Source: Natronorubrum daqingense (GTDB taxonomy: Archaea > Halobacteriota > Halobacteria > Halobacteriales > Natrialbaceae). Taken from it: a stretch of DNA of 64,000 nucleotides. The translations under genes were made by a program, and so were the position numbers. This document shows positions 1 through 64,000 of the stretch, in pieces; the stretch's first letter is position 1; each line of letters begins with the position of its first letter. The notes under the pieces were generated by a model, which did no database searches, was not told the origin of the DNA, and saw nothing but the letters and a program-made list of their open reading frames with translations. The stretch covers positions 3,100,001 to 3,164,000 of the forward strand of contig NZ_CP019327.1 of NCBI RefSeq assembly GCF_001971705.1, given 5' to 3'.

Positions 1-335
1 GCCGTAGCCGTCGGGGCCTCGTAGGTGCCGAAAATCGCCGCTGCGGTCGCCAGCGAGATCACCGCCAGCGCAGCCGAGAGCAGCGTCCAGTTGCGAATCG
101 CCGCCGAATCCGGCGGGTCCGCCGGTGACGGATCGCGGTCTCGTCCCGGGTCCCCCGCCGGAGCCGGACTCGAGGACCGTCCTCGCCCATCGTCGTCGGC
201 GAGGTCGACGGTCGGATGGTCCGACTCCCACGAGTCGTCTCGTTCGGATTCCCTGTCGGTCGCGACGCCGTACTCCTCGCGACGCTCCGATTCCGTCTCG
301 GGCCAGCCGTCACGATCGTCATCGCTCCCGTTCAT
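1..335 (-). CDS. Acidic single-span membrane protein, C-terminus cut by window edge
   Basis: The reading frame starts at ATG 335-333 on the minus strand and runs off the left edge, so only the first 111 residues are seen. About 80 residues are rich in Asp, Glu, Ser and Pro (start MNGSDDDRDGWPETESE), followed by a hydrophobic stretch (NWTLLSAALAVISLATAAAI) that looks like one membrane helix. The layout suggests a cytoplasmic acidic tail anchored by a helix. I recognise no family, and function cannot be assigned from the visible part. Confidence 0.6.
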   Translation of the reverse strand, partial: MNGSDDDRDGWPETESERREEYGVATDRESERDDSWESDHPTVDLADDDGRGRSSSPAPAGDPGRDRDPSPADPPDSAAIRNWTLLSAALAVISLATAAAIFGTYEAPTAT

Positions 336-400
336 ACCTGTCCTGTCCACGAAAGCGAGGATAAATCCGCCGACTCCGTACACGCTCGCCGCTGTCCGAC

Positions 401-1357
401 TCACTCGAGGAGCCGACGACACTGTCGCCATAGCTGTCGCCGCCCGCGATCCTCCCCCAAGAGTCGAGCGTAATTCGACCCTGACTGCACCACCCACCGC
501 AGCTTCTCGAGCGGCGCTCGTCGCCCGAAGCCGGCCTCGAGTGGCGCGTGACGGGCGTACGACGCTCGAAACGCCGCCCGAAGCCGTCGGCGTTCACCTC
601 GAGACAGCCGTCCCGCGTAGCCGTCGACGAACCGAATCTCCGCTCGCGCGAGGGCGTACTCGGCGTGGGTGACGTGAGCGTTGCCCCAATCGAGGACGGC
701 CGTGATCGCGCCGCTATCGTCGACTAGCAGGTTGCTGGGCTGGTAGTCGCCGTGTGTCAACACTGGCCGTCTGTCGTCGCCGCCGGCCGGCGGAACCGAG
801 ATCGGGAGCTGCTCGCGGAGTGTATCCGAATCGACGGCGTGCCATCCCGCCGGCTCACGCAGGACGAGGTCGGTGCCGTTCTCTCCGCGGGCAAGCCCAC
901 CGACGCGCTCGAACTCGAGTTCCGACATCCCATGCAGTCGCCCCAGGTGCGCCCCCGCGTCGGCCACCAGTCGCCGACGCACGGCAGGCTCGAGAGTAGC
1001 GTACCGAGGACCGGGATTCGTCCCCTCGAGGTACTCGTAACACGCCCATCGCTCGAGTGGGTCAGCCTCGCGCGCCGTTCCCGTCTCATCCACGATGTCC
1101 CCGAATGCCAACACGCTCGGAACGGGCAGCTCACTCCGCTGCTCGAGCAACTCGAGGACGGCGGGTTCGATCACGTCGCCGGTCCAGACGCTGGCTCCGC
1201 CGCGCTTGCAGACGAGTCGCTGCGGAACGTCGCCGCGAGCGTTCTCGAGTTCGACTACGGTCGTCTCGGCGACCGAGCCCGACTTGGGTTGCCAGCGGGT
1301 CCGAACGTCGGCGTCGAACGCCGTCGCGACGATTTGCTCGATAGGGTCGGTTGGCAT
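401..1357 (-). CDS. Aminoglycoside phosphotransferase-like (APH) kinase
   Basis: 318 residues with the protein-kinase-like fold of the APH/choline-kinase family. The Brenner-type catalytic motif HGDYQPSN lies near residue 205 (Asp as catalytic base, Asn as Mg ligand), and LDWGN some 25 residues later supplies the metal-binding Asp. An N-lobe Lys is present in RLVCKRGG. Substrate is unknown; haloarchaeal members are not shown to give drug resistance and more likely phosphorylate a sugar or other small alcohol. ATG 1357 was chosen; an in-frame GTG lies 15 bases upstream. The gene stands alone, with its 3' end pointing to the window edge. Confidence 0.8.
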   Translation of the reverse strand: MPTDPIEQIVATAFDADVRTRWQPKSGSVAETTVVELENARGDVPQRLVCKRGGASVWTGDVIEPAVLELLEQRSELPVPSVLAFGDIVDETGTAREADPLERWACYEYLEGTNPGPRYATLEPAVRRRLVADAGAHLGRLHGMSELEFERVGGLARGENGTDLVLREPAGWHAVDSDTLREQLPISVPPAGGDDRRPVLTHGDYQPSNLLVDDSGAITAVLDWGNAHVTHAEYALARAEIRFVDGYAGRLSRGERRRLRAAFRASYARHAPLEAGFGRRAPLEKLRWVVQSGSNYARLLGEDRGRRQLWRQCRRLLE

Positions 1358-1453
1358 CGGTTCTGCGTCCACACTCGAGCAACGACGGCGTTTGCCGAAG
1401 GTGTTTGGCCGTCGCGAGTTGTCCCTCCGCTTTCCTCGAGCGCGGGGTCCGGC

Positions 1454-1786
1454 TCAGGGCTCGACGAACTCGAGCACCTCGAGGGTGTCCGTCGTCGCGT
1501 CGTACCAGGCCAGGTGCGCGCGAAGCGGCGGCACCTCGGTCGCGTCCGTGTTGTAGGTGATGAGGTCGCCCTCCTGAGTTAACGCGACGATCAGGTCACT
1601 GTCGGTGTCGACGTCACTCCCCTCGCCGATGGTCTCCTCGCCGCTCGGGATCGCGGCGTCGAGACCGCCGTCGGCCTCCTCGACGATCCGTAACGTGCCG
1701 GCTTCCTCGTCGACGGCGAGGTCGTACCACGGGTGGGAATCGGAGGGATCGCTCGAACTGGCGATCTCGCGGTACTCGACGTTCAT
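1454..1786 (-). CDS. Small acidic protein, third gene of the carboxypeptidase operon
   Basis: 110 residues, acidic, no signal peptide and no membrane helix. The start codon overlaps the stop of the upstream lectin-like gene (ATGA at 1783-1786), so translation is probably coupled. The sequence reads as alternating short beta strands (WYDLAVDEEAGTLRIVEEA, LIVALTQEGDLITYN, HLAWYDATTDTLEVLEFVEP), like a small beta-sheet domain. I do not recognise a family. Context suggests a partner or immunity/chaperone-like protein for the two upstream products, which is inference only. Confidence 0.75.
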   Translation of the reverse strand: MNVEYREIASSSDPSDSHPWYDLAVDEEAGTLRIVEEADGGLDAAIPSGEETIGEGSDVDTDSDLIVALTQEGDLITYNTDATEVPPLRAHLAWYDATTDTLEVLEFVEP

Positions 1787-2391
1787 GATTGCCCCACGGC
1801 GACCCACTGTGCGTCCGGCGGAGCGAACGACTCGCTCTGGTAGACCATCCACCTGGACTCGAACCCGTCTTCTGTGACCTCGATGGCCCGGAACATGCCG
1901 ATGGTCGTGTAGTCGGCCGCGCCGATGAAGACGACCGGCGGCGCTTCGAACGATTCCTCGAACTCGACCGACTGCTGGTCGACTTCGGACGTGTTCCACG
2001 AGCCGTCGTCGGCCGCTCCCGGGCTCTCGTGGGAGACGTGACCCGTCTTCACGTCGATATCGCTCTGGCCTTGTCCCTGCCCATTTCCGCCTCCGTGACC
2101 CTGTCCGTTCCCGTTCCCTTGCCCGTTGTTTTCGTGTCTGGCCTGTGCCGTGTTCGCGCCGGCGAGGCCGACCGCCGCGAGGGTGCTCGCGATGACGTGT
2201 CGGCGCTCGAGTGCCAAGCCTATCCCCGAGTCGCTCGTCGGATCGACCGCCGCGGTCGACGATTGGACGCGCCTCGAGGGCCGCTCGCGGTCGGTCTCGG
2301 ACTCGGAAGACCGGTGGTCGTCAGCGGGGGTCGGCTTCGATTCATCAGTTGGTTTCGTGTCCTTAGTCGTGGAGTCAGTGTCGTTCGTCAT
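1783..2391 (-). CDS. Tat-type exported protein with H-type-lectin-like domain
   Basis: 202 residues. Residues 1-68 are a hydrophilic Thr/Ser/Asp-rich leader. Then comes LERRHVIASTLAAVGLAGA, a twin-arginine followed by a hydrophobic core, best read as an internally placed Tat signal. A Gly/Asn/Gln-rich linker follows. The C-terminal 75 residues (SWNTSEVDQQSVEFEESF to DAQWVAVGQS) match the first domain of the carboxypeptidase encoded just upstream, with the shared pattern TRWMVY/SRWMVY and a final W-x-A-x-G. That pattern resembles the sugar-binding H-type lectin beta-sandwich (family assignment inferred). Starts 6 bases after the carboxypeptidase stop, so it is in the same operon. Confidence 0.75.
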   Translation of the reverse strand: MTNDTDSTTKDTKPTDESKPTPADDHRSSESETDRERPSRRVQSSTAAVDPTSDSGIGLALERRHVIASTLAAVGLAGANTAQARHENNGQGNGNGQGHGGGNGQGQGQSDIDVKTGHVSHESPGAADDGSWNTSEVDQQSVEFEESFEAPPVVFIGAADYTTIGMFRAIEVTEDGFESRWMVYQSESFAPPDAQWVAVGQS

Positions 2392-2397
2392 GGCTGT

Positions 2398-3840
2398 TTA
2401 GCAGGTGCATTCGAAGTAGTCGTCGTCCAATTCCGCCTCGTCTTCCTCGAGTTCGGCCTCCAGTTCCTCGGAGGGGTGAAACGTCCGCTGGTAGCGCTCG
2501 CCGCGCTCTGGCATCTCGTCGGCCGCCTCGGGGTCGATGTCGAAGACGGACTCGTCGGCCGTTCGCTCGAGCATGCTCACCGTCATCTCGTAGGCGGTTC
2601 TGATGAGTCGGCCGCCGGATTTTTGGCCGAACTCGTCGGTCTGGCCGCGCATTTCGATCAGGACGCAGGCGATTCCCTCCTCGCCGTAGCTGTTGCGCGC
2701 GATGCCCCGGCCGTCGCCGCCGGGGAACTGGGAAAGCGTCGTGTTCCCCTGCGAGTCGACGTCGTCGTAGATGCCACGACAGAGCTGTTTCGAGAGGTCG
2801 ACCGCGTCGTCGTCGGCACCGGGTGACGTCGGCCAGTAGACCGACCCGGTGATGTTCTCGCCGTCGTCACTGATGTAGTGGTACTGGTTGTGGAAGTCGC
2901 CGACCCAGAGCGGGTCGATCTCCTCGATGGTATCGACGAGAATCTGGGCCTCTGGAACGGGATTCTCGGGGTACTCCTCGGGCAGGTTCTGGTAGAGTTC
3001 GCTCTCGGTCCAGTCGAACCAGTGGTATCGATTGACGTCCCAGCCGACGCCGGCGTCGTCGTAGTCGGTGTAGATCCCGACCGATTCGTCCCTCGCGGGG
3101 GCGTCCGGATCGACGTTGAACCGGTGGCGCAACTCGCCGACCTCGGTGCCGTCCGGGTTCGCCCGGGGCATCACGTGGATCGTCAACTCCGAGAGCAGGT
3201 CGTTCCACCTACCCCCGGCGGCGAGTTCGTCGAGCAGGTTCAACAGCGCTTCACAGCCCGTCGCCTCGTCCGCGTGTTGCTCGGCGAAGAGGAAGACGTC
3301 CGTGTCGCCCGACCCTGCCGTCGCGAGGTAGATATCACGTCCCTCGTTCGACTCGCCGACGGACTCGACGGTCACCTCGCCGCTGCCCTTTTGTTCGATC
3401 CGCTCGAGGGAGCGCTCGAGTTGCTCGTAGTCGTGTAACGAGTTGATGTTCAACTGCTGGGTTTCGGTCGGCCAGGGGCCGCCGGGTCGGATGTGCGTCT
3501 CGCTCGCGCTGGGTTCGTGGCCGCGACTCTGGGCTGCTTCGCCGAATGCGGCCCAGTCGGCGTCGACGGCTTCGGAGTCGTCGTCGTAGACCATCCACCG
3601 CGTTTCGAACCCCGTCGCGGAGACGTTGATCGCTCGGTGGAGACCCACCGAGGTCTCTTCGGCCGGTTCGACGATCACGGCCGGTGGCTCTTCGAACCCC
3701 CAGTCGAACGCGACGGACGCGCTGTCCGCCTCGACGGTGTTCCACGTGTCGTCGCTCGCCGGGCCTGGATCGTCGTGTTCGACGGTGCCGTACTCGACGT
3801 GATCGATATCACCATCACTCTCTGAGTCATTTGTTGACAT
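2398..3840 (-). CDS. M14 zinc carboxypeptidase fused to an N-terminal H-type-lectin-like domain
   Basis: 480 residues. Residues about 10-95 form a beta domain nearly copied in the next gene (DTWNTVEADSASVAFDWGF to DADWAAFGEA). Residues about 130-430 are an M14 metallopeptidase: zinc ligands in EQHADEATG (H-x-x-E), substrate-binding RANPDG and DVNRYH, the third zinc ligand in DFHNQYH, and the catalytic Glu in LIEMRGQ. The tail is Glu/Asp-rich and ends in FECTC. M14 enzymes remove C-terminal or cell-wall peptide residues. No Sec or Tat signal is visible, odd for a lectin-bearing hydrolase; export with the Tat-signal neighbour is conceivable. First gene of a three-gene operon. Confidence 0.88.
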   Translation of the reverse strand: MSTNDSESDGDIDHVEYGTVEHDDPGPASDDTWNTVEADSASVAFDWGFEEPPAVIVEPAEETSVGLHRAINVSATGFETRWMVYDDDSEAVDADWAAFGEAAQSRGHEPSASETHIRPGGPWPTETQQLNINSLHDYEQLERSLERIEQKGSGEVTVESVGESNEGRDIYLATAGSGDTDVFLFAEQHADEATGCEALLNLLDELAAGGRWNDLLSELTIHVMPRANPDGTEVGELRHRFNVDPDAPARDESVGIYTDYDDAGVGWDVNRYHWFDWTESELYQNLPEEYPENPVPEAQILVDTIEEIDPLWVGDFHNQYHYISDDGENITGSVYWPTSPGADDDAVDLSKQLCRGIYDDVDSQGNTTLSQFPGGDGRGIARNSYGEEGIACVLIEMRGQTDEFGQKSGGRLIRTAYEMTVSMLERTADESVFDIDPEAADEMPERGERYQRTFHPSEELEAELEEDEAELDDDYFECTC

Positions 3841-3871
3841 GTATCATCGAATCTCGATGACAGTCTTCGGT

Positions 3872-3880
3872 GATATATAC
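3872..3880 (-). promoter_or_regulatory. TATA box of the carboxypeptidase operon
   Basis: On the minus strand the sequence GTATATATCA centres about 36 bases upstream of the ATG at 3840, which places transcription start a few bases before the start codon, the usual haloarchaeal layout. The rest of the 340-base gap (3841-4181) shows no gene; the AT-rich part near 3870-3990 belongs to this promoter and no other element was seen. Confidence 0.6.
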
Positions 3881-4181
3881 CGCCCGATACATTCACGATA
3901 CGAAACTGTTCGAGTGGCTGAAATCGTCGGACGTTCGCTCAGAAAGTGCCAAAAGCGGTAGCGAGAATCGTTCTACCACCATCGTCGACAGTAGCCAACC
4001 CGACATCGACACCACCGCTTTCTGTCACCGTAACGTCGTATTGACATTCCAACTCGGCTCACTGGCTCACTCCCGCTTCGCTTCTGTCGATGCCTGAATC
4101 GCTCGAGAACTCGAGACGAGCGCCCGCTACAACACGCCGGCGCCTCTTCACACATCGACACCCGGACGAACCCTCAACTGC

Positions 4182-5000
4182 GTGGCTCGCGTCAGTGAGC
4201 ACGTGCGCACGCTCGAGTCAGCCGACAGGGTCGTGAGTCGGGCACGCTCGCTCGCCTGGAGCGTCGGCTATCGGACGTACGACCGAGTGGCCAAGACGAA
4301 CTACGACTACGAACTCGTCGCACGGACCAACCGAACGGCCGCGGGGCCCGTGCGCTGTTACGAACCGTTGACTCGCCACGCGGACGATTCGATGCTCGAG
4401 GAGGTCGCCCGCCGTTCCGGACCCGCGGACGTAATCTACGATATCGGCGCGAACGTCGGTATCTACGCCCTCGCGCTCGCGAGTGGCTCTCCCGACCGTC
4501 GCGTCGTCGCGTTCGAACCCTCGCCGCCGATGTACGAGCGTCTCCGGGCGAATATTCGGGCGAACGGCCTTGAGAACCGAATCGATGTCCGTCCCTGCGG
4601 ACTCGGCGCGGAAACCCGAACCCGGTCGTTCTACGTCTCGACGTACCCCGAACTGTCGGCGTTCGACCGCGAGAGCGCAACTCGCTGGGGAGCCAGCGTC
4701 ACGGACGTGCATCGCGTCTCGAGCTATCGACTGGACGACCTTGTCCGCCAGGACGACGCACTCTCGCCGCCGGACGCGCTCAAAATCGACGTCGAAGGGG
4801 CGGCTCCCGACGTCCTTCGCGGGGCCCGAACGACGCTCGAGTGTCACGAACCAACCGTCTTTGTCGAGATACACGACGAGGGGCTGGCGGGTGACGTGCC
4901 GGCCGAGACGGCGACGGCACTCGAGGAAGCGGGATACGAAATCGACGAGCGGGACGGGTACTGGCGGTGTTCGCCGCGAGACTCGTCGGAGACCTGCTAG
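4182..5000 (+). CDS. FkbM-family SAM-dependent methyltransferase
   Basis: 272 residues from a GTG start. The Rossmann motif I is VIYDIGANVGIYALALAS (around residues 83-100), followed by VAFEPSPPMYERLRANIRAN (motif II acidic residue and helix). LKIDVEGAAPDVLRGA is the signature FkbM segment near residue 200. These enzymes O-methylate hydroxyl groups, usually of sugars or polyketides; in haloarchaea they are often part of glycan modification. The SAM-dependent reaction yields S-adenosylhomocysteine, and the next gene, 46 bases downstream, encodes a deaminase for that product. A start further downstream is possible, since no clear TATA box sits before 4182. Confidence 0.85.
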   Translation: MARVSEHVRTLESADRVVSRARSLAWSVGYRTYDRVAKTNYDYELVARTNRTAAGPVRCYEPLTRHADDSMLEEVARRSGPADVIYDIGANVGIYALALASGSPDRRVVAFEPSPPMYERLRANIRANGLENRIDVRPCGLGAETRTRSFYVSTYPELSAFDRESATRWGASVTDVHRVSSYRLDDLVRQDDALSPPDALKIDVEGAAPDVLRGARTTLECHEPTVFVEIHDEGLAGDVPAETATALEEAGYEIDERDGYWRCSPRDSSETC

Positions 5001-5046
5001 AATCTCATTCGACAGTATAACGCCGTCTCGGGAGAAACGCACGTGC

Positions 5047-6345
5047 ATGACGACACTGGCGATCACCGGCGGGCAGGTGCTGTTACCCGACATTTCGGTT
5101 ACGCGAGCGGACGTACTGATCGATCAGGACGGCGGCGAGATCCTCGAGATCGGCGACGGACTGGCGGGCGACGCCGACGAAACGATCGACGCGAGCGGGT
5201 CGCTGGTCACGCCCGGCTTTGTCAACGGCCACTCGCACGTCGCCATGACGCTCCTCCGCGGGTACGCCGACGACAAGCCCCTCGACGCGTGGCTCCAGGA
5301 GGATATCTTTCCGACCGAAGCCGAACTGACCCCCGAAGACGTCCACGTCGGGGCGAAACTCGGCCTCCTCGAGATGATCAAGTCGGGGACGACCGCCTTC
5401 GCGGACATGTACTTCATGGTTCCCCAGATTGCCGATGCCGTCGAAGAGGCCGGCCTTCGTGCTCGACTCGGCCACGGCGTCATCACCGTCGCGTCGAACG
5501 ACGAGGAAGCTCGCGCGGACGCCCAGGAGGGCCTCGAGGTCGCCGAGGCTCTCGACGGGCGCGCCGACGGTCGGATCTCGACGGCGTTCATGCCTCACTC
5601 GCTGACAACCGTCGGAAGCGAGTACCTCGAGGAGTTCGTTCCGAAGGCTCGCGAACTCGGCGTGCCGATCCACTTCCACGGCAACGAGACCGCGAACGAG
5701 GTGACGCCCATCGTCGAGGAACGCGGCGTGCGGCCGATGGCCTACGCCGCCGAACGCGGGATGCTCGAGGAGGGCGACTTCCTCGCCCACGGCGTCCACC
5801 TCGACGAGAGCGAGATCGGCTTGCTCGCGGAGGCCGGTACGAGCGTCATCCACTGTCCCGCCTCGAACATGAAACTGGCGAGCGGCATCGCCCCCGTCCA
5901 ACGGATGCTCGACGCCGGCGTCACCGTCGGCATCGGCACCGACGGCGCGGCCTCGAACAACGACCTCTCGATGCTCGACGAGACGCGCGACGCGGCCATG
6001 ATCGGCAAACTCAAAGACGGCGACGCGAGCGCCGTCGACGCCGAGTCGGCCGTCCGCATGATGACGCAGGGAAGCGCCGACGCCATCGGCCTCGAGTCCG
6101 GCCGACTCGAGGAAGGAGCCCCCGCCGACCTCGCCGTGATCGACCTCGAGCAACCCCATCTCACGCCACACCACGACCTCGTGAGTCACCTCGCGTACGC
6201 CACGGCGGCGGCCGACGTTCGCCACACGATCTGTGACGGGCAGGTGCTGATGCGTGATCGCGACGTCCTCACGCTCGAGGAGGAGTCGGTTCGAACGGCG
6301 GCGGGCGAGGCCGCGATGGCGCTCGTCGAACGCGCAGAGAACTGA
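5047..6345 (+). CDS. mtaD: 5-methylthioadenosine/S-adenosylhomocysteine deaminase (amidohydrolase)
   Basis: 432 residues of the amidohydrolase superfamily. Metal ligands are visible: NGHSHVAM (H-x-H, near residue 62), IHFHGNET, HGVHLDESE and the catalytic/metal Asp in IGTDGAASNNDLSMLDE (near 298). The NNDLSMLDE segment is typical of the MTA/SAH deaminases rather than of generic cytosine deaminases. It would convert S-adenosylhomocysteine to S-inosylhomocysteine in the cytoplasm. Translation starts at ATG 5047; a longer open frame upstream is only the overlap with the methyltransferase gene. S-adenosylhomocysteine hydrolase follows at 7741, so two ways of disposing of SAH are side by side. Confidence 0.88.
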   Translation: MTTLAITGGQVLLPDISVTRADVLIDQDGGEILEIGDGLAGDADETIDASGSLVTPGFVNGHSHVAMTLLRGYADDKPLDAWLQEDIFPTEAELTPEDVHVGAKLGLLEMIKSGTTAFADMYFMVPQIADAVEEAGLRARLGHGVITVASNDEEARADAQEGLEVAEALDGRADGRISTAFMPHSLTTVGSEYLEEFVPKARELGVPIHFHGNETANEVTPIVEERGVRPMAYAAERGMLEEGDFLAHGVHLDESEIGLLAEAGTSVIHCPASNMKLASGIAPVQRMLDAGVTVGIGTDGAASNNDLSMLDETRDAAMIGKLKDGDASAVDAESAVRMMTQGSADAIGLESGRLEEGAPADLAVIDLEQPHLTPHHDLVSHLAYATAAADVRHTICDGQVLMRDRDVLTLEEESVRTAAGEAAMALVERAEN

Positions 6346-6479
6346 CGAGCGACGACCACTCGCGACGGTCACTCGTCACGGTCGAAAAGAAATCCGAACG
6401 TCTAGATTCCGTTATAAACGCTACAAACTGTTTTACTGGCGTTTCAACTGCGGGCAACTGTCGAGAACTGCCTCGGGGG

Positions 6480-6487
6480 TTTATTCA
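6480..6487 (+). promoter_or_regulatory. TATA box for the PDHAGP-repeat protein
   Basis: TTTATTCA lies about 30 bases before ATG 6513, in an otherwise GC-rich stretch, which fits a haloarchaeal promoter with a very short leader. Confidence 0.5.
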
Positions 6488-6512
6488 CGAATACCTGAAT
6501 GTCTCGAGTAGA

Positions 6513-7460
6513 ATGAACGGGTACCGACTGCTTGCGGCGACACTGGCGATAGTCATGATCGTGTCTGCGCTGGCTCCACTGGGGGCAGCAGCGGCGGACG
6601 AAGCGACCGACGATGACCTCTCAGTCCACGTCGACGACGAACAGTACGTCGTGACGGTCGAATCGAACGAGAGCGTGGTCGCGAACGCGACTGTCGACGT
6701 GACGACCACCGACGACAACGACTCCTACGACGGCACGGGCGAGCACACGACCGACGACGATGGGCTGGTCGAGCTTCCCGAGCCTGACTCCGACGTCGAT
6801 ATCGGCCTCGAGGTGACGGCCGACGACGCGACGACGGAGACGGAGGCGACGCTCGAGGGGGCCGACGATGACGAGGAGGCCCCGTCCATCGAGGTCGATC
6901 AGGACGGTGAGAACGTCACCGCGACGGTCAGCGCGGACGGCGACGGCGTCGCCGACACGAACGTGACGGTCGATACCGTCGACGACAACGATTCCTACGC
7001 GGATGTCGGCACGCACACGACCGACGAGAACGGCACGGTCGCGCTCGAGGCTCCGGACGGGAACGAGAGCGTCGAACTCGCACTCGAGACGACTGTCGAC
7101 GACGAGTCCGTCGAGGAGACCGCGACGCTCGAGTCGGTCGACGAGGACGCTGAGGCCGACAACTTCGGCTCACTCGTCTCTTCGTTCGCCCAGGACGACG
7201 ACTCCGATGGTCCACCAGGCCTCTCGATTGCGAGTTTCGCAGTCGAGAACAACCCAGGTAACGCACCCGACCACGCCGGCCCGCCGGATCACGCCGGTCC
7301 ATCTGGTGACGATGACGACGACGGACAGGGCCCACCGGACCACGCTGGCCCAGCGGACGATGAAGACGAGGAGGACGGCGACGATGAGAGCGACGACGAC
7401 GCTGAAGACGACGAGGACGATGACGACAGCGGCGGTCCGCCGGACCACGCTGGACCGTAA
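6513..7460 (+). CDS. Secreted acidic protein with two tandem beta domains and PDHAGP repeats
   Basis: 315 residues. An N-terminal Sec-type signal peptide (MNGYRLLAATLAIVMIVSALAPLGAAAA) is followed by two homologous domains of about 90 residues. Each carries N-x-T-V-D-V/T near its start, then D-D-N-D-S-Y, then H-T-T-D-x-D/N-G, as in Ig-like or carboxypeptidase-regulatory domains. The C-terminus contains four or five PDHAGP units separated by runs of Asp and Glu. Probably a cell-surface or released protein; the His in each PDHAGP unit with flanking acidic residues could bind metal, an inference. In-frame relics of the repeat continue past the stop codon. Confidence 0.8.
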   Translation: MNGYRLLAATLAIVMIVSALAPLGAAAADEATDDDLSVHVDDEQYVVTVESNESVVANATVDVTTTDDNDSYDGTGEHTTDDDGLVELPEPDSDVDIGLEVTADDATTETEATLEGADDDEEAPSIEVDQDGENVTATVSADGDGVADTNVTVDTVDDNDSYADVGTHTTDENGTVALEAPDGNESVELALETTVDDESVEETATLESVDEDAEADNFGSLVSSFAQDDDSDGPPGLSIASFAVENNPGNAPDHAGPPDHAGPSGDDDDDGQGPPDHAGPADDEDEEDGDDESDDDAEDDEDDDDSGGPPDHAGP

Positions 7461-7740
7461 TCCTCTCACGTTGGACCGTATTTCCAGCACGCTGAACAGT
7501 GACCGAACGACGCTGAGCGATTCCGTGGAGACGAACGGCGACCGACGACTCGAGTGAGGCTGTCAGGGGTCCGTCCCCGTCGTGTCGTTCGTGCACTCGA
7601 GCGCTCGTGATTGCGGACGTTTCGATCGTCGTTTTTCATTTTCGAGTACGCGTGAGGTCGTGGTGATTCAGGCCAGATCGCTTCGAGTCCGACGCCATCG
7701 CTTCGGTAGGGTTTTGACGGCGCTTGCACTCACTCACCGT

Positions 7741-9030
7741 ATGACCGAGACTGCGTATCCGCCGATCAGCGAGCAACTGGCGGACCTCGAGTCCGCACGC
7801 GAAGAGGGCCGACGGAAGATGGATTGGGCGACCCAGCACATGCCCATCCTCGAGCGCGTCCGCGAGGAGTTCCTCGCGGAACAGCCCTTCGAGGGCGAGA
7901 GCATCGCGATGGCGATGCACGTCGAGGCGAAGACGGCGGTTCTCGTCGAGACGCTCGCGGAGGGCGGCGCGGAGGTCGCCGTGACGGGCTGCAACCCGCT
8001 TTCCACGCACGACGACGTCTCTGCGGCCCTCGACTCCCACGAGAACATCACCAGCTACGCCAAGCGCGGCGTCGGCGACGAGGCGTACTACGACGCCATC
8101 GAGGCCGTCATCGCCCACGAGCCGACCGTCACCGTCGACGACGGGATGGACCTCGTCGCTGCCATCCACGAGGACTACCCCGAACTGATCGACGGCATCG
8201 TCGGCGGGGCCGAAGAGACCACGACCGGCGTCCACCGCCTGCGCGCGATGGACGACGACGGCGCACTCGAGTACCCCGTCTTCGCGGTCAACGACACGCC
8301 GATGAAGCGCCTCTTCGACAACGTCCACGGCACCGGCGAGTCTTCGCTCGCCTCCATCGCCATGACCACGAACCTCTCGTGGGCCGGCAAGACCGTCGTC
8401 GTCGCCGGCTTCGGCTACTGCGGCAAGGGCGTCGCGAAGAAGGCCGCCGGTCAGAACGCGAACGTCGTCGTCACCGAAGTCGAGCCCCGCCGCGCACTCG
8501 AGGCCCACATGGAGGGCTACGAGGTCCTCCCGATGGCCGAAGCCGCCGAAGTGGGCGACGTCTTCCTCACGACGACGGGCAACCGCGACGTCATCGTCGA
8601 GGAGCACTTCGAAGCGATGCAAGACGGCGTCTTGCTCGCCAACGCGGGCCACTTCGACATCGAAATCGACCTCGAGGCCTTAGACGACCTCGCTGTCGAT
8701 CGCTACGAAGCCCGCGACGGCGTCGAAGCCTACGAGATGGCCGACGGCCGTCGACTGAACGTCATCGCGGAAGGCCGTCTCGTCAATCTCGCCGCCCCCG
8801 TCTCGCTCGGTCACCCCGTCGAGGTCATGGACCAGAGCTTCGGCATTCAGGCCGTCTGTGTCCGTGAGATGCTCGAGAACGGTGAGGCGTACGATGCTGG
8901 TGTTCACGACGTGCCCGACGAACTCGACAAAGAGATCGCCGAGATCAAACTCGAGGCCGAGGGTGTCGAGTTCGATTCGCTGACGGATACCCAACACGAG
9001 TACATGGGCTCGTGGGATCACGGAACGTAG
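7741..9030 (+). CDS. ahcY: Adenosylhomocysteinase (S-adenosylhomocysteine hydrolase)
   Basis: 429 residues. Reversibly splits S-adenosylhomocysteine into adenosine and homocysteine using bound NAD in the cytoplasm. Visible signatures are MDWATQHMPILERVREEF at the N-terminus, GCNPLSTHDD, NDTPMKRLFDN (substrate Lys/Asp region), the NAD-binding VVVAGFGYCGKGVAKKA near residue 220, NAGHFDIEID, and the C-terminal VMDQSFGIQA. Length matches archaeal members, which lack the extra insertion of eukaryotic forms. Starts at ATG 7741. With the deaminase upstream, it clears the inhibitory by-product of methylation. Confidence 0.95.
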   Translation: MTETAYPPISEQLADLESAREEGRRKMDWATQHMPILERVREEFLAEQPFEGESIAMAMHVEAKTAVLVETLAEGGAEVAVTGCNPLSTHDDVSAALDSHENITSYAKRGVGDEAYYDAIEAVIAHEPTVTVDDGMDLVAAIHEDYPELIDGIVGGAEETTTGVHRLRAMDDDGALEYPVFAVNDTPMKRLFDNVHGTGESSLASIAMTTNLSWAGKTVVVAGFGYCGKGVAKKAAGQNANVVVTEVEPRRALEAHMEGYEVLPMAEAAEVGDVFLTTTGNRDVIVEEHFEAMQDGVLLANAGHFDIEIDLEALDDLAVDRYEARDGVEAYEMADGRRLNVIAEGRLVNLAAPVSLGHPVEVMDQSFGIQAVCVREMLENGEAYDAGVHDVPDELDKEIAEIKLEAEGVEFDSLTDTQHEYMGSWDHGT

Positions 9031-9032
9031 AC

Positions 9033-9056
9033 TCCGTCGGTAGTCCCACCGACGGA
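9033..9056 (+). terminator. Hairpin just after ahcY
   Basis: Two bases after the ahcY stop is a perfect inverted repeat: arms TCCGTCGGT and ACCGACGGA with a six-base loop. It has no strong T-run after it, so intrinsic termination is plausible but not certain; it could also stabilise the transcript end. Confidence 0.45.
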
Positions 9057-9107
9057 TGGTGACCCGAAGAAGGAACACCCAAGGAGGCCCCACCCGTACG
9101 CCGGGGT

Positions 9108-9932
9108 ATGGAGACGCCTTCCCGCTCAACTGACACCGATCGAGATGGTGCACCGCTTCGATCGACGCTCGTCGCCATCGGGCTGACGGTCTTCGGCCTC
9201 CTCGTCGCCGAGTTCTCGACGCTTCCGGCCTTTTTGTACGATCCAGCATTACTCGAGGGACTCGGGGACGCCTCGGTCGAAGGGCGGGCGCTCCTGTTGA
9301 TCCTCAACTTCGTCGGCATGGCACTCGCCGGCGTGATCTATCTGGTCGCGACCGGCCGTGGCCTGTCGTGGATCGACCTCCACGTGCCGACGAGAAACGA
9401 CTGGAAGTACCTGATCGGCGGCAGTATCGGGACGATCGTCTTCCTCTACGTCGTCAGCCTGCTCTTTACTCTCCTCAACGTGCCCGCCGCCGAGAGCAAC
9501 GTCATGGACATCGTCGGCGAGGACCAGACGATGATCCTGATCATGATCTTCATCGTCTTCTTCTTCAACGCGCCCGCAGAGGAGTTCCTCTTCCGGAACG
9601 TCATCCAGAAACGCCTGTACGCGGCATTCACCCGAATGCACGCGGTCATCGTCACGAGCGTTATCTTCGCGCTCGTTCACCTCCCGATGTACTTGCTCAC
9701 CGGGGAACTCGTCGCAACGTTCGCGTCGCTGACCATCATGTTCGGCGGCTCGGTCATCTTCGGCTACCTCTACGCGAAAACGGACAACCTCCTCGTTCCC
9801 ACCGCGGCCCACGCCGCGCTCAACGCCTTCCAGTTCGCCATCTTGTATCTCGCCATCGAGTTCGAGATCGAGGACGCGGAACCCGCCCCGTCGATACTAC
9901 TCGAGGCGATCACGGCCGTTCCGCTCCTGTAG
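9108..9932 (+). CDS. CPBP-family intramembrane metalloprotease (CAAX/Abi-type)
   Basis: 274 residues, about seven hydrophobic segments. The three family motifs are present: PAEEFLFRNVIQKRL (Glu-Glu-x3-Arg near residue 158), FALVHLP (His near 191) and AAHAALNAFQF (His-x3-Asn near 234). These form the active site inside the membrane. In eukaryotes relatives trim prenylated proteins; in archaea substrates are unknown. The N-terminal 20 residues are hydrophilic. It stands alone between ahcY and hjc. Confidence 0.88.
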   Translation: METPSRSTDTDRDGAPLRSTLVAIGLTVFGLLVAEFSTLPAFLYDPALLEGLGDASVEGRALLLILNFVGMALAGVIYLVATGRGLSWIDLHVPTRNDWKYLIGGSIGTIVFLYVVSLLFTLLNVPAAESNVMDIVGEDQTMILIMIFIVFFFNAPAEEFLFRNVIQKRLYAAFTRMHAVIVTSVIFALVHLPMYLLTGELVATFASLTIMFGGSVIFGYLYAKTDNLLVPTAAHAALNAFQFAILYLAIEFEIEDAEPAPSILLEAITAVPLL

Positions 9933-10001
9933 CGTTCCGCAGTTTTCCGCGAGCGCGACGCTGTCCGTTCCTTTATGAGGGCCCGCACGTGAGTGCGGTG
10001 T

Positions 10002-10523
10002 ATGTCTCAGGCGAAGGGTGACCGCCGCGAACGCGAACTCGTCAACGAACTCGACGAATCCGGATTCGCGGTGATGCGCGCACCCGCAAGCGGTTCTGCG
10101 ACGGAACGAGAACTCCCCGACGTGCTCGCCGGTGACGGTGAGGACTTCTACGCTGTCGAGGCGAAATCGAGTTCCGGCGACCCGATCTATCTCACCGGCG
10201 AAGAGGTCGAAGCGCTGATCTACTTCGCACAGAACTTCGGCGCGAAGCCCCGTATCGGGGTTCGATTCGACCGCGAGGATTGGTACTTCTTTCACCCCGG
10301 CGACCTCTACGTGACCGACGGCGGCAACTACCGAGTCAAAAAGGAGACGGCCATCGCTGAGGGCACCGACTTCGCGGAGTTCGTCGGCCGCTCCGAAAAG
10401 GTCACCCTCGAGCAAGTCGGCGACGAACCCGACGACGGCCCGGACGAGGACATCCTCCGCGTGCTCAACGCGGTCGAACAGGGTGTGATGGACGTCGAAG
10501 AAGCCGCCGAGTTGCTCGAGTAG
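10002..10523 (+). CDS. hjc: Holliday junction resolvase Hjc
   Basis: 173 residues. The N-terminal 120 residues are the archaeal Hjc nuclease: [19 protein letters not shown] with the catalytic Glu, ELPDVLAG with the metal-binding Asp, and VEAKSSS carrying the E-x-K of the PD-(D/E)XK fold near residues 53-55. It cuts four-way DNA junctions in recombination and fork repair. The last 40 residues are an acidic helical tail found in haloarchaeal versions. ATG 10002 was chosen because the TATA-like CTTTATGA at 9971 lies about 28 bases upstream, implying leaderless translation. Convergent with the SWIM gene. Confidence 0.92.
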
Positions 10524-10550
10524 CCCTTACGACGAGGTCGTCACCGAAGT

Positions 10551-10576
10551 CGACCCTCGAGCATGCTCGAGGGTCG
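10551..10576. terminator. 26-base perfect palindrome between convergent genes
   Basis: A fully self-complementary 26-base sequence centred on GCATGC, with arms beginning CGACCCTCGA, sits between the convergent hjc and SWIM genes. Its position and symmetry fit a two-way transcription end signal, although no T-run flanks it. Confidence 0.5.
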
Positions 10577-10587
10577 CGTCGGCGTTT

Positions 10588-11220
10588 TCAGTCCGCTTTC
10601 TCGAGTCGCGTCCGCGGGAAGACGTAGACCTTCAACGAGTCCGGAATGACGCCGTTCGTGGCAACCGTCGCGTGCGGGTAGATAGCCCCGACAACGGGCA
10701 CGTCTGGTTCGTAGCGCTCGTTCGTAGCGTACTCGGCGACGGAGGTGTCGACGGCCCCGATCTCGACGGCGTCGGCTCGAAGGTCAGAGACGTCGACGAC
10801 GGTGAGTCGATCTCCCGTTTCGCGGTCGACGACCGTCTCGCCCGGCCAGACGGTGTGTCTCGAGCAGTAGGCGGGTCCGTTTACGGCGTCGTCGTCTTCG
10901 GGGACGAAGAACGTCTTTCCGCAGTCGTGACACTCGACGGCGAGTTCGCCGGGTGGCGGCGTCCGGCCGTCGGTAATCTCGATGGCGACGCGGCGAATGT
11001 GCTTACAGCGCGCCTCGCGGAAGATATGATCCGGGCAGGTACAGCGGGCGCTCTCGAGGTCGACGAGGTAGGTGTGGTCACTCGCCGATTCGACCTCGTA
11101 GAGCCCTCTCCCGAGTGAACGGACGGACATAGCCTCGGATCGAGCGCGGCGGGACCGTCCGTCGAGGTGCTCGCGTGACGGTACTGGTAGTGGCGTTTTC
11201 GGTGACGCTGTTGTGTTCAT
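10588..11220 (-). CDS. SWIM zinc-finger protein
   Basis: 210 residues. The SWIM motif C-x-C-x(n)-C-x-H is seen as CTCPDHIFREARCKH (Cys60, Cys62, Cys72, His74). It is followed by a second zinc site, ECHDCGKTF then YCSRHTVW. Residues 130-210 form a beta-rich domain (GETVVDRETGDRLTVVDVS). SWIM domains bind DNA or protein and are common in haloarchaea; a specific role is unknown. A shorter start at Met31 (MSVRSLGRGLYEV) is possible, since the first 30 residues are basic and low in conservation signs. Confidence 0.82.
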   Translation of the reverse strand: MNTTASPKTPLPVPSREHLDGRSRRARSEAMSVRSLGRGLYEVESASDHTYLVDLESARCTCPDHIFREARCKHIRRVAIEITDGRTPPPGELAVECHDCGKTFFVPEDDDAVNGPAYCSRHTVWPGETVVDRETGDRLTVVDVSDLRADAVEIGAVDTSVAEYATNERYEPDVPVVGAIYPHATVATNGVIPDSLKVYVFPRTRLEKAD

Positions 11221-11511
11221 AGTGCGTCGAAGTGATGATTCGATCAGCGACGACCGGCAGTGCGCAATGGCCCTCCCGGCGTCGTGATCTGACGGCAGGC
11301 AGTCGGCTGGCTATTCGATAGTGGTAGGGTCTCGAGCGAAATAACGGCCGCGCCGGCGAGTGCTGGCACGGATCTTATATGCCATTTTCCGAGGCCTCTC
11401 CCTGAATTCGGACCCGAATACGGCTACCGATCGGGTGTCCCTGCCGGTTTCTTTCGTCCGCCCCACGTCCTTCGAAGCGCTTTTTGCCGGGCCGCCGAAA
11501 TCGATCCGATA

Positions 11512-11772
11512 ATGCTCGAGCGTGACCGAATCATCGAAATCGTCGTTGCCGTCTCAACCGTCCTCCTGATGCTCGGTACGATGATCGGAATCGGTTCCGA
11601 ATACGGTGGCGACAACGGTGCCCTGTCGGCCGACGGCGGCGAGATGCTCGTCTTCGCAATTATCGGCTTTATCCTCCTCTTGACGCTCGTCGGCATCGCC
11701 CTCGCGTTCGTGATGAACGAACCCGGAGACGGTCTCGAGACCGACGACGCGGACGCGAAGAGTTCGGCCTGA
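11512..11772 (+). CDS. Small two-helix membrane protein
   Basis: 86 residues with two hydrophobic helices (IIEIVVAVSTVLLMLGTMIG and MLVFAIIGFILLLTLVGIAL) joined by a short acidic loop, and an acidic C-terminal tail. It is of a type widespread in haloarchaea with no known role. A TATA-like TTATAT at 11375 is about 135 bases upstream, so the transcript may carry a leader; a small GTG frame at 11435 ends in TAATG overlapping this start. Confidence 0.75.
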   Translation: MLERDRIIEIVVAVSTVLLMLGTMIGIGSEYGGDNGALSADGGEMLVFAIIGFILLLTLVGIALAFVMNEPGDGLETDDADAKSSA

Positions 11773-11816
11773 GTACTCGACGCTAGCTTTTTCACTCTCT
11801 ACCGCTGACACGATGT

Positions 11817-12221
11817 ATGGATAGCGGTGATACCCGGTCGACCTCGGAACACCGGACGAAATCTCGATTACGGCCACTCGCCGTTGCAACGATTTTCGTC
11901 CTTCTCGTGTCGTCCGTCCTCTTCCGTACTATTTCCGGCGTCGACCCATTCGTCGCCGTCGGGCTGGTTGGTGTGCTCGCAGTGTTCGTTCTGGTGCTTC
12001 TCTGGTGTCTATCCGGAACGACTGCGTCGGAATCTGATTCCAGTGACGACGCCGATGACGATTCGGTCGATGACTCTGACGTCTGGAACGCGATTCCGTC
12101 CTGGCAGTACGAGGGCCGACACGTCGAATCCGGTGGTCTCGCTCGAGGCGAACAGGAACGAGCGCTCGAGGACATTCAGCGACAGGCGGACGAATTAACG
12201 GACGATCAGTCTCATAAGTGA
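11817..12221 (+). CDS. Two-helix membrane protein with acidic tail
   Basis: 134 residues. Residues about 18-65 hold two membrane helices (LRPLAVATIFVLLVSSVLF and PFVAVGLVGVLAVFVLVLLW). The remaining half is cytoplasmic-type, acidic then helical (GEQERALEDIQRQADELTDD). No family recognised. It lies 44 bases after the preceding two-helix protein in the same direction, so the two may be co-transcribed; it converges on priL. Confidence 0.7.
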   Translation: MDSGDTRSTSEHRTKSRLRPLAVATIFVLLVSSVLFRTISGVDPFVAVGLVGVLAVFVLVLLWCLSGTTASESDSSDDADDDSVDDSDVWNAIPSWQYEGRHVESGGLARGEQERALEDIQRQADELTDDQSHK

Positions 12222-12274
12222 TCGCTCGAGGGGTCGAAAAACACTCGCACACTCGCGCCAGCGACGTTCGCCGG

Positions 12275-13360
12275 TCAGTCGCCACTCGCTTCTTGTCCGT
12301 CGTCGCCGTTCGTCTCTCGCCAATCTTCGACTTCGTCGTCGTCAGCCTCGTCGATTCGCTCCTCGTAGTAGGCCATCGGGTGGGGAATGCGCTCACAGAG
12401 GTCGTCTTTGTTCACGCAATCGCCGTAGGACTTCATGGTCGCACACGATGGTGGCGAGTACTCCGTCGGCGAGGTGTCGCCGCGGATGTGGTCCGTCTGA
12501 TAGCGCGTCATCTCCTCGCCGAAGGAGGAATTGACCCGGTAGAGATCGACGATTTCGTCCGTCGACATGCCGATACTCGCGAGAAACGCCGTGATCGCGA
12601 ACCGCGAGTGGTGGGGCAGGTGCTCGCCTTTTTGAACCTGATCGAGGAGCGCCTTCATACACGGCGGGAAGAGGTCGGGAACCACGGTGTCGATCTCTCG
12701 AGTGAGATCGAGTTCCGAGAGCACCTCGCGTATCTCGTCGGCGTCGTCCTCGAGCGCGCTCGCGATTTCGGTCGGCACGTCGAATGGGAGGCCGTCTTCG
12801 ATCCGGCTTCGAACCGCTTCCTGTAACAGCGTTAGCAGTTCGCCATCGGTTACCGGCACCTCGCCGTCGGCTAGTGCGCGATTAACCAGTCGCCACTCGT
12901 CGCCCCAGCAGTCCTCCGCCAGGAGCAGGTACGTCCCGACGTCGATTCGGTAGCCGTCGGGCGTCTCTCGAATCGGCTCCTGGAGGTCGAACTCCGCGAG
13001 AACGGTCTCGAGGTCGAGACCGGCGGACTCGACGCTCTTGAGTTCGGTCGTCTCCTCGAAATCGTCCGTGAAGCGTTCGTAGGCGCTTTCGGCTTCCGTA
13101 CGAGCGTACTTTCGCACGAGCACGCGCTCTTCGACCATCGAGACGAGCACGCGGGCCACGGGATACGAAAGCAACTCGGTCCGGGTCTCTCGCCGTGGCT
13201 CGCCGGTTTCTCCCGCCTCGAGTGCCGCCACGACGCGCTCACGGGCGCGGTCGACCACTGCCCGATCCTGTTCGACGATGGTGGCCAGGTCGACGGCCTC
13301 CGTCGCCACGGCGTCGCGGGCGGCCTCGAGGAACGGGTACCGGGCGTGCAGTCGCTGCAT
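12275..13360 (-). CDS. priL: DNA primase large subunit PriL
   Basis: 361 residues. Partner of the catalytic small subunit PriS in the archaeal-eukaryotic primase that makes RNA/DNA primers at forks. The four cysteines of the 4Fe-4S cluster are visible: one in LFPPCMKALLDQ near residue 234, and three in SCATMKSYGDCVNKDDLC near 305-320. The N-terminus MQRLHARYPFLEAARDAV is typical, which sets the start at ATG 13360 rather than a longer upstream frame. Divergent from the alpha/beta hydrolase; PCNA is encoded 1.6 kb away. Confidence 0.93.
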   Translation of the reverse strand: MQRLHARYPFLEAARDAVATEAVDLATIVEQDRAVVDRARERVVAALEAGETGEPRRETRTELLSYPVARVLVSMVEERVLVRKYARTEAESAYERFTDDFEETTELKSVESAGLDLETVLAEFDLQEPIRETPDGYRIDVGTYLLLAEDCWGDEWRLVNRALADGEVPVTDGELLTLLQEAVRSRIEDGLPFDVPTEIASALEDDADEIREVLSELDLTREIDTVVPDLFPPCMKALLDQVQKGEHLPHHSRFAITAFLASIGMSTDEIVDLYRVNSSFGEEMTRYQTDHIRGDTSPTEYSPPSCATMKSYGDCVNKDDLCERIPHPMAYYEERIDEADDDEVEDWRETNGDDGQEASGD

Positions 13361-13518
13361 CGGTAATGTGGTGTTACTCCGCGAGGTTAAACCCGCTGAT
13401 TGTTCGTCGATTCTCGAGTGGGAGTAATCGACGATTGAAATCGGTCGTCGCCCCTGTGAAATGCTCACACTGCAGTCGAGGGTCGAATTCAAGGGAGTCC
13501 GACACGTCAGTCTCGAGT

Positions 13519-14385
13519 ATGCCACGGGCCAACAGCGACGGCGTGTCGATTTACTACGAGCGCGAGGTGGGCGATGGCGCACGGACGCCGGTCGTCTTCG
13601 TGCAGGGACTGGGCTACGGCCGCTGGATGTGGCGATGGCAACGCGAAGCCGTTCGCGACGACGTCGACGTGATCGCCCCCGACAATCGGGGAACCGGGCG
13701 CTCTGACGTCGGCTTACCGCCGCTCGTTTCTCGGCTTCCCGGTCGGATTCGGACGCCGCTCATCTTCAAACTGGTCGGCTACTCCATCGGCGGACTGGCG
13801 GCCGACCTCGAGGCGGTACTCGAGGACGCGGGGATCCGCGAGGCGCACATCGTCGGCGCGAGCATGGGGGGGATGATCGCTCAACGCTACGCCCTCGAGT
13901 ACTCCCGGGCGAAGACGCTGACGCTGTGTTGTACGAGCCACGGCGGCCCGGATGCCGTTCCCGTTCCCGAGGAGACCCGAAAACACGTCTTCGACACTCC
14001 CACGGGGGCGAGCGAGCGCGAGAAACTCCGCCATCGAATGCGTCCGGCCTTCTCCGAGCGCTTTACGAATCGGAATCCACACCTGATAGATCGTATCATC
14101 GAGTGGCGACTCGAGCAGGATGCCGGCGAACCGGCCCGCGAGGCACAGGCTGCGGCCGTCCTAAACTTCGACGTGAGCGACCGACTCGAGCGCCTTCGTG
14201 TCCCCACGCTTGTGCTTCACGGCACCGACGACCAGGTCGTTCCGGCTTCGAACGGATTGTTACTCGAGGAAGCGATTCCGAACGCCCGCCTCGAGCAAAT
14301 CGAGGGCGGGTCACACCTCTTTTTCATCGAGGATGCATCGCGGGTCAACGAGGAACTGCTGGCGTTCCTCGCGGAACACGAGTGA
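13519..14385 (+). CDS. Alpha/beta hydrolase
   Basis: 288 residues. Complete triad: nucleophile Ser in VGASMGGM (near residue 114), acid Asp in HGTDDQVVP (near 235), His in GGSHLFF (near 265). The oxyanion segment is FVQGLGYGRWMW. It resembles the haloperoxidase/3-oxoadipate enol-lactonase group of esterases; substrate unknown. ATG 13519 begins MPRANSDGVSIYYE, the usual N-terminus of such proteins. Divergent from priL with a 158-base shared upstream region. Confidence 0.85.
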   Translation: MPRANSDGVSIYYEREVGDGARTPVVFVQGLGYGRWMWRWQREAVRDDVDVIAPDNRGTGRSDVGLPPLVSRLPGRIRTPLIFKLVGYSIGGLAADLEAVLEDAGIREAHIVGASMGGMIAQRYALEYSRAKTLTLCCTSHGGPDAVPVPEETRKHVFDTPTGASEREKLRHRMRPAFSERFTNRNPHLIDRIIEWRLEQDAGEPAREAQAAAVLNFDVSDRLERLRVPTLVLHGTDDQVVPASNGLLLEEAIPNARLEQIEGGSHLFFIEDASRVNEELLAFLAEHE

Positions 14386-14459
14386 CGCTCGGCACGCTCA
14401 CCGTCGACGCTCTTGAGGCGCTCGGTACACTCGAGACGCTCGCTACTCGAATCGCGGGC

Positions 14460-14780
14460 TCACTCGGGGTTCGGATTCGCCACGGTCGACTCTCCGATCA
14501 GTACCCGTCCGTCGCTTCGGACGCCAACCTCGAAGCCCGCGTAGGTGAACCAGAGTTCGTGCTGACCGGCCTCGCCGGAACGGCGAGCGTGTTCGACGAG
14601 CGAGTCGAGTGCGTCCGGGTCGACGACGTCGTGAAGCGGCGGTAACTCGAGCGAATCGGTCTGACTCACCGCTTCGACGGCAGTGACGACGGCGACGCTC
14701 GCCCGCTCGCCGGCGTCGGGGTCGAACGTCGAGACGTACCGTTCGTTGTCGGGACCGTGAGAATCGTCTGGGGAGGGCAT
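14460..14780 (-). CDS. HalOD1 output-domain protein
   Basis: 106 residues making one small alpha/beta domain: helix ASVAVVTAVEAVSQTD, the conserved ELPPLHDVVDPDALDSL, and strands ending WFTYAGFEVGVRSDGRVLI. This is the haloarchaeal HalOD1 output domain, found alone or at the end of signalling proteins; its biochemical activity is not established. It converges on the alpha/beta hydrolase gene. A TATA-like TACTTAAAAA about 55-60 bases upstream on the minus strand may drive it. Confidence 0.8.
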   Translation of the reverse strand: MPSPDDSHGPDNERYVSTFDPDAGERASVAVVTAVEAVSQTDSLELPPLHDVVDPDALDSLVEHARRSGEAGQHELWFTYAGFEVGVRSDGRVLIGESTVANPNPE

Positions 14781-14981
14781 ACTCGTCCATTCTGTGATGG
14801 AACGGGTAGGGCGTTACCTTCCTATGTGTTGTTTTTAAGTACTGACCGGTCTCGGTCGGTGACCGTCGGTCGAGATTCTGACTCACAAGGTTTTACACAG
14901 ATATACCGTTGAACGGCGACAGAGAAACTCTCGATAGCGACGTGGGCTTGGATGTAGAAAACGGCGAGTGTTCGCGGTCGC

Positions 14982-15725
14982 TTACTCGCTCTGGATCCGC
15001 GGGGCGAGCATGTAGGTAACCTGTCCGTCCGCTTCGGCGAAGCCGAAGTAGATCTTGACGGGGAACTCCTCGCCGAGTTGAAGCGTTACTTCGGTGTCGG
15101 CGGGGATCGCCTTGTCCATGTCCTTGAGATAATCGAGCGAGAACAGCGAGTGTGCCGGACCGACCTGCAGGTCGATCAGGTCCTCCTGGGTCAACTCGAG
15201 GTGGACGTCGTCCGTGTCGCCTTCCGCGTTGACGTAGAAGAACTCCTCACCCTCGTCGACGCCGAGTGCGATGTGGTCGGAGACCATGTCGGCGGCCTTG
15301 ACCGAGCGGTTGACGTCGCTGCCCTCGAGGACGACTTCCGCTGGCAGATCGAGGTCAGGAATGTCCGGCTCCTGGCGGATGGAGTCGGGGTCGATGAGCG
15401 CGAGCGTGTACTCGAGCCCGTCGATCTGGATGTGGAGTTTACGTGTCTCTTCGTCGAGTTCGAACTGGATGAGCTGGCCGGAACCGGCCATGCCTGCGAT
15501 GTCCTCGAGGCGAGAGAGGTCGACACCGATGAGTCCGCCGTCGGCTTCGTAGGATTCGAACGCCGCGGCGTCGAGCGAAAGGTCGACCATGCCGACGTTG
15601 GCGGGGTCGACGGCCCGGATCTCGAGGCCGTCTTCCTCGAGGTGAATTTTACACTCGTCGACCAGTACGCTGATCGAATCGAGCGCACTGGTGAGCGTTT
15701 CCGCGCTCACGATGGCCTTGAACAT
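14982..15725 (-). CDS. pcn: DNA polymerase sliding clamp PCNA
   Basis: 247 residues, full-length archaeal PCNA. Start [11 protein letters not shown], the DNA-facing and domain signatures [18 protein letters not shown] and the C-terminal MLAPRIQSE are all present. It forms a homotrimeric ring that tethers polymerases, ligase and nucleases to DNA. Start ATG 15725 is supported by a TATA box about 28 bases upstream. A nine-residue in-frame extension upstream is not needed. Haloarchaeal acidic surface substitutions are evident. Confidence 0.96.
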
Positions 15726-15749
15726 ATAGCAATGGGTACGAACGGTCGG

Positions 15750-15758
15750 CATAAAAAG
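15750..15758 (-). promoter_or_regulatory. TATA box of pcn
   Basis: On the minus strand CCTTTTTATG lies about 28 bases before the PCNA start codon, predicting a leaderless transcript. Confidence 0.6.
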
Positions 15759-16016
15759 GCACCCTTTACGCGCGGGCGGATGACACCAGTGGGGCGGGAG
15801 GGAGTGCCATTGAAGCGGATTGGTGTGAGACGAGGGAGCGTTCCACTCACCACACTGGCACTCTTCGTCGAGGGTCGGTGGTCGCTCTTCTTGATACGGT
15901 CTGCTGTACGTCAGTTCCGGTGCAACCGCGATCGTCCTGTGGGTACACCGACACGTCGGGGCAGCAAACTGTATGAGTCACCGTTTCGAGTTAGTGTCGG
16001 CGGCTCCCGTCGGTGC

Positions 16017-16259
16017 TCAGTACTCGCCTCGGAGGTGGATCTCGTCGTCGGTGATCTCGCCGATTGCGTCGTTTCGAAGCGGGTACGTACTCGCCGTATC
16101 CGATCCCCAGCCGAGTCTCGTCTTGAGTTCGCCGCCCAGGTCCTGATTCGGTTCGACGTAGGCCGTCCCGTCTTCGACGTCCATGACGATGCCGACGTCG
16201 GTTCCCTCGCTGTCGACCACGCGCTTGCCGCTCTCGTCCGTCGTAATCTCTGCGCCCAT
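16017..16259 (-). CDS. Single PRC-barrel-like domain protein
   Basis: 80 residues from ATG 16259 (MGAEITTDESGKRVVDSEG). The pattern G-K-x-V-x-D-x-x-G-x-D-V-G-I-V, then TAYVEPN, and DAIGEITDDEIHLRGEY at the end matches PRC-barrel-like small domains. The same domain is found at the N-terminus of the 249-residue protein at 20601 (GKSIETATGDHLGVVADT, TAYVVPAE, DAVEEITDDAITLES). Role unknown; PRC barrels often bind RNA or membrane-associated partners. A longer frame upstream begins in a less typical sequence and was not used. Confidence 0.75.
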   Translation of the reverse strand: MGAEITTDESGKRVVDSEGTDVGIVMDVEDGTAYVEPNQDLGGELKTRLGWGSDTASTYPLRNDAIGEITDDEIHLRGEY

Positions 16260-16371
16260 AGATGGCTGTCCGCCACTCGGCGGGATAATTGCTCGGCCGG
16301 AGTTCGCAACTGTCCTCTCTCGAGCCGGCAGATGGGACGTGAAATCCCGACTAAATTCCACAGCCGGGTAT

Positions 16372-16878
16372 TTACTCGTCGACGTACTCCTCGAGTTCGC
16401 TCACATCCGTTACGACGGCGAAGACGATGGGATCATCTGCGTCAGCGCCGCCAAGCGCGATAATCAGCATTTCTTCGTCCGGATCCGTCACCGAGACCGA
16501 TTCGGTTTTGCTCGCGTCGCCCTCGATTTCGTCGTCCAGTTCGAGTTGCACCTCGTAGTCGCCACTCGCTCCCCAGACATCGCCGTACTCTACCTGCGAG
16601 TCCTCGTTTTCGTCGGTTTCCTCGAGGTCGAACGACTCCTCGAGCACGACGCCGTCGTCCGGGGCAGTGATCTGTAGCGTCCCGCTTACCGGAGCGGACG
16701 TATCGTTGAGTACGTTTACGTCCTCGAGGACGAAGTCAGCAAACAGATCCATCAGTGTTGCACAGCCAGCGAGTGAGACGACCGACAGTGTTCCCCCGAC
16801 CGCAACGACTGTCCGACGTGAATACGCGTCCGTATTACTCCGATCCGTTTCGCTCGCGGCTGGCGTTTTGGCATCCAT
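16372..16878 (-). CDS. Tat-type lipoprotein of unknown function
   Basis: 168 residues. YSRRTVVAVGGTLSVVSLAGC has a twin-arginine, a hydrophobic core and a lipobox whose Cys39 would be lipid-modified. The mature part contains a beta-rich domain (APVSGTLQITAPDDGVVLEES, DYEVQLELDD) of the type that covers extracellular haloarchaeal proteins. Anchored outside the cytoplasmic membrane by lipid. No function can be assigned. Confidence 0.8.
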   Translation of the reverse strand: MDAKTPAASETDRSNTDAYSRRTVVAVGGTLSVVSLAGCATLMDLFADFVLEDVNVLNDTSAPVSGTLQITAPDDGVVLEESFDLEETDENEDSQVEYGDVWGASGDYEVQLELDDEIEGDASKTESVSVTDPDEEMLIIALGGADADDPIVFAVVTDVSELEEYVDE

Positions 16879-16989
16879 GCCATTTCATTCAGTATTTACA
16901 CATTAAACTTGTCGGATAAGAAACCACATCAGAAACTAGTCGGTCAACTCACGGCCCCCTCGAGCAGCGTCCGGACAGCCCGTCCGACG

Positions 16990-17643
16990 TTAGGCCGTGG
17001 ACTCGAGATGTCTCACGAACCAGTCGGCGGCGTGATCGGCAACCGCCTCGAGTTCCCCCTCGCCCTCGAAGAGGTGGCCCGCTCCCTCGACGACACGCAG
17101 GTCGGCCTCGGCCGTGAACGCCTCGAAGACCCCCCTGTTCAACTCGAGGACCGAGTCGTCGTCCCCGCCGACGATCAACAGCGTCGGGGCGGTGAGCTCG
17201 TCGGCGACCTCGGCGGCCAGGTCGACGCGGCCGCCCCTCGAGACGACGGCGTCGATGTCCGTCTCTCGTCTTGCTGCACCTCGCATCGCGGCCGCAGCGC
17301 CCGTGCTCGAGCCGAAGTAGCCCAGCGAACGCCCGCTCGCTTCGGGACGCTCGCGGAGCCACGCTGTCGTCGCGACGAGTCGATCGGTGAGTAAGTCGAT
17401 GTCGAACCGTGTCTCGCGGCTTCGATCCTCTCGTTCGGTCAGCAGGTCGAACAACAGCGTTCCGAGCCCGCGCTCGCGCAGTCGCTCGGCGACGAAGTTG
17501 TTTCGCGGGCTGTGCCTGCTGCTCCCGCTGCCGTGGGCGAAGACGACCACTCCGCTCGCGTCCTCGGGGACGACGAGGTCGCCCTCGAGCGTCGCGTCCG
17601 GCAGGTCGATTTCGGTCACGGTGGACGAGTCGTCGGCCGTCAT
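16990..17643 (-). CDS. Dienelactone-hydrolase-like alpha/beta hydrolase
   Basis: 217 residues. Oxyanion motif FAHGSGSSRHSPRN, nucleophile Ser113 in GYFGSSTGAAAA, acid Asp in IVGGDDDSV and His in GAGHLFEG make a full triad. The family member commonly occurs joined or next to a phosphoribosyltransferase; no such gene is here. Substrate unknown. The first 25 residues form a strand pair (TEIDLPDATLEGDLVVPE). Confidence 0.83.
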   Translation of the reverse strand: MTADDSSTVTEIDLPDATLEGDLVVPEDASGVVVFAHGSGSSRHSPRNNFVAERLRERGLGTLLFDLLTEREDRSRETRFDIDLLTDRLVATTAWLRERPEASGRSLGYFGSSTGAAAAMRGAARRETDIDAVVSRGGRVDLAAEVADELTAPTLLIVGGDDDSVLELNRGVFEAFTAEADLRVVEGAGHLFEGEGELEAVADHAADWFVRHLESTA

Positions 17644-17758
17644 GGGCGATGGGTCCGCCGTGCGAACGGTTGACTGTTGGGGTGAGAACGGCAGGCCCGC
17701 TGACGGCTCTCCCGGCCGTCCTCGGATGGGTACCGCCTCGAGTCGCCAGCAACCCGTA

Positions 17759-18856
17759 TCAGTCGCTCGTCTGTGCCTCGAGTTCGTCGGTCTCTGCTTC
17801 GCGCTCGAGGATTTCGGCGATTTGCTGGCTCGCGTTGCCGTCGCCGTAGGGATTCGGCGTCGTCTCGGGCCACTCGTCTTTCGTCAGGGCCGTCCGGATC
17901 GCGTCGGTGTCCGTGCCGACGAGTTCGTTCCAGCCGCACTCGGCGGTCTCGACCCACTCGGTCTCCTCGCGTAGCGTCACGCAGGGCGTCTCGAGGAAGA
18001 AAGCCTCCTTCTGGACGCCCCCGGAGTCGGTGACGACGCGCTCTGCGGCGTCGAGCAGGCGAACGAAGTCGAGGTAGCCGAGCGGGTCGACGAGTTCGAG
18101 GTCCTCGTCCGCGCGCTCCCAGAGGCCGTAGGATTCGAGGCGGTCGACGGTTCGGGGGTGAATCGGGAGGACCACCGGCTGTGAGGCGGCTGCGAGGCCG
18201 TCGAGAATCGACTCGAGCTTCTCGCGGTCGTCCGTGTTCCCCTGTCGGTGGACGGTCGCGAGGATGAACTCGCCCTCTTCGACGCCGAGCTTCTCGAGTA
18301 CGGCCGTATTGCCCGCGACTCGGTTTCTGACGGCGAGGACGCTGTCGTACATCACGTCGCCGGTCATGTAGACGCCGTCGGTGATCCCTTCGCCGGCCAG
18401 CGTCTCGACGGCGTTCTCGCTGGGCGCGAAGCAGTACTCGGAGGCGTGGTCCGTCAGCACCCGATTGACCTCTTCGGGCATCTCGCGGTTGTAGCTGCGC
18501 AGGCCGGCTTCGACGTGGGCGACCTCCATGTCGAGTTTCGAGCCGACGATGGCTCCGGCGAGCGTGGAGTTGGTGTCGCCGTAGAGCAACATCACGTCCG
18601 GCTCGGTCTCCTCGACGACCGGTTCGATCTCGGCGATCATCTTCGCGGTCTGGCGGCCGTGGGTGTCCGACTTGACGCCGAGGTTGTAATCCGGTTCGGG
18701 AATCCCCAGTTCGTCGAAGAACACGTCGGACATCTCCTCGTCGTAGTGCTGGCCGGTGTGGACCAGTATCTCCTCGCCGACCTCCCTGAGCGCACTCGAG
18801 ACGACGGCGGCTTTCACGAACTGCGGGCGCGCACCGACGATCGAACAGATCCGCAT
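17759..18856 (-). CDS. wecB: UDP-N-acetylglucosamine 2-epimerase, non-hydrolysing
   Basis: 365 residues of GT-B fold. Interconverts UDP-GlcNAc and UDP-ManNAc, feeding surface polysaccharide or glycoprotein glycans. Signatures: GARPQFVKAA at the N-terminus, HTGQHYDEEMSD, LYGDTNSTLAGA, AHVEAGLRSYNREMPEE, TVHRQGN and DSGGVQKEAFFL. Its start is the base next to the stop of the upstream DUF354 gene (18857), so the two are one transcriptional unit and probably one pathway. Confidence 0.93.
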   Translation of the reverse strand: MRICSIVGARPQFVKAAVVSSALREVGEEILVHTGQHYDEEMSDVFFDELGIPEPDYNLGVKSDTHGRQTAKMIAEIEPVVEETEPDVMLLYGDTNSTLAGAIVGSKLDMEVAHVEAGLRSYNREMPEEVNRVLTDHASEYCFAPSENAVETLAGEGITDGVYMTGDVMYDSVLAVRNRVAGNTAVLEKLGVEEGEFILATVHRQGNTDDREKLESILDGLAAASQPVVLPIHPRTVDRLESYGLWERADEDLELVDPLGYLDFVRLLDAAERVVTDSGGVQKEAFFLETPCVTLREETEWVETAECGWNELVGTDTDAIRTALTKDEWPETTPNPYGDGNASQQIAEILEREAETDELEAQTSD

Positions 18857-19933
18857 CTAGTTCACCCCCGTCGCCGTTCCCGCGGTCGGTTGCTGTTGTC
18901 TGTCGCCGTAGGCGGTCGCGATGTTACAGAGCAGCTCCGTCAAATTGTCCATGTCTTCGACGTACTCGTCGCGGCGTCGTTCCCAGCGATCCGTGGACGA
19001 CTCGTCCGCGAGCAACTCCTGGGACTGCTCGAGGACGTCCTCGAACGACTCGAGGTTTCGGACGAGTCCGTGTTCCTCGAGTTCGATGAAGTTGCCCATA
19101 TCCTCCTCGCCGACGAAGGAGTTGGATCGAATCGCGGGCGTGCCGAGCAGTGCGGCCTCCGTCACCATCGTCTGGGTGTCCGCGACCAGCAAGTCGGCGT
19201 GGGCGAGCGCGTCGTGCATCTTCGCCGGGTGGAGGTCGAACGACTCGGCCGGGAGATCCGAGAACTCGAGGTCGCCGGCTTCGTCCGAGACGAAGACGGT
19301 GGCGTGTTCGGACAACTCGGAGAGCAGCCGTCGGCGCTGCTCGAGCGAGAAGCCGCGCTTGCCGACGTCGTGGTGGCCGTTGAAGGCGTTGAGCCGGACG
19401 ATGGCGTACGGTTCGTCCGCCGCCACGCCGAGGTCGTCGCGAACCGACGGATCGGGCTCGAAGACGTCGGGATGGAGGTACGCCGATTCCGCGACGCCGT
19501 TGAACTTGTAGTGTTTGCTTCCGAGGTCCTTTCGGAAGGCGGAGGGGGTCAAAATCGCCCGCACGAACGGTCTCGCGACGACGTGGTCGTAGGAGGTCTC
19601 CGAGTCGAGGACGGCGATCGCGGGCGTCCGCGAGAACATCCCAGCGGCCGCGGCGTAGGGTCCTTTTCCGAAGATGACGTCCGGATCGAACGCTCGAACG
19701 CGACGGGCGATCGTATAGAGGTGCGACGGCAGTTCGTAGGCGAGTGAGTGCAGCGACTCGCTTCGCTCGCCGTAGGTCTCGTAAGGCAGGTCGTGATACG
19801 AGAGGAGCGATTCGGTAAACTCGTCGCTTCTGGCGAAGACGAGAACGTCGTGGCCTCGCTCCTCGAGGCGCGTAACCGCGTGTTTGTACTGATGGACGTG
19901 CGCCGGTGTGTTATTGAATATCAAGCAATTCAT
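18857..19933 (-). CDS. DUF354-family putative glycosyltransferase
   Basis: 358 residues of the DUF354 family, a GT-B-like group. N-terminal MNCLIFNNTPAHVHQYKHAV starts the first Rossmann domain; IFGKGPYAAAAGMF and AVLDSETSYDHVVARPF are family segments, and ADLLVADTQTMVTEAALLGTPAIRSNSFVG is the nucleotide-binding half. No membrane helix. The activity is inferred from fold; no substrate is proven. It is followed without a gap by the UDP-GlcNAc 2-epimerase gene, so it probably acts on ManNAc- or GlcNAc-derived donors for the cell envelope. Confidence 0.82.
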   Translation of the reverse strand: MNCLIFNNTPAHVHQYKHAVTRLEERGHDVLVFARSDEFTESLLSYHDLPYETYGERSESLHSLAYELPSHLYTIARRVRAFDPDVIFGKGPYAAAAGMFSRTPAIAVLDSETSYDHVVARPFVRAILTPSAFRKDLGSKHYKFNGVAESAYLHPDVFEPDPSVRDDLGVAADEPYAIVRLNAFNGHHDVGKRGFSLEQRRRLLSELSEHATVFVSDEAGDLEFSDLPAESFDLHPAKMHDALAHADLLVADTQTMVTEAALLGTPAIRSNSFVGEEDMGNFIELEEHGLVRNLESFEDVLEQSQELLADESSTDRWERRRDEYVEDMDNLTELLCNIATAYGDRQQQPTAGTATGVN

Positions 19934-20600
19934 TGGATACTCACTGCTCGGGGTGGACGTATGCTCGCTTCTGTGACACCTTGTTATGGCTGTTGTACGC
20001 GATGAACGTATCTTTCGACAGAACTATTTGAGTAATAATGAAACTGCGCTGACTCGACCGCGCCTCGAGCCGGTCCAATTCGAGGAATTCATGGGTCTGA
20101 GGGCTTGAAAAGCAACAATGATTGATCTCACTCGACCCGTGACACTCCGGGGGCGTGACGTTTCGAGCGACACAACTCGAGAATTCTGTCGCTTCTCACA
20201 TACGAAATCGGTCACGTTTTTCGTCCGATCTCATGACAGTTTCTATCATTTTACATTCACTGAATTGATTATGTACGCCGAGGACAACACTCGCGGGACC
20301 GTCGGCCACCCCGGTCGCCGTTCGGTCGGCAACGACCCGATTTCGGCCACAAACTGGCTCGGACACCGCAACCCGCCACGATCTGGGAGTACACCGTCCG
20401 TGCTTTGAACCACCGGTCGGTATCGGCGAAAGCCGCCAATACGCGCCGGAAAGATTCGAATACTCTCGTCCGGCACTCCTTACATCGCGTTCGTGTCGAC
20501 TACCGATAGAACGCACCGTCGTCCGTCCGAGCGCGTCCGCTGAGTCGGCCCGTGGAATGCAGGCAGGACTCGCTTCCGGCGGGTCCCGGTAGGTCGTGGT
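19934..20600. other. 667-base stretch without a recognisable gene
   Basis: The left end serves as promoter for the DUF354-epimerase pair (CATACG about 30 bases before ATG 19933 on the minus strand). Bases 20100-20280 are AT-richer than the surroundings. A frame of 96 codons at 20118-20408 has the composition of chance sequence. I see no RNA gene, repeat or relic. Confidence 0.5.
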
Positions 20601-21350
20601 ATGAGCCCAACGTTCACGGACGACGACGTCGGAAAGTCGATCGAGACCGCCACGGGCGACCATCTCGGCGTCGTCGCCGATACCGACCCGGAAACGGCCT
20701 ACGTCGTGCCCGCGGAGTCGGTCACCGACTCGACGCGAGCGGCCCTCGAGTGGGACCGCGGGACGGACGAGACCGTTCCGCTCACCGACGACGCCGTCGA
20801 GGAGATTACCGACGACGCGATCACGCTCGAGTCCGACTTTCCAACGGAGACGATTACGTCGGCGAGCACAGCCGACGACGAGTCTGGGAGCGAGCCCACC
20901 GATTCGGACGCGCGCTCCGACATCGGCGGCCGGGGAAGCGGCGACCACGATCCGGGTGAACCGGTCGCCTCGAATCCAACGGAACCGGCACCCGACGACG
21001 GTCCGACCGCTGGCACCGATCCAGACGTGTCCGCCGCATCGGAACCGATGGTCGAAGACGACGGGTTCTACGACACCCCCGAAGCGGACGCGCGAGTCGA
21101 CCCCGACGCCGAAATGGAGCCTCCTGCGGAGGAAAACCGCGAGTCCGAGGGGTATAGCGAGCCGGAGGGTTCGGTCGACGAATCCGAGGAGGACTCGAGC
21201 CAGGGCGGCGACGTGGACGTCGACCTCGACGAGGTGACCGAAGGAGACCCCGAGGTGGACCTCGAGCCCGGTGAGGACGTCGGGCGGCGCGATCAGCCGG
21301 GGTCCAGCCGGTCGGCCGGCGACGATTCGGGCGACTCGAGCGAGGAGTGA
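20601..21350 (+). CDS. PRC-barrel-like domain protein with long acidic tail
   Basis: 249 residues. Residues 1-75 are a PRC-barrel-like domain that is a paralogue of the 80-residue protein at 16017-16259. The remaining 170 residues are low-complexity, rich in Asp, Glu, Ser and Pro (for example SEGYSEPEGSVDESEEDS), likely disordered. No signal peptide or membrane helix. The tail resembles flexible halophilic linkers; function unknown. rlmE follows 77 bases downstream in the same direction. Confidence 0.72.
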   Translation: MSPTFTDDDVGKSIETATGDHLGVVADTDPETAYVVPAESVTDSTRAALEWDRGTDETVPLTDDAVEEITDDAITLESDFPTETITSASTADDESGSEPTDSDARSDIGGRGSGDHDPGEPVASNPTEPAPDDGPTAGTDPDVSAASEPMVEDDGFYDTPEADARVDPDAEMEPPAEENRESEGYSEPEGSVDESEEDSSQGGDVDVDLDEVTEGDPEVDLEPGEDVGRRDQPGSSRSAGDDSGDSSEE

Positions 21351-21427
21351 ACCGCGAATACGCGGATCCCCATCTCGCCACACCTATCCGTTCTGGACCG
21401 CTAGCCCTGTTTCAAGAACACGCGATT

Positions 21428-22213
21428 ATGGCCCGAAAAGACGACTACTACAACAGAGCGAAACAGGAGGGCTACCGTTCGCGGGCGGCCTACAAACTCA
21501 AACAACTCGACGACCTCGAGAACGTCATCGATGGGCGTGACGCGGTCGTCGACCTCGGGGCCGCCCCCGGCGGCTGGCTGCAAGTTGCCGCCGAGAAGGT
21601 CGGCCCAAAGGGGACCGTCATTGGCGTCGACCTCCAGCGAATCAAGGACCTCGAGGACCCGGCGCTGACCGATCAGGTCGAAACGCTCCGCGGGGACATG
21701 ACCGAAGACAAGACGCGAGAGCGCGTCGTCGAGGCCGCCGACGGCCCCGTCGACGTCGTCATTTCGGACATGGCGCCGAACATGTCCGGCGAGTACTCCC
21801 TCGATCAGGCCCGCTCGCTGTACCTCGCGAGACAGGCCTTCGAGACGGCACTCGAGATCCTCGACACCGGCGGCAACTTCGTCGTGAAGGTCTTCGAAGG
21901 GCCGGACGTGGACGACTTCCGGGAAGATATCGAAGACGAGTTCCAGTACGTCCGCGCCACCGCACCGAAAGCCAGTCGCAAGGAATCCTCCGAGATTTAC
22001 TTCATCGCCAAGGGCCGGCTCACGGCCCCCGTCGCCCCCGGCGACGAACTCGAGGTCGAGATTATCGACGTCGGCAGCGAAGGCGACGGCATCGCCTCGA
22101 TCGACGGCTACCGACTGTTCGTTCCCGGAACCTCCGAAGGCGACGTGCTCACCGTCGAAATCGAGGACGTCAAGCCGAACTTCGGGTTCGCGCGGCCACT
22201 CGAGGAGGAATGA
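21428..22213 (+). CDS. rlmE: 23S rRNA 2'-O-methyltransferase RlmE (FtsJ/RrmJ) with TRAM domain
   Basis: 261 residues. RAAYKLKQLDD carries the first catalytic Lys, VDLGAAPGGWLQVA (near residue 42) binds SAM, ISDMAPNMSG supplies Asp, NFVVKVFEG the second Lys and ESSEIYF the Glu, the K-D-K-E tetrad of FtsJ enzymes. It 2'-O-methylates a uridine in the ribosomal A loop. Residues about 200-258 (GDELEVEIIDVGSEGDGIA to VKPNFGFARPL) are a TRAM RNA-binding domain, typical of archaeal members. ATG 21428 starts MARKDDYYNRAKQEGYRSRA. Confidence 0.93.
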   Translation: MARKDDYYNRAKQEGYRSRAAYKLKQLDDLENVIDGRDAVVDLGAAPGGWLQVAAEKVGPKGTVIGVDLQRIKDLEDPALTDQVETLRGDMTEDKTRERVVEAADGPVDVVISDMAPNMSGEYSLDQARSLYLARQAFETALEILDTGGNFVVKVFEGPDVDDFREDIEDEFQYVRATAPKASRKESSEIYFIAKGRLTAPVAPGDELEVEIIDVGSEGDGIASIDGYRLFVPGTSEGDVLTVEIEDVKPNFGFARPLEEE

Positions 22214-22259
22214 GAGACAGCCGCGAGTGAAGACGGCGGCCGCGTAGCGCGACTATCGG

Positions 22260-22436
22260 TTATTCGTCGGTCTCGAGGCGGTCGTGTCGGTCGTCGATTT
22301 CGTCGAGAATATCGAGGTTCTTTCTGATCGACGCGCGGATCGCGTCACTTCGGTTGACGAACTTGCCATCGTCACCGACGTGCTCGTCGAGGTCGTCGAG
22401 CAGTTCCTGCGGTATTTCGACGCTGATCTTCGGCAT
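22260..22436 (-). CDS. Ribbon-helix-helix (CopG-type) DNA-binding protein
   Basis: 58 residues from ATG 22436 (MPKISVEIPQELLDDLDEHV); an in-frame ATG four codons upstream gives 62. The N-terminal strand that enters the DNA groove is KISVEIP, followed by two helices with FVNRSDAIRASIRKNLD between them. Such proteins act as dimers binding operators. Targets are unknown; the nearest divergent or downstream gene is the antiporter in the same direction upstream. Confidence 0.82.
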   Translation of the reverse strand: MPKISVEIPQELLDDLDEHVGDDGKFVNRSDAIRASIRKNLDILDEIDDRHDRLETDE

Positions 22437-22538
22437 GTGCGTCGTCATTGGGTGGGGGGATTCTTAACAGCCCGTGACCGTCTGCGTTCTCCACCTCGTC
22501 TCGATTTGCTCCCTTCACTGTCTCTCGTTCTGCATTGC

Positions 22539-24635
22539 TCATCCCATCTCGAGGAAGCGACGTTTGTCGGAGGTGTCCTCCTCGGACGGATAGGCCACGA
22601 CGACGTTCTCGGCCTCGAGCGCCGCGAGCCGACCCGGCAGCGATTGGAGCCGGTTTTCCCAGCCGCGGCTGCCGGGACGCGGGCTGAGGGCGACGACGAA
22701 GTCGTTTTCGTCGACCCGTTCGTCCATGGCGTCGTCGAATCCGTCGCCGACCGGAACGACGTCGACGGTCGTCGTCGTCTCCGGCTCGATAGCGTCGACG
22801 AGCTGTGCGTAGCGTTCGGGGTTGCCACCGACGACGTAACACTCGAGGTTGACGCCGAGTTCGTCGGCGACCGTCTTCACGGTGTGCATCGTCTCGTAGA
22901 AACCGGGGTGGGAGGCGATGTGCGCGGGCAACACGCAAACGACGCGCTCGGAGACGTTCAACGGTTCGCGAAGCCTCGAGACGAGCACTTGCACCGTCGT
23001 CTGCTCGAGAACCTGTTCGACGATGTCCCCGAAGAACCGGGAGCCAAAGCGTCGGGAACTCGCCCAGCCGAGGACGGTAGTGGTAATTCGTTCGTCGAGC
23101 ACCGTCTTCGAGATACCGTCGGCGACGCTCGTTTCGACGCGGGTGTGGGTTTCGACGGGAACCTCCGCGCCGGCGACGTGTTCGGCCGCGTGCTCGAGGT
23201 GTTCTTCGGCGTCGGCGACGTCGGTCGCGGTTTGGGCCTGTTCGCGTTGGTCGGTTCGACTCGCTCTGAGTCGCGTGGGTCGTCGGTTGACGACCGTCAG
23301 GGCTCGCAACGGTTCGGCGTCGCCCGCGGTTTCGCGGACGAGCATGCCGAAGTCGAGGAGTTGGTCCATCGTGTCGCGATTGCCCGCGAGGGGGACGAGG
23401 ACGCGCGTCGGTTGGTCGCCGGGGTCGTACTCGGCATCCGCTTCGGCGTCGACGATCTGGCGGCCGTAACGTTTCGAGAGCGCCGGACTGAGGAAGCTGA
23501 CGACGAGGATCATCAGGACGACGCCGTTGACCATCGTCTCGTCGAAGAGGCCGAGATCCTCGAACCCGATGAGGGTGATCGCGAGCGCGGCCGCGGCTTG
23601 CCCCGAGGAGAGCCCGAACATCGCCATGCGTTCGTCGGTCGTGTAGTCGTAAATCTCGCCGGTGACCCAGCTCGCGAAGAGCTTACTGAAGAGCAACAAC
23701 GCGATGATCGTTCCCGCGATGACGAGCGTCTCGGTGCTGCCGACGACGACTGCGGGATCGACCAGCATTCCCACAGAGATGAGGAAGAAGGGGATGAGGA
23801 GGGCGTTGCCGACGAACTCGATGCGGTTCATCAGGGTGCTGGTCGTCGGGATGAGTCGGTTGAGCGCTAATCCGGCGAGAAACGCACCGATGATGTGCTT
23901 GACGCCGGCGATTTCGGCGAAGGCTGCACAGACGAACAACACGGCCATGACGAACAGGAACTCGAAGTAACTCTCCTCGCTGACGTTTCTGAAGAACCAC
24001 CGGCCAAGCCGCGGAACGAGCAGCCAGATACCGGCGAACAACGCGACGAGTCCGACCACGAGCGACACCCAGAAACCGATCGTCAGGTCGCCCGCTGCCG
24101 CCCCGGCGACGATCGCCAACACGAGCAAGGCTGCCGTATCGGTGAAGATCGTCCCGCCGATCGCCGCGGTCACGGCCTCGTTCTTCACGATTCCGAGCTT
24201 ATTGACGATCGGATACGCGAGCAACGTGTGCGAGGAGAAGATGGCGGCGTACAGCGCCGCGGTCATGACGTCGAACCCCAGAAACCAGACCCCGACGGCC
24301 ATTCCTAATCCCTGTGGAAGGAGAAACGATAGCGCACCGAAGACGAGGCTTCGATCGCGATTGGCGACGAACTCGCCCAGGTCGATCTCGAGGCCGGCCA
24401 GGAACATCAGATAGACCAATCCGACCTCGCCGAGTAGGACGAAGGTCTCGCTTCGGTCCAGAAAGCCGAACCCGTTCGGTCCGATCGCCGTCCCGACGAC
24501 GATGATGCCGATAATCCCCGGGAGTCGGTAGCGTTCGAAGACGAGCGGTGCGACGAGGAAGACGACCATCGCGATCGCGAAGATGATGATCGGATCTTCG
24601 AACGGCAGCGTCTGCAGTGAGATATCCTCGAGCAT
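22539..24635 (-). CDS. CPA2-type cation/proton antiporter with cytoplasmic USP-like domains
   Basis: 698 residues. The first 390 contain about 12 hydrophobic segments of the KefB/NapA type: [20 protein letters not shown] near residue 37, [16 protein letters not shown], and [20 protein letters not shown] with the Asp of the ion site. Residues 400-690 are cytoplasmic and look like two universal-stress-like alpha/beta domains ([40 protein letters not shown]), probably regulatory. It exports Na+ or K+ in exchange for protons. Starts at ATG 24635. Confidence 0.9.
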
Positions 24636-24807
24636 GCGAATCGGTTAGTAGTACGTAAAATTCACAGCAATCGTGTAAAGAACTACTGACTGTTCGCGGA
24701 CGACACGGGAACATCCGTTCAAAACCGGGCGATTTCCGCCGTCTCGAGGGAGATTCCGAGAGTCTCGAGAATCAGTTGTCGTCGGTCAGCGCAGGGTCAA
24801 ATCGCCG

Positions 24808-27168
24808 TCAGTCCGATGCGGTCCCGGCATCCGATTCCGGTTCGGCGGGTTGGTCGGTGCTGCCGCCACCGCCGCCGAACAGTCTGCCGCCACCGGTGAG
24901 GACGTAGAGGACGGCCAATCCGAGCATGTACGTGAGCGCGATCGGGATCGCGACCAGCAACATCGTGAGGATGCCTTTCGGGCTGAGGAACGCGGCGGCC
25001 GTGAAGATTCCGACGACGATCGGCCGCCAGCGCTCGAGCATCGTCCGGTAGCTGACGATGCCGCCGATGTGGAACAGCGCCATCGTGACGATGATGTTGA
25101 ACAGGAAGCCGACGCCGAGGGTCGTGTAGATCACGAGCCACGAGAAGCTGTTGATCCGGTAGGTGACCTCCATGCCGTTTTGGACGGCGTCGGTGATGAG
25201 ATACGAAATCACCGCGGGGGCGAGCCAGTAGAAGCCGATGAACAGGCCGACCCCGAAGCCGGCGAACAGCGTACCACCCCAGACGAGGAACACGCGCTGT
25301 GTCCCGCCGCTGACGAGGCCACGCTCCTTGGCTGCTGGCCAGCCCCAGTACATGACCATCGGCAGGATGGCGATAATCGCGAGGATCGTACTCACCTTCA
25401 CCATGAAGATGAGCACTTCGACGGGGTGTAACGCGATGACCAGCCCGAGGTCGCCGATCAGCTCCGTCGTCGACTCGTCGCCGGTGACGTTCGCGTCGTT
25501 GCTCTCTGCGACCTCGAGGAGGACCTCTTCGGGGACGCGTTCGACGAATTGTGCGAGGATCACGCCGAAGCCACCCTGATAGAGCGCGAGGAACGTGCCA
25601 CCGAGGACGGCCATGAAGACGCCGACGATGTAGATCGTCTTCGAGGTCAGGCTGTCCACGATGAACGCGAGGTCGTAGGCGTAGCCGCCGATGTCGTCCT
25701 CGGTCGTCTCGTCTTCGGTGAACGGATCGAGCATCCCTGCAGCGGTGCTCGAGAACACACTCTCTTCGTCCTCGCCACCGCTTTCGGCTGCACCCGCGCT
25801 CGCCCCGCTGGCTGCGGCCCCACCACCGCTCCCGTCGCCCGCTTCGTTCGCCCTGGCTCGCTGTTCTTGTAGCGAGTCGAAGCGATCGAGGATGGCCTGA
25901 GCCTTGTCCCGATTATCGTCGTACATGGCCTGCCGGGAGTGCTCGAGGGCCTGTTCTTCGTCCATCGCGAGGAAGACCTGCGTCGGAATCTCTTCGATGT
26001 CGTCGGTCGAAATGGTGTCGAAGTCGATGTCGTCGGGGTCCTCTGCGGCTCTGATGTCGCCTTCTCGCGGGTACACCGGTGCCTGAAGCACGCGGATCGT
26101 GTACACCATGAGCCCGACCACGGCGAGCGTGAGTGCGACGACCACGCCGGCGGCGACGTCACCGAAGACGCCGTACTCGGCGGCGAACGCCTCGAGTCCG
26201 AGCGTTCCCTCGGGCCGGTAGCCCTCGGGGAACGCGGGGTAGACGGACTCCTCGAGGTAGTCGAATCCACCGTCTGAGATGAAGACGAAGACTGCAGCGC
26301 TCACGAGTATGAGTGCGCCGACGAACTGGTACAGCCGCCGTTTCATGAGGCCGGTGCCGGTGTCGAGTTCGGCGGCACCACGTCGGCGGATGTTCGCGAC
26401 GATTTTCGCGAGACCGAGGCTGAACACGTAGAGGGCGACGAGCGGGATCGCCCACATGATCAGCGTGAACGGGTCGGGCGGGGAGAACATTGCGCCGAAG
26501 ACGGTAATCGCGACGATGGCGTGGCGCCACTTGTCCCGGAACGTCTCGTAGGAGACGATTTCGGTGTACGAAAGGACGCTCATCAACAGCGGCAACTGTG
26601 CGGCGAGTCCGAACGAGATGGTGAGCAGGGCGATGAACTCGGTGAACTCGGTGATCCCCCAGCTCGGATTGACGCCAGCGTCGTGTGCGACGGTGCCGAG
26701 GAAGTCGAACGCGAACGGGAAGAAGATGGCGTAGGCGTAGAAGATCCCGATACAAAACAACACCATCGAGGTCAGCGCGAAGCCGGCCATGTACCCGCGA
26801 GAGACCGGGACGACCGACTCGACGCCGCGCTCTCTGAGCGCCTCGCGGGAGAAGTAAAGCAGGGCCGGAATCGCGACGATGATCCCGACGAGTAACCCGA
26901 TTTTCGCCTGTAACAGGATCACTTCGAAGGGCGTTCGGGTAATAATCTCCGTCGCGTCGGCGACGGTCTGGCCCATCTCGGCTTTCGCCGTCGCCTCGAG
27001 GAAGTCCCAGATCCAGACGCGAAGGGCGTAGAACGAACCGACGAAGCCGAGGGTAAAGACGATGAACACCTTCTGCAGATGGGTCTGCGCGCCAGACAAT
27101 ACCGCTCCGATCGTCTCCCGGCCGGTATTGATCGCTTTGGCCGTATCCTCACCGACGGCAGAACTCAT
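24808..27168 (-). CDS. tatCt: Twin-arginine translocase TatCt, two fused TatC domains
   Basis: 786 residues. Two TatC-like domains, about 20-300 and 490-760, are joined by a hydrophilic linker near 380-480 that is rich in Gly/Ala/Ser and acidic residues. Each half has about six helices, plus extra hydrophobic helices around residues 290 and 350. The tandem form is known in haloarchaea as TatCt, essential in Haloferax volcanii. It recognises twin-arginine signals and exports folded proteins. A TATA-like GTTGATAAC lies about 30 bases before ATG 27168. The single-domain tatCo gene is divergent from it. Confidence 0.92.
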   Translation of the reverse strand: MSSAVGEDTAKAINTGRETIGAVLSGAQTHLQKVFIVFTLGFVGSFYALRVWIWDFLEATAKAEMGQTVADATEIITRTPFEVILLQAKIGLLVGIIVAIPALLYFSREALRERGVESVVPVSRGYMAGFALTSMVLFCIGIFYAYAIFFPFAFDFLGTVAHDAGVNPSWGITEFTEFIALLTISFGLAAQLPLLMSVLSYTEIVSYETFRDKWRHAIVAITVFGAMFSPPDPFTLIMWAIPLVALYVFSLGLAKIVANIRRRGAAELDTGTGLMKRRLYQFVGALILVSAAVFVFISDGGFDYLEESVYPAFPEGYRPEGTLGLEAFAAEYGVFGDVAAGVVVALTLAVVGLMVYTIRVLQAPVYPREGDIRAAEDPDDIDFDTISTDDIEEIPTQVFLAMDEEQALEHSRQAMYDDNRDKAQAILDRFDSLQEQRARANEAGDGSGGGAAASGASAGAAESGGEDEESVFSSTAAGMLDPFTEDETTEDDIGGYAYDLAFIVDSLTSKTIYIVGVFMAVLGGTFLALYQGGFGVILAQFVERVPEEVLLEVAESNDANVTGDESTTELIGDLGLVIALHPVEVLIFMVKVSTILAIIAILPMVMYWGWPAAKERGLVSGGTQRVFLVWGGTLFAGFGVGLFIGFYWLAPAVISYLITDAVQNGMEVTYRINSFSWLVIYTTLGVGFLFNIIVTMALFHIGGIVSYRTMLERWRPIVVGIFTAAAFLSPKGILTMLLVAIPIALTYMLGLAVLYVLTGGGRLFGGGGGSTDQPAEPESDAGTASD

Positions 27169-27310
27169 TTACTGCCTGTGGCTAACTGACATCCAGTTAT
27201 CAACCTTTCGAGTGCTCGAGCGTCAACGAGCGGTTTCGGACCCTTGTCGCTCTCTTCGAATGGCCGTAAGAAAAAGGCCTATAACCAGTGGCCGTTTGAT
27301 ATCCCGATAG
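27169..27310. promoter_or_regulatory. Divergent tatCt/tatCo promoter region
   Basis: 142 bases between the two start codons. On the plus strand CCTATAACC (about 27277-27285) lies 30 bases before the tatCo ATG. On the minus strand GTTGATAACTGG (about 27192-27203) lies some 27-33 bases before the tatCt ATG. Both imply leaderless transcripts from one shared region. Confidence 0.55.
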
Positions 27311-28432
27311 ATGTCGGACGAGCCGGCGGACGACATGGCTGTCGATGATCCCGCTAGCGACGCCGAGGGGTCGACGGAGACCGACGACGAGCCGCTGCCA
27401 TCCGAGATGGACGGCGAGGAGGACCCGTCCGCCGACGAAGATGCCGAACGGTCAACCGAATCCGACGCTGCGTCCGATGGTGAAGCAGATGACGATTCTG
27501 GCGCTGAAGCCGACAACGCCGAGGCTGACGACGAATCTGACGACGAGGCAGACGGCGCCGAAACTGACGACAACGCGGACGATGCTGAAGGCGACGACGC
27601 GGACCAATCGATCGAAACCGACGGCGAGGGGTACGTCCAGGACCGACCCGACAGCGCCGGGGAACCGGTTGACCCCCTCTCCGACGACGTCGGCGGCATT
27701 TCGACGCCGCCGGACGACGAGGAGATGCCCCTCGCCGACCACATCGAGGAGATGGTCCTTCGATTCGCGGTCGTCATACTCGTCGGTGCGGCCGGGACCG
27801 CGATCGGCTTGCTCTTCGCCTCACAGGGCATCAGCTACGTCTGGGACGACATTTTCCCCGGCGCAGCGGAAAACGCGCCCCCACCACACATTTACCACCC
27901 ACTCGAGCTGTGGTTGACCCGGATCAAGTTCTCGGCCCTGCTCGGAATCATGATGGCGCTGCCGGTGTTCGTCTACCAGTGTTACCGGTTCATGCGACCG
28001 GGACTCTACCCCAACGAGCGCAAGTACTACCTCGCGGCGGTGCCGATGAGCGTCGTCCTCGCCGCCCTCGGGATGTTGTTTTCCTACGTGCTCGTCTTGC
28101 CGATCCTCTTCGAGTACTTCACGTTCTACGCGGAGGGGAGTGCGGACATTGCGTACGCCCTCGGCGAGACCTTCGACCTCGTCATCACGCTGACCGGCTT
28201 CCTCGCGATCGTCTTCCAGATTCCGCTGTTCATCATGCTCGCGATCATGATGGGCGTGACGACCCGGCGGTGGCTGGCCGACAAGCGCCTGTATTTCTGG
28301 GCGGCCTTCTTCGGCCTCTCGTTCATGTTCACCATGGACCCGACGATGATGGCCCCCATCCTGGTCGCTATCACGATGATCATGCTCTTTGAGGGCACGT
28401 TGCTCGTCCTCAAGTGGGTCGGGAAAGAGTAA
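27311..28432 (+). CDS. tatCo: Twin-arginine translocase TatCo, single TatC with acidic extension
   Basis: 373 residues. Residues 1-140 are extremely acidic and low-complexity (Asp/Glu/Ala repeats). The TatC domain follows with six helices: PLADHIEEMVLRF is the N-terminal cytoplasmic segment and YQCYRFMRPGLYPNERKYY is the first cytoplasmic loop, whose Glu (LYxxER) contacts the twin-arginine signal in bacterial TatC. It is the haloarchaeal TatCo. The extension is far longer than in bacterial TatC. Many exported proteins in this window (2391, 16878, 35052, 62883) carry Tat signals. Confidence 0.92.
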   Translation: MSDEPADDMAVDDPASDAEGSTETDDEPLPSEMDGEEDPSADEDAERSTESDAASDGEADDDSGAEADNAEADDESDDEADGAETDDNADDAEGDDADQSIETDGEGYVQDRPDSAGEPVDPLSDDVGGISTPPDDEEMPLADHIEEMVLRFAVVILVGAAGTAIGLLFASQGISYVWDDIFPGAAENAPPPHIYHPLELWLTRIKFSALLGIMMALPVFVYQCYRFMRPGLYPNERKYYLAAVPMSVVLAALGMLFSYVLVLPILFEYFTFYAEGSADIAYALGETFDLVITLTGFLAIVFQIPLFIMLAIMMGVTTRRWLADKRLYFWAAFFGLSFMFTMDPTMMAPILVAITMIMLFEGTLLVLKWVGKE

Positions 28433-28604
28433 GCCCGTCCACACCGTTGTTCTTCAACTCGATCGTTCGCCCGCTCGAGTGGGGTGAATTCCGTGGATGG
28501 TCGTACAGAAACCCGCCGGTACTCGAGCGATTCGGTCCTTATATTCTCCCTATCCATCGGTAGATTACTGGATCGGCGACTTCTTCAGTCAAAAAGTAGG
28601 ATAT

Positions 28605-28624
28605 TGTAAACGATCACGGTTTAG
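28605..28624 (+). promoter_or_regulatory. Nitrate-cluster upstream element, copy 1 (short form)
   Basis: TGTAAACGATCACGGTTTAG, sharing its first 13 bases with the longer elements before the transporter and nirA genes. The two half-sites TGTAAAC and GTTTAG are seven bases apart here instead of 15. About 120 bases before the nasA start. Confidence 0.5.
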
Positions 28625-28689
28625 TAGCTTCATACGTTTTCTATCGTCGTGAAATAGTCTATGAGTTTGAGTGAAATGGCGTTCGATTG

Positions 28690-28708
28690 GTGTGTTTGTA
28701 AACCACAC
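28690..28708 (+). promoter_or_regulatory. Inverted repeat containing TTTGTAAAC, close to nasA
   Basis: An imperfect inverted repeat, arms GTGTGTTT and AAACCACAC with one bulged base, centred on TTTGTAAAC, the same half-site as in the shared element. It sits 35-55 bases before the nasA start and could be the operator proper. Confidence 0.4.
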
Positions 28709-28743
28709 ACTCGTCGTGGCGACGCCGACTCGAGGTGGCGTGT

Positions 28744-30879
28744 GTGACGGAACTCGTACCGACGACCTGCATGCGATGTGCCGTCGGCTGCGGACACGTC
28801 CACCGGCCCGTCGAACAGGGGTACGGCCTCGACGTCGTTCGTGGCGACGCCGCCCATCCAGTCAACAACGGACTCGCCTGCCAGCGCGGGATCAGCGAGT
28901 CCGTCGACCCCGGCGACAAGTGGCTCACCCGCCCGCTCGTCCGACGAGACGGTGAACTGGTGGCGACGACCTGGGAGACGGCCCTCGAGCGCGCGGCGGA
29001 AGGCCTCGATACGGCACTCGAGGACGGCCCCGATAGCGTCGCCGTGTTGGGAAGCGGCCAGCAGACCAACGAGGCGGCCTACGCCCTCGGGAAGCTCGCT
29101 CGCGGCGGATTCGGAACCAGCTACTACGACGCCAACACGACGCTGTGTATGGCCTCGGCGGTCACCGCCTACTACGACGCATTCGGCAGCGACGCCCCGC
29201 CGCCGACGTACGACGACATTCCCGAGGCCGAGACCCACCTCGTCTGGGGGGCCAACCCCGCTGCGGCCCACCCGGTCATGTTTCGGTGGATCAATCAGTC
29301 CGCGGACGCCGCAGACTCCGAACTGATCGTCGTCGACCCCATCGAGAGCGAGACCGTCGAGGTCGCGGACTATCACGTGCCACTCGAGCCCGGCGGCGAC
29401 GTCGACCTCGCGCGGGCGATTCTCGCTCGAGCCGTCGAAACCGACCGCGTCGACGAGGAGTTCGTCGCCGACGCGACCGACGGATTCGACGAACTCTGCG
29501 ACCAGCTTCCGGACGCCGCCGACGCGGCCGAGGCCGCCGGCGTCACCCTCGAGATGGTCGACCGAATCGCAACGGCACTCGAGTCGCCGACGCTGCTCTA
29601 CTGGGGGATGGGGATCAATCAGAGTGTCAACGGAACCGCCGCTTCGGGCGCGTTGATCGATCTCTGTCTGGCGACGGGCAACCTCCGTCCCGGTTCGGGG
29701 CCGTTCTCGCTGACCGGCCAGGCGAACTCGATGGGGACGCGCGTCTGTTCCTCGAAGGGGACCTGGCCGGGCCACCGCCCCTTCGGCGACGCCGAGCACC
29801 GCAACGCGGTCGCCGAGGCGTGGGACGTTCCCGAATCGAGACTTCCCGCCGATCCCGGCCCCGGTCCCGTCGGTATCGTCGATGCGATCGGCGAGGACGT
29901 CTCCGCCGTCTACGCGGTTGCGACCAACCCGCTCGCGGGGATGCCGGATACGACGCACGTCCGCGAGCAACTCGAGGACGCGTTTCTCGTCGTCCAGGAC
30001 GCGTTCCGCAGCGAGACGGTCGAACTCGCCGACGTCGTCCTCCCGGCGGCGACGTGGGGCGAATCGTCGGGCACGACGACCAACATGGAGCGCACCGTCT
30101 CGCGCGTCCGCGCGGCGACGGAGACGCCCGCCGGCGTCAGAACCGACCTCGAGTTGATCGGCGACCTCGCGGACCGACTGGTCCCCTCCCTCTTCGAGGA
30201 GTCCCTCGAGCCCGAATCGGTCTTCGCGGAACTGGCTGCCCTGACGGAAGGGACGCCCGCCGACCTCTCGGGGATCAGCTACGAGCGTCTCGATCACGAG
30301 GTTGCGGTTCGATGGCCGGCACCCGAACCCGACGTCTCGGCGGGGTACCGCTACTACGACGGTCCGGCGAGAGACGACGACGAGCGAAAGACGACCGGCG
30401 AAGAGCGGGCGGAGTCGTGGTCGTTTCCGACGCCGACCGGTCGCGCGCAGTTCTCGACGGGGACGACACAGCCCCTCCCCGAGCCCACAGACGAGACCTA
30501 TCCGCTCACTTTGACGACGGCTCGGCGACCGGACGCGTACAACACGGGCGTGCGAGCCCGCGAAGACGAGCCGACGGCCCGCGTCAGCCCCGCGACGGCC
30601 GTCGCCCTCGCCGACGAACTCGAGTCTGGCGAGTCGGAGGGCGATGGCGGATACGGCCGCGTCGTCTCCCGGCGCGGATCGATCACCGTTCGCGTCGAAC
30701 CCGACGAGTCGATCCCCGACGGCGTCGTCTGGCTGCCGATCCACCAGCCCGCGGTGAACGAACTCACCGTCTCTGCCGTCGACCCGCGCTCGAAGGAACC
30801 GAACTTCAAGCAGTGTGCCGTCCGTCTCGAGCGCCCGCGAGATCGTCCGACGAGCGCCCTCGCCGACGCGAGCGCGTGA
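28744..30879 (+). CDS. nasA: Assimilatory nitrate reductase, molybdopterin catalytic subunit
   Basis: 711 residues from GTG 28744 (another GTG lies 9 bases upstream). The N-terminal 4Fe-4S site is TTCMRCAVGC with the fourth Cys in LACQRG. The Mo-ligand Cys is in ANTTLCMASAVTAYY, the arrangement of Nas/Nap-type reductases. Further MGD-binding segments are GANPAAAHPV, GQANSMGTRV and the C-terminal NELTVSAVDPRSKEPNFK. It has no Tat signal, so it works in the cytoplasm with ferredoxin as likely electron donor, reducing nitrate to nitrite. First gene of the nitrate cluster. Confidence 0.92.
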   Translation: MTELVPTTCMRCAVGCGHVHRPVEQGYGLDVVRGDAAHPVNNGLACQRGISESVDPGDKWLTRPLVRRDGELVATTWETALERAAEGLDTALEDGPDSVAVLGSGQQTNEAAYALGKLARGGFGTSYYDANTTLCMASAVTAYYDAFGSDAPPPTYDDIPEAETHLVWGANPAAAHPVMFRWINQSADAADSELIVVDPIESETVEVADYHVPLEPGGDVDLARAILARAVETDRVDEEFVADATDGFDELCDQLPDAADAAEAAGVTLEMVDRIATALESPTLLYWGMGINQSVNGTAASGALIDLCLATGNLRPGSGPFSLTGQANSMGTRVCSSKGTWPGHRPFGDAEHRNAVAEAWDVPESRLPADPGPGPVGIVDAIGEDVSAVYAVATNPLAGMPDTTHVREQLEDAFLVVQDAFRSETVELADVVLPAATWGESSGTTTNMERTVSRVRAATETPAGVRTDLELIGDLADRLVPSLFEESLEPESVFAELAALTEGTPADLSGISYERLDHEVAVRWPAPEPDVSAGYRYYDGPARDDDERKTTGEERAESWSFPTPTGRAQFSTGTTQPLPEPTDETYPLTLTTARRPDAYNTGVRAREDEPTARVSPATAVALADELESGESEGDGGYGRVVSRRGSITVRVEPDESIPDGVVWLPIHQPAVNELTVSAVDPRSKEPNFKQCAVRLERPRDRPTSALADASA

Positions 30880-31111
30880 AGGCGAGCGCTGTGTCCCTCC
30901 GTCTAGCGAGCGCGCGTCGACGACGACCGCCGCCCGCCGACCTCGAGCCGACGTTTCGATCCGCGTTCGTGTGATTTGGTCACGGATCGCACCGTTTCTG
31001 GTTTCCGTTCGTCAAACAATGGGCGGTTTCGCTCGCACCATCGTCCTAATATTGGCTATATCTGATTTGATATCCGATTTCCTCCACCAAATCTCTAAAC
31101 ATTCGGCCATC

Positions 31112-31147
31112 TGTAAACGATCACTGTTATGTGGTTTAGAAACGTGG
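31112..31147 (+). promoter_or_regulatory. Nitrate-cluster upstream element, copy 2
   Basis: A 36-base element with half-sites TGTAAAC and GTTTAGA separated by 15 bases that contain a TATA-like TGTTATGTG. About 30 of 36 positions equal those of copy 3. It lies some 190 bases before the transporter start, so the mRNA would have a long leader. The rest of the 457-base gap 30880-31336 shows an AT-rich zone at 31010-31110 and no gene; a MVWIVHSR-stop mini frame begins near 31193. Confidence 0.6.
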
Positions 31148-31336
31148 CCGTGTAATGTGAATTGAAGCGTGTTTGGAGGAAAAATAACGGCCGATGGTTT
31201 GGATCGTTCACTCGAGGTGAGTCGCCGTGACGCGTAGGTACTGGCCGACGCGGTGCGTGAAATCGGCCGGAAGCGGTCGAGGTACAGCTGGGAATCCGAA
31301 TCGAACCGTCGTTTGGACGACTGTCCAGGTGAGGCG

Positions 31337-32665
31337 ATGACCGGAGCCGACGCCGCCCCAATCCGCGGCAATCAACACCGAGCGCTCTCGATTCTGACGA
31401 TCGGGTATTTCGTCGGCTTCGCCGGTGTCGTCGTCTACGGCCCCGTCGCGACCGAGTTCGAAGACGTGCTGGGGCTCTCCGGCGTGTTGCTCGGATTATT
31501 GGTCGCGGCCCCGCAGTTGACGGGGTCGCTGTTGCGCATTCCCTTCAGCGCGTGGGCCGACAGCGCCGGTGCCAAGAAACCCTTCGCCATCCTGCTCGGC
31601 CTGTCGGCGCTCGGCATGGGCGGCCTGTTGACGATCCTGATCACGACCTATCCCGACGGATTGTCGATGGTCCATTACCCCCTCATCTTCGTCTTCGGCG
31701 CGCTCAGCGGCTGCGGGATCGCGGCCTTTTCCGTCGGAATCACCGACATCACCTACTGGTACCGCGCGAACCGCCGGGGAACGATGCTCGCACTCTTCGC
31801 CGGACTCGGGACGACCTCGCCCGGCCTGTTCACGATCGTCTCGCCCATCGCGCTCGGTGCCGTGGGCCTGACGGGGACGTACGCCGCCTGGTTCGTCTTC
31901 CTCCTCGTCGGTACCGTCGTCTTCGTGATGTTCGCCGTCGATTCGCCGTACTTCCAGTATCGAAAGCGCGGCCTCGAGGAGTCCGAGGCGAAAGCGAAGG
32001 CAGCGGATGCCGGCCAGGAGTTGTTCCCCAGTGGTGACGCGATGCAGTCGATCCGAACGGCGGCGACGATCCCGCGCTCGTGGATGCTCACGGCGATGTT
32101 CTTCGTCTCCTTCGGGGGCTACCTCGCGCTAACCACCTGGTATCCCTCCTACTGGCACAATCTCCACGGACTGGACATCCAGACCGCAGGGATCGTCACG
32201 GCCCTGACGTTCACGCTCCTCTCGGCGCTCTTTCGCGCCGCGGGTGGCGCAGTCAGCGACCGCTTCGGCGGCGAAGTAACGACGATCTCGAGTTTCGTCG
32301 TCGTCGTGGTCTCGACGCTCGCACTCGTGTTCACGCACGACCTTTACGTCGCACTCGTCGCCACGGTGACGCTCGGTGCCGGATTGGGGGTCGCGAGCGC
32401 GGCGATCTACCAGCTCCTGCCGCGATACGTTCCCGACGCTGTCGGCGGTGCGTCGGGTCTCGTCGGCGGACTCGGTGGTTTCGGCGGGTTCGTCGTGCCG
32501 CCGATTCTCGGTCTGTTCGTCGATTTGCAGGGTGTAAGCGGCTACGCGACCGGGTTCGTCGTCTACCTCGTTGTCGGACTCCTCGCACTCGCCATCGCCG
32601 TCTCCCTCTATCGAGACCAGCCAGCACCGACGACACCGTCCGTTCCGGCCCCCGCGGACGACTGA
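31337..32665 (+). CDS. nasB: NarK-type MFS nitrate/nitrite transporter
   Basis: 442 residues, 12 membrane helices of the major facilitator superfamily. The helix-5 nitrate signature is seen as RGTMLALFAGLGTTSPG and the helix-11 signature as SGLVGGLGGFGGFVVPPILG. Takes up nitrate into the cytoplasm for NasA. In Haloferax mediterranei the equivalent gene nasB lies with nasA, and the order here is the same, but a separate shared element precedes it. Starts at ATG 31337; a GTG frame extends 28 codons further upstream into hydrophilic sequence and is less likely. Confidence 0.9.
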   Translation: MTGADAAPIRGNQHRALSILTIGYFVGFAGVVVYGPVATEFEDVLGLSGVLLGLLVAAPQLTGSLLRIPFSAWADSAGAKKPFAILLGLSALGMGGLLTILITTYPDGLSMVHYPLIFVFGALSGCGIAAFSVGITDITYWYRANRRGTMLALFAGLGTTSPGLFTIVSPIALGAVGLTGTYAAWFVFLLVGTVVFVMFAVDSPYFQYRKRGLEESEAKAKAADAGQELFPSGDAMQSIRTAATIPRSWMLTAMFFVSFGGYLALTTWYPSYWHNLHGLDIQTAGIVTALTFTLLSALFRAAGGAVSDRFGGEVTTISSFVVVVVSTLALVFTHDLYVALVATVTLGAGLGVASAAIYQLLPRYVPDAVGGASGLVGGLGGFGGFVVPPILGLFVDLQGVSGYATGFVVYLVVGLLALAIAVSLYRDQPAPTTPSVPAPADD

Positions 32666-32820
32666 CGCCGCGGCGTCGCTGCGCTCGTTTTCTCGAGTCG
32701 CGTCCGGCCCTCACATCTTCAACTAGCGCCGACGATCGCTTCCGATTCACATCCTAATACAGTCAATATTCGATTGTAGATACTCCGTTCGACGACTAAC
32801 AATACTAAAAATTAGTTATT

Positions 32821-32856
32821 TGTAAACGATTACTATTATAGGGTTTAGAGACGTGG
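32821..32856 (+). promoter_or_regulatory. Nitrate-cluster upstream element, copy 3, with TATA box
   Basis: Same 36-base element as copy 2: TGTAAAC, a TATA-like ACTATTATAGG, then GTTTAGA and ACGTGG. With the TATA centre near 32837, transcription should begin near 32862, just before a small frame that overlaps the nirA start. Confidence 0.65.
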
Positions 32857-32865
32857 GTTTGAAAC

Positions 32866-32946
32866 ATGAATTCCGAAACAACTGAGAGGGAAACGCTGCG
32901 TATGGAGTCGGAATGTGGTTTCGAGGTGGTCGTCGATGGTCCATAA
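32866..32946 (+). CDS. Possible 26-residue leader peptide before nirA
   Basis: ATG 32866 would be the first start codon on the mRNA, four or so bases from the predicted transcript end, and the frame (MNSETTERETLRMESECG to VVVDGP) stops at 32946, ten bases inside nirA in another frame. The position suits leaderless translation followed by re-initiation at nirA. It may also be chance. Confidence 0.3.
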   Translation: MNSETTERETLRMESECGFEVVVDGP

Positions 32947-34699
32947 GAAAGAAGACCAGAAAGACGACTGCTACGGCGACGAGGTTCGCGAACACATTCT
33001 CGAGTTCGCGGAAAACGGTGGCTACGAGGCCATTCCGGAAGACGAACGCGAGACGTGGTTCACCCGGTTCAAATTCTGGGGGCTCTTCCACCAGCGCAGC
33101 GGACAGGAGTCGTACTTCATGATGCGACTGACGAACGCCAGCGGTATCTTGGAACCGGGACAACTCCGAGCCATCGGCGAAGTCGCCGGCGAGTACGCGA
33201 CCGGTCCCGTCGAAAACCCCGAGTTCGGAAACGGCTGGATCGATCTCACGACCCGACAGTCCGTCCAACTGCACTGGCTCAAACTCGAGGACGTGCCGGA
33301 AATCTGGGAGCAACTCGAGGCCGAGGGCGTCCACTCCCGGTCGGCGGGCGGCGATACGATGCGGAACATTTCGGGTTCCGCCCTCCACGGCAAGGTCGAG
33401 GAGTACGTCGACTCCGGCCCGCTACTCGAGCGCTTCGAGGAGGAACTTCGCGGTGACGACGCGCTCGCGAACATGCCCCGGAAGTTCAACATCAGCGTGA
33501 CCGGGACGAAATCCGGCTGTGCGCAGGATTCGCTCAACGATATCGGCTTCGAGCCGGCCAGAAAGGAGATCGGGGGCGAGACGGTCAAGGGATTCAACGT
33601 GCGCATCGGCGGCGGCCTCGGCGGCCGACAGCCCCGTGCTGCGACGCCACTCGACGTCTTCGTTCGACCCGAAAACGCCTACGAGGTCGGCCGCGGATTC
33701 GTCCAACTCTACCACGACTACGGCGGTCGACAGAACCGTTCGAAGAATCGGACTCGCTTTTTCGCCGACGACTGGGGAATGGAGAAGATTCGCGAGACGC
33801 TCCAAGAAGAGTACGTCGACTTCGAGATGCACCGTGCGGGCGAGGACTTCCGCGAGGAGTACACCTACAACGCCGGTTCGACGACCGAAGGTAAACACGA
33901 CCACGTCGGCGTCTACGAGCAGAAACAGGACGGCCTCAACTACGTCGGGCTGAGCGTTCCCATCGGTCGCCTGCCCGCCGAGGACGCCGTCGCCCTCGCC
34001 GACCTCGCCGACGAGTACGGCTCCGGCGAACTCCGTCTCACCCGCCGCCAGAACCCGGTCATCGTCGACGTGCACGACGACGACCTCGAGTCCCTGCTCG
34101 CGGATCCGCTCCTCGCTTCGTACCCGCCCGAACCGAGCCCCTTCGAGCGCGGGGCGATGGCCTGTACGGGCACCGAGTTCTGTTCGATCGCGCTCACGGA
34201 AACGAAGGGTCGGATGGCGCGAATGCTGCGCTGGCTCAACGCGAACGTCGACCTGCCCGAGGACGTCGGCAAGATCAAGATGCACTACTCCGGGTGTACC
34301 GCCGACTGCGGACAGGCGATGACGGCCGATATCGGCCTCCAGGGAATGCGCGCCCGGAAGGACGGCCAGATGGTCGAGGCATTCGACATCGGCGTTGGCG
34401 GCGGCGTTGGCGAGAACCCGTCGTTCGTCGAGTGGATCCAACAGCGCGTTCCGGCGGACGAAGCACCCGGCGCGATCCGCAATCTGTTGGAGGCGTTTGC
34501 AGCCCACAGAAGTGATGGACAGACGTTCCGCCAGTGGGTCGAGTCGGTCGGCACCGAGGCGCTCGTCGAGTTCTGCGAACCCGAAGAGACCGACTTCGAG
34601 GCACCGTACATGGCCGACGCGAAGCAATCCTGGTACCCCTTCGCGGAGGAACCGTCGGCGAGCGCGGCTGAAGGGTCGGTCGCTCCGTCCGACGACTGA
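32936..34699 (+). CDS. nirA: Ferredoxin-nitrite reductase (siroheme, 4Fe-4S)
   Basis: 587 residues, the two-repeat nitrite/sulfite reductase fold. The four Cys that bind the 4Fe-4S cluster bridged to siroheme are in ACTGTEFCSIALTETK and YSGCTADCGQ (near residues 400-465). Repeats GNGWIDLTTRQSVQLHWL and SGELRLTRRQNPVIVDV carry siroheme-contacting Arg residues. It reduces nitrite to ammonium with six electrons from ferredoxin; haloarchaeal name nasD. ATG 32936 begins MVHKKEDQKDDCYGDEVRE. HemL and HemB for the tetrapyrrole are encoded downstream in the window. Confidence 0.9.
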   Translation: MVHKKEDQKDDCYGDEVREHILEFAENGGYEAIPEDERETWFTRFKFWGLFHQRSGQESYFMMRLTNASGILEPGQLRAIGEVAGEYATGPVENPEFGNGWIDLTTRQSVQLHWLKLEDVPEIWEQLEAEGVHSRSAGGDTMRNISGSALHGKVEEYVDSGPLLERFEEELRGDDALANMPRKFNISVTGTKSGCAQDSLNDIGFEPARKEIGGETVKGFNVRIGGGLGGRQPRAATPLDVFVRPENAYEVGRGFVQLYHDYGGRQNRSKNRTRFFADDWGMEKIRETLQEEYVDFEMHRAGEDFREEYTYNAGSTTEGKHDHVGVYEQKQDGLNYVGLSVPIGRLPAEDAVALADLADEYGSGELRLTRRQNPVIVDVHDDDLESLLADPLLASYPPEPSPFERGAMACTGTEFCSIALTETKGRMARMLRWLNANVDLPEDVGKIKMHYSGCTADCGQAMTADIGLQGMRARKDGQMVEAFDIGVGGGVGENPSFVEWIQQRVPADEAPGAIRNLLEAFAAHRSDGQTFRQWVESVGTEALVEFCEPEETDFEAPYMADAKQSWYPFAEEPSASAAEGSVAPSDD

Positions 34700-35051
34700 G
34701 ACGGTCCGTTGTGATTCGGTACCGGCAATCGCTCGACCAGGGCAGCGATCATCACTAAAACGGTTCACCGATTCGTACGAGCGGTCTGGTGGCGCATTTA
34801 TTGGTGTCACTGCAGGACGGTCGGGACTGCACCGAGACTGACGGACACCAATCCGTCTGCGGTCGACTCAACGCACAGCCGTCTCTTTTCAGGTACAATA
34901 TTCGACATGTTACTCCGAAAGCACAGGTCTTTTCCGGACGCTGTCATTATCATGGGTCAGTTGTCATTGATCGGCTCAATTACTGCTGTTATCGGTCGAT
35001 TTGATAGTACCACTACGATGGAAACTCTGCACACGCGACGATAGCACACTC
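34700..35051. other. 352-base gap between nirA and the TRAP operon
   Basis: No gene. AT-richer patches at 34890-35010. TTATCGG near 34989 could be the TATA box of the TRAP operon. A TTG at 35001 opens the dctP frame and an ATG at 35019 is out of frame. No repeat or hairpin stands out. Confidence 0.4.
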
Positions 35052-36326
35052 GTGATACGCGTAACTGATGACACGACAGATAGCGATAGCACTGCTCGAG
35101 AATCACCGACGCGAGATTCGCCGAACACCGATGGGACGCCGACGCGGCGAGCATACCTCGGCACCCTCGGTACTCTCGCAGCGACGGGCGTGAGTGCGGG
35201 TTGTATCGACGTGACGACGGGAACCGACGGCGACGACGTGACCGAGTTCACCGCGGGGACGTTCGCCCACGAGGGCGGCCACTGCATGGACTGCGTGGAC
35301 CCCTCTCCGGGCTGGGCGATCAGCGAGGAACTCGAGGAGCGTTCCGGCGGTGACGTGGTGATGAACCTCCACGGGGAAGACCAGGTCTGTGACAGCACGA
35401 CCTGCGGTGGGAAAGCCCAGCAGGGCATTCTCGAGGCCGGCTACGCCTCGATTGCCAACGGGAACAACTTCTGGCCGGAGAACAACATCTGGTTACTCCC
35501 GTATACGTTTCCGAACCGGGCGTCGCTCTCTTACACGCTCTTCGACGAGCGAATCTGGGAGAATTACTGGGTGCCCTTCGCCCAGCAGTACGGAATCTTC
35601 CCGTTCTACGCCTGGTCGCCGTCGCTCCGGAATCTCTTGCTCTCGGAGGAGGCGACGGAGATCGCAGACGGACGGGTGCGAACGCCCGACGACCTCGAGG
35701 AGATTCGACTCCGTCGCTCGAACTCGCGACCGCCGAAAGTCGCGCTCGAGGAGTGGGGGGCGACCGCACCCGAACTCTCGTGGGGCGACACCGTCCAGGG
35801 GATGGACACGGGCGTCGTCCACGGCCTCGAGACGTGGTCGGGAGTCGGGATCGCCGGCGGTATGGACGAGGTCGTCGATCAGGTGACGCTCGTCGACTTC
35901 ATGGCCGGACAGGGCGTCATGTGGGTCAGTACCGACTGGCTGCAATCGCTCTCCGACGACCACCGGCAACTCATCGCCGACGTGACTCGCGAACTGAGCG
36001 AGGCGGTCATCCAGCAGACCGACGAAATCGTCGACGAACGCGTCGGCCACGCGGATCCGCCCCCGGAGGATACCGGCTACGGCGAGCAGGACATCACCGT
36101 CAACGACCTCGACGACGACGAACTCGAGCAGTGGCGCGATCCCGTCGATCCCGCCGAGAACCCGGAGATGTACGAGGAAGAACTCGAGCGCGTCGAGGCG
36201 ATGGACCTCCCGGTGGACGACTTCTACGACTACATCTGGGAAATCGCACGCGAATCGAGCGTTCCGGATTCGGCTGCCGACGTCACGCTCGACGCCTGGT
36301 GGGGTGAGTACCTTGCCCAACTCTAA
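35052..36326 (+). CDS. dctP: TRAP transporter solute-binding lipoprotein (DctP-type)
   Basis: 424 residues from GTG 35052 (a TTG 17 codons earlier is an alternative). TRRAYLGTLGTLAATGVSAGC is a Tat lipoprotein signal with the lipid Cys at 51. The mature protein has the DctP pattern, including RLRRSNSRPPKVALEEWGA and DTVQGMDTGVVHGLETW, the Arg that grips a carboxylate and the following hinge. Unusually it has Cys pairs GGHCMDC and VCDSTTCGG in the extracellular domain. Ligand is probably an organic acid. Overlaps dctQ by 23 bases. Confidence 0.85.
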   Translation: MIRVTDDTTDSDSTARESPTRDSPNTDGTPTRRAYLGTLGTLAATGVSAGCIDVTTGTDGDDVTEFTAGTFAHEGGHCMDCVDPSPGWAISEELEERSGGDVVMNLHGEDQVCDSTTCGGKAQQGILEAGYASIANGNNFWPENNIWLLPYTFPNRASLSYTLFDERIWENYWVPFAQQYGIFPFYAWSPSLRNLLLSEEATEIADGRVRTPDDLEEIRLRRSNSRPPKVALEEWGATAPELSWGDTVQGMDTGVVHGLETWSGVGIAGGMDEVVDQVTLVDFMAGQGVMWVSTDWLQSLSDDHRQLIADVTRELSEAVIQQTDEIVDERVGHADPPPEDTGYGEQDITVNDLDDDELEQWRDPVDPAENPEMYEEELERVEAMDLPVDDFYDYIWEIARESSVPDSAADVTLDAWWGEYLAQL

Positions 36327-36936
36327 CGTGACGGTCGTCGAGACGCTTCGAAAACGGGTGGCCGACGGCGAGGTGACGACCTCTCTCGAGCGCTACTTCG
36401 AGGGCTATCTCGCGATGGTCTTGCTCGCAATCGTGGCCCTTCTCGTGTTCGTCGACGTCGTCAACCGAACGGTTCGTGGCACCCAATTCGTCTGGGGGCT
36501 CGAGGTCGTCGAAGGGCTGTTCATCTGGATCACGTGGCTGAGCGCGGCATTCGCGGTTCGACACTCTTCGCATCTGCGATTCACGCTGTTGCGCCAGCGG
36601 TGGTCCGCCCGTCGCAACTACGTGATGTACTGGGTCGAGTGGGTGCTGTGGTTCGTCGTCGTCGGCACTATCTTCTGGCACTCGATCCCCGAACTCGAGC
36701 GCCACGCCGAAGCCGGTCGCATCGTCGTCGGGACGAGCATTCCCGACACGCTGTTTTACCTCGCAGTACCCGTCGGGACGGCGTTGATCCTCCTGCGAGT
36801 CGGCCAGGAGATCCTGCACGTGACGCGACGGTACCGACGCGGCGACACCATCGAACCGACCGCTTCGATCGAAATCGAAGATCGAGCGTACGACACGACC
36901 GACGATGTCGACGACACCGACGGTGAGAGCCAATGA
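36304..36936 (+). CDS. dctQ: TRAP transporter small membrane subunit (DctQ-type)
   Basis: 210 residues from a GTG start that lies inside the end of dctP. Four membrane helices between residues about 35 and 175 (YLAMVLLAIVALLVFVDVV, VVEGLFIWITWLSAAFAVR, WVLWFVVVGTIFW, LAVPVGTALILLRV) with the family segment WLSAAFAVRHSSHLRFTLL, equivalent to the conserved ExTWL/AVRxxxHxR region of DctQ. Acts with DctM in Na+-driven uptake. Overlaps dctM by four bases (ATGA). Confidence 0.88.
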   Translation: MSTLPNSNVTVVETLRKRVADGEVTTSLERYFEGYLAMVLLAIVALLVFVDVVNRTVRGTQFVWGLEVVEGLFIWITWLSAAFAVRHSSHLRFTLLRQRWSARRNYVMYWVEWVLWFVVVGTIFWHSIPELERHAEAGRIVVGTSIPDTLFYLAVPVGTALILLRVGQEILHVTRRYRRGDTIEPTASIEIEDRAYDTTDDVDDTDGESQ

Positions 36937-38222
36937 TCGCTATTAGCCTCGAACTCGCATTGCTCGCGCTGACCGTTCTCTGTCTCCTGTTGTTCTTCGG
37001 CGGGGTGCAGATCTTCCTCGTCTTCGGACTCTGGGCGCTTGGCTTCTACACGATGGTTCCGGAGTTCCCGGCGAGCAACATGAGCATCCTCGCGTTCAGT
37101 GAACTCGAGAGCTTCACGTACGTCGCGATTCCGCTGTTCGTGCTCGTCGGCGACCTGATCAATCGGGCGCGGATCTCGGACGAGATCATCGAGTTCTCCC
37201 GGGCCTGTATCGGCTGGCTCCCCGGCAGCACCGGAAACACCTCGATCGGCTGTTCGGCGATTTTCTCGGCGATTACGGGCTCGAACGCCGCGACGACCGC
37301 CTCCGTCGGGAAGGCACTCCATCCGCCGATGGACGATGAAGGCTACGACGAGTCCTACGCCGCGGCGACGATCGCCTCGGGCGGAATCGTCGGGACGGTC
37401 CTCCCGCCGAGCGTCCTGTTGATCGTCTACGGCGTGATGTACGGCGTCTCCGTTCCCGATCTGTTCATCGCGGGCATCGTTCCGGGAATCGCGATCCTCT
37501 TCGGTCTCGTCGCCGTCAACACAACGCTCTCGTGGCGAAACGACTACGGTCAGGACAGTTCGGCGTTCGAGTTCCAGCCGTGGGAAATAGTGCAGACGGC
37601 GTGGCAGGCGAAAGTCGGCCTCGGCACGATCGTGATCCTCCTGGGTGGCATCTACATCGGGATCTTCACCCCCTCGGAAGCCGCCGCCGTCGCCGTCTTC
37701 TACATCCTGCTCATGTCGGTCGCACTCGGGAAGATCACGAGACTCGAGCAGGTCGTCAGCGCGAGTTTCACGTCGCTGCTGTTGATCGGCGTCATCCTCC
37801 CGATCGTGGTCGCTGCGGTGGCGATCCAGCAGAATCTGTCGTTCCTCGGCATTCAAGAAGCCGTTAGCGAGGCTCTGCTCTCGCTTGGCTCGCCGTGGCT
37901 CGTCATGCTCGCGATGATGCTCATCATGCTCGCGACCGGGTCCGTGCTGGCGTCGGTGCCGAACATCGCGCTAACGGTGCCGTTGTTGACGCCCGCCGCA
38001 ATGGAACTGGGCCTCGATCCGGTGACGTGGGCGATCATCTTCATCATCAGTGACGCCATCGGCTTCATCACGCCGCCGTACGGCCTCAACCTCTACATCA
38101 TCAGCGGAATTACCGACATCGACTACCTCCGCGTCACCTACGACGCGTTGCCGTACCTCGGCATGTTGATTGCCGTCTGGGCGCTGTTCTTCGCCGTCCC
38201 CGAACTGAACGTGTTGGCCTGA
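36933..38222 (+). CDS. dctM: TRAP transporter large membrane subunit (DctM-type)
   Basis: 429 residues, about 12 hydrophobic segments. Family signatures: PLFVLVGDLINRARISDEI, NTSIGCSAIFSAITGSNAATTASVG (ion/substrate hairpin), GGIVGTVLPPSVLLIVYGVMY, TPSEAAAVAVFY and the C-terminal DAIGFITPPYGLNLYI. Forms the transport path, coupled to Na+ entry. Completes a dctP-dctQ-dctM operon with overlapping ends, placed between the nitrate cluster and larE. Confidence 0.92.
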   Translation: MIAISLELALLALTVLCLLLFFGGVQIFLVFGLWALGFYTMVPEFPASNMSILAFSELESFTYVAIPLFVLVGDLINRARISDEIIEFSRACIGWLPGSTGNTSIGCSAIFSAITGSNAATTASVGKALHPPMDDEGYDESYAAATIASGGIVGTVLPPSVLLIVYGVMYGVSVPDLFIAGIVPGIAILFGLVAVNTTLSWRNDYGQDSSAFEFQPWEIVQTAWQAKVGLGTIVILLGGIYIGIFTPSEAAAVAVFYILLMSVALGKITRLEQVVSASFTSLLLIGVILPIVVAAVAIQQNLSFLGIQEAVSEALLSLGSPWLVMLAMMLIMLATGSVLASVPNIALTVPLLTPAAMELGLDPVTWAIIFIISDAIGFITPPYGLNLYIISGITDIDYLRVTYDALPYLGMLIAVWALFFAVPELNVLA

Positions 38223-38242
38223 CGCGGCTCCATCCGTTCAGT

Positions 38243-38602
38243 TCAGCGATGTTCTCGCGTCCGCTGGTAGGCGTACTCGAGGGCGTCCTCGAGCGAGCCT
38301 GGGCCGTCGTAGCTGGCCGAAAAGAGATCCATGAACTGGGTGGCGATACGCGTACAGCGTTCGAAGGTGAGAACGGTTCGAACGCGGATCGTCTCGGAGA
38401 GGTCGAGGCCGGGATACGTCGTCGCGGTCAGCGCGTACCCCGGGTGGTCTTCGCCGTCGAGCGACGCCGGGGCAACCTTGAGTCGGATATCACCCGACTC
38501 GTGGCGATAGGTGTGATACTGCATGTCTCGGTCCGTGTCGGCCGGCGTGTACGTCCGACGGTCTTCTGTGGTCCACTCGAACGGGACGTCTGCATCCATC
38601 AA
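38243..38602 (-). CDS. Haloarchaeal conserved protein of unknown function
   Basis: 119 residues, soluble, starting MMDADVPFEWTTEDRRTYTP. It reads as alternating strands (DIRLKVAPASLDG, GYALTATTYPGL, IRVRTVLTFERC) followed by a helix (CTRIATQFMDLFSASYDG) and SLEDALEYAYQRTRE. Composition and start quality indicate a real gene; I do not recognise the family. Convergent with dctM, 20 bases away. Confidence 0.65.
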   Translation of the reverse strand: MMDADVPFEWTTEDRRTYTPADTDRDMQYHTYRHESGDIRLKVAPASLDGEDHPGYALTATTYPGLDLSETIRVRTVLTFERCTRIATQFMDLFSASYDGPGSLEDALEYAYQRTREHR

Positions 38603-38802
38603 CCAGTGATACCATCCCTATCACAACGTCCGTATCGAATTGTGCAATATTCCCGGACGGAAACGCAGAACTACATCCATTGGTGGGTTTTCCACGGGGA
38701 AGGCGGTTATATTCTGGAAACATGTCGAACTCGAGTCTCGCCTTTCGAACGATCGAGAATCTGCAATCTACTCTCTCCTCAGTCTGACTCGAATGGGGCC
38801 GA

Positions 38803-39699
38803 TCAGTCGTCCGTTCGCGACTCGGCGGCGAAGACGTCGTCGACGAGTGGCTCGTCCGCGGCCGCGTCGGCTTCCTCGCGACTCGCATCCTCGCTTTCGG
38901 GGCTGACGCTCCCCGTCCGGTAGCCGTGGAGGTCGAGCGTGACGTGATCGAATCCCAACCCCTCGAGTTCCTCGCGAACCGTTTCGACGAACTCGCGTTG
39001 GAGCGCGCGCTCGAGTTCGTCGGGGGCGACTTCGATGCGCGCCAACCCGTCGTGGTCGCGCACGCGGAACTGATCGAAGCCCCACTGGCGCAACAGCGCT
39101 TCGGCGCGCTCGACGCGCGTGAGTCGCTCCTCGGTGACCTCGAGTCCGGTCGGAATCCGCGAGGAGAGACAGGCCATCGAGGGCTTGTCCGCGACCGAGA
39201 GGCCGTAGTGGGTCGCGATTTCGCGAACCTCGTCTTTGCGCACGTCGTGGGCTAAAAGCGGCGAGTGAACCTCGAGTTCGTCGACCGCCTGCAAGCCGGG
39301 TCGATGGCCCGCACCTGGGTCGTCCGCGTTCGTCCCGTCACAGACCGTTTCGATTCCCAGTTCGCGAGCCGTCTCGAGCATCTCACCGAGGCGCATTGTC
39401 CGGCAGTGATAGCAGCGTTCGTCGTCGTTCTCGACGAACGCGTCGCTCTCGAGTTCGGAGAAGGAGACGACTTCGTGGCGGATGCCGATCTCCTCGGCGA
39501 CCGCGCGGGCGTCCTCGAGTTCGGCCTCGGGGAGCGTCTCGCTCTTTGCCGTACAGGCGACCGCGTCCTCGCCGAGGGCGTCGTGTGCGAGTGCGGCCAC
39601 GACGCTCGAGTCGACCCCGCCGGAGAAGGCTACCAACACGCCGTCGTGTCCTTCGAGGTCGTCCCGGGCGGCCTCGAGTTTCGCCTCGACCGTAGTCAT
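38803..39699 (-). CDS. larE: ATP-dependent sacrificial sulfur transferase LarE
   Basis: 298 residues of the PP-loop ATPase family. VLVAFSGGVDSSVVAALAH (near residue 25) is the P-loop that adenylates the substrate; KPSMACLSSRIPTG (near 175) holds the Cys that donates its sulfur in LarE, becoming dehydroalanine. In bacteria LarE makes the nickel-pincer cofactor of lactate racemase; no larB or larC lies here, and in archaea it may serve another thiolation. ATG 39699 begins MTTVEAKLEAARDDL. The C-terminal 30 residues are an acidic tail. Confidence 0.88.
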   Translation of the reverse strand: MTTVEAKLEAARDDLEGHDGVLVAFSGGVDSSVVAALAHDALGEDAVACTAKSETLPEAELEDARAVAEEIGIRHEVVSFSELESDAFVENDDERCYHCRTMRLGEMLETARELGIETVCDGTNADDPGAGHRPGLQAVDELEVHSPLLAHDVRKDEVREIATHYGLSVADKPSMACLSSRIPTGLEVTEERLTRVERAEALLRQWGFDQFRVRDHDGLARIEVAPDELERALQREFVETVREELEGLGFDHVTLDLHGYRTGSVSPESEDASREEADAAADEPLVDDVFAAESRTDD

Positions 39700-39831
39700 G
39701 TCCTGCCGTTCGTCCCCGACGGGCAAAAGCGCGTTGTCGTGGCTCGCCCGCTCAGGCGCTACCCGCACCGTCGACCCATCCATTGCACACCTGAGTGTTA
39801 AGTCACTGTGCGTGGACTCCTCGAGAACACG

Positions 39832-40401
39832 ATGGTTGTGCTCAATCTCGTCCGGCGAGTCCGTTCGGCGAGTCGTACTCGAACCGATCCGGAATCCGCG
39901 GACGCACACTCACGCGTCGAACACGCAAGCGGTGCGGCGATCCGGGGCTTGCAGGCGGGGTTCGTCGCGACGATCATCATGACGGCGTTTCGACTGCCGA
40001 TCCTCCGGTCGTTGCCGCCGTCCGCGAATTTCTGGTCGCAGTACGTCTCCGGTGGCGACCCCGAGGATCACCCGATTGTGGGTCTCCTGTTGCACTTCGT
40101 CTACGGCGTGCAAGCCGGAGCGATCTTCGGCGCACTGTTCGCTCTCCAAGACGCCGAACGATCGATCGAACCCGAGCAACGCGGCATCGTCTGGGGATCG
40201 ATCTACGGCATGGTCCTCTCGGCGTTTGGCTCACAGGTCATGCTCAAGGAGATCCTCGACATCCGACTCGAAGCCGACGAACTCGCCCTCTTTCACGCGG
40301 GCCACCTCGTCTACGGCCTCTCGCTCGGCGCGTGGGTCGGTTCCCGAACCGAGGGCGTCGAGGATCCGGACGAAGAGTACGAGTACGACGACGGTAACTG
40401 A
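39832..40401 (+). CDS. Membrane protein of unknown function, about four helices
   Basis: 189 residues from ATG 39832 (a GTG lies 24 bases upstream). Hydrophobic segments: AIRGLQAGFVATIIMTAF, GLLLHFVYGVQAGAIFGALFAL, IVWGSIYGMVLSAFGSQV and ALFHAGHLVYGLSLGAWVGS. Conserved-looking His residues in two helices (LLHFVYG, FHAGHLVYG) stand out. The pattern is seen in many haloarchaeal genomes but I know no function. Divergent from larE; TTAAG near 39798 may be its TATA box. Confidence 0.7.
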   Translation: MVVLNLVRRVRSASRTRTDPESADAHSRVEHASGAAIRGLQAGFVATIIMTAFRLPILRSLPPSANFWSQYVSGGDPEDHPIVGLLLHFVYGVQAGAIFGALFALQDAERSIEPEQRGIVWGSIYGMVLSAFGSQVMLKEILDIRLEADELALFHAGHLVYGLSLGAWVGSRTEGVEDPDEEYEYDDGN

Positions 40402-40598
40402 CTTTCTCTCCACCGCTTCCGACGAATTTATCCGGGGTTCGTGTCGCCGATCACGCCGACGATCCGGCCGCACCCAGGTCTCGACGGAAGTGTCTGAGTC
40501 GAGCGCTTCGAGCGCTCTGGCCGTTTCACGTTCGACTGGAGCGCCATACTCGCTTTTCGTGGCAGAACCGAGGTGTCCCGTTCGAACGCGACGTGCCC

Positions 40599-41273
40599 TC
40601 AGGGTGTCCCCAGTTCGCCTCGTCGCCGAACGAGATAGTAGCCCGCGACGACGGGTTGGACCACTGGTATAGAGAGACTGAGAAACGCGATGGCCAGGTA
40701 GACGCCCGGATTCGGACGCCACGCCCCTCCTTCCGTACAGACGTAGGCTGCGTCCTGATGGATCGCGACCGGGAACGTGCCGAAGGCGATCGCCCCTGCG
40801 AGTCCGATCGCCGCGGCGAGGAGCCCCGGAATCGTGAACACGATCGCCACGAGGGCGACGACGAACCCGCCCACCGTCGTCACGAGCGAGAGGGCGACGA
40901 CGAGCCACCAGCCGTCCCACCCCGATCGCGTGCCAAAGCGTCGGTGGCGACGCGCGAGGTAGATCACGCCCGCAATCGGCGCAGAGACGAGGGCCACGCC
41001 GGCGTTGAGCCACGGATTCGGTCGCCAGTTGCCACTCGCTCGCGGCCGCCGCCGGATCCGACGTGCGTCGAAAAAGATCGCGACGAAGACGCCGAGCGTC
41101 AAAACGGTGTATCCGATACTTCCCAGCAGAAACAACCCGAACTGCAACCCCGGCACGCCGGGTTCTGTTTCCTGCAGGACGCCGACGACGCCGACGCCGA
41201 TCACCGGCGGAAAGAGGTACAACAGTCGCTCGATCACCCGTTCCCAGCCGAGTTCGTCGACGTGCGTTCTCAT
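40599..41273 (-). CDS. Multi-helix membrane protein with internal repeat
   Basis: 224 residues, about six hydrophobic segments. Two segments are alike: NWRPNPWLNAGVALVSAPIA followed by GVIYLARRHRR, and AWRPNPGVYLAIAFLSLSIP followed by a VAGYYLVRRRG, each with WRPNP before a helix and a basic Tyr-Leu-(x)-Arg-Arg end. This suggests tandem copies of a two-helix unit. No function known. Probably follows hemL in the same transcript (60-base gap). Confidence 0.7.
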   Translation of the reverse strand: MRTHVDELGWERVIERLLYLFPPVIGVGVVGVLQETEPGVPGLQFGLFLLGSIGYTVLTLGVFVAIFFDARRIRRRPRASGNWRPNPWLNAGVALVSAPIAGVIYLARRHRRFGTRSGWDGWWLVVALSLVTTVGGFVVALVAIVFTIPGLLAAAIGLAGAIAFGTFPVAIHQDAAYVCTEGGAWRPNPGVYLAIAFLSLSIPVVQPVVAGYYLVRRRGELGTP

Positions 41274-41333
41274 CTCGAGGATGCGTGCTACCGTGCCCGT
41301 CTACTCGATCGTCCGAACCGACCTCCCCGTCGC

Positions 41334-42608
41334 TTACAGCGCGTGTTTGTACGCCTCGAGCGTCTCGTCGACGTCTTCGTCGGTGTGGCCGTAGCTGACG
41401 AACTGACACTCGAATTGGTTCTGGGAGAGGAAGACGCCCTGTTCTTTCATCTGGCCCCAGAAGATTCGCCGCCAGCGGTCGGTTTCGGCGTTTTTCACGT
41501 CCGCGGCGTTCCGTGGCGCTTGGCCGTCGCGAGTGAAAATCACCTTGAACATCCCGGCGGTGCCGGCGACGGTGTACTCGGGTGCCTGATCGTCGACGAT
41601 ATCCGAGAGCCCGTCACGGAGTCGGTCGCCGAGTTCGTCGATGTGGTCGTAGACGTCGTTCTCCGCGGCGAAGCGCAGGCTCTCGAGGCCGGCGGCCATG
41701 GTGACGGGATGTCCCGAGAAGGTGCCGGCCTGGAAGACGGGGCCGGAGGGGGCGAACTGTTCGATGAGGTCGGCGCGACCGCCGACGGCACCGACGGGGA
41801 AACCGCCGCCGATGAGCTTTCCGAAGGTCGTCAGGTCCGGCGTGACGTCGAACTCGCTCTGGGCACAACCCAGGCCACCGACGCGGAAGCCGGTGATGAC
41901 CTCGTCGAAGATGAGCAGCGAGTCGTGTTCCTCGGTGATCTCGCGGAGGAACTCGTGGTAGCCGTCCTCGGGGTGGACGATGCCGTAGTTGCCGAGGATC
42001 GGTTCGGTCATCACGGCCGCGATGTCGTCGCCGTGTTCCTCGAAGGCCTCGCGGACGGCCGTCTCGTCGTTGAACGGCACGGGAATCGTGTGTTCGGCGA
42101 ACGACTGCGGAATGCCCGCCGAGGAGGGTGCGACGCTCTCGGCGTCGCCTTCGACCAGGGTCGACTCCTGTGCGCCGTGGTAGCCGCCCTGGTTGACCAC
42201 GATCTTGTTCCGGCCGGTGGCACCTCGAGCGAGTCTGACCGCCGAGACGGTGGCCTCTGTCCCGGAGTTGACGAAGCGAATCTTCTCGACGCTCGGGACG
42301 TGTCGGACGACGAACTCCGCGAGGTCGACTTCGATTTCGGTGGGCGTGCCGTACATCGGCCCCTCGCTCGCTTTCTGCTGAATCCGAGATTGTACCGGCT
42401 GGGGGAGGTCGTGACCCAGCATGAGCGGACCGAGGCCCATCACCCAGTCGATGTAGCGATTGCCGTCGGCGTCGATAACGTGTCCGCCGTCGCCGTTCTG
42501 GACGAAGAAGGGATAGGGTTCGATCGCCGCCCGAACGGCCGAGTTCACCCCGCCGGGCATGACCGAAAGCGCCCGGTCGTACAGCTCGCGCGAGTTGTCG
42601 TCGTTCAT
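41334..42608 (-). CDS. hemL: Glutamate-1-semialdehyde 2,1-aminomutase
   Basis: 424 residues, fold-type I PLP enzyme. [13 protein letters not shown] and [14 protein letters not shown] at the N-terminus, [15 protein letters not shown] binding PLP phosphate, [13 protein letters not shown] with the PLP-ring Asp, and [18 protein letters not shown] with the Schiff-base Lys. It makes 5-aminolevulinate from glutamate 1-semialdehyde, the first committed tetrapyrrole precursor. The start is ATG 42608; an upstream open stretch is another frame's shadow. hemB lies 3 kb away. Confidence 0.95.
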
Positions 42609-42670
42609 ACCCGGGTGCTTCGGCGTGAACCGGGAAAGTAGTACCGAGGTTCGGTCGCCGTCCGCGTGGG

Positions 42671-43252
42671 TCAGTACTCGACGGCCTTCCGCTCGGACTG
42701 GCGCCGTCGAATCGTCTCGGCGACGTGCTCGTACTCCGGAACGCCAGGCAATCGGAGTCCCGACGTGCGAGTGAATCGCTGGGGGACAACGGCGTGAGAG
42801 ACGGTGATCGTCCCGTAGCCCTGGTGGCGACCGAACGCGGACGCCTTCGTCTGCATGCTCCGGACGTCTTCCATCCACGTCTCGGTCGTCGTCCGCGCCG
42901 CAAATCCCGCGACGACGATGATTCGTCTGTCGGTGATGAGATAGTGCACTCGGCTTCGACGATACCAGACGTACCCCGCAATCGCGACGCTTGCGAGCAC
43001 GCTGAGAACGGCGATACCGTCACCGAGTACGATGCCGACGAGTGCGATCACTGCCCCAACGGCGAGGTGGCCCGCCCACGCCCACCACGTCGGTTGCGCA
43101 TCGACGAGCACCGTTTCGTCCTCGAGCAACGCCATCTCCGTTCTCGCCGAGCGCGTCTGTCGCGCGGATTCACGTTCCCCACCGTCCGATTCGTCGTAGC
43201 GCATCTCCGTCCCGCCCACCTGTTCTCGCCCCTTACCGTGTTGTCCTGACAT
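42671..43252 (-). CDS. PH-domain (bPH2/DUF304-type) membrane protein
   Basis: 193 residues. After a charged 40-residue start, two membrane helices ([39 protein letters not shown]) are followed by the bPH2 pattern: [20 protein letters not shown], then [20 protein letters not shown] and [11 protein letters not shown]. Such proteins are membrane-bound with the beta domain in the cytoplasm; role unknown. Internal Met17 or Met40 could be the real start. It precedes hemL by 62 bases in the same direction. Confidence 0.8.
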
Positions 43253-43406
43253 TCACTCGAGACTCACAATCAGGACGAATAAACGTATTGGCAGGTTGGG
43301 TGGTTGTCGTTGCGTTTCTCCGGCCTATCGAAGCGTCGGAACCCGGAGAAGCGGAACTCAAAATGTCAAACCGAAAAGAAAACCAGCAACCCCTCGCGAA
43401 CTGACC

Positions 43407-45218
43407 TTAGACGGCGTCCTGTCCGCTGTTTCCGGTCCGAACCTGGTAGGCGCCCTCGACGGGGATGACGAAAATTTTCCCGTCGCCGGGCTCGCCGGTG
43501 TTCGCGGCGTCCGCGATGGCGTCGACGACGTCGCCGGCCGGAATGTCCGCGACGACGCACTCGATTTTGACCTTCTGGTGGAGGTCGACCGTGTACTCCT
43601 CGCCGCGCCACTGGCCCTTCTTGGCGGGCTGAGAGCCGCGCCCGGAGACGTTCGTGACCGTGAGCGACGGTGCGCCGATTTCGGCGAGGCCCTTCTTGAC
43701 CGCACCGAGGCGATCCGGACGGATGATCGCGGTGACCAGTTTGAGTTCGCCGTCGTTGGGTTCGCCACCGTCAGAGCGAAGCTCTGACGAGGATTGGTTC
43801 TCTTCGTTCACCTCACCACCGTCCGTGCGGATGACCTTGTCATCGGTGTAGCCGCCGTCGGTCGCGACGTCTGGCCCACCGAATTCTGGGTAGGTGTCGA
43901 CGCCGTGCTCGGCGAGGTCGAGGCCGTCGCGTTCGTGGTCGGGCGTGACTCGAGCTTCACCGATGGCCTTGAAGGCGCCCCAGACGACTGCAGTTGCCAC
44001 AACCGTCCAGATCGTAATGACCGCAACGCCGATGATCTGTGGTGCGAACGCACTCGCTTCGATCGAGAGAATGCCGCCGGAGATGACGCCGCCACCGATG
44101 GCGCTTCCCTCGAGCGACCAGAGTGGGTAGAGTATCAGTCCGAGCATCCCTGCAGTCCCGTGGACCGGGAACACTGCACAGACGTCGTCGATCTTGAGTT
44201 TCTCGTCGACGAGTTTGAAGACGATCGGGAGCTGTGCGCCGGCGATAAATCCGATCGCGATCGCACCCATCGGGGTGATGAGGTCCGTCGGACCCGTGAC
44301 GCCGACGAGGCCGGCGAGCATGCCGTTGGCGACGTAAAGCGTATCGACCTTCCCGTTCAGTGCCAGCGAAACGCTCGAGGCACCGAGTGCACCGAGTCCC
44401 ATCCCGAGGGCGGTGACGATCGCGACACTGCCGACGTATCCGAAGTCACCGAGCTCGAGGACCCCATCGGCGGCCGATTCGGGATTAAACACCGTCGCGG
44501 CCGTCCCGACGTTGAAGCCGAACCAGCCGAAACAGAGGATCAGCGTCCCCAGCACGGCAAACGTCAGCGAGTGACCGGGGATAATGTTGACGCTGCCGTC
44601 GTCGTTGTACTTGTCCATGCGAGCGCCGAGAATCCAGGCTGCGGTCAGCCCGGCGACGCCGCCGACGCCGTGGACGACCATCCCTCCCGCGAAGTCGGCG
44701 AAGCCGAGATCGGCGAGGATCGGCGCGTCGGCGCCCGGTGCGTACCAAACCATCGCGGCGACGACCGGGTAGATGACTGCGGCGAGCAGGAACGTGTACG
44801 TGACGTAGGCGCGCAATTTCGCGCGGCCCGCCACTGCACCAGACACGATCGTCGCGGCGGTCATCGCGAACACCGCGCTAAACAGGATTTCGGCCATGTC
44901 GTAGCCGCCATCGACGCCGAACTGCGTCAGCGCGCTGGAACCGCTGCCACCGCCGAGTATCGTCCCGACGTTGTTCGAAATGCCCATTCCGATCGCGAAG
45001 AACACGAGAATTCCGACCGCCCAAGTTAGCATGTTCTTCGTCAACTGGTTCGCGACGTTCTTCGAGCGGACCTGTCCCGCCTCGAGCATCGCGAATCCGG
45101 CGTGCATGAAGAAGATCAGGAACGTCGCGGCGAGCATCCACACGAGGTTGACCCCCGTCGCGAGCGACTCGACCTCTTCGGCACTAATTTCGAGGAGCAC
45201 GGGATCGATCATGCCCAT
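43407..45218 (-). CDS. amt: Ammonium transporter fused to P-II regulator (Amt-GlnK)
   Basis: 603 residues. Residues about 15-430 are an Amt channel of 11 helices, with [34 protein letters not shown] (first pore His) and [11 protein letters not shown] (second pore His). A 60-residue acidic linker leads to a complete P-II domain at 490-603: [20 protein letters not shown] at its start, a T-loop with [11 protein letters not shown] that keeps the Tyr51 position while Tyr46 is Trp, and [20 protein letters not shown] for ATP binding. P-II normally blocks Amt when bound; here it is tethered. Confidence 0.93.
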
Positions 45219-45628
45219 CCCTCCACTGATCCGTCGGAACTATCTGCGTATTGTGGTTGTTTGTCCACCGTTTCTCCAACTTGGTCCATAGATGTGTTCC
45301 AAATCACGTCTGAGTGGGATGGACCAGTCACATATAACGATTAGCGTTGATGTTTGGATGATAAAACGGGTGTACTAGGCACGAACGTAAAAATCTAGAT
45401 TGACTATTATGTGTATAAGGGTACGGGCGATGGAACGTGACCGAGTCGTCCGCGAGAGATGTGTGCTTTCTCAATCCCGACGAGACCGTTTTCGTTCCTG
45501 AACGCGTCAAAAATCACCGCTCCACCGTCACTTTGTGGATCCGTCCCGTCGCGCGCGGCAGATGTTGCCTCGCTCACGGCAGAGTCGACCGCTGGTGGAC
45601 GTTCGTCCGAAACACCCCGTCTGTGGAC
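45219..45628. other. 410-base gap upstream of the Amt-GlnK gene
   Basis: Holds the amt promoter on the minus strand. TATA-like candidates are CGTTATATGTG near 45330 (about 110 bases before the start) and ACAATACGC near 45247 (about 30 before). An AT-rich block covers 45340-45420. The copies of the nitrate-cluster element seen upstream of nasA, its transporter and nirA are not found here. No gene recognised. Confidence 0.45.
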
Positions 45629-46657
45629 TTACGCGGGGAGCGATTCGGCGACGTCCTCCGCGAAGTACGTCAGAATCAGATCCGCACCCGCCCGTTTGAT
45701 CGAGAGCAGCGACTCGAGCGCGACTTCCTCGAGGTCGAGCCAGCCTTTCTCGGCCGCGGCGTGGAGCATAGCGTACTCGCCGGAGACGTTGTACGCGGCG
45801 ACCGGGTGATCGAACTCCCGGCGAATATCCGAGACGATGTCGAGGTACGGCAAGGCGGGCTTGACCATCAGCACATCCGCGCCTTGCTCGACGTCGAGTC
45901 GAACCTCGCGCATGGCTTCGCGCGCGTTCGCGGGATCCATCTGGTAGTGCCGACGGTTGCCGAAGGCCGGTGCGCCGTCGGCCGCGTCGCGAAACGGCCC
46001 GTAGAACGCGCTCTGATACTTCGCCGCGTAGCTCATAATTGGGACGTGCTCGAACCCTTCGCGGTCGAGCCCCTCCCGGATCGCCCCGACCATCCCGTCC
46101 ATCATGCCGCTGGGAGCGATCATGTCCGCCCCCGCCTCGGCGTGGGAGACGGCGATGCGGTCGAGCGCCTCGAGCGTGGCGTCGTTGTCCACCGTCAGCG
46201 TCGGTTCGCAGGCCGGGCCGCCGTCGACGCGCTCGCCGTCGCCCCGGAGTGGCTCCTCGAGTGGCCCGCAGTGGCCGTGGTCGGTGTACTCACAGAGACA
46301 GACGTCGGTGACGACGTACGTGTCTGTCTCGGCCGTAATTCGACGCGTCGCTTCCTGGATGACGCCGTCTTCGGCCCAGGCGCGCGTTCCGTCGGGATCT
46401 TTCGATTCCGGAATTCCGAACAGCATAATCGCCTCGACGCCGGTCTCGCGGACTTCCTCGACGCGGTCGACGACCTCGCGAAGCGGAACGCGTTCGTGCC
46501 CCGGCATCGTCTCGATGGGGACTCGCTCCTCGGTCGTCGCATCGACGAACACCGGCGCGATGAGGTCCGCGGGCTCGAGACTCGTCTCGCTGACGAGCCC
46601 GCGGACCCGGTCCTGACGGAGCCGGCGAGGGCGATGGGTGAGATCCATATGGTCCAT
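45629..46657 (-). CDS. hemB: Delta-aminolevulinic acid dehydratase (porphobilinogen synthase)
   Basis: 342 residues. Joins two 5-aminolevulinate molecules into porphobilinogen. Zinc site: [17 protein letters not shown], the three-Cys type. Catalytic Lys residues lie in [20 protein letters not shown] and [33 protein letters not shown] is a further signature. ATG 46657 gives [14 protein letters not shown]; a second ATG lies three codons on. Same strand as amt-glnK but separated by 410 bases. Confidence 0.95.
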
Positions 46658-46802
46658 CTATAGAGGGACGGGTCAAAAGCGGCGCGCTCTGTCGTCGCTG
46701 GGACGGCCGCGGCCGAAGCTGTTGTTACGACTGGAACATCGCCATCGGTACTTCGAGAACACTCGCAGACTGCTTATCCGTCCGACGAGCAAACGAGGGT
46801 TC

Positions 46803-46952
46803 ATGGCAACACAACCACGTCAGCGAGGTGCCGCACGGTGTCGTGACTGCGGGAGAGCGCTGGCAGTCTGGGTGGCTGCCGACGATATTCGACCGATCGG
46901 AAGCGCCGACGGCTGTCCGTGTGGAAGCACCGCGTTTCGCGTCTTCGAGTAA
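46803..46952 (+). CDS. 49-residue zinc-finger-like small protein
   Basis: ATG 46803 (MATQPRQRGAARCRDCGRAL) to a stop at 46952. Two Cys pairs, CRDCG and CPCGS, are 25 residues apart and could bind one zinc. CTTATCC about 30 bases upstream suits a TATA box and a leaderless start. Haloarchaea express many such two-Cys-pair microproteins, several involved in regulation. Divergent from hemB, with the TrmB-type regulator following. Confidence 0.65.
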   Translation: MATQPRQRGAARCRDCGRALAVWVAADDIRPIGSADGCPCGSTAFRVFE

Positions 46953-47021
46953 CGACCGTCCGTTCACCGGCGTGGCGAGTGCAGGCCCCGCCATTTTGCT
47001 CCGTGACCCCTTTTTGAGACC

Positions 47022-47819
47022 GTGTCCGACGCGGAGGAAGCCGTTTCCGCACTCTACGAACTCGGCCTTACGGAGTACGAAGCACGTTGCTTCGTCGCGC
47101 TCACTCGGCTCTCGAGTGGCACCGCAAAGGAAATCAGTCAGGTCGCGGACGTTCCCCGGTCGCGCGTGTACGACACGATCGAACGCCTCGAACGACGGGG
47201 TCTGGTCAACGTTCAACAGACCGATCCACGCGAGTACAACGCCGTCGAGATCGACACGGCCTGTCGTCGAATCCGCGAGGACTACGATTCGCGAATCAAC
47301 GCTGCCGAAAACGCCCTCGAGAACCTCGAGCGCCCGGAGTCCAAAGCGGACGAAGGGATGTGGGCGATCACGCAACAAGAGTACGTGACCGAACGGATCG
47401 TCACGTTTCTGGACGACGCCGAGGAGATCGTTCACTACATCGCGCCGGCGACCGAGATGGCGCGTCAGGAAATCATCGAGGGCCTGGCAAACGCGGCTGA
47501 ACGCGGGGCTTCCGTCTACATCGAAGTACCGACGGAAGACGATCGTGACGCGTTCGAGATCGACGACCCGAACATGACCATCGTCGTCTCGCCGGACCTT
47601 CAGTCCACGGAGGAAGTCTACGCCGAGTTTCCGGGCCAACTACTTATGACGGACAACCGGGAAATCATCGCAACGGGGCTCAAACAGAGCGACCTTCCCG
47701 GCGTGACCAACGAGATGGCCGTCTGGTCGTACGGTCGCGACCACGGCTTCGCCGTCTGGATGCGCGAACTCCTCAACGACAGACTCGAGCGCGTTTCTTC
47801 GTTCGACGCCGACTCGTAG
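47022..47819 (+). CDS. TrmB-family transcriptional regulator
   Basis: 265 residues from a GTG start. Residues 5-70 are a winged HTH (ALYELGLTEYEARCFVALTR, TAKEISQVADVPRSRVYDTI, LERRGLVNV). A coiled helix (DSRINAAENALENLE) links to a C-terminal effector-type domain resembling a phospholipase-D-like fold (EIVHYIAPATEMARQEI; MTDNREIIATGLKQ). TrmB proteins sense sugars or other metabolites. It lies just before a ferredoxin gene whose promoter has tandem 21-base repeats, so it may act there; this is inference. Confidence 0.87.
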   Translation: MSDAEEAVSALYELGLTEYEARCFVALTRLSSGTAKEISQVADVPRSRVYDTIERLERRGLVNVQQTDPREYNAVEIDTACRRIREDYDSRINAAENALENLERPESKADEGMWAITQQEYVTERIVTFLDDAEEIVHYIAPATEMARQEIIEGLANAAERGASVYIEVPTEDDRDAFEIDDPNMTIVVSPDLQSTEEVYAEFPGQLLMTDNREIIATGLKQSDLPGVTNEMAVWSYGRDHGFAVWMRELLNDRLERVSSFDADS

Positions 47820-47860
47820 TCCGCGGGTGGTTCCGTCGAACTCTGGCACTGTCTGACCAG

Positions 47861-47902
47861 TGTACGGATCGACAGGAGGTGTGCACGGATCGACAGCAGG
47901 CG
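47861..47902 (+). repeat. Two tandem 21-base direct repeats before the ferredoxin gene
   Basis: Units 47861-47881 and 47882-47902 agree at 18 of 21 positions, sharing the core ACGGATCGACAG. They end six bases before the TATA box. A 21-base period is two turns of DNA, so a dimeric regulator could bind side by side on one face. Confidence 0.7.
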
Positions 47903-47907
47903 TATAC

Positions 47908-48267
<360 letters not shown>

Positions 48268-48332
48268 GCGTCGGGTCGTTCGAGCAGCGCACGTTCCTCG
48301 TCCACTGCAGACAGATTTCGTCGAGCGCGTCG

Positions 48333-48497
48333 TTACTCCGCGCGGTCGACGTCGACTTTCTCTTTCAGCGTCTCGAGTCCGTCGGCTTCGGCGAGCTCCT
48401 GTAACCGTTCGCGGAAGTGCTCCTCACAGAGGCCGACTTTGAGCCCCTCTGATTCCGCAGCGAACGCGGCCTCGTGGTCACAGTAGTGACAGTTCAT
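48333..48497 (-). CDS. 54-residue zinc-binding small protein (DUF6757-like)
   Basis: Starts MNCHYCDHEAAFAAESEGLK with a C-x2-C pair; CEEHF follows 20 residues later, giving a C-x2-C...C-x2-H zinc site. The rest is one helix (RERLQELAEADGLETLKEKV). It matches in my memory a haloarchaeal family called DUF6757; role unknown. Convergent with the ferredoxin gene. Confidence 0.75.
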   Translation of the reverse strand: MNCHYCDHEAAFAAESEGLKVGLCEEHFRERLQELAEADGLETLKEKVDVDRAE

Positions 48498-48552
48498 GCC
48501 CGAACCTTGGCCCCACGGGGCATTGAACCCTCCGCTATCGACCGTACTTCCG

Positions 48553-49341
48553 TCATGTTTCGCCGACGCCGAGCGCGTCGAACTCGCGAAGAGAGAGCCC
48601 AGCGACGCCGAGGCTCTCCCCGTGGGCGTCGCTGCCGCCCGTCGCGAGCAAGTCGTATCGCTCGATCGTCTCATCGAGCAGTTCCCGATCGACGGTCGCG
48701 CCGTCGTAGGGGTAGTCCACCTCGACGGCCTCGAGAGCCGGATGACTCGTCAGTGACAGCGCCGCGTCGGGATGGGGGTATCGGAACGGATGCGCGAGCG
48801 AGACCAGCGCGCACGCCTCCTCGAGGACGGCGAGTCCGCGCTCGAACGAGGGAACGTCTCTCGCGACGAAACACGGCTCGCCGTAGCCGATGAGGTGGTC
48901 GAACGCCCCCTCGTAGTCGAACTCGAGGTCGGAGTGGCTGTCGACTGCGCGGGCGACGTGCGGGCGACCGAAGCCGTCGTCGACGGTACAGCCCAGGTCG
49001 ACGCCGAAACGCGATTCGACGCAGTCGACGATGGCTTGCCCGCGTTCGATCCGATTTTGCTGAATCCCGTCCGCGAGTGCCGCGAGTTCTTCGGTTGGCT
49101 CGACGCCGTATCCGAGCAAATCGACTCGATCGCCACTCGGCGTCTCGACGCGCAGTTCGATCCCGTTGACGATGGTAACTCCTGCCCGCTCGACGACCGG
49201 CGCGTCGAACGGCTGCAATCGATCGTGATCCGTCACCGCGACGACCTCCACGCCCGCGCGACGGGCCGCGTCGGGTACCGCCTCGAGCTCGAGACTGCCA
49301 TCGGAGCGCGTCGTGTGTACGTGGAGGTCGGCGTAGGGCAT
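48553..49341 (-). CDS. PHP-domain metal-dependent phosphoesterase
   Basis: 262 residues. PHP motifs: YADLHVHTTRSDGSLEL at the N-terminus (H-x-H), AVTDHDRLQPFD, NGIELRVE, LVSLAHPFRYPHPD and LATGGSDAHGES. These bind two or three metal ions. Relatives hydrolyse 5'-3' short nucleotides or 3',5'-nucleoside bisphosphates (TrpH/RNase AM type). ATG 49341 (MPYADLHVHTT) is the start. Lies in the cytoplasm, no partner gene nearby. Confidence 0.87.
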   Translation of the reverse strand: MPYADLHVHTTRSDGSLELEAVPDAARRAGVEVVAVTDHDRLQPFDAPVVERAGVTIVNGIELRVETPSGDRVDLLGYGVEPTEELAALADGIQQNRIERGQAIVDCVESRFGVDLGCTVDDGFGRPHVARAVDSHSDLEFDYEGAFDHLIGYGEPCFVARDVPSFERGLAVLEEACALVSLAHPFRYPHPDAALSLTSHPALEAVEVDYPYDGATVDRELLDETIERYDLLATGGSDAHGESLGVAGLSLREFDALGVGET

Positions 49342-49481
49342 CTCACTCGATGCGAAGTGCGACGCTCCTAAAGGTGTTACTCCTCGAAATCGGCCGCGTT
49401 CGGTCACCCCGAGAACGTAACTAAGGACCATTTAGGTCTACTAGGTATGCAGTGCGACTAGAAAACGTATATGGACAATGT

Positions 49482-49488
49482 TTATAAT
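49482..49488 (+). promoter_or_regulatory. TATA box before the DUF5789-like gene
   Basis: TTATAAT in an AT-rich run at 49470-49495, 28 bases before ATG 49514. Confidence 0.6.
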
Positions 49489-49513
49489 TATTGTTCACAG
49501 AGGATAGGGTGTA

Positions 49514-49801
49514 ATGGTTCCCACCAACGCTGGCGAATTCGCCGCTGACTACGACTACCCCGTGACGACCGAGGAACTGATCGAGGATCAGGGCGACCGG
49601 ACCATCGAACTGCCCAACGGTTCCGAAACCGTCGGCGACGTCCTCGCTCGTCTCGAATCCGAGACGTTCGAAACGGCGGACGACGTTCGCCTCGCGCTCT
49701 CGTGTGCCGTCAGCAACAAGGCGGTTGGCCGAATCGGATACAGCGATCGCGATCCAGCACCGGTCGGCAGTCCCTACACGCCCGACGCCGTTTCGTTCTA
49801 G
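49514..49801 (+). CDS. DUF5789-like small haloarchaeal protein
   Basis: 95 residues. DYPVTTEELIEDQGDRTIEL, NGSETVGDVLARLESETFET and a C-terminal KAVGRIGYSDRDP match, as I recall, the haloarchaeal DUF5789 family. No cysteine or membrane segment. It has a strong TATA box. Function unknown. Confidence 0.75.
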   Translation: MVPTNAGEFAADYDYPVTTEELIEDQGDRTIELPNGSETVGDVLARLESETFETADDVRLALSCAVSNKAVGRIGYSDRDPAPVGSPYTPDAVSF

Positions 49802-49931
49802 CGTCGACTCGTTTCGATGAGGTTTTCGCTCCACCCGTTCGCTCACCGCGCGGCCGTTCGTTTCTCGTACGCGGACAACTCATGACGTGTGAGCGACCGT
49901 GGAGGCGAAGAATAGCGCTAAGCGGTACGTT

Positions 49932-50993
49932 CTAGAAGCTATCGATGACCGGGATGCCCTCGGTTTCGTAGTCGGTCATCGCGGCGAGTTTGTCGGAGAC
50001 GTCCTCGAGGTCGATCGTCTCGGAGACGACGTCGGCGGGCCGGAGCTTTCCGGTCGAGACCATCCGGAAGATCTCGTCGTAGCGCGTCGGCGGCATGCCG
50101 AGCGAGCCGATGAACTCGATCTCCTGCATCACCATCGCGTCGGAGGGGACGGTGATCATCCCCTGTTCGTCCTGCGTGGTGAGGCCGACCTGGAGGTGCT
50201 GGCCGCGGTTGCCGAGGCTCTGGACCGAATTTTGCGACGTCGTCTCGATTCCGAGGGCGTCCATCGAGACGTCGGCACCGCCGTCGGCGATGGCTTTGAC
50301 CTCGGCCGCGACGTCGTCTGCGTCGCCGGCGTTGACCGTCTCGACGGCGCCGAGTTCTTCCGCCTTCTCGAGTTTCTGCTCTTTGAGGTCGACGGCGATC
50401 ACGTTCGCGCCGAGGGCGTCGGCGATGTGGACCGCCGAGAGGCCGACGCCGCCGACACCGTGAACGGAGACCCAGTCGCCCGCACTCACGTCTGCTCGGT
50501 GGGCCAGCGCGTGAAACGAGGTCATGAACCGACAGCCGAGGCCGGCCATGTCAACCGACGAGACACCGTCGGGTAGTTGGACGAGGTTGTGGTCGGCGGC
50601 TGGGACGTGGACCTGTTCGGCGAACGCCCCCTGAACGGGCGGAACGAATCCGAGTGGCATCACGTTCTCGCAGGTGTTCGAGTGGCCGCGACGACACTCG
50701 TGGCAGGTACCGTCGCCCAAATTGAACGGGACGGCGACGTGATCGCCTTCGGAGACGTTCTCGATTTCGTCACCGACGGCGATGACCGTTCCCGCCGGTT
50801 CGTGGCCCAGAATCTGACCCTGTTGGGTCTCGAGTCCGAGCCACCCCCAGTCGCCCTGCCAACCGTGCCAGTCGCTCCGGCAGACGCCACAGGCCTCGAC
50901 CTCGACGACGGCACCCCGAGGGTCGGGCTCCGGCGCGTCGACGTCTTCGATCGAGAGCGGTTCACCGTGTTCTTCGAGAACTGCTGCACGCAT
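49932..50993 (-). CDS. Zinc-type medium-chain alcohol dehydrogenase
   Basis: 353 residues from ATG 50993 (MRAAVLEEHGEPLSIED). Catalytic zinc ligands: CGVCRSDWHGW (Cys) and GHEPAGTVIAVGD (His-Glu). The structural lobe GDGTCHECRRGHSNTC has three Cys; the first of the usual four is Asp or Gly. NAD(P) binds at VSVHGVGGVGLSAVHIA. Oxidises alcohols or polyols or reduces aldehydes; substrate not predictable. A TATA-like GTATATGGTATAC lies 25-35 bases upstream with short inverted symmetry. Confidence 0.88.
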   Translation of the reverse strand: MRAAVLEEHGEPLSIEDVDAPEPDPRGAVVEVEACGVCRSDWHGWQGDWGWLGLETQQGQILGHEPAGTVIAVGDEIENVSEGDHVAVPFNLGDGTCHECRRGHSNTCENVMPLGFVPPVQGAFAEQVHVPAADHNLVQLPDGVSSVDMAGLGCRFMTSFHALAHRADVSAGDWVSVHGVGGVGLSAVHIADALGANVIAVDLKEQKLEKAEELGAVETVNAGDADDVAAEVKAIADGGADVSMDALGIETTSQNSVQSLGNRGQHLQVGLTTQDEQGMITVPSDAMVMQEIEFIGSLGMPPTRYDEIFRMVSTGKLRPADVVSETIDLEDVSDKLAAMTDYETEGIPVIDSF

Positions 50994-51074
50994 GGGTTGA
51001 TTGTTGCTACCGTATACCATATACGTGTCTGTACTGTCACAGAAATTGAGAGGTATTCAGAAGAACCAGGCCGT

Positions 51075-52082
51075 TCAGTTCAGCAACTCCATCGCTCCGT
51101 CCAGATCGAGCGGCACCGACCCCTTCTGGTAGCCCTCGACGTGCCCGTTCGGTCGGGTGCGATAGACGACGGCGGGGCGGTGGCGAACGTCGGGTTGTTC
51201 GCCGCGGACGGCGTTCCAGGCTTCGTCGCGGAAACTCGAGCAGTCGACGAAGAGGACGGCACCGCCGCCGTGTTCGGCGAGTTGGCCGTTGGTCTTCGTC
51301 TCGGCGGTGTCGCGCACGGCGGCGACGGGTCCCGACGCGGAGCGATTAGCCGGCGGTTGCGGGCGCGTCACTTCGACGAGGACGTTCGTCGATTCGTCTT
51401 CGGCCCGGAAATCCAGCGAGTGACCGGTCGTGACCTCGATTTCGGGTTCGATAAGATAGCCGGCGTCGGTGAGGATCTTCGCCGCGATAAACTCGCCTAA
51501 TGCGGCGCTCATTCGAACGCGGTCGACGTGGTCGCTGGTCCCGAGTTTCCCCGACATCACGTGTCGATACTCGTCGAGGACGCCCGTCCGGAGGAAGTCT
51601 TCGAAAAAGCGCGTCGTCTCGCGGCGGCCGGCGTCGGGGAAACCGGCGGCGTGTTCCCGGAAGAACGCCCGCGTCGATTCACGGCCGTCTTTGGACATGA
51701 AAACGGGGAGGAAGAACCACGAAATGTGTGGGTAATCGGCGAGCCACGGGTCCTCCTCGTGAAGCGTCGCGAGGAGTTCTCGCTTGCTCCAGCGAGTGAC
51801 GTGATGGGAAACCTCTCGCCAGCCGACCTTGTTGGTCCGCCACAGCGAAGAGGGCGTCTCGGTGTTTCCCATCCAGTAGGCTTCTTCGTCGTTTCGCGCG
51901 AAGAGCGCAACGTCGCCGTTTTGCATCTCGAAGCGATGCGTCTCCCAGTTCGCGCCGATCTCGAAGCGGGGCGAAACCGCTCGAGCGCCAATGTTCGAGC
52001 GAAGGGGTTGCAAAATCTCGTGTCGGACTTTCTGTTCGCTCCACGACGTGGGCGAATACCGAAAGCGAAGCGGCCGTGCCAC
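51075..52082 (-). CDS. Haloarchaeal DUF5784-like protein with nuclease-like core
   Basis: 335 residues from GTG 52082 (start VARPLRFRYSPTSWSEQKVR). Two parts: an N-terminal region of about 170 residues rich in Trp and Arg, and a C-terminal region where EFIAAKILTDAGYLIEPEIE, HSLDFRAEDE and VLVEVTRPQPP are spaced like the helix and D...E-x-K core of PD-(D/E)XK nucleases, with Thr where Lys is usual. I recall this as DUF5784; activity is unproven. A frame open 51 codons further upstream exists but looks non-coding. Confidence 0.7.
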   Translation of the reverse strand: MARPLRFRYSPTSWSEQKVRHEILQPLRSNIGARAVSPRFEIGANWETHRFEMQNGDVALFARNDEEAYWMGNTETPSSLWRTNKVGWREVSHHVTRWSKRELLATLHEEDPWLADYPHISWFFLPVFMSKDGRESTRAFFREHAAGFPDAGRRETTRFFEDFLRTGVLDEYRHVMSGKLGTSDHVDRVRMSAALGEFIAAKILTDAGYLIEPEIEVTTGHSLDFRAEDESTNVLVEVTRPQPPANRSASGPVAAVRDTAETKTNGQLAEHGGGAVLFVDCSSFRDEAWNAVRGEQPDVRHRPAVVYRTRPNGHVEGYQKGSVPLDLDGAMELLN

Positions 52083-52258
52083 ACGCTCATTTTGGTGCGA
52101 GCGTGCATACGTGTTACGCGTCTGGGGCGGATCTTCGCCGAGTCCAGTCGGATACTCGTCGCGAGCGGTCGGGCATCCGCCGTGGCGAAAGTTCCGGCAT
52201 CCGGGTGGTGTGATCGGTACATTAATGTGCGTCACGAACTAACATGTGTATACCTACC

Positions 52259-52432
52259 ATGTCAATGGGTGCCTATGACGAAGATGAACACGAGCGGCGC
52301 GAGCAGCAGGCGTCGAAGGTCGACGCCGATTTCGACGACGAGCGGACGATCTATCACGGAACGGTCGAGTACGACTCCGGTGAGTCTGCGGAGGATCTCC
52401 TCGATCAGTTCGAGCAGATAAAATCCGACTGA
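52259..52432 (+). CDS. DUF5786-like small haloarchaeal protein
   Basis: 57 residues starting MSMGAYDEDEHERREQQASK; strongly acidic, helix then VDADFDDERTIYHGTVEYDS and AEDLLDQFEQIKSD. A typical haloarchaea-only small protein that I recall as DUF5786, function unknown. ATTAATG at about 52221 may be its TATA box. Divergent from the DUF5784-like gene. Confidence 0.75.
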   Translation: MSMGAYDEDEHERREQQASKVDADFDDERTIYHGTVEYDSGESAEDLLDQFEQIKSD

Positions 52433-52694
52433 GGCAACGACGCGCCGTTTTACCGACGCACTGTCCGACTCCCCGCTTCCCTCGTGAGCGGATACGCCGG
52501 CGTTCCCTGAACGTCGGCCGGACTCCTCGAGTGATCTCGAGGGCGTCCCAGCCTGGCGTTTCGGGAGCACCGCGAGCGTCTGCTCTTTCGCTTCGTGTCG
52601 CCGTCGAGTGGGTGTGCACATCGTCGACCACCCCCGAATGCGAGTCCACCCTCCCGGGAGAACGACTTTCAGCGTCGAGAACCCATTCTCGAGT

Positions 52695-52934
52695 ATGGCA
52701 CGGGACTCCTGTGACGGCTGCGGACGGACGGTTTCTGTCGCCGGCGGCATCGCCAACGTCTGGACGTTCGGCGACGGCGCGGAGGGCACCGCGATCACGC
52801 TCGAACTCGCGGACGGGACGGAGCACCTGCTGTGTTATCCCTGTCTCGAGGAGCTTCCCGACGAGCCGACCGCCGACGACGTCGCCCGGCTCGAACAGGT
52901 CGATGCGGAGACGTCGCAATTAGTGATCGACTGA
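52695..52934 (+). CDS. 79-residue zinc-finger-like protein
   Basis: Starts MARDSCDGCGRTVSVAGGIA at ATG 52695. Cys pairs CDGC and CYPC are 40 residues apart and could hold one zinc; between them is a strand-rich segment (NVWTFGDGAEGTAITLELAD). The end is an acidic helix. A longer in-frame reading upstream lacks coding character. Haloarchaeal small protein, role unknown. Confidence 0.75.
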   Translation: MARDSCDGCGRTVSVAGGIANVWTFGDGAEGTAITLELADGTEHLLCYPCLEELPDEPTADDVARLEQVDAETSQLVID

Positions 52935-53180
52935 GCCGTCTCTTCTGGGCTGTCGGTCGCAAAAAATTCGCGGTGGGTCGGCGTTCGATGACTGGATAAC
53001 CGGCCGCGATGGGACGTATCGGTCGTCCCCACTGTCGCCCGTATCCGTCGGTTAACGAGTGACGGGCGTCCGTGTGCCGGTTCGCCGTGATGGTACGTGA
53101 GTCGAGTGCGCCACCGTCGCCGAAGCAGACCGATCGTCGACTGACCGTGTTCGAGTCGCGTGAGCCACAACCACGATCGC

Positions 53181-53199
53181 TGCGGCAGTCGCTGCCGCA
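53181..53199 (-). terminator. Hairpin downstream of the tRNA-like sequence
   Basis: TGCGGCAG and CTGCCGCA flank a three-base loop, a perfect 8-base-pair stem. Relative to the tRNA-like RNA on the minus strand it begins three bases after the acceptor stem, so it could end that transcript. Confidence 0.4.
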
Positions 53200-53202
53200 A
53201 GC

Positions 53203-53291
53203 GGAAGGGGTGGGATTTGAACGCCACGTGGCACAATGGCCGCCGCGGGCCGGATGGCACCGCGATGCTCTTTCCGCTGAGCGACCCTTCC
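53203..53291 (-). ncRNA. tRNA-like sequence with defects, possible pseudo-tRNA
   Basis: 89 bases that keep the tRNA hallmarks: a perfect 7-pair acceptor stem (GGAAGGG with CCCTTCC), U8, a 4-pair D stem (GCTC with GAGC) whose loop has A14, G18-G19 and A21, and a T loop TTCAAAT closed by a stem GTGG-G with CCCAC. Defects: an extra C sits in the T stem, and the middle 38 bases are 16 longer than a normal anticodon arm plus variable loop. GTGCC within the middle could place anticodon GCC after U33. It may be a degenerate tRNA, a tRNA with an odd intron, or an integration scar. Confidence 0.4.
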
Positions 53292-53535
53292 GTACTCCCA
53301 TTCGTTGGCCGGATCCGTCTTTGTAATCGTTCGGTTACGGTCGACCCTCGGGTGGTAGCGCCAGCCTACCCGCGCACACTCGCTCTCACTGTCGCGGTAG
53401 GGTGTCCGTTCGCGCCCGAGTCCCCCACTCGATCACGTCTCGAGTCCCCATCTGCGGGCGAGTGTCGGAGAGAGAAACTGCACGACGAGCAACGGTTCGC
53501 AGCCTTTAGGGTGTGGCCACTCCGTGCATCGAACG

Positions 53536-55362
53536 GTGAATCCCGAGCGGATCTTCGAGGCGTTCCCCGCCCCCAGCTATCGCGGTGCCCAGAAGCAGGC
53601 CCTGCGGGACATTCGCGACGCCTTCGCGGCCGGCAACGACGTCGTCTTGGTTCGCGCACCGACGGGGAGTGGCAAGTCCCTGCTCGCCCGCGCCGTCGCC
53701 GGCTGTGCACGCCGGGTCGACGACGCCGATCCGAGCGATCCGACGGGTGCGTACTACACGACGCCCCAGGTCTCCCAACTCGACGACGTGGCGGCCGACG
53801 ACTTGCTGGCCGACCTCAACGTCATCCGCGGGAAGTCGAACTACTCCTGTATCCTCCCGGAAGAGCGCAACACCCCCGTCAACCAGGCCCCCTGCGTTCG
53901 CGAGCGCGGCTACGACTGTTCGGTCAAACACCGTTGTCCGTACTTCTCCGACCGCGCGATCGCGTCGAATCGCTCCATCGCGGCGATGACGCTCGCGTAC
54001 TTCATGCAAACCGCCGGTAGCGAGGTCTTTCGCAAACGGGACGTCGTCGTCGTCGACGAAGCCCACGGCCTCGCCGAGTGGGCCGAAATGTACGCGACGA
54101 TCCAACTCGGTCCGCGAACGGTTCCCTTCTGGGACGACCTGCGCGTCCCCGAGGTCGACTCTCTCGAGCGAGCCGTTCGCTACGCCGAGAACCTCGCCCA
54201 GACCTGCGGTCGGCGAAAGGACGACTTACTCGCACAGGACTCCCTCTCGCCCGGCGAAGTTCGCGAACGCGACCGCTTGCAGGAACTCATCGGCGAACTC
54301 GACTGGTTCGTCTCGGACTATCGCGACCCACAGAGTCCGACGACGTGGCTCGTCGATCAATCCGAGCCGTCTCAGGCTCGCGCGGACGAGCGAGACGAGG
54401 ACGACGACCCCGTCGGCGGCCCGCTCACGATCAAGCCGATGAGCCCCGAGAAGTACCTCAGACACACCGTCTGGGACCGGGGAAACAAGTTCGCGCTGCT
54501 TTCGGCGACGATTCTGAACAAGGAGGCGTTCTGTCGGCAAGTCGGACTCGACCCGGACGACGTCGCGCTGGTCGACGTCGAACACACTTTCCCCGTCGAG
54601 AATCGGCCGCTGTACGACGTGACACAGGGGAAGATGACCTACGAGCACCGCGACGAGACGACGCCGAAGATCGCCCGCACCATCGTTCGGCTCATGCAAC
54701 ACCACCCCGACGAGAAGGGGTTGATCCACGCCCACTCCTACGACATCCAGGAGCGACTGGCCGACCTCCTCTCGGATTTCGGCGTCGGCGATCGCATCCG
54801 CACCCACGACCGCGACGGGCGCGACGCCGCCCTCGACGCCTGGAAAGCGAGCGACGATCCCGACGTCTTCCTCTCGGTCAAGATGGAGGAAGCGCTCGAC
54901 CTCAAGGGCGACCTCTGTCGCTGGCAGGTGCTGTGTAAGGCTCCGTTTCTCAACACCGGGGACTCTCGCGTCGCCCACCGACTCGAGGAGGGACAGTGGG
55001 CCTGGTACTACCGAACCACCCTCCGGACCGTCATCCAGGCCTGTGGCCGCGTCGTCCGCGCCCCCGACGACCACGGCGCGACCTACCTCGCGGACTCGAG
55101 CCTGCTCGACCTCTTCGAGCGGGCCCGGACGGACATGCCCGACTGGTTCGAAGCGCAGGTCGACCGAATGGGAGCGCCGGACCTGCCGTCGTTCCAGCCC
55201 ACCAGCGCGCTCGCCGACCAGCACGGCGCTACCGACCGCGGAACGCAGACGGAGACGTCCGACGCCTCACGAGAGCGCTCGAGCTATCAACGCTCGCGGG
55301 GATCCTCGTCGAGTTCGTCGTCCTCGAGCCCGCTGGCGGACGTCTGGGATACGGACGGCTAA
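53536..55362 (+). CDS. Rad3/XPD-type ATP-dependent DNA helicase
   Basis: 608 residues from GTG 53536 (VNPERIFEAFPAPSYRGAQK); a GTG 12 bases earlier exists, but the TATA-like CTTTAGG is about 29 bases before 53536. Walker A is VRAPTGSGKSLLA, Walker B DVVVVDEAHG, motif VI QACGRVVR. Cys residues in NYSCILPEE, QAPCVRERGYDC and HRCPYF are placed like the Fe-S domain of XPD/DinG. It unwinds DNA 5' to 3' in repair. The tail is a poly-Ser stretch. Fully intact. Confidence 0.9.
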   Translation: MNPERIFEAFPAPSYRGAQKQALRDIRDAFAAGNDVVLVRAPTGSGKSLLARAVAGCARRVDDADPSDPTGAYYTTPQVSQLDDVAADDLLADLNVIRGKSNYSCILPEERNTPVNQAPCVRERGYDCSVKHRCPYFSDRAIASNRSIAAMTLAYFMQTAGSEVFRKRDVVVVDEAHGLAEWAEMYATIQLGPRTVPFWDDLRVPEVDSLERAVRYAENLAQTCGRRKDDLLAQDSLSPGEVRERDRLQELIGELDWFVSDYRDPQSPTTWLVDQSEPSQARADERDEDDDPVGGPLTIKPMSPEKYLRHTVWDRGNKFALLSATILNKEAFCRQVGLDPDDVALVDVEHTFPVENRPLYDVTQGKMTYEHRDETTPKIARTIVRLMQHHPDEKGLIHAHSYDIQERLADLLSDFGVGDRIRTHDRDGRDAALDAWKASDDPDVFLSVKMEEALDLKGDLCRWQVLCKAPFLNTGDSRVAHRLEEGQWAWYYRTTLRTVIQACGRVVRAPDDHGATYLADSSLLDLFERARTDMPDWFEAQVDRMGAPDLPSFQPTSALADQHGATDRGTQTETSDASRERSSYQRSRGSSSSSSSSSPLADVWDTDG

Positions 55363-55424
55363 AACACTCGAGACAATAGTAGCGGCTCCGCGTCCGAGAA
55401 CGAGGAAATCGACGGACGCGTCGA

Positions 55425-55511
55425 TCAGATTGCAGCCAGTGCGCCCATCGCGATCATCGAGGTCATCATGAGGATCGCGAAACCGAGCGCGATGAACTGA
55501 TTTCTGTCCAT
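55425..55511 (-). CDS. 28-residue membrane microprotein
   Basis: ATG 55511, then MDRNQFIALG followed by an uninterrupted hydrophobic helix (FAILMMTSMIAMGALAAI) to a TGA stop. The charged start and single helix are what a tiny membrane protein would look like. ATTCATGC about 28-30 bases upstream could be its TATA box. It lies between the helicase gene and the taw2 remnant. Confidence 0.5.
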   Translation of the reverse strand: MDRNQFIALGFAILMMTSMIAMGALAAI

Positions 55512-55573
55512 AGTGTCCACTCACGCTGGGAGTGCATGAATGTCACGACTGTTCGCCCCCGAAGCGCGCGTTC

Positions 55574-55642
55574 TCACTCGAAGCGCGCGTCGACGACGTG
55601 ATCGACGCCGGCGCTGTGGCTCTTGACGCGTCGCTTCTCGAG
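55574..55642 (-). repeat. Displaced copy of the 3' end of taw2
   Basis: On the minus strand it reads as the last 22 or so codons of taw2 (EKRRVKSHSAGVDHVVDARFE, stop TGA). Compared with 58717-58788 it has two substitutions and one missing Val codon over about 65 bases; similarity ends at the stop codon and at the shared CTCGAG. It has no start of its own. Marks the left edge of the ArsR cassette. Confidence 0.85.
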
Positions 55643-55651
55643 AGGTACATG

Positions 55652-55707
55652 TTATTCAACTAAAAGGTTAAATAATCTCTCCGCATTTATTCAACTAGAT
55701 GGTTGAA
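55652..55707. promoter_or_regulatory. Twin operators over TATA box and start codon of the ArsR operon
   Basis: First inverted repeat 55652-55675: arms TTATTCAAC and GTTAAATAA, six-base spacer, its right arm forming the TATA box (TTAAATAA). Second 55690-55707: arms TTCAAC and GTTGAA around TAGATG, so it covers the ATG at 55699. The two left arms are 35 bases apart. Shared half-site TTATTCAACTA suggests one regulator, most likely the ArsR product. Confidence 0.7.
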
Positions 55708-56037
55708 CGGAAATCGGACGACCTCGATCTCGACGCGATCTTCGGAGCGCTGGCTCACCCGACTCGACGGGAACTCATCGAGCAGTTAGCTAGCGGACCG
55801 AATCGCGTCAGCGATCTGGCCGAGCCACACGATATGTCCCTGGCAGCAGTTTCGAAGCACTTGCAGGTACTCGAGGAGGGGGGACTCGTCGACGTCGAGA
55901 AGGATGGACGCGTGCGCCGGTGTCATCTGGACGCCACACCGTTGAGCGACGCCTTCGGGTGGCTCACCCGCTACCGCGTCTTCTGGGAGGATCGGTTCGA
56001 CGAACTCGAGGACCATCTGGAGGAAGCAGACCAATGA
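55699..56037 (+). CDS. ArsR-family winged-helix regulator
   Basis: 112 residues. LDAIFGALAHPTRRELIEQL, NRVSDLAEPHDMSLAAVSKHLQVL (recognition helix) and EEGGLVDVEKDGRVRRCHLD (wing) are textbook ArsR. It lacks the metal-binding Cys pair of arsenic sensors, and its C-terminal WLTRYRVFWEDRFDELEDHL is of the SRPBCC-linked group known from bacteria. Probably represses its own operon through two operators that overlap TATA box and start. Stop overlaps the next start (ATGA). Confidence 0.9.
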   Translation: MVERKSDDLDLDAIFGALAHPTRRELIEQLASGPNRVSDLAEPHDMSLAAVSKHLQVLEEGGLVDVEKDGRVRRCHLDATPLSDAFGWLTRYRVFWEDRFDELEDHLEEADQ

Positions 56038-56495
56038 CAGACGACACGGCGAACACCGACGCAGTATCCGAATCGCGCGCGGAACACGTGATGATCAGAC
56101 GGACCGTCGACGCCCCACGCGAGCGCGTTTGGCGGGCGTTCACCGACCCCGACGAGGTTCGTTGGTGGTACGGATCGGACATGATGGACGTCGAGATTCA
56201 CGCGCTCGAGGCCGAACCCGGCGGCTCGTTCTCGATTACCATGCGTGACGGCGAGGACGACTACGACATGGAGGGCGAGTTCCTCGAGGTGATCGAGCGC
56301 GAGCGTCTCGTCCACACCTGGTACGTCGGCCGAGTGACGGTGGCGTTCGACGAGGTTGGCGAGGGCACCGAGGTCGTGCTCACTCACGAGGGACTCCCGG
56401 ACCGAGAGACCACCGAGCAACACGCCGAGGGATGGACGGCGGCGATCGAAACGCTGGCGGCAATCGTGCGAAACGACGAGGACCGAGAACGATGA
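56034..56495 (+). CDS. SRPBCC (AHSA1-type) protein, first of two
   Basis: 153 residues from ATG 56034, overlapping arsR by four bases. IRRTVDAPRERVWRAFTDPDEVRWWYG is the start of the AHSA1/START-like fold, followed by GGSFSITMRDGEDD, GEFLEVIERERLVHTW and a C-terminal helix LTHEGLPDRETTEQHAEGW. These hollow beta-helix-grip proteins bind small hydrophobic ligands; in bacterial ArsR-linked sets the ligand is unknown. Overlaps the next gene by four bases. Confidence 0.88.
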   Translation: MTDDTANTDAVSESRAEHVMIRRTVDAPRERVWRAFTDPDEVRWWYGSDMMDVEIHALEAEPGGSFSITMRDGEDDYDMEGEFLEVIERERLVHTWYVGRVTVAFDEVGEGTEVVLTHEGLPDRETTEQHAEGWTAAIETLAAIVRNDEDRER

Positions 56496-56998
56496 CCGAA
56501 GACACGACCGGCGAGCACGAATTCGATCCGAACGAGTACGATACGACGATCACACGAACCTTCGACGCCCCCCGCGAGGCGGTGTGGGCGGCGTGGACCG
56601 ACCCTGAACAGGTCGCCGAGTGGTGGGGGCCCCACGGATTCACCGTCCCCGACTGCGAGGTGGACGCGCGACCCGGCGGCGCGTTCAGCATCGACATGGA
56701 AGCGCCCGACGGAACCGTTTACCCCGACGAGGGAGAGTTCCACGAGGTCGTCGAACCCGAACGGCTCGTCCTCACGAGCCGGGCGTTCGAGGACGACGAC
56801 GGTGGGTACCAACTCGAGGTACGACACACCGTCACGTTCGAAGCCGACGGCGATCAGACGCATCTCACGCTGGAAGCGGAAGTTGCCTCGGCGACGCCGG
56901 CAGTGGAGGAGTCCCTCGGCGGGATGGAAATGGGCTGGAGCCAGAGCTTCGAGAAGCTCGAGGCGTCCGTCGGCGAGTCGGGAGGCGCTCGCACATGA
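56492..56998 (+). CDS. SRPBCC (AHSA1-type) protein, second of two
   Basis: 168 residues. TRTFDAPREAVWAAWTDPEQVAEWWGPHGFT, then GGAFSIDMEAPDGTVY and FHEVVEPERLVLTSRAFE, ending in GMEMGWSQSFEKLEASV. Same fold as the gene before it but only distantly similar, with the canonical WWGP motif. Probably formed by old duplication or co-recruitment. Starts at ATG 56492 and ends in an overlap with the next start. Confidence 0.88.
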   Translation: MTEDTTGEHEFDPNEYDTTITRTFDAPREAVWAAWTDPEQVAEWWGPHGFTVPDCEVDARPGGAFSIDMEAPDGTVYPDEGEFHEVVEPERLVLTSRAFEDDDGGYQLEVRHTVTFEADGDQTHLTLEAEVASATPAVEESLGGMEMGWSQSFEKLEASVGESGGART

Positions 56999-57690
56999 TG
57001 GCGACGACCCCATTTCTCGAGCACCGCAGCGCTCGTCCCTGCGTGGAAATCCCGATCGAGGCCACGCTCGGTGAGTGGGGGCAGGCAAACGACCTCGTCG
57101 GAGTGCTCCTCGAGTGGCTCGACCGGCACGACGAGTCGCTCGTCGGCGCTCCGTTCTACCGGTACCGGGTCCTCGGCGACGAGACGAAGCCGTTCAAGCT
57201 CGAGGTCGACGTCCCGACCGAGGGGCGACTCGACGGCGACGATCGGGTGCAGCCCGGAACGATCCCCGCCGGCACGTACGCGATCCTGGTGCACGAGGGA
57301 GATCCCGACGATCTCCCCGGCCGACACGCGGCGCTCGAGGACTGGGCGGAGGCGAGCGGACACGAACTCGCCCGTCGAACGGACGGCGGGATAATCCGAT
57401 GGGAGGGCCGATACGAGCACTTCCAGACCGACCCCACCGAAGAACCCGATCGGTCGCAGTGGACCACGGAGATCAGCTACCTGCTTCGAGACGACTTCCC
57501 CGAGGAACTGACCGCGCCTACACGCCGCGCGCTCGCCGGGGCCGGCTACTCCCGGCTCGAGCAGCTGGACGGCGCCGATCCGGACGAGATCGAGGCGTTG
57601 CACGGAATCGGACCGTCTGTCCTCGAGACGCTACGGGACGGTCTCGAATCGGCAGGAGGGAGGTTCGCAGACGGCGGTACCCGACCGTGA
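56995..57690 (+). CDS. GyrI-like ligand-binding domain fused to a helix-hairpin-helix motif
   Basis: 231 residues. Residues 1-165 resemble the GyrI/effector-binding fold (CVEIPIEATLGEWGQANDLV, FYRYRVLGDETKPFKLEVDV, GTYAILVHEGDPDDLPG, and YEHFQTDPTEEPDRSQWTTE, the typical end). Residues 180-231 (LTAPTRRALAGAGYSRLEQL, DEIEALHGIGPSVLETLRDG) are one HhH motif of the type seen in DNA-binding or scaffold proteins. The combination of the two is unusual. Reads ATGATG at the start; second ATG is equally possible. Confidence 0.82.
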   Translation: MMATTPFLEHRSARPCVEIPIEATLGEWGQANDLVGVLLEWLDRHDESLVGAPFYRYRVLGDETKPFKLEVDVPTEGRLDGDDRVQPGTIPAGTYAILVHEGDPDDLPGRHAALEDWAEASGHELARRTDGGIIRWEGRYEHFQTDPTEEPDRSQWTTEISYLLRDDFPEELTAPTRRALAGAGYSRLEQLDGADPDEIEALHGIGPSVLETLRDGLESAGGRFADGGTRP

Positions 57691-57818
57691 ATTCCGATCG
57701 CCCGGAAGCCGCGGATCTCACGGCGGCCACGTTCGAAGCGGCCCTCGAACCGCTCCGAATGGACGAGAACCTGACGGCGAATGGGGGCGACGAAGCGGCG
57801 AGCGGAGGTGGCCTCTGA
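57687..57818 (+). CDS. 43-residue protein encoded between overlaps
   Basis: GTG 57687 overlaps the stop of the GyrI/HhH gene (GTGA) and the frame ends at 57818, one base before the next gene's ATG. Sequence VNSDRPEAADLTAATFEAAL then EPLRMDENLTANGGDEAASG. The tight packing favours a translated gene; it may be the truncated remnant of a longer one, since it lacks a hydrophobic core. No family. Confidence 0.45.
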   Translation: MNSDRPEAADLTAATFEAALEPLRMDENLTANGGDEAASGGGL

Positions 57819-57819
57819 G

Positions 57820-58470
57820 ATGGCCGAGGTCCGTGCGAGCATCTCGGTCTCGCTCGACGGCTTCGTTGCCGGCCCGAACGACAGCCGCGAAAACCCGCTC
57901 GGCGACGGCGGCAAGCGACTCCACGAGTGGATCTACGACCTCGCGAGCTGGCGGGAGGTCCACGGCCTCGAAGGCGGCCAGACGGACCGGGCCGACGAGA
58001 TATTCGCCGAGTCCATCGAGAACGTCGGCGCGGTAGTGATGGGCAGGCGGATGTTCGACAACGGCGAAGGGCCGTGGGGTGACGAGCCGTTCGAGGGTCA
58101 CTGGGGCGAGGACCCGCCCTTCGGCGTGCCGGTGTTCGTGCTCACGCACCACGAGCGAGCGCCCCTCGAGTTGGGCGAGACGACGTTCACCTTCGTGACC
58201 GACGGACTCGAGGTCGCCCTCGAACGAGCGACGGAGGCGGCCGACGGCGCTGATGTCTCGACCGCCGGCGGCGCGAGGACGATCCAGCAGTGTGTCGAGG
58301 CGGGCGTGCTCGACGAACTCGAGGTCCATATCGCACCCGTGTTGCTGGGCGACGGGATCAGGCTGTTCGAGCGATCGGCTCACGCCGGAACCGAACTGGA
58401 GCGAACGAGGGTAGTCGAGTCTCCGGGTGTGACGCATCTGCAGTTTCGCGTCGGCCACTCGAGCGCATGA
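57820..58470 (+). CDS. RibD/dihydrofolate-reductase-like oxidoreductase
   Basis: 216 residues. Start VRASISVSLDGFVAGPNDS, then VVMGRRMFDNGEGPWGDEP, FVLTHHERAPLE, and the NADPH-binding STAGGARTIQQCVEAGVLDEL followed by PVLLGDGIRLFE. It is the RibD C-terminal/DHFR fold. These stand-alone reductases appear often beside SRPBCC and ArsR genes in bacteria; the substrate is unknown. Last gene of the cassette. Confidence 0.88.
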   Translation: MAEVRASISVSLDGFVAGPNDSRENPLGDGGKRLHEWIYDLASWREVHGLEGGQTDRADEIFAESIENVGAVVMGRRMFDNGEGPWGDEPFEGHWGEDPPFGVPVFVLTHHERAPLELGETTFTFVTDGLEVALERATEAADGADVSTAGGARTIQQCVEAGVLDELEVHIAPVLLGDGIRLFERSAHAGTELERTRVVESPGVTHLQFRVGHSSA

Positions 58471-58716
58471 ACTCGAAACGAACGGGCTGTCGGTCGGACG
58501 GCCAGTCGCGAGGGTCGAATCCCGAATAAACGGTCGAGAACGACGGTCAGCTCAGCCGAGCGGGGCTCTCGATGACGGCCCGCACCGTCGCGTAGTTCCT
58601 CGAGGACCTCCACGGAACGTCACCGTCTCGTCATTCACCGGAGCCGTCGAGACAGAAATACGCCGCGTCGAACCGCCGAAGGACCGGCTTCGAGCGTTCG
58701 GTTTCGTTACCGAGCG
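58471..58716. other. Spacer between the cassette and taw2
   Basis: 246 bases with no recognisable gene, integrase relic or RNA. A minus-strand open stretch (58380-58613) has no coding signs. Confidence 0.4.
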
Positions 58717-58788
58717 CTACTCGAATCGCGCGTCGACGACGACGTGATCGACGCCGGCGCTGTGGCTCTTGACGCGTCGTTTCTCGAG
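58717..58788 (-). repeat. Right copy of the taw2 3'-end repeat
   Basis: The last 23 codons of the intact taw2 gene, matching 55574-55642 on the same strand and in the same orientation. The copies flank the ArsR cassette as direct repeats about 3.1 kb apart. Confidence 0.85.
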
Positions 58789-59928
58789 CACCTCGAACTC
58801 CCGACTGGCTTCCTCGCTCGCCGCCTCGAGTCGCTCGAGCGGCCGCTCCCACAGCCGCGATCGGGGCGTCGCCTCGTGATAGTGGACGACACCGCCGGGT
58901 ACGAGCGCACGGAGGGCATCCGACAGAAAGTCGTGAGCCTCGTCGGTTCGGGTTCCGTGACCGACCTCGCGTTGTCCGTCCTCGCTTCGTCCCTCATCGT
59001 CCACACCATCGGCCGCGCTACCGTAGTAGCCCATGACGACCCGATCCGCTTCGACGTTGCTCGCGAGGTCTCGACAGTCGCTCACGTAGACGTCGACGCG
59101 CGTTTCGACCCCGTTGAGCATCGCATTCTCGAGTAAGTAACGAACGGCGGTCGGGTTTCGTTCGGTCGCCGTGACGTGCGCGCCGGCGCGAGCCATCGGG
59201 AGGGTGAAGTAGCCGATGCCAGCGAACATGTCGAAGACGCGCTCGCCGCTCTCTACCAGCTCGCCCATCCGTGCCCGTTCAGCCTGGTTTCCCGGCGAGA
59301 ACATCACCTTCGACGGATCGAGGCCGTAGCGCGTCCCGTGTTCGGTGTGGATCGTCTCGGTCTCTCGCTCGCCCGCGACGTGTCGCGTCTTGGGTTCGCG
59401 AAACGTGCCCGCCTCGCCGCCGTTCGCGATTCCTTCGTCGGCCAACACGCTGTCGGCCTCGCCGTGAATCTCGAGCAACGCCTCGCCCAGTTCCCGCTCG
59501 TCCGGGCAGTCGTCCGGAATCGTCACCACCACGACCGACCCGATCACGGCCCACGAACCGGGAACCGACTCGAGGTCCGCTTCACTCCAGCCGCGGGCGG
59601 CGAGGCGATCCTCGAGATCCGGATTTCGAGGCTCGGGCTCGAGTTGCCGGACGACCTCGAGCACTGGCGTCTCCGTCGGCGGCTTCGTGATCGGTAGTGC
59701 GACCCGTTCGGGGCCGTCCTCGCGCACCCGTCGCGAATCGTCGTAGACGCCTTCGGCTCGAAGCGACTCGATAGCCGTCTCCGAACGCGGCTTTTCGACG
59801 ACGGCGGCGAGTGGCGCGTCGGCGCGCGTTCGCTCGAGAACGTCTTCGGGGGTCGTCTCGGGGTCGCGGTCGTTCTCGAAACCCGCCTCGTCGTCGCCCC
59901 TCGCGGGGGTTGCGTCGTCGTCACTCAT
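58717..59928 (-). CDS. taw2: Trm5/TYW2-type tRNA methyl- or aminocarboxypropyl-transferase
   Basis: 403 residues. The class I SAM fold shows ERVFDMFAGIGYFTLPMARA, ERNPTAVRYLLENAMLNGVE and VYVSDCRDLA. The motif IV segment ADRVVMGYYGSA resembles TYW2/Taw2 rather than the Asn-Pro-Pro/Leu-Pro of Trm5, so the reaction is probably transfer of aminocarboxypropyl from SAM to the wyosine base at tRNA-Phe G37. Overlaps nmd3 by eight bases and probably shares its transcript. Its 3' end is duplicated at 55574-55642. ATG 59928 begins MSDDDATPARGDDEAGFE. Confidence 0.85.
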   Translation of the reverse strand: MSDDDATPARGDDEAGFENDRDPETTPEDVLERTRADAPLAAVVEKPRSETAIESLRAEGVYDDSRRVREDGPERVALPITKPPTETPVLEVVRQLEPEPRNPDLEDRLAARGWSEADLESVPGSWAVIGSVVVVTIPDDCPDERELGEALLEIHGEADSVLADEGIANGGEAGTFREPKTRHVAGERETETIHTEHGTRYGLDPSKVMFSPGNQAERARMGELVESGERVFDMFAGIGYFTLPMARAGAHVTATERNPTAVRYLLENAMLNGVETRVDVYVSDCRDLASNVEADRVVMGYYGSAADGVDDEGRSEDGQREVGHGTRTDEAHDFLSDALRALVPGGVVHYHEATPRSRLWERPLERLEAASEEASREFEVLEKRRVKSHSAGVDHVVVDARFE

Positions 59929-61072
59929 CGTCTTTGCGCCCGTCGTCGGGAAGAACGTGCAAGCCGGCACGACTCTTGAGCACGGGAACCGTTTCGGCGT
60001 CCGGATCGAAGTACGACGGCCGCGCGACCGTCTTCGCCCGATAGGTCTCCGGATCGAGCACCTGCACCGCGTTGTCGTCCTCGACGGTGACGACCGTCGT
60101 TTCGACCCCGTCCGCGAGGTGTCCGAGTCGGCGCGCGTCCGGTGAGTTCCCCTCCTCGTAGCCCGCTTCGTAGCGCTCGCCGGTTGTCGCCCGTACGCCC
60201 TTGAGGTTTCCTCGAGCGCTGCGGACGATTACCGGACCGTCATCGTCGTCCTCGAGATCGATGATCTCACCGGGCGTATACGGCGGGAGCCGGACGGCGA
60301 AGGTGACGCGATAGACCTCGTTGCCGTCTGAGTCCTCGGTGACGAGCGTTTCGGCGTCGTTGACCGTTCCGCCGAACTCCTCGATCATCTTGTTCGAGAT
60401 CTTCTTCCCGATCTTGTTGGTCGAGACCTTGATGTTCAGGCCGTCGTCGGTCTCGCTCGTCTCCGTGACGAAGGCGTTTCGGTCGCCGGTCGCTTCCATG
60501 TCGGCGACGATCGTGTTCGCGATCTCCTCTGCCCGCTCGAGTTCCTCGCTCGTCGGCGTTCGATCCTCGGCCCGGATCTGGACGATGCTGGCGTAGTAGT
60601 CCCCGGCGATTCGGCCACAGCGCGTACACGTCTGGCGGGCGATTCTGACCGGCACCGTCACCTCCTCGTCGACCGGCGTGCCTCTGACTACCCCCGTGAA
60701 GTAACAGTGCATCCGGATCGTGTTCGGGTCGATCTGCTCTGGTTCGACCTGCCAGGCGACGTCCTCCACGTCGACGTGCACGGCGAGCGCTTCGCTCACT
60801 TCTTCGATCGCGACGTCGGTGTAGTCTTGGGCCCCAACGTCGATCCACCGATTTCCGCGATAGACGGCCCCGCAGGTCGCACAGACGCGAACGTCGATTC
60901 GCTCCGGCGCGTCGACGAAATCGAAGTCGTCGAAGTAACAGGAATCACAGAGTTCGACGTCTGCGCTGGGTCGAAGCGGATCCGTCGCGTCCTCCTCGCC
61001 GTTCGCGTCGCTCGCCGACCGTTCGGGAACTGCCTCCCCACACCGGGGACAGAACGCACGCGACTCACTCAT
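59921..61072 (-). CDS. nmd3: NMD3-family ribosome biogenesis protein
   Basis: 383 residues. The zinc ribbons are CPRCGE (near 8), CDSCYF (near 42), CATCGAVY (near 64) and CTRCGR (near 148). The rest matches archaeal NMD3: YDEE-like acidic and TNKIGKKISNKMIEEFGGT, then VYRVTFAVRLPPYTPGEII. In eukaryotes NMD3 exports the large subunit; in archaea it is expected to help its assembly. Begins MSESRAFCPRCGEAVPE. First gene of the nmd3-taw2 pair. Confidence 0.92.
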   Translation of the reverse strand: MSESRAFCPRCGEAVPERSASDANGEEDATDPLRPSADVELCDSCYFDDFDFVDAPERIDVRVCATCGAVYRGNRWIDVGAQDYTDVAIEEVSEALAVHVDVEDVAWQVEPEQIDPNTIRMHCYFTGVVRGTPVDEEVTVPVRIARQTCTRCGRIAGDYYASIVQIRAEDRTPTSEELERAEEIANTIVADMEATGDRNAFVTETSETDDGLNIKVSTNKIGKKISNKMIEEFGGTVNDAETLVTEDSDGNEVYRVTFAVRLPPYTPGEIIDLEDDDDGPVIVRSARGNLKGVRATTGERYEAGYEEGNSPDARRLGHLADGVETTVVTVEDDNAVQVLDPETYRAKTVARPSYFDPDAETVPVLKSRAGLHVLPDDGRKDDE

Positions 61073-61152
61073 TGCCCCCGCTTGGAGAGTGAGTGAGTTA
61101 AACGGCCCGCCTTCCGCCCGTCTTCTCGTCGCCCCTGCTGGATTGCCGACGG

Positions 61153-62883
61153 TTACTCGGCGGGTTCGTCGGCGTCACCCGCCTTCCGACGGAGCCACTC
61201 GAGGGTCGCGAGGCCACCGACGGCACCCGCACCCGCGGTGAAACCTGGGACGCTATCGTCGGCGTCGTCTGCATCATCGCCATCGTCGCCATCGTCGCCG
61301 TCGTCATCATCGTCCGCGTCGTCTCCGTCACCGACGTCGTCGGAACCACCATCGGTATCGTCGTCTCCCGAAGCGTCGTCTCCGTCTTCGTTTTCGGCGT
61401 CGTCATCGTCGCTCCCTGAAGCGTCGTCTCCGCCGTCGCTTTCGTCACTAGTACCGTCGTCGCTGCCATCGTCCGTGCTATCGTCGTCTCCGTCGTCGCT
61501 ACTACTGCTCGAGTCGCCGTCGTCACCGTCGCTGTCGTCGGACTCGCTGTCGCCATCGGCGCTCTCGTCTTCCGATTCGTCGTCAGTTTCGCCGTCGTCA
61601 CCGTCGTCGTTCTCCTCTTCCTCCTCTTCGTCCGGTTCCTCGCTTCGGTCGTCGTCCTCGTTCCTGATGGCGACCAGCGTCTCCGAACTGGCGTAGATCG
61701 TCTCGTCGGCGAGTGCGATGGTCGGAATTTCGTCGGTGCCGACGGCCCACTCGATCTCGCCGGTTTCCTCGTCGAACGCGTAGACGCCGTCGGAGGGCTC
61801 CGGAACCTCGTCCGGACCGTACGCCTCGCCGTCGACGGCCAGGCCCGCGTAGACGATTCCGTCGCCGACGGCGACCGAGGGAACGCGGTACGTGTTCACC
61901 TCCGTGTCCCACACTTCCGACCCGGATTCGCGATCGTACCCCGTGACGTTGTACGCGTCGAACGCGTAGAACGCGTCGTCGCTGATCAACGCGGGCATGA
62001 ACGCCCCGCGGTCGTTGTGCTCGCGTTTCCGACCGGTTTCCGTGTCGTACAGCGTCACGTGCCCCTCTCGGTAGATCGAACCGTCTTCGGAATCTGCGCT
62101 GCCGATTGCGACGACACCGTCCGTCGCCACTGGATAGTTGGGTTGATTGGCTCCCGGTTCGGGGAACCGACTGTACTCGTCGTCTCCTTCCGGTTCGTCG
62201 TCGATCCACCGCCTCGAGCCATCGTCGACTTCGAGCGCGTACGCTTTCGATTCACTCGTCGCGAAGACCGCGCCGTCGGCGACGGCGACCGGTTGCTCGT
62301 AGAGCGGATCTTCGCTCGGTTCGACGTACCACTCGATTTCGTGATCCTGCACGTCGACGGCGTACAGCGCCCCGTCCGCGACGACGATCACGAGTCCGTC
62401 CACGATGGTCGGTGACGGAATTTCCTCGTCGTAGTCGAGGTCGGCCTGACAACAGACCGTGCCGTCGGTCCGATCGACCTTCGTGAGTTGCTCCCCACCG
62501 ACGTGGACCGACTCGGGGGTGACTGCAGGTGTTCCGCTCGCGCCCACGTCCTCCGTCTCCCACTCGAGCGATCCGTCGGCCGCGTCGAGCGCGTGGACGC
62601 CACCGTTGGCCACCACGAACACGGTTCCGTTGTCGACTGCGACGGGTCCCCCGTGGTCGTACTCCCACACGACGTCGACCGGTTCCTCCGGAGCGCTCGA
62701 GGCGGGCACGACGCTGTTGTTGCCCGCGTTTCCGCCGAGTGAGGACCACCCGTCAGCTTCCTCCGACGCTGAGGACTCGGCGGTGGCCACGTCGTTGGCC
62801 GCCGTTGCACCAGTGGCGAGCGATCCGAGGGTCAGCGTCACGCCTGCGTACTGCAGGACGCTCCGCCTCGTTTGGTTTGCCAT
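61153..62883 (-). CDS. PQQ-propeller surface protein with Tat signal and PGF-CTERM-like anchor
   Basis: 576 residues. NQTRRSVLQYAGVTLTLGSL is a Tat signal. Residues about 45-400 hold several blades of a beta-propeller with repeats such as DAADGSLEWE, VDVQDHEIEWYV, YDRESGSEVWDTEV and FDEETGEIEWAVG. Residues 400-540 are an almost pure Asp/Glu/Ser/Gly linker. The end DSVPGFTAGAGAVGGLATLE with WLRRK is a PGF-CTERM-like sorting signal for archaeosortase A, although its hydrophobic helix is short. It is a cell-surface protein; ligand unknown. An inverted repeat lies 30-44 bases before ATG 62883. Confidence 0.88.
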   Translation of the reverse strand: MANQTRRSVLQYAGVTLTLGSLATGATAANDVATAESSASEEADGWSSLGGNAGNNSVVPASSAPEEPVDVVWEYDHGGPVAVDNGTVFVVANGGVHALDAADGSLEWETEDVGASGTPAVTPESVHVGGEQLTKVDRTDGTVCCQADLDYDEEIPSPTIVDGLVIVVADGALYAVDVQDHEIEWYVEPSEDPLYEQPVAVADGAVFATSESKAYALEVDDGSRRWIDDEPEGDDEYSRFPEPGANQPNYPVATDGVVAIGSADSEDGSIYREGHVTLYDTETGRKREHNDRGAFMPALISDDAFYAFDAYNVTGYDRESGSEVWDTEVNTYRVPSVAVGDGIVYAGLAVDGEAYGPDEVPEPSDGVYAFDEETGEIEWAVGTDEIPTIALADETIYASSETLVAIRNEDDDRSEEPDEEEEEENDDGDDGETDDESEDESADGDSESDDSDGDDGDSSSSSDDGDDDSTDDGSDDGTSDESDGGDDASGSDDDDAENEDGDDASGDDDTDGGSDDVGDGDDADDDDDGDDGDDGDDADDADDSVPGFTAGAGAVGGLATLEWLRRKAGDADEPAE

Positions 62884-63301
62884 ACAGTAGTGATGAAATT
62901 GCTCCGCGTTACCTATCGGTCCGATAGAATCGTTTCTCTGGGCACACACTCTCGTGCAATTGTTCGCTCACTCACAACCATCTCCCATGTGCACCTGCCG
63001 AGTACACCGGTCGAAAAATCGCCGTTTTATCTCGTTTCACGCGTCGATTGTTCACTTCAAAATCACGGGGTTTTACGTCGAGTTGCCGATGCGAAAACGT
63101 CAGACGCACGTCCGACACACCCGATTTTGTCGTTCGTCTCGGTACTCGTGTCCGCGGGTTTCCATGCGAAACGAGGGGGTTCGGTGATTCGCTCGACGGA
63201 ACGACGACTCGAGGCGGGTTCGATTTGTTCAGTTCACGACGGTCACGCCTCGCGACCGAACCGTCAGGGTACTTATTGTATCTGAGCCCATTGGTTTCAG
63301 T
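62884..63301. promoter_or_regulatory. Divergent promoter region with a palindrome
   Basis: 418 bases between the PQQ protein and the HtpX-like gene. On the minus strand the palindrome CTATCGG-T-CCGATAG at 62913-62927 sits 30-44 bases before ATG 62883, where a TATA box would be. On the plus strand TACTTATTG near 63272 lies about 28 bases before ATG 63302. No small gene recognised between. Confidence 0.5.
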
Positions 63302-64000
63302 ATGAACTGGCAGGCGGACTGGGGACTTCGGTTTCGGATGTTCTTGACGATGTTCTTGCTCTTTGCGCTGTACATCGTCTTCGCGGGTGCAATCTCCCTC
63401 TACATGGGCGGCAGTATGATCGTCTTCGCGCTCGTCTTCGGCGGATTCTCGCTGGTGCAGTACTTCTACAGTGACACGCTCACGCTCAGAAGTATGGGTG
63501 CACAGACCGTCTCTGCGGAGGAATATCCACAACTTCACGGTTCTATCGAACGCCTCTCACAGCAGGCTGACCTTCCGAAGCCGAAAGTCGCCGTTATCGA
63601 CTCGAACGTCCCGAACGCCTTCGCGACCGGTCGGAACCAGCGAAACGCGGCCGTCGCGGTGACGACGGGGCTGATGCGAACGCTCGACGACGACGAACTC
63701 GACGGCGTCCTCGCACACGAACTCGCGCACGTGAAAAACCGGGATATGATGGTGATGACCATCGCCTCGTTCCTCTCGACCATCGCGTTCATGATCGTTC
63801 GCTGGGGCGCGTTCTTCGGCGGCGGGAATCGCGGCGGCGGGAAAGGCGGGGCCGGGATCATGGTCGCTATCCTCGTCTCCTTGCTCGTCTGGATCATTAG
63901 CTACCTGTTGATCCGCGCGCTCTCGCGCTACCGCGAGTACTCCGCAGACCGCGGGGCCGCCGCCATCACCGGCAACCCCTCCGCGCTCGCCTCCGCACTC
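63302..64000 (+). CDS. htpX: HtpX-like M48 zinc metalloprotease, cut by window edge
   Basis: First 233 residues. Two membrane helices at residues 10-55, then PKPKVAVIDSNVPNAFATGR and the zinc motif in GVLAHELAHVKNRDMM (HExxH), followed by two more helices and RYREYSADRGAAAITGNPSA, which supplies the third zinc ligand Glu. It degrades damaged membrane proteins at the cytoplasmic face. ATG 63302 is preceded by a TATA-like box. The C-terminus lies beyond the window. Confidence 0.92.
   Translation, partial: MNWQADWGLRFRMFLTMFLLFALYIVFAGAISLYMGGSMIVFALVFGGFSLVQYFYSDTLTLRSMGAQTVSAEEYPQLHGSIERLSQQADLPKPKVAVIDSNVPNAFATGRNQRNAAVAVTTGLMRTLDDDELDGVLAHELAHVKNRDMMVMTIASFLSTIAFMIVRWGAFFGGGNRGGGKGGAGIMVAILVSLLVWIISYLLIRALSRYREYSADRGAAAITGNPSALASAL

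Follow-up and report, generated by a model that had tools for sequence, protein, structure and literature searches.

Nitrogen regulation in haloarchaea

Nas and amtB-glnK transcripts are low with ammonium and high without it (PMC8143581, PMC3831643). The mechanism by which ammonium represses nitrate assimilation and ammonium uptake in haloarchaea is described in publications as unknown; NtrC and sigma-54 are reported to be absent from haloarchaea and NrpR not to be conserved there (PMC3831643, PMC6801745, PMC8143581). The closest described systems are nasABC (PMC8143581, PMC2483277) and amtB-glnK (PMC3831643) of Haloferax mediterranei, which resemble our locus in genes and signal, being off with ammonium and on with nitrate or starvation. 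According to PMC8143581, a 5-bp mutation in "region 2" of p.nasABC abolished expression on nitrate, which was read as loss of an activator site, and pull-down with the nasABC promoter yielded an Lrp/AsnC protein. Palindromic sequences were noted in this promoter (PMC8143581, PMC2483277). A shared nas/amt element, a distal box, a fixed spacing and an upstream open reading frame (uORF) are not described in the accessible parts of these accounts, which state that the mechanism is unknown (PMC8143581, PMC2483277, PMC3831643).

In Haloferax volcanii, the motif AAAGACTAART lies upstream of 492 genes, including amt1 and amt2, and an Lrp-type regulator was proposed (PMC6801745). Like the module that we report below, it is a proposed cis motif upstream of nitrogen genes, but it differs in sequence and comprises one site type (PMC6801745). 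We searched for this motif in the window, the stretch of 64,000 nucleotides of Natronorubrum daqingense analysed here. Allowing two mismatches, there were 6 matches versus 5.4 expected, and none at the nas or amt promoters. The operator of methanogen NrpR is GGAA-N6-TTCC, for which we found no match in the window. NrpR resembles the case here in serving an archaeal nitrogen regulon that spans ammonium transport and assimilation; unlike its operators, the boxes described below look like activator sites.

A two-box promoter module

The features of the locus are collected in Table 1. Those that go beyond the original prediction are the distal box, the uORFs and amt-glnK as a fourth member.

Table 1. 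Genes, promoter boxes and leader features of the window
Feature	Positions	Strand	Basis
nasA, assimilatory nitrate reductase	28744..30879	+	NF041323, above cut-off
narK, NarK-family nitrate/nitrite MFS transporter	31337..32665	+	family match, below curated cut-off
nirA, ferredoxin-nitrite reductase type	32936..34699	+	best family match, below cut-off
amt-glnK, ammonium transporter with fused C-terminal P-II (GlnK) domain	43407..45212	-	PF00909 6.6e-99, PF00543 2.1e-25
Distal box, nasA (CCTTATATTCTCCCTATCC), 68 bp 5' of proximal box	28537..28555	+	genome pattern search
Distal box, narK, 67 bp 5' of proximal box	31045..31063	+	genome pattern search
Distal box, nirA, 68 bp 5' of proximal box	32753..32771	+	genome pattern search
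Distal box, amt-glnK (CCTTATACACATAATAGTC), 68 bp 5' of proximal box	45402..45420	-	matrix scan, promoter comparison
Proximal box TGTAAACGATCAC, then TATA-like GTTTAGT, nasA	28605..28625	+	pattern searches, promoter comparison
Proximal box and TATA, narK (opening portion of 36-base element)	31112..31131	+	pattern searches
Proximal box TGTAAACGATTAC and TATA (TTATA), nirA	32821..32840	+	pattern searches, promoter comparison
Proximal box and TATA, amt-glnK (CATCAACGCTAATCGTTATA)	45333..45352	-	matrix scan, promoter comparison
nasA leader uORF (MSLSEMAFDWCVCKPHTRRGDADSRWRV, then stop), TGA overlaps nasA GTG	28661..28747	+	reading-frame comparison
Palindrome GTGTGTTTGTAAACCACACAC (TTTGTAAAC inverted repeat), inside nasA uORF	28690..28710	+	conserved in many Natrialbaceae
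narK leader uORF 1 (VFGGKITADGLDRSLEVSRRDA, then stop), duplicate of nirA uORF	31169..31237	+	upstream alignment
narK leader uORF 2, overlaps uORF 1 and narK ATG (ATGA)	31227..31340	+	reading-frame comparison
nirA uORF, predicted leaderless (MNSETTERETLRMESECGFEVVVDGP, then stop), starts exactly 45 nt after proximal-box start, stop overlaps nirA start	32866..32946	+	frame comparison
amt-glnK uORF, predicted leaderless (32 protein letters), TGA overlaps amt ATG	45209..45307	-	promoter comparison

The original prediction held that the nitrate transporter gene and nirA share a nearly identical 36-base element in very different surroundings. The element was confirmed: the copies at narK (31112-31147) and nirA (32821-32856) are identical at 31 of 36 bases, and the 3.84-Mb genome holds no further match at up to 3 mismatches. 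The surroundings are in fact similar; the two upstream regions align over about 195 bp, transcribed leader included, and are thus duplicates. Within the element, the conserved unit is TGTAAACGATYAC, which ends 2 bp 5' of the TATA box and occurs exactly at 28605 (nasA), 31112 (narK) and 32821 (nirA). When its 20-base form was searched genome-wide with up to 3 mismatches, only nasA, narK and nirA were retrieved, with no match for the reversed-pattern control. Matches at unrelated promoters were rare. The other exact matches to TGTAAACGAT in the genome are two within 16S rRNA genes and one 5' of an alcohol-dehydrogenase-like gene.

We considered that a nitrate-specific regulator might act on TGTAAAC and GTTTAGA half-sites around the TATA box, blocking or recruiting TBP. 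Both sequences are present at narK and at nirA, and some of the nirA promoters have GTTTAG-like bases. In the family, conservation of the left part is strong, but GTTTAGA is found exactly at the right-hand position in only 6 of 38 nirA promoters and in none of 34 nasA promoters, and the pair was rejected as a regulatory unit because its right half is not conserved. The "shorter form" claimed for nasA is not one, as its GTTTAG is a TATA-like box in register with the GTTATA of nirA. Given also that amt carries the module and that the second element conserved at a fixed spacing is a distal box, we judge the half-site explanation extremely improbable.

The distal box, CCTWATA-N6-MTATYY, lies 67 or 68 bp 5' of the proximal box at nasA, narK and nirA, and these are the only 3 occurrences of the degenerate pattern in the 3.8-Mb genome. 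Among 74 promoters of the family, 65 have it at -67 to -69. The positions of the boxes relative to each other and to the TATA box and start are conserved, and several families keep the two-box module. A proximal box directly 5' of the TATA box combined with a distal box 67-68 bp upstream is a geometry better supported by these promoter comparisons than flanking half-sites.

The shared sequence could also have no regulatory role and be merely a BRE/TATA core promoter of unusual strength or the product of a recent duplication. The proximal box does adjoin the TATA box at the BRE position, and narK and nirA have duplicate upstream regions. Although a core promoter of this kind would be expected at many genes, the box pattern matches genome-wide at nas only. 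The nasA and amt upstreams are not alignable duplicates, yet both have the two boxes at the same spacing, and retention in several families also argues against this explanation, which we regard as very improbable. The UAS of the haloarchaeal activators Bat and GvpE is located directly 5' of BRE/TATA, the same position as the proximal box, but its sequence is different, and here there is a second box 68 bp upstream. A site at this position would suit recruitment of TBP at least as well as blocking.

The module marks nitrate and ammonium genes

A matrix trained on the nas promoters of other species found a fourth copy blind, at the amt-glnK promoter 12 kb away. Trained without the window, it scored the four sites there at 68, 60, 60 and 44 bits, and the next best score was 20.6 in the 864 kb of own DNA scanned, about one quarter of the genome. 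In the window plus 39 nas regions of haloarchaea, 0.79 Mb in total, all matches above 20 bits precede nasA, nirA, a NarK-type transporter gene or amt. Of the 35 matches from a bipartite search of 243 genomes, 24 are at nasA or nirA and 4 at amt; the remaining 7 look like chance matches, of which the control gave 6. Order-wide, convincing matches outside nas were restricted to 4 genomes, all 5' of amt. The same element is present at several physiologically linked promoters and is rare elsewhere.

The shared cis element marks nitrogen genes, as the proposal of a nitrate-assimilation regulon implied, but members are not confined to nitrate and nitrite genes. The module is also present at amt-glnK in the window and at amt in 4 other genomes, so the regulon is one of nitrogen assimilation and not of nitrate only. 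Based on the sequence comparisons, we consider it likely that nasA, narK, nirA and amt-glnK form a nitrogen-limitation regulon with one cis-regulatory module, a leaderless uORF relay included. In salt-loving archaea, nitrate and ammonium uptake genes appear to be switched on via one pair of boxes with fixed spacing.

Plasmid-borne amt paralogues have no box and were rejected as additional members, and the plasmid-borne reductase gene of Haloferax mediterranei, a different paralogue, lacks it too. Outside Natrialbaceae, many nasA promoters have no recognisable module, in part because nasA sits inside an operon there. We used the published Haloferax mediterranei primer to place the 5-bp TAGAT mutation of p.nasABC and obtained, across 392 genomes, only one unrelated match with 3 mismatches.

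Leader uORFs and probable termination-reinitiation

Transcription is predicted to begin on a GUG or AUG that opens a uORF of 25-36 codons, and the stop of this frame overlaps the nirA and amt start. At the window promoters the start codon is 45 nt after the start of the proximal box (44 in nasA), and it is exactly at +45 in 36 of 38 nirA and 5 of 5 amt promoters. A similar uORF in nasA often has its start some 12 nt deeper in the leader, and narK has two short uORFs chained to the gene. The codon at the predicted start soon meets a stop in the window nasA (GTG AAA TAG) and narK (GTG AAT TGA), so their uORFs must begin further in.

The GTG at +45 could alternatively be a DNA initiator motif. 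If it were of the Inr type, the uORFs would be due to chance and the open frame incidental, and CGTGA does recur at the predicted start, including cases in which the GTG frame closes at once (window nasA and narK). The nirA frame is nevertheless open in 34 of 38 promoters versus 2 and 13 of 38 in the other frames, and it contains no in-frame stops where 10-13 were expected per length class (p 0.004-0.03), which indicates that selection keeps it open. Spacing changes are multiples of 3 in 11 of 15 cases, and all five module-bearing amt promoters keep a frame of 29-36 codons that ends on the amt start. Chance is unlikely given this stop depletion and 3n spacing. The upstream frame overlaps the gene start in 62 of 83 nirA cases (16 expected) and 73 of 81 nasA cases (24 expected); among other long ORFs, used as a control, 20-22% do so.

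Amino-acid conservation of the nirA uORF peptide is no better than in column shuffles. On this lack of purifying selection a conserved small protein was rejected, and translation of the uORF is inferred from frame conservation only. Conservation of frame, 3n spacing and overlap, but not of the peptide, points to termination-reinitiation. We also weighed an attenuator, in which the uORF peptide or an RNA structure senses nitrogen and stalls ribosomes or ends transcription. The leaders are transcribed as well as conserved, many nasA leaders have a C-x-C-K motif and the palindrome, and CDC or DCK is found in two amt leaders. However, the C-x-C-K motif is absent from nirA and many nasA leaders, the nirA uORF is without selection at the amino-acid level, and the leader RNAs have neither a structural signal (z -0.8, -0.2, 1.1) nor an Rfam match, by which a structured leader RNA or riboswitch was rejected. 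An attenuator is, in our estimate, quite unlikely. The TTTGTAAAC inverted repeat predicted 5' of nasA is present, but it lies inside the leader frame, about 40 nt 3' of the predicted transcript start.

In Haloferax volcanii, reinitiation is strictly coupled and de novo Shine-Dalgarno (SD) sites are non-functional (PMC6728339), and short uORFs that merely deliver ribosomes have been described (PMC12548453). The uORFs here share with the Haloferax volcanii pairs the ATGA, GTGA or TGATG overlap and an SD before the downstream start, and strict dependence on upstream translation would, by analogy, be expected here (PMC6728339). Unlike in those pairs, the upstream frame is a uORF of 25-36 codons, mostly from the predicted mRNA 5' end, at every regulon gene found.

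Proposed mechanism and candidate regulator

We propose that, when ammonium is scarce, one nitrogen-responsive DNA-binding protein (or two) would occupy both boxes and recruit TBP/TFB. The mRNA would start leaderless at the uORF, and ribosomes ending the uORF would re-initiate on nasA, nirA or amt, because SD sites in haloarchaeal 5'-UTRs fail de novo. The uORFs suggest how genes with long leaders get translated despite this failure, and each gene found in the regulon has this solution. Tentatively, the cassette may combine two levels of control, the two-box promoter and an obligatory leaderless uORF relay for NasA, NirA and Amt; if so, control of leaderless translation would adjust all of the nitrogen regulon together.

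The short bipartite element, with its fixed geometry at nas and amt promoters of several families, provides a bait for the regulator and a target for defined mutations. The regulator gene is putatively unlinked to nas, with an Lrp/AsnC protein as a candidate. A regulator gene adjoining nas was ruled out, as the conserved neighbours comprise only TatC and nas genes and no conserved transcription factor. In two relatives, lrp genes are located near amt-glnK and near nirA.

A conserved promoter element of the nitrate and nitrite genes

The original prediction was that the NarK-family transporter gene (narK) and the nitrite reductase gene nirA carry a near-identical 36-base element. The two copies are identical at 31 of 36 bases, and the 3.84-Mb N. 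daqingense genome contains no third copy at ≤ 3 mismatches. The exact sequence TGTAAACGATYAC occurs at 28605 (before nasA, encoding nitrate reductase), 31112 (narK) and 32821 (nirA). Searching this whole genome with the 20-base form TGTAAACGATYACYGTTWTA (≤ 3 mismatches) returned exactly the nasA, narK and nirA promoters and nothing else; the reversed-pattern control returned no match. Across 81 Natrialbaceae genomes the form had 54 matches versus 7 for the control, and 24 of 29 matches fetched from these genomes lie upstream of nirA or a NarK-type gene. The shared element is real and far above chance.

Coordinates of promoter, leader and gene features
Feature	Position	Strand	Remark
36-base element, narK copy	31112-31147		upstream of NarK-family transporter gene
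36-base element, nirA copy	32821-32856		upstream of nirA
Distal box, nasA	28537		68 bp upstream of proximal box
Distal box, narK	31045		67 bp upstream of proximal box
Distal box, nirA	32753		68 bp upstream of proximal box
Duplicate promoter and leader, narK	31043-31240		
Duplicate promoter and leader, nirA	32751-32935		
TTTGTAAAC repeat	28690-28710		inside nasA upstream ORF
amt-glnK (Amt-PII fusion)	43407-45212	-	in window

We read the conserved unit (proximal box) from aligned nirA and nasA upstream regions of named Natrialbaceae plus further genomes; the compared sequences are related and the counts are not independent. Among 38 family nirA promoters, A5, A6, T17, A18 and T19 are invariant and positions 1-12 are mostly near-invariant. 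The proposed TGTAAAC and GTTTAGA half-sites flanking the TATA box did not hold up: GTTTAGA is exact at the right-hand place in 6 of 38 nirA promoters and at the equivalent place in none of 34 nasA promoters, and the nasA GTTTAG, taken for the half-site of a shorter form, lines up with the TATA box of nirA. Because GTAAACGATTAC is near-palindromic (GTAA-WCGW-TTAC), one dimeric site just before TATA would be a simpler reading than half-sites around it. In other families the core takes the form AACGATTA[CG]NNTTWTA, which is seen at nirA and at some of the nasA genes. Between TATA and the predicted start, nirA promoters of the window (32845-32855) and relatives keep A....C[AG]TG (from the box start, A27 36/38, C32 36/38, T34 38/38, G35 37/38); nasA promoters have a different conserved stretch there, GCATAYGTT.

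Aligning promoters on the proximal box revealed a second, distal box (CCTTATA-N6-ATAT..) at a fixed place upstream. The pattern CCTWATANNNNNNMTATYY, built from the nasA, narK and nirA sites, matches nothing else in the genome. Of 74 family promoters, 65 have a CCTNAWA-type sequence at -67 to -69; of 25 nirA promoters beyond the family, 14 have one at -66 to -68.

The narK and nirA copies had been placed in very different surroundings, whereas their upstreams align over ~195 bp, leader included. The narK leader of the congener Natronorubrum texcoconense (L013) retains vestiges of the region where nirA starts, so the promoter and leader of narK are a duplicated copy of those of nirA. In five relatives (L009, L017, L018, L022, L025) narK lies immediately after nasA and lacks a module (both boxes) of its own. 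Two TatC genes, one (-) with a duplicated domain and the other (+), lie upstream of nasA (24808-28432) and are conserved as its neighbours in 22-24 nas loci.

Extent of the regulon

We searched 243 Halobacteriales genomes for both boxes with 62-68 bp between cores. Of the 35 matches, 24 are upstream of nasA or nirA by gene coordinates, 7 have chance-like interiors (the control search gave 6), and the remaining 4 all precede an ammonium transporter gene; one representative of these transporters hit TIGR00836 amt (E 3.6e-97, just below cut-off). The window's amt-glnK promoter carries the two boxes at a distance of 68 bp, and a matrix built from the nas promoters of other organisms recovers it blind at 44 bits. 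Over 864 kb of N. daqingense DNA (~23% of the genome; pattern searches covered all), the four window sites score 68, 60, 60 and 44 bits and the next best 20.6. Pattern searches of this genome missed the amt-glnK site and would miss diverged regulon members.

Since amt promoters carry the module, the predicted shared cis element stands and its restriction to nitrate does not: as judged from sequence, the regulon is one of nitrogen assimilation, spanning nitrate reduction and transport, nitrite reduction, ammonium uptake and PII. This scope agrees with published expression in Hfx. mediterranei, where both nas and amtB-glnK are switched off in ammonium and expressed on nitrate or under starvation (PMC8143581, PMC3831643). 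Separate NarK-type transporter genes of other haloarchaea also have the module upstream (L036:1174, L036:7157, L033:5919). In the window the ammonium transporter and a C-terminal P-II (GlnK) domain form a single gene, whereas amt and glnK are separate, overlapping genes in Natrinema and Haladaptatus plasmid records.

Upstream ORFs in the leaders

Counted from the first base of the proximal box, 36 of 38 family nirA promoters have GTG or ATG at exactly +45, ~27 nt from the TATA centre, the predicted transcription start. Reading from this codon, the frame is open in 34 of 38 leaders (2 and 13 of 38 for the other frames), and its stop overlaps the start codon of nirA. In-frame stops number 0 versus 10-13 expected per length class (column shuffles; p 0.004, 0.03, 0.004). 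Box-to-gene spacing is 115, 118 or 121 in 34 of 38, and of the 15 spacing changes mapped on the NirA tree, 11 are by a multiple of three. Codon positions 1, 2 and 3 of the nirA upstream ORF (uORF) are equally variable and its amino-acid similarity is not above shuffles; what is kept is the open frame, not the peptide.

In nasA, the last 81 nt of the frame that closes with the overlapping TGA are open in 32 of 34 leaders, starting at GTG (+44/45) or an ATG ~12 nt further in. All five amt promoters with the module (by matrix or pattern) have GTG at +45, with uORFs of 29-36 codons ending on the amt start via ATGA, TGATG or GTGA. Order-wide, overlapping uORFs occur at 62 of 83 nirA genes versus 16 expected and 73 of 81 nasA genes versus 24 (dinucleotide shuffles); among other long ORFs in the same genome the share is 20-22%. 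Neither an RNA fold signal nor an Rfam family match was found in the leaders. By comparison across genomes, the boxes, their spacing and the uORF frame are conserved.

A further inverted repeat had been noted at nasA; it is present, but TTTGTAAAC is part of the uORF. Many relatives keep it as GTGTGATTGTAAATCACAC, which encodes C-D-C-K-[SP]-H (28690-28710; L009, L011, L017, L022) in codons that are rare in such genomes, and a DNA or RNA role is therefore possible. Part of the family conserves its TTGTAAA, and GATTGTAAAC is seen again in the L240 amt leader. The palindrome is absent from four nasA leaders (L006, L008, L016, L023) and thus not required.

Proposed mechanism and candidate regulator

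Most likely, a nitrogen-responsive DNA-binding protein would bind both the distal and the proximal box under ammonium scarcity and recruit TBP/TFB; the mRNA would begin at the uORF start codon or immediately upstream of it, and ribosomes completing the uORF would re-initiate on the downstream gene. The regulator, direction of control, transcript start and reinitiation are steps that we infer. Activation would be favoured over repression by an Hfx. mediterranei reporter in which a 5-bp change that may or may not fall in the two-box module abolishes activity on nitrate (PMC8143581). Strict coupling was found for 9 of 9 overlapping or near-adjacent gene pairs in Hfx. volcanii, and SD motifs in haloarchaeal 5'-UTRs give no de novo initiation (PMC6728339). 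Reinitiation would be the natural route for nasA, nirA and amt because each has an SD-like GAGG before the start plus a uORF overlapping it.

No transcription factor gene is conserved beside nas in the loci compared. The NrpR operator is absent from the window and the H. volcanii motif AAAGACTAART occurs there at chance level; the boxes themselves may have been described in print before. An Lrp/AsnC protein is a candidate regulator because one encoded beside glnA in Hfx. mediterranei was pulled down with the nasABC promoter (PMC8143581) and because lrp genes adjoin amt-glnK in Natrinema salinisoli and lie near nirA in Haladaptatus.
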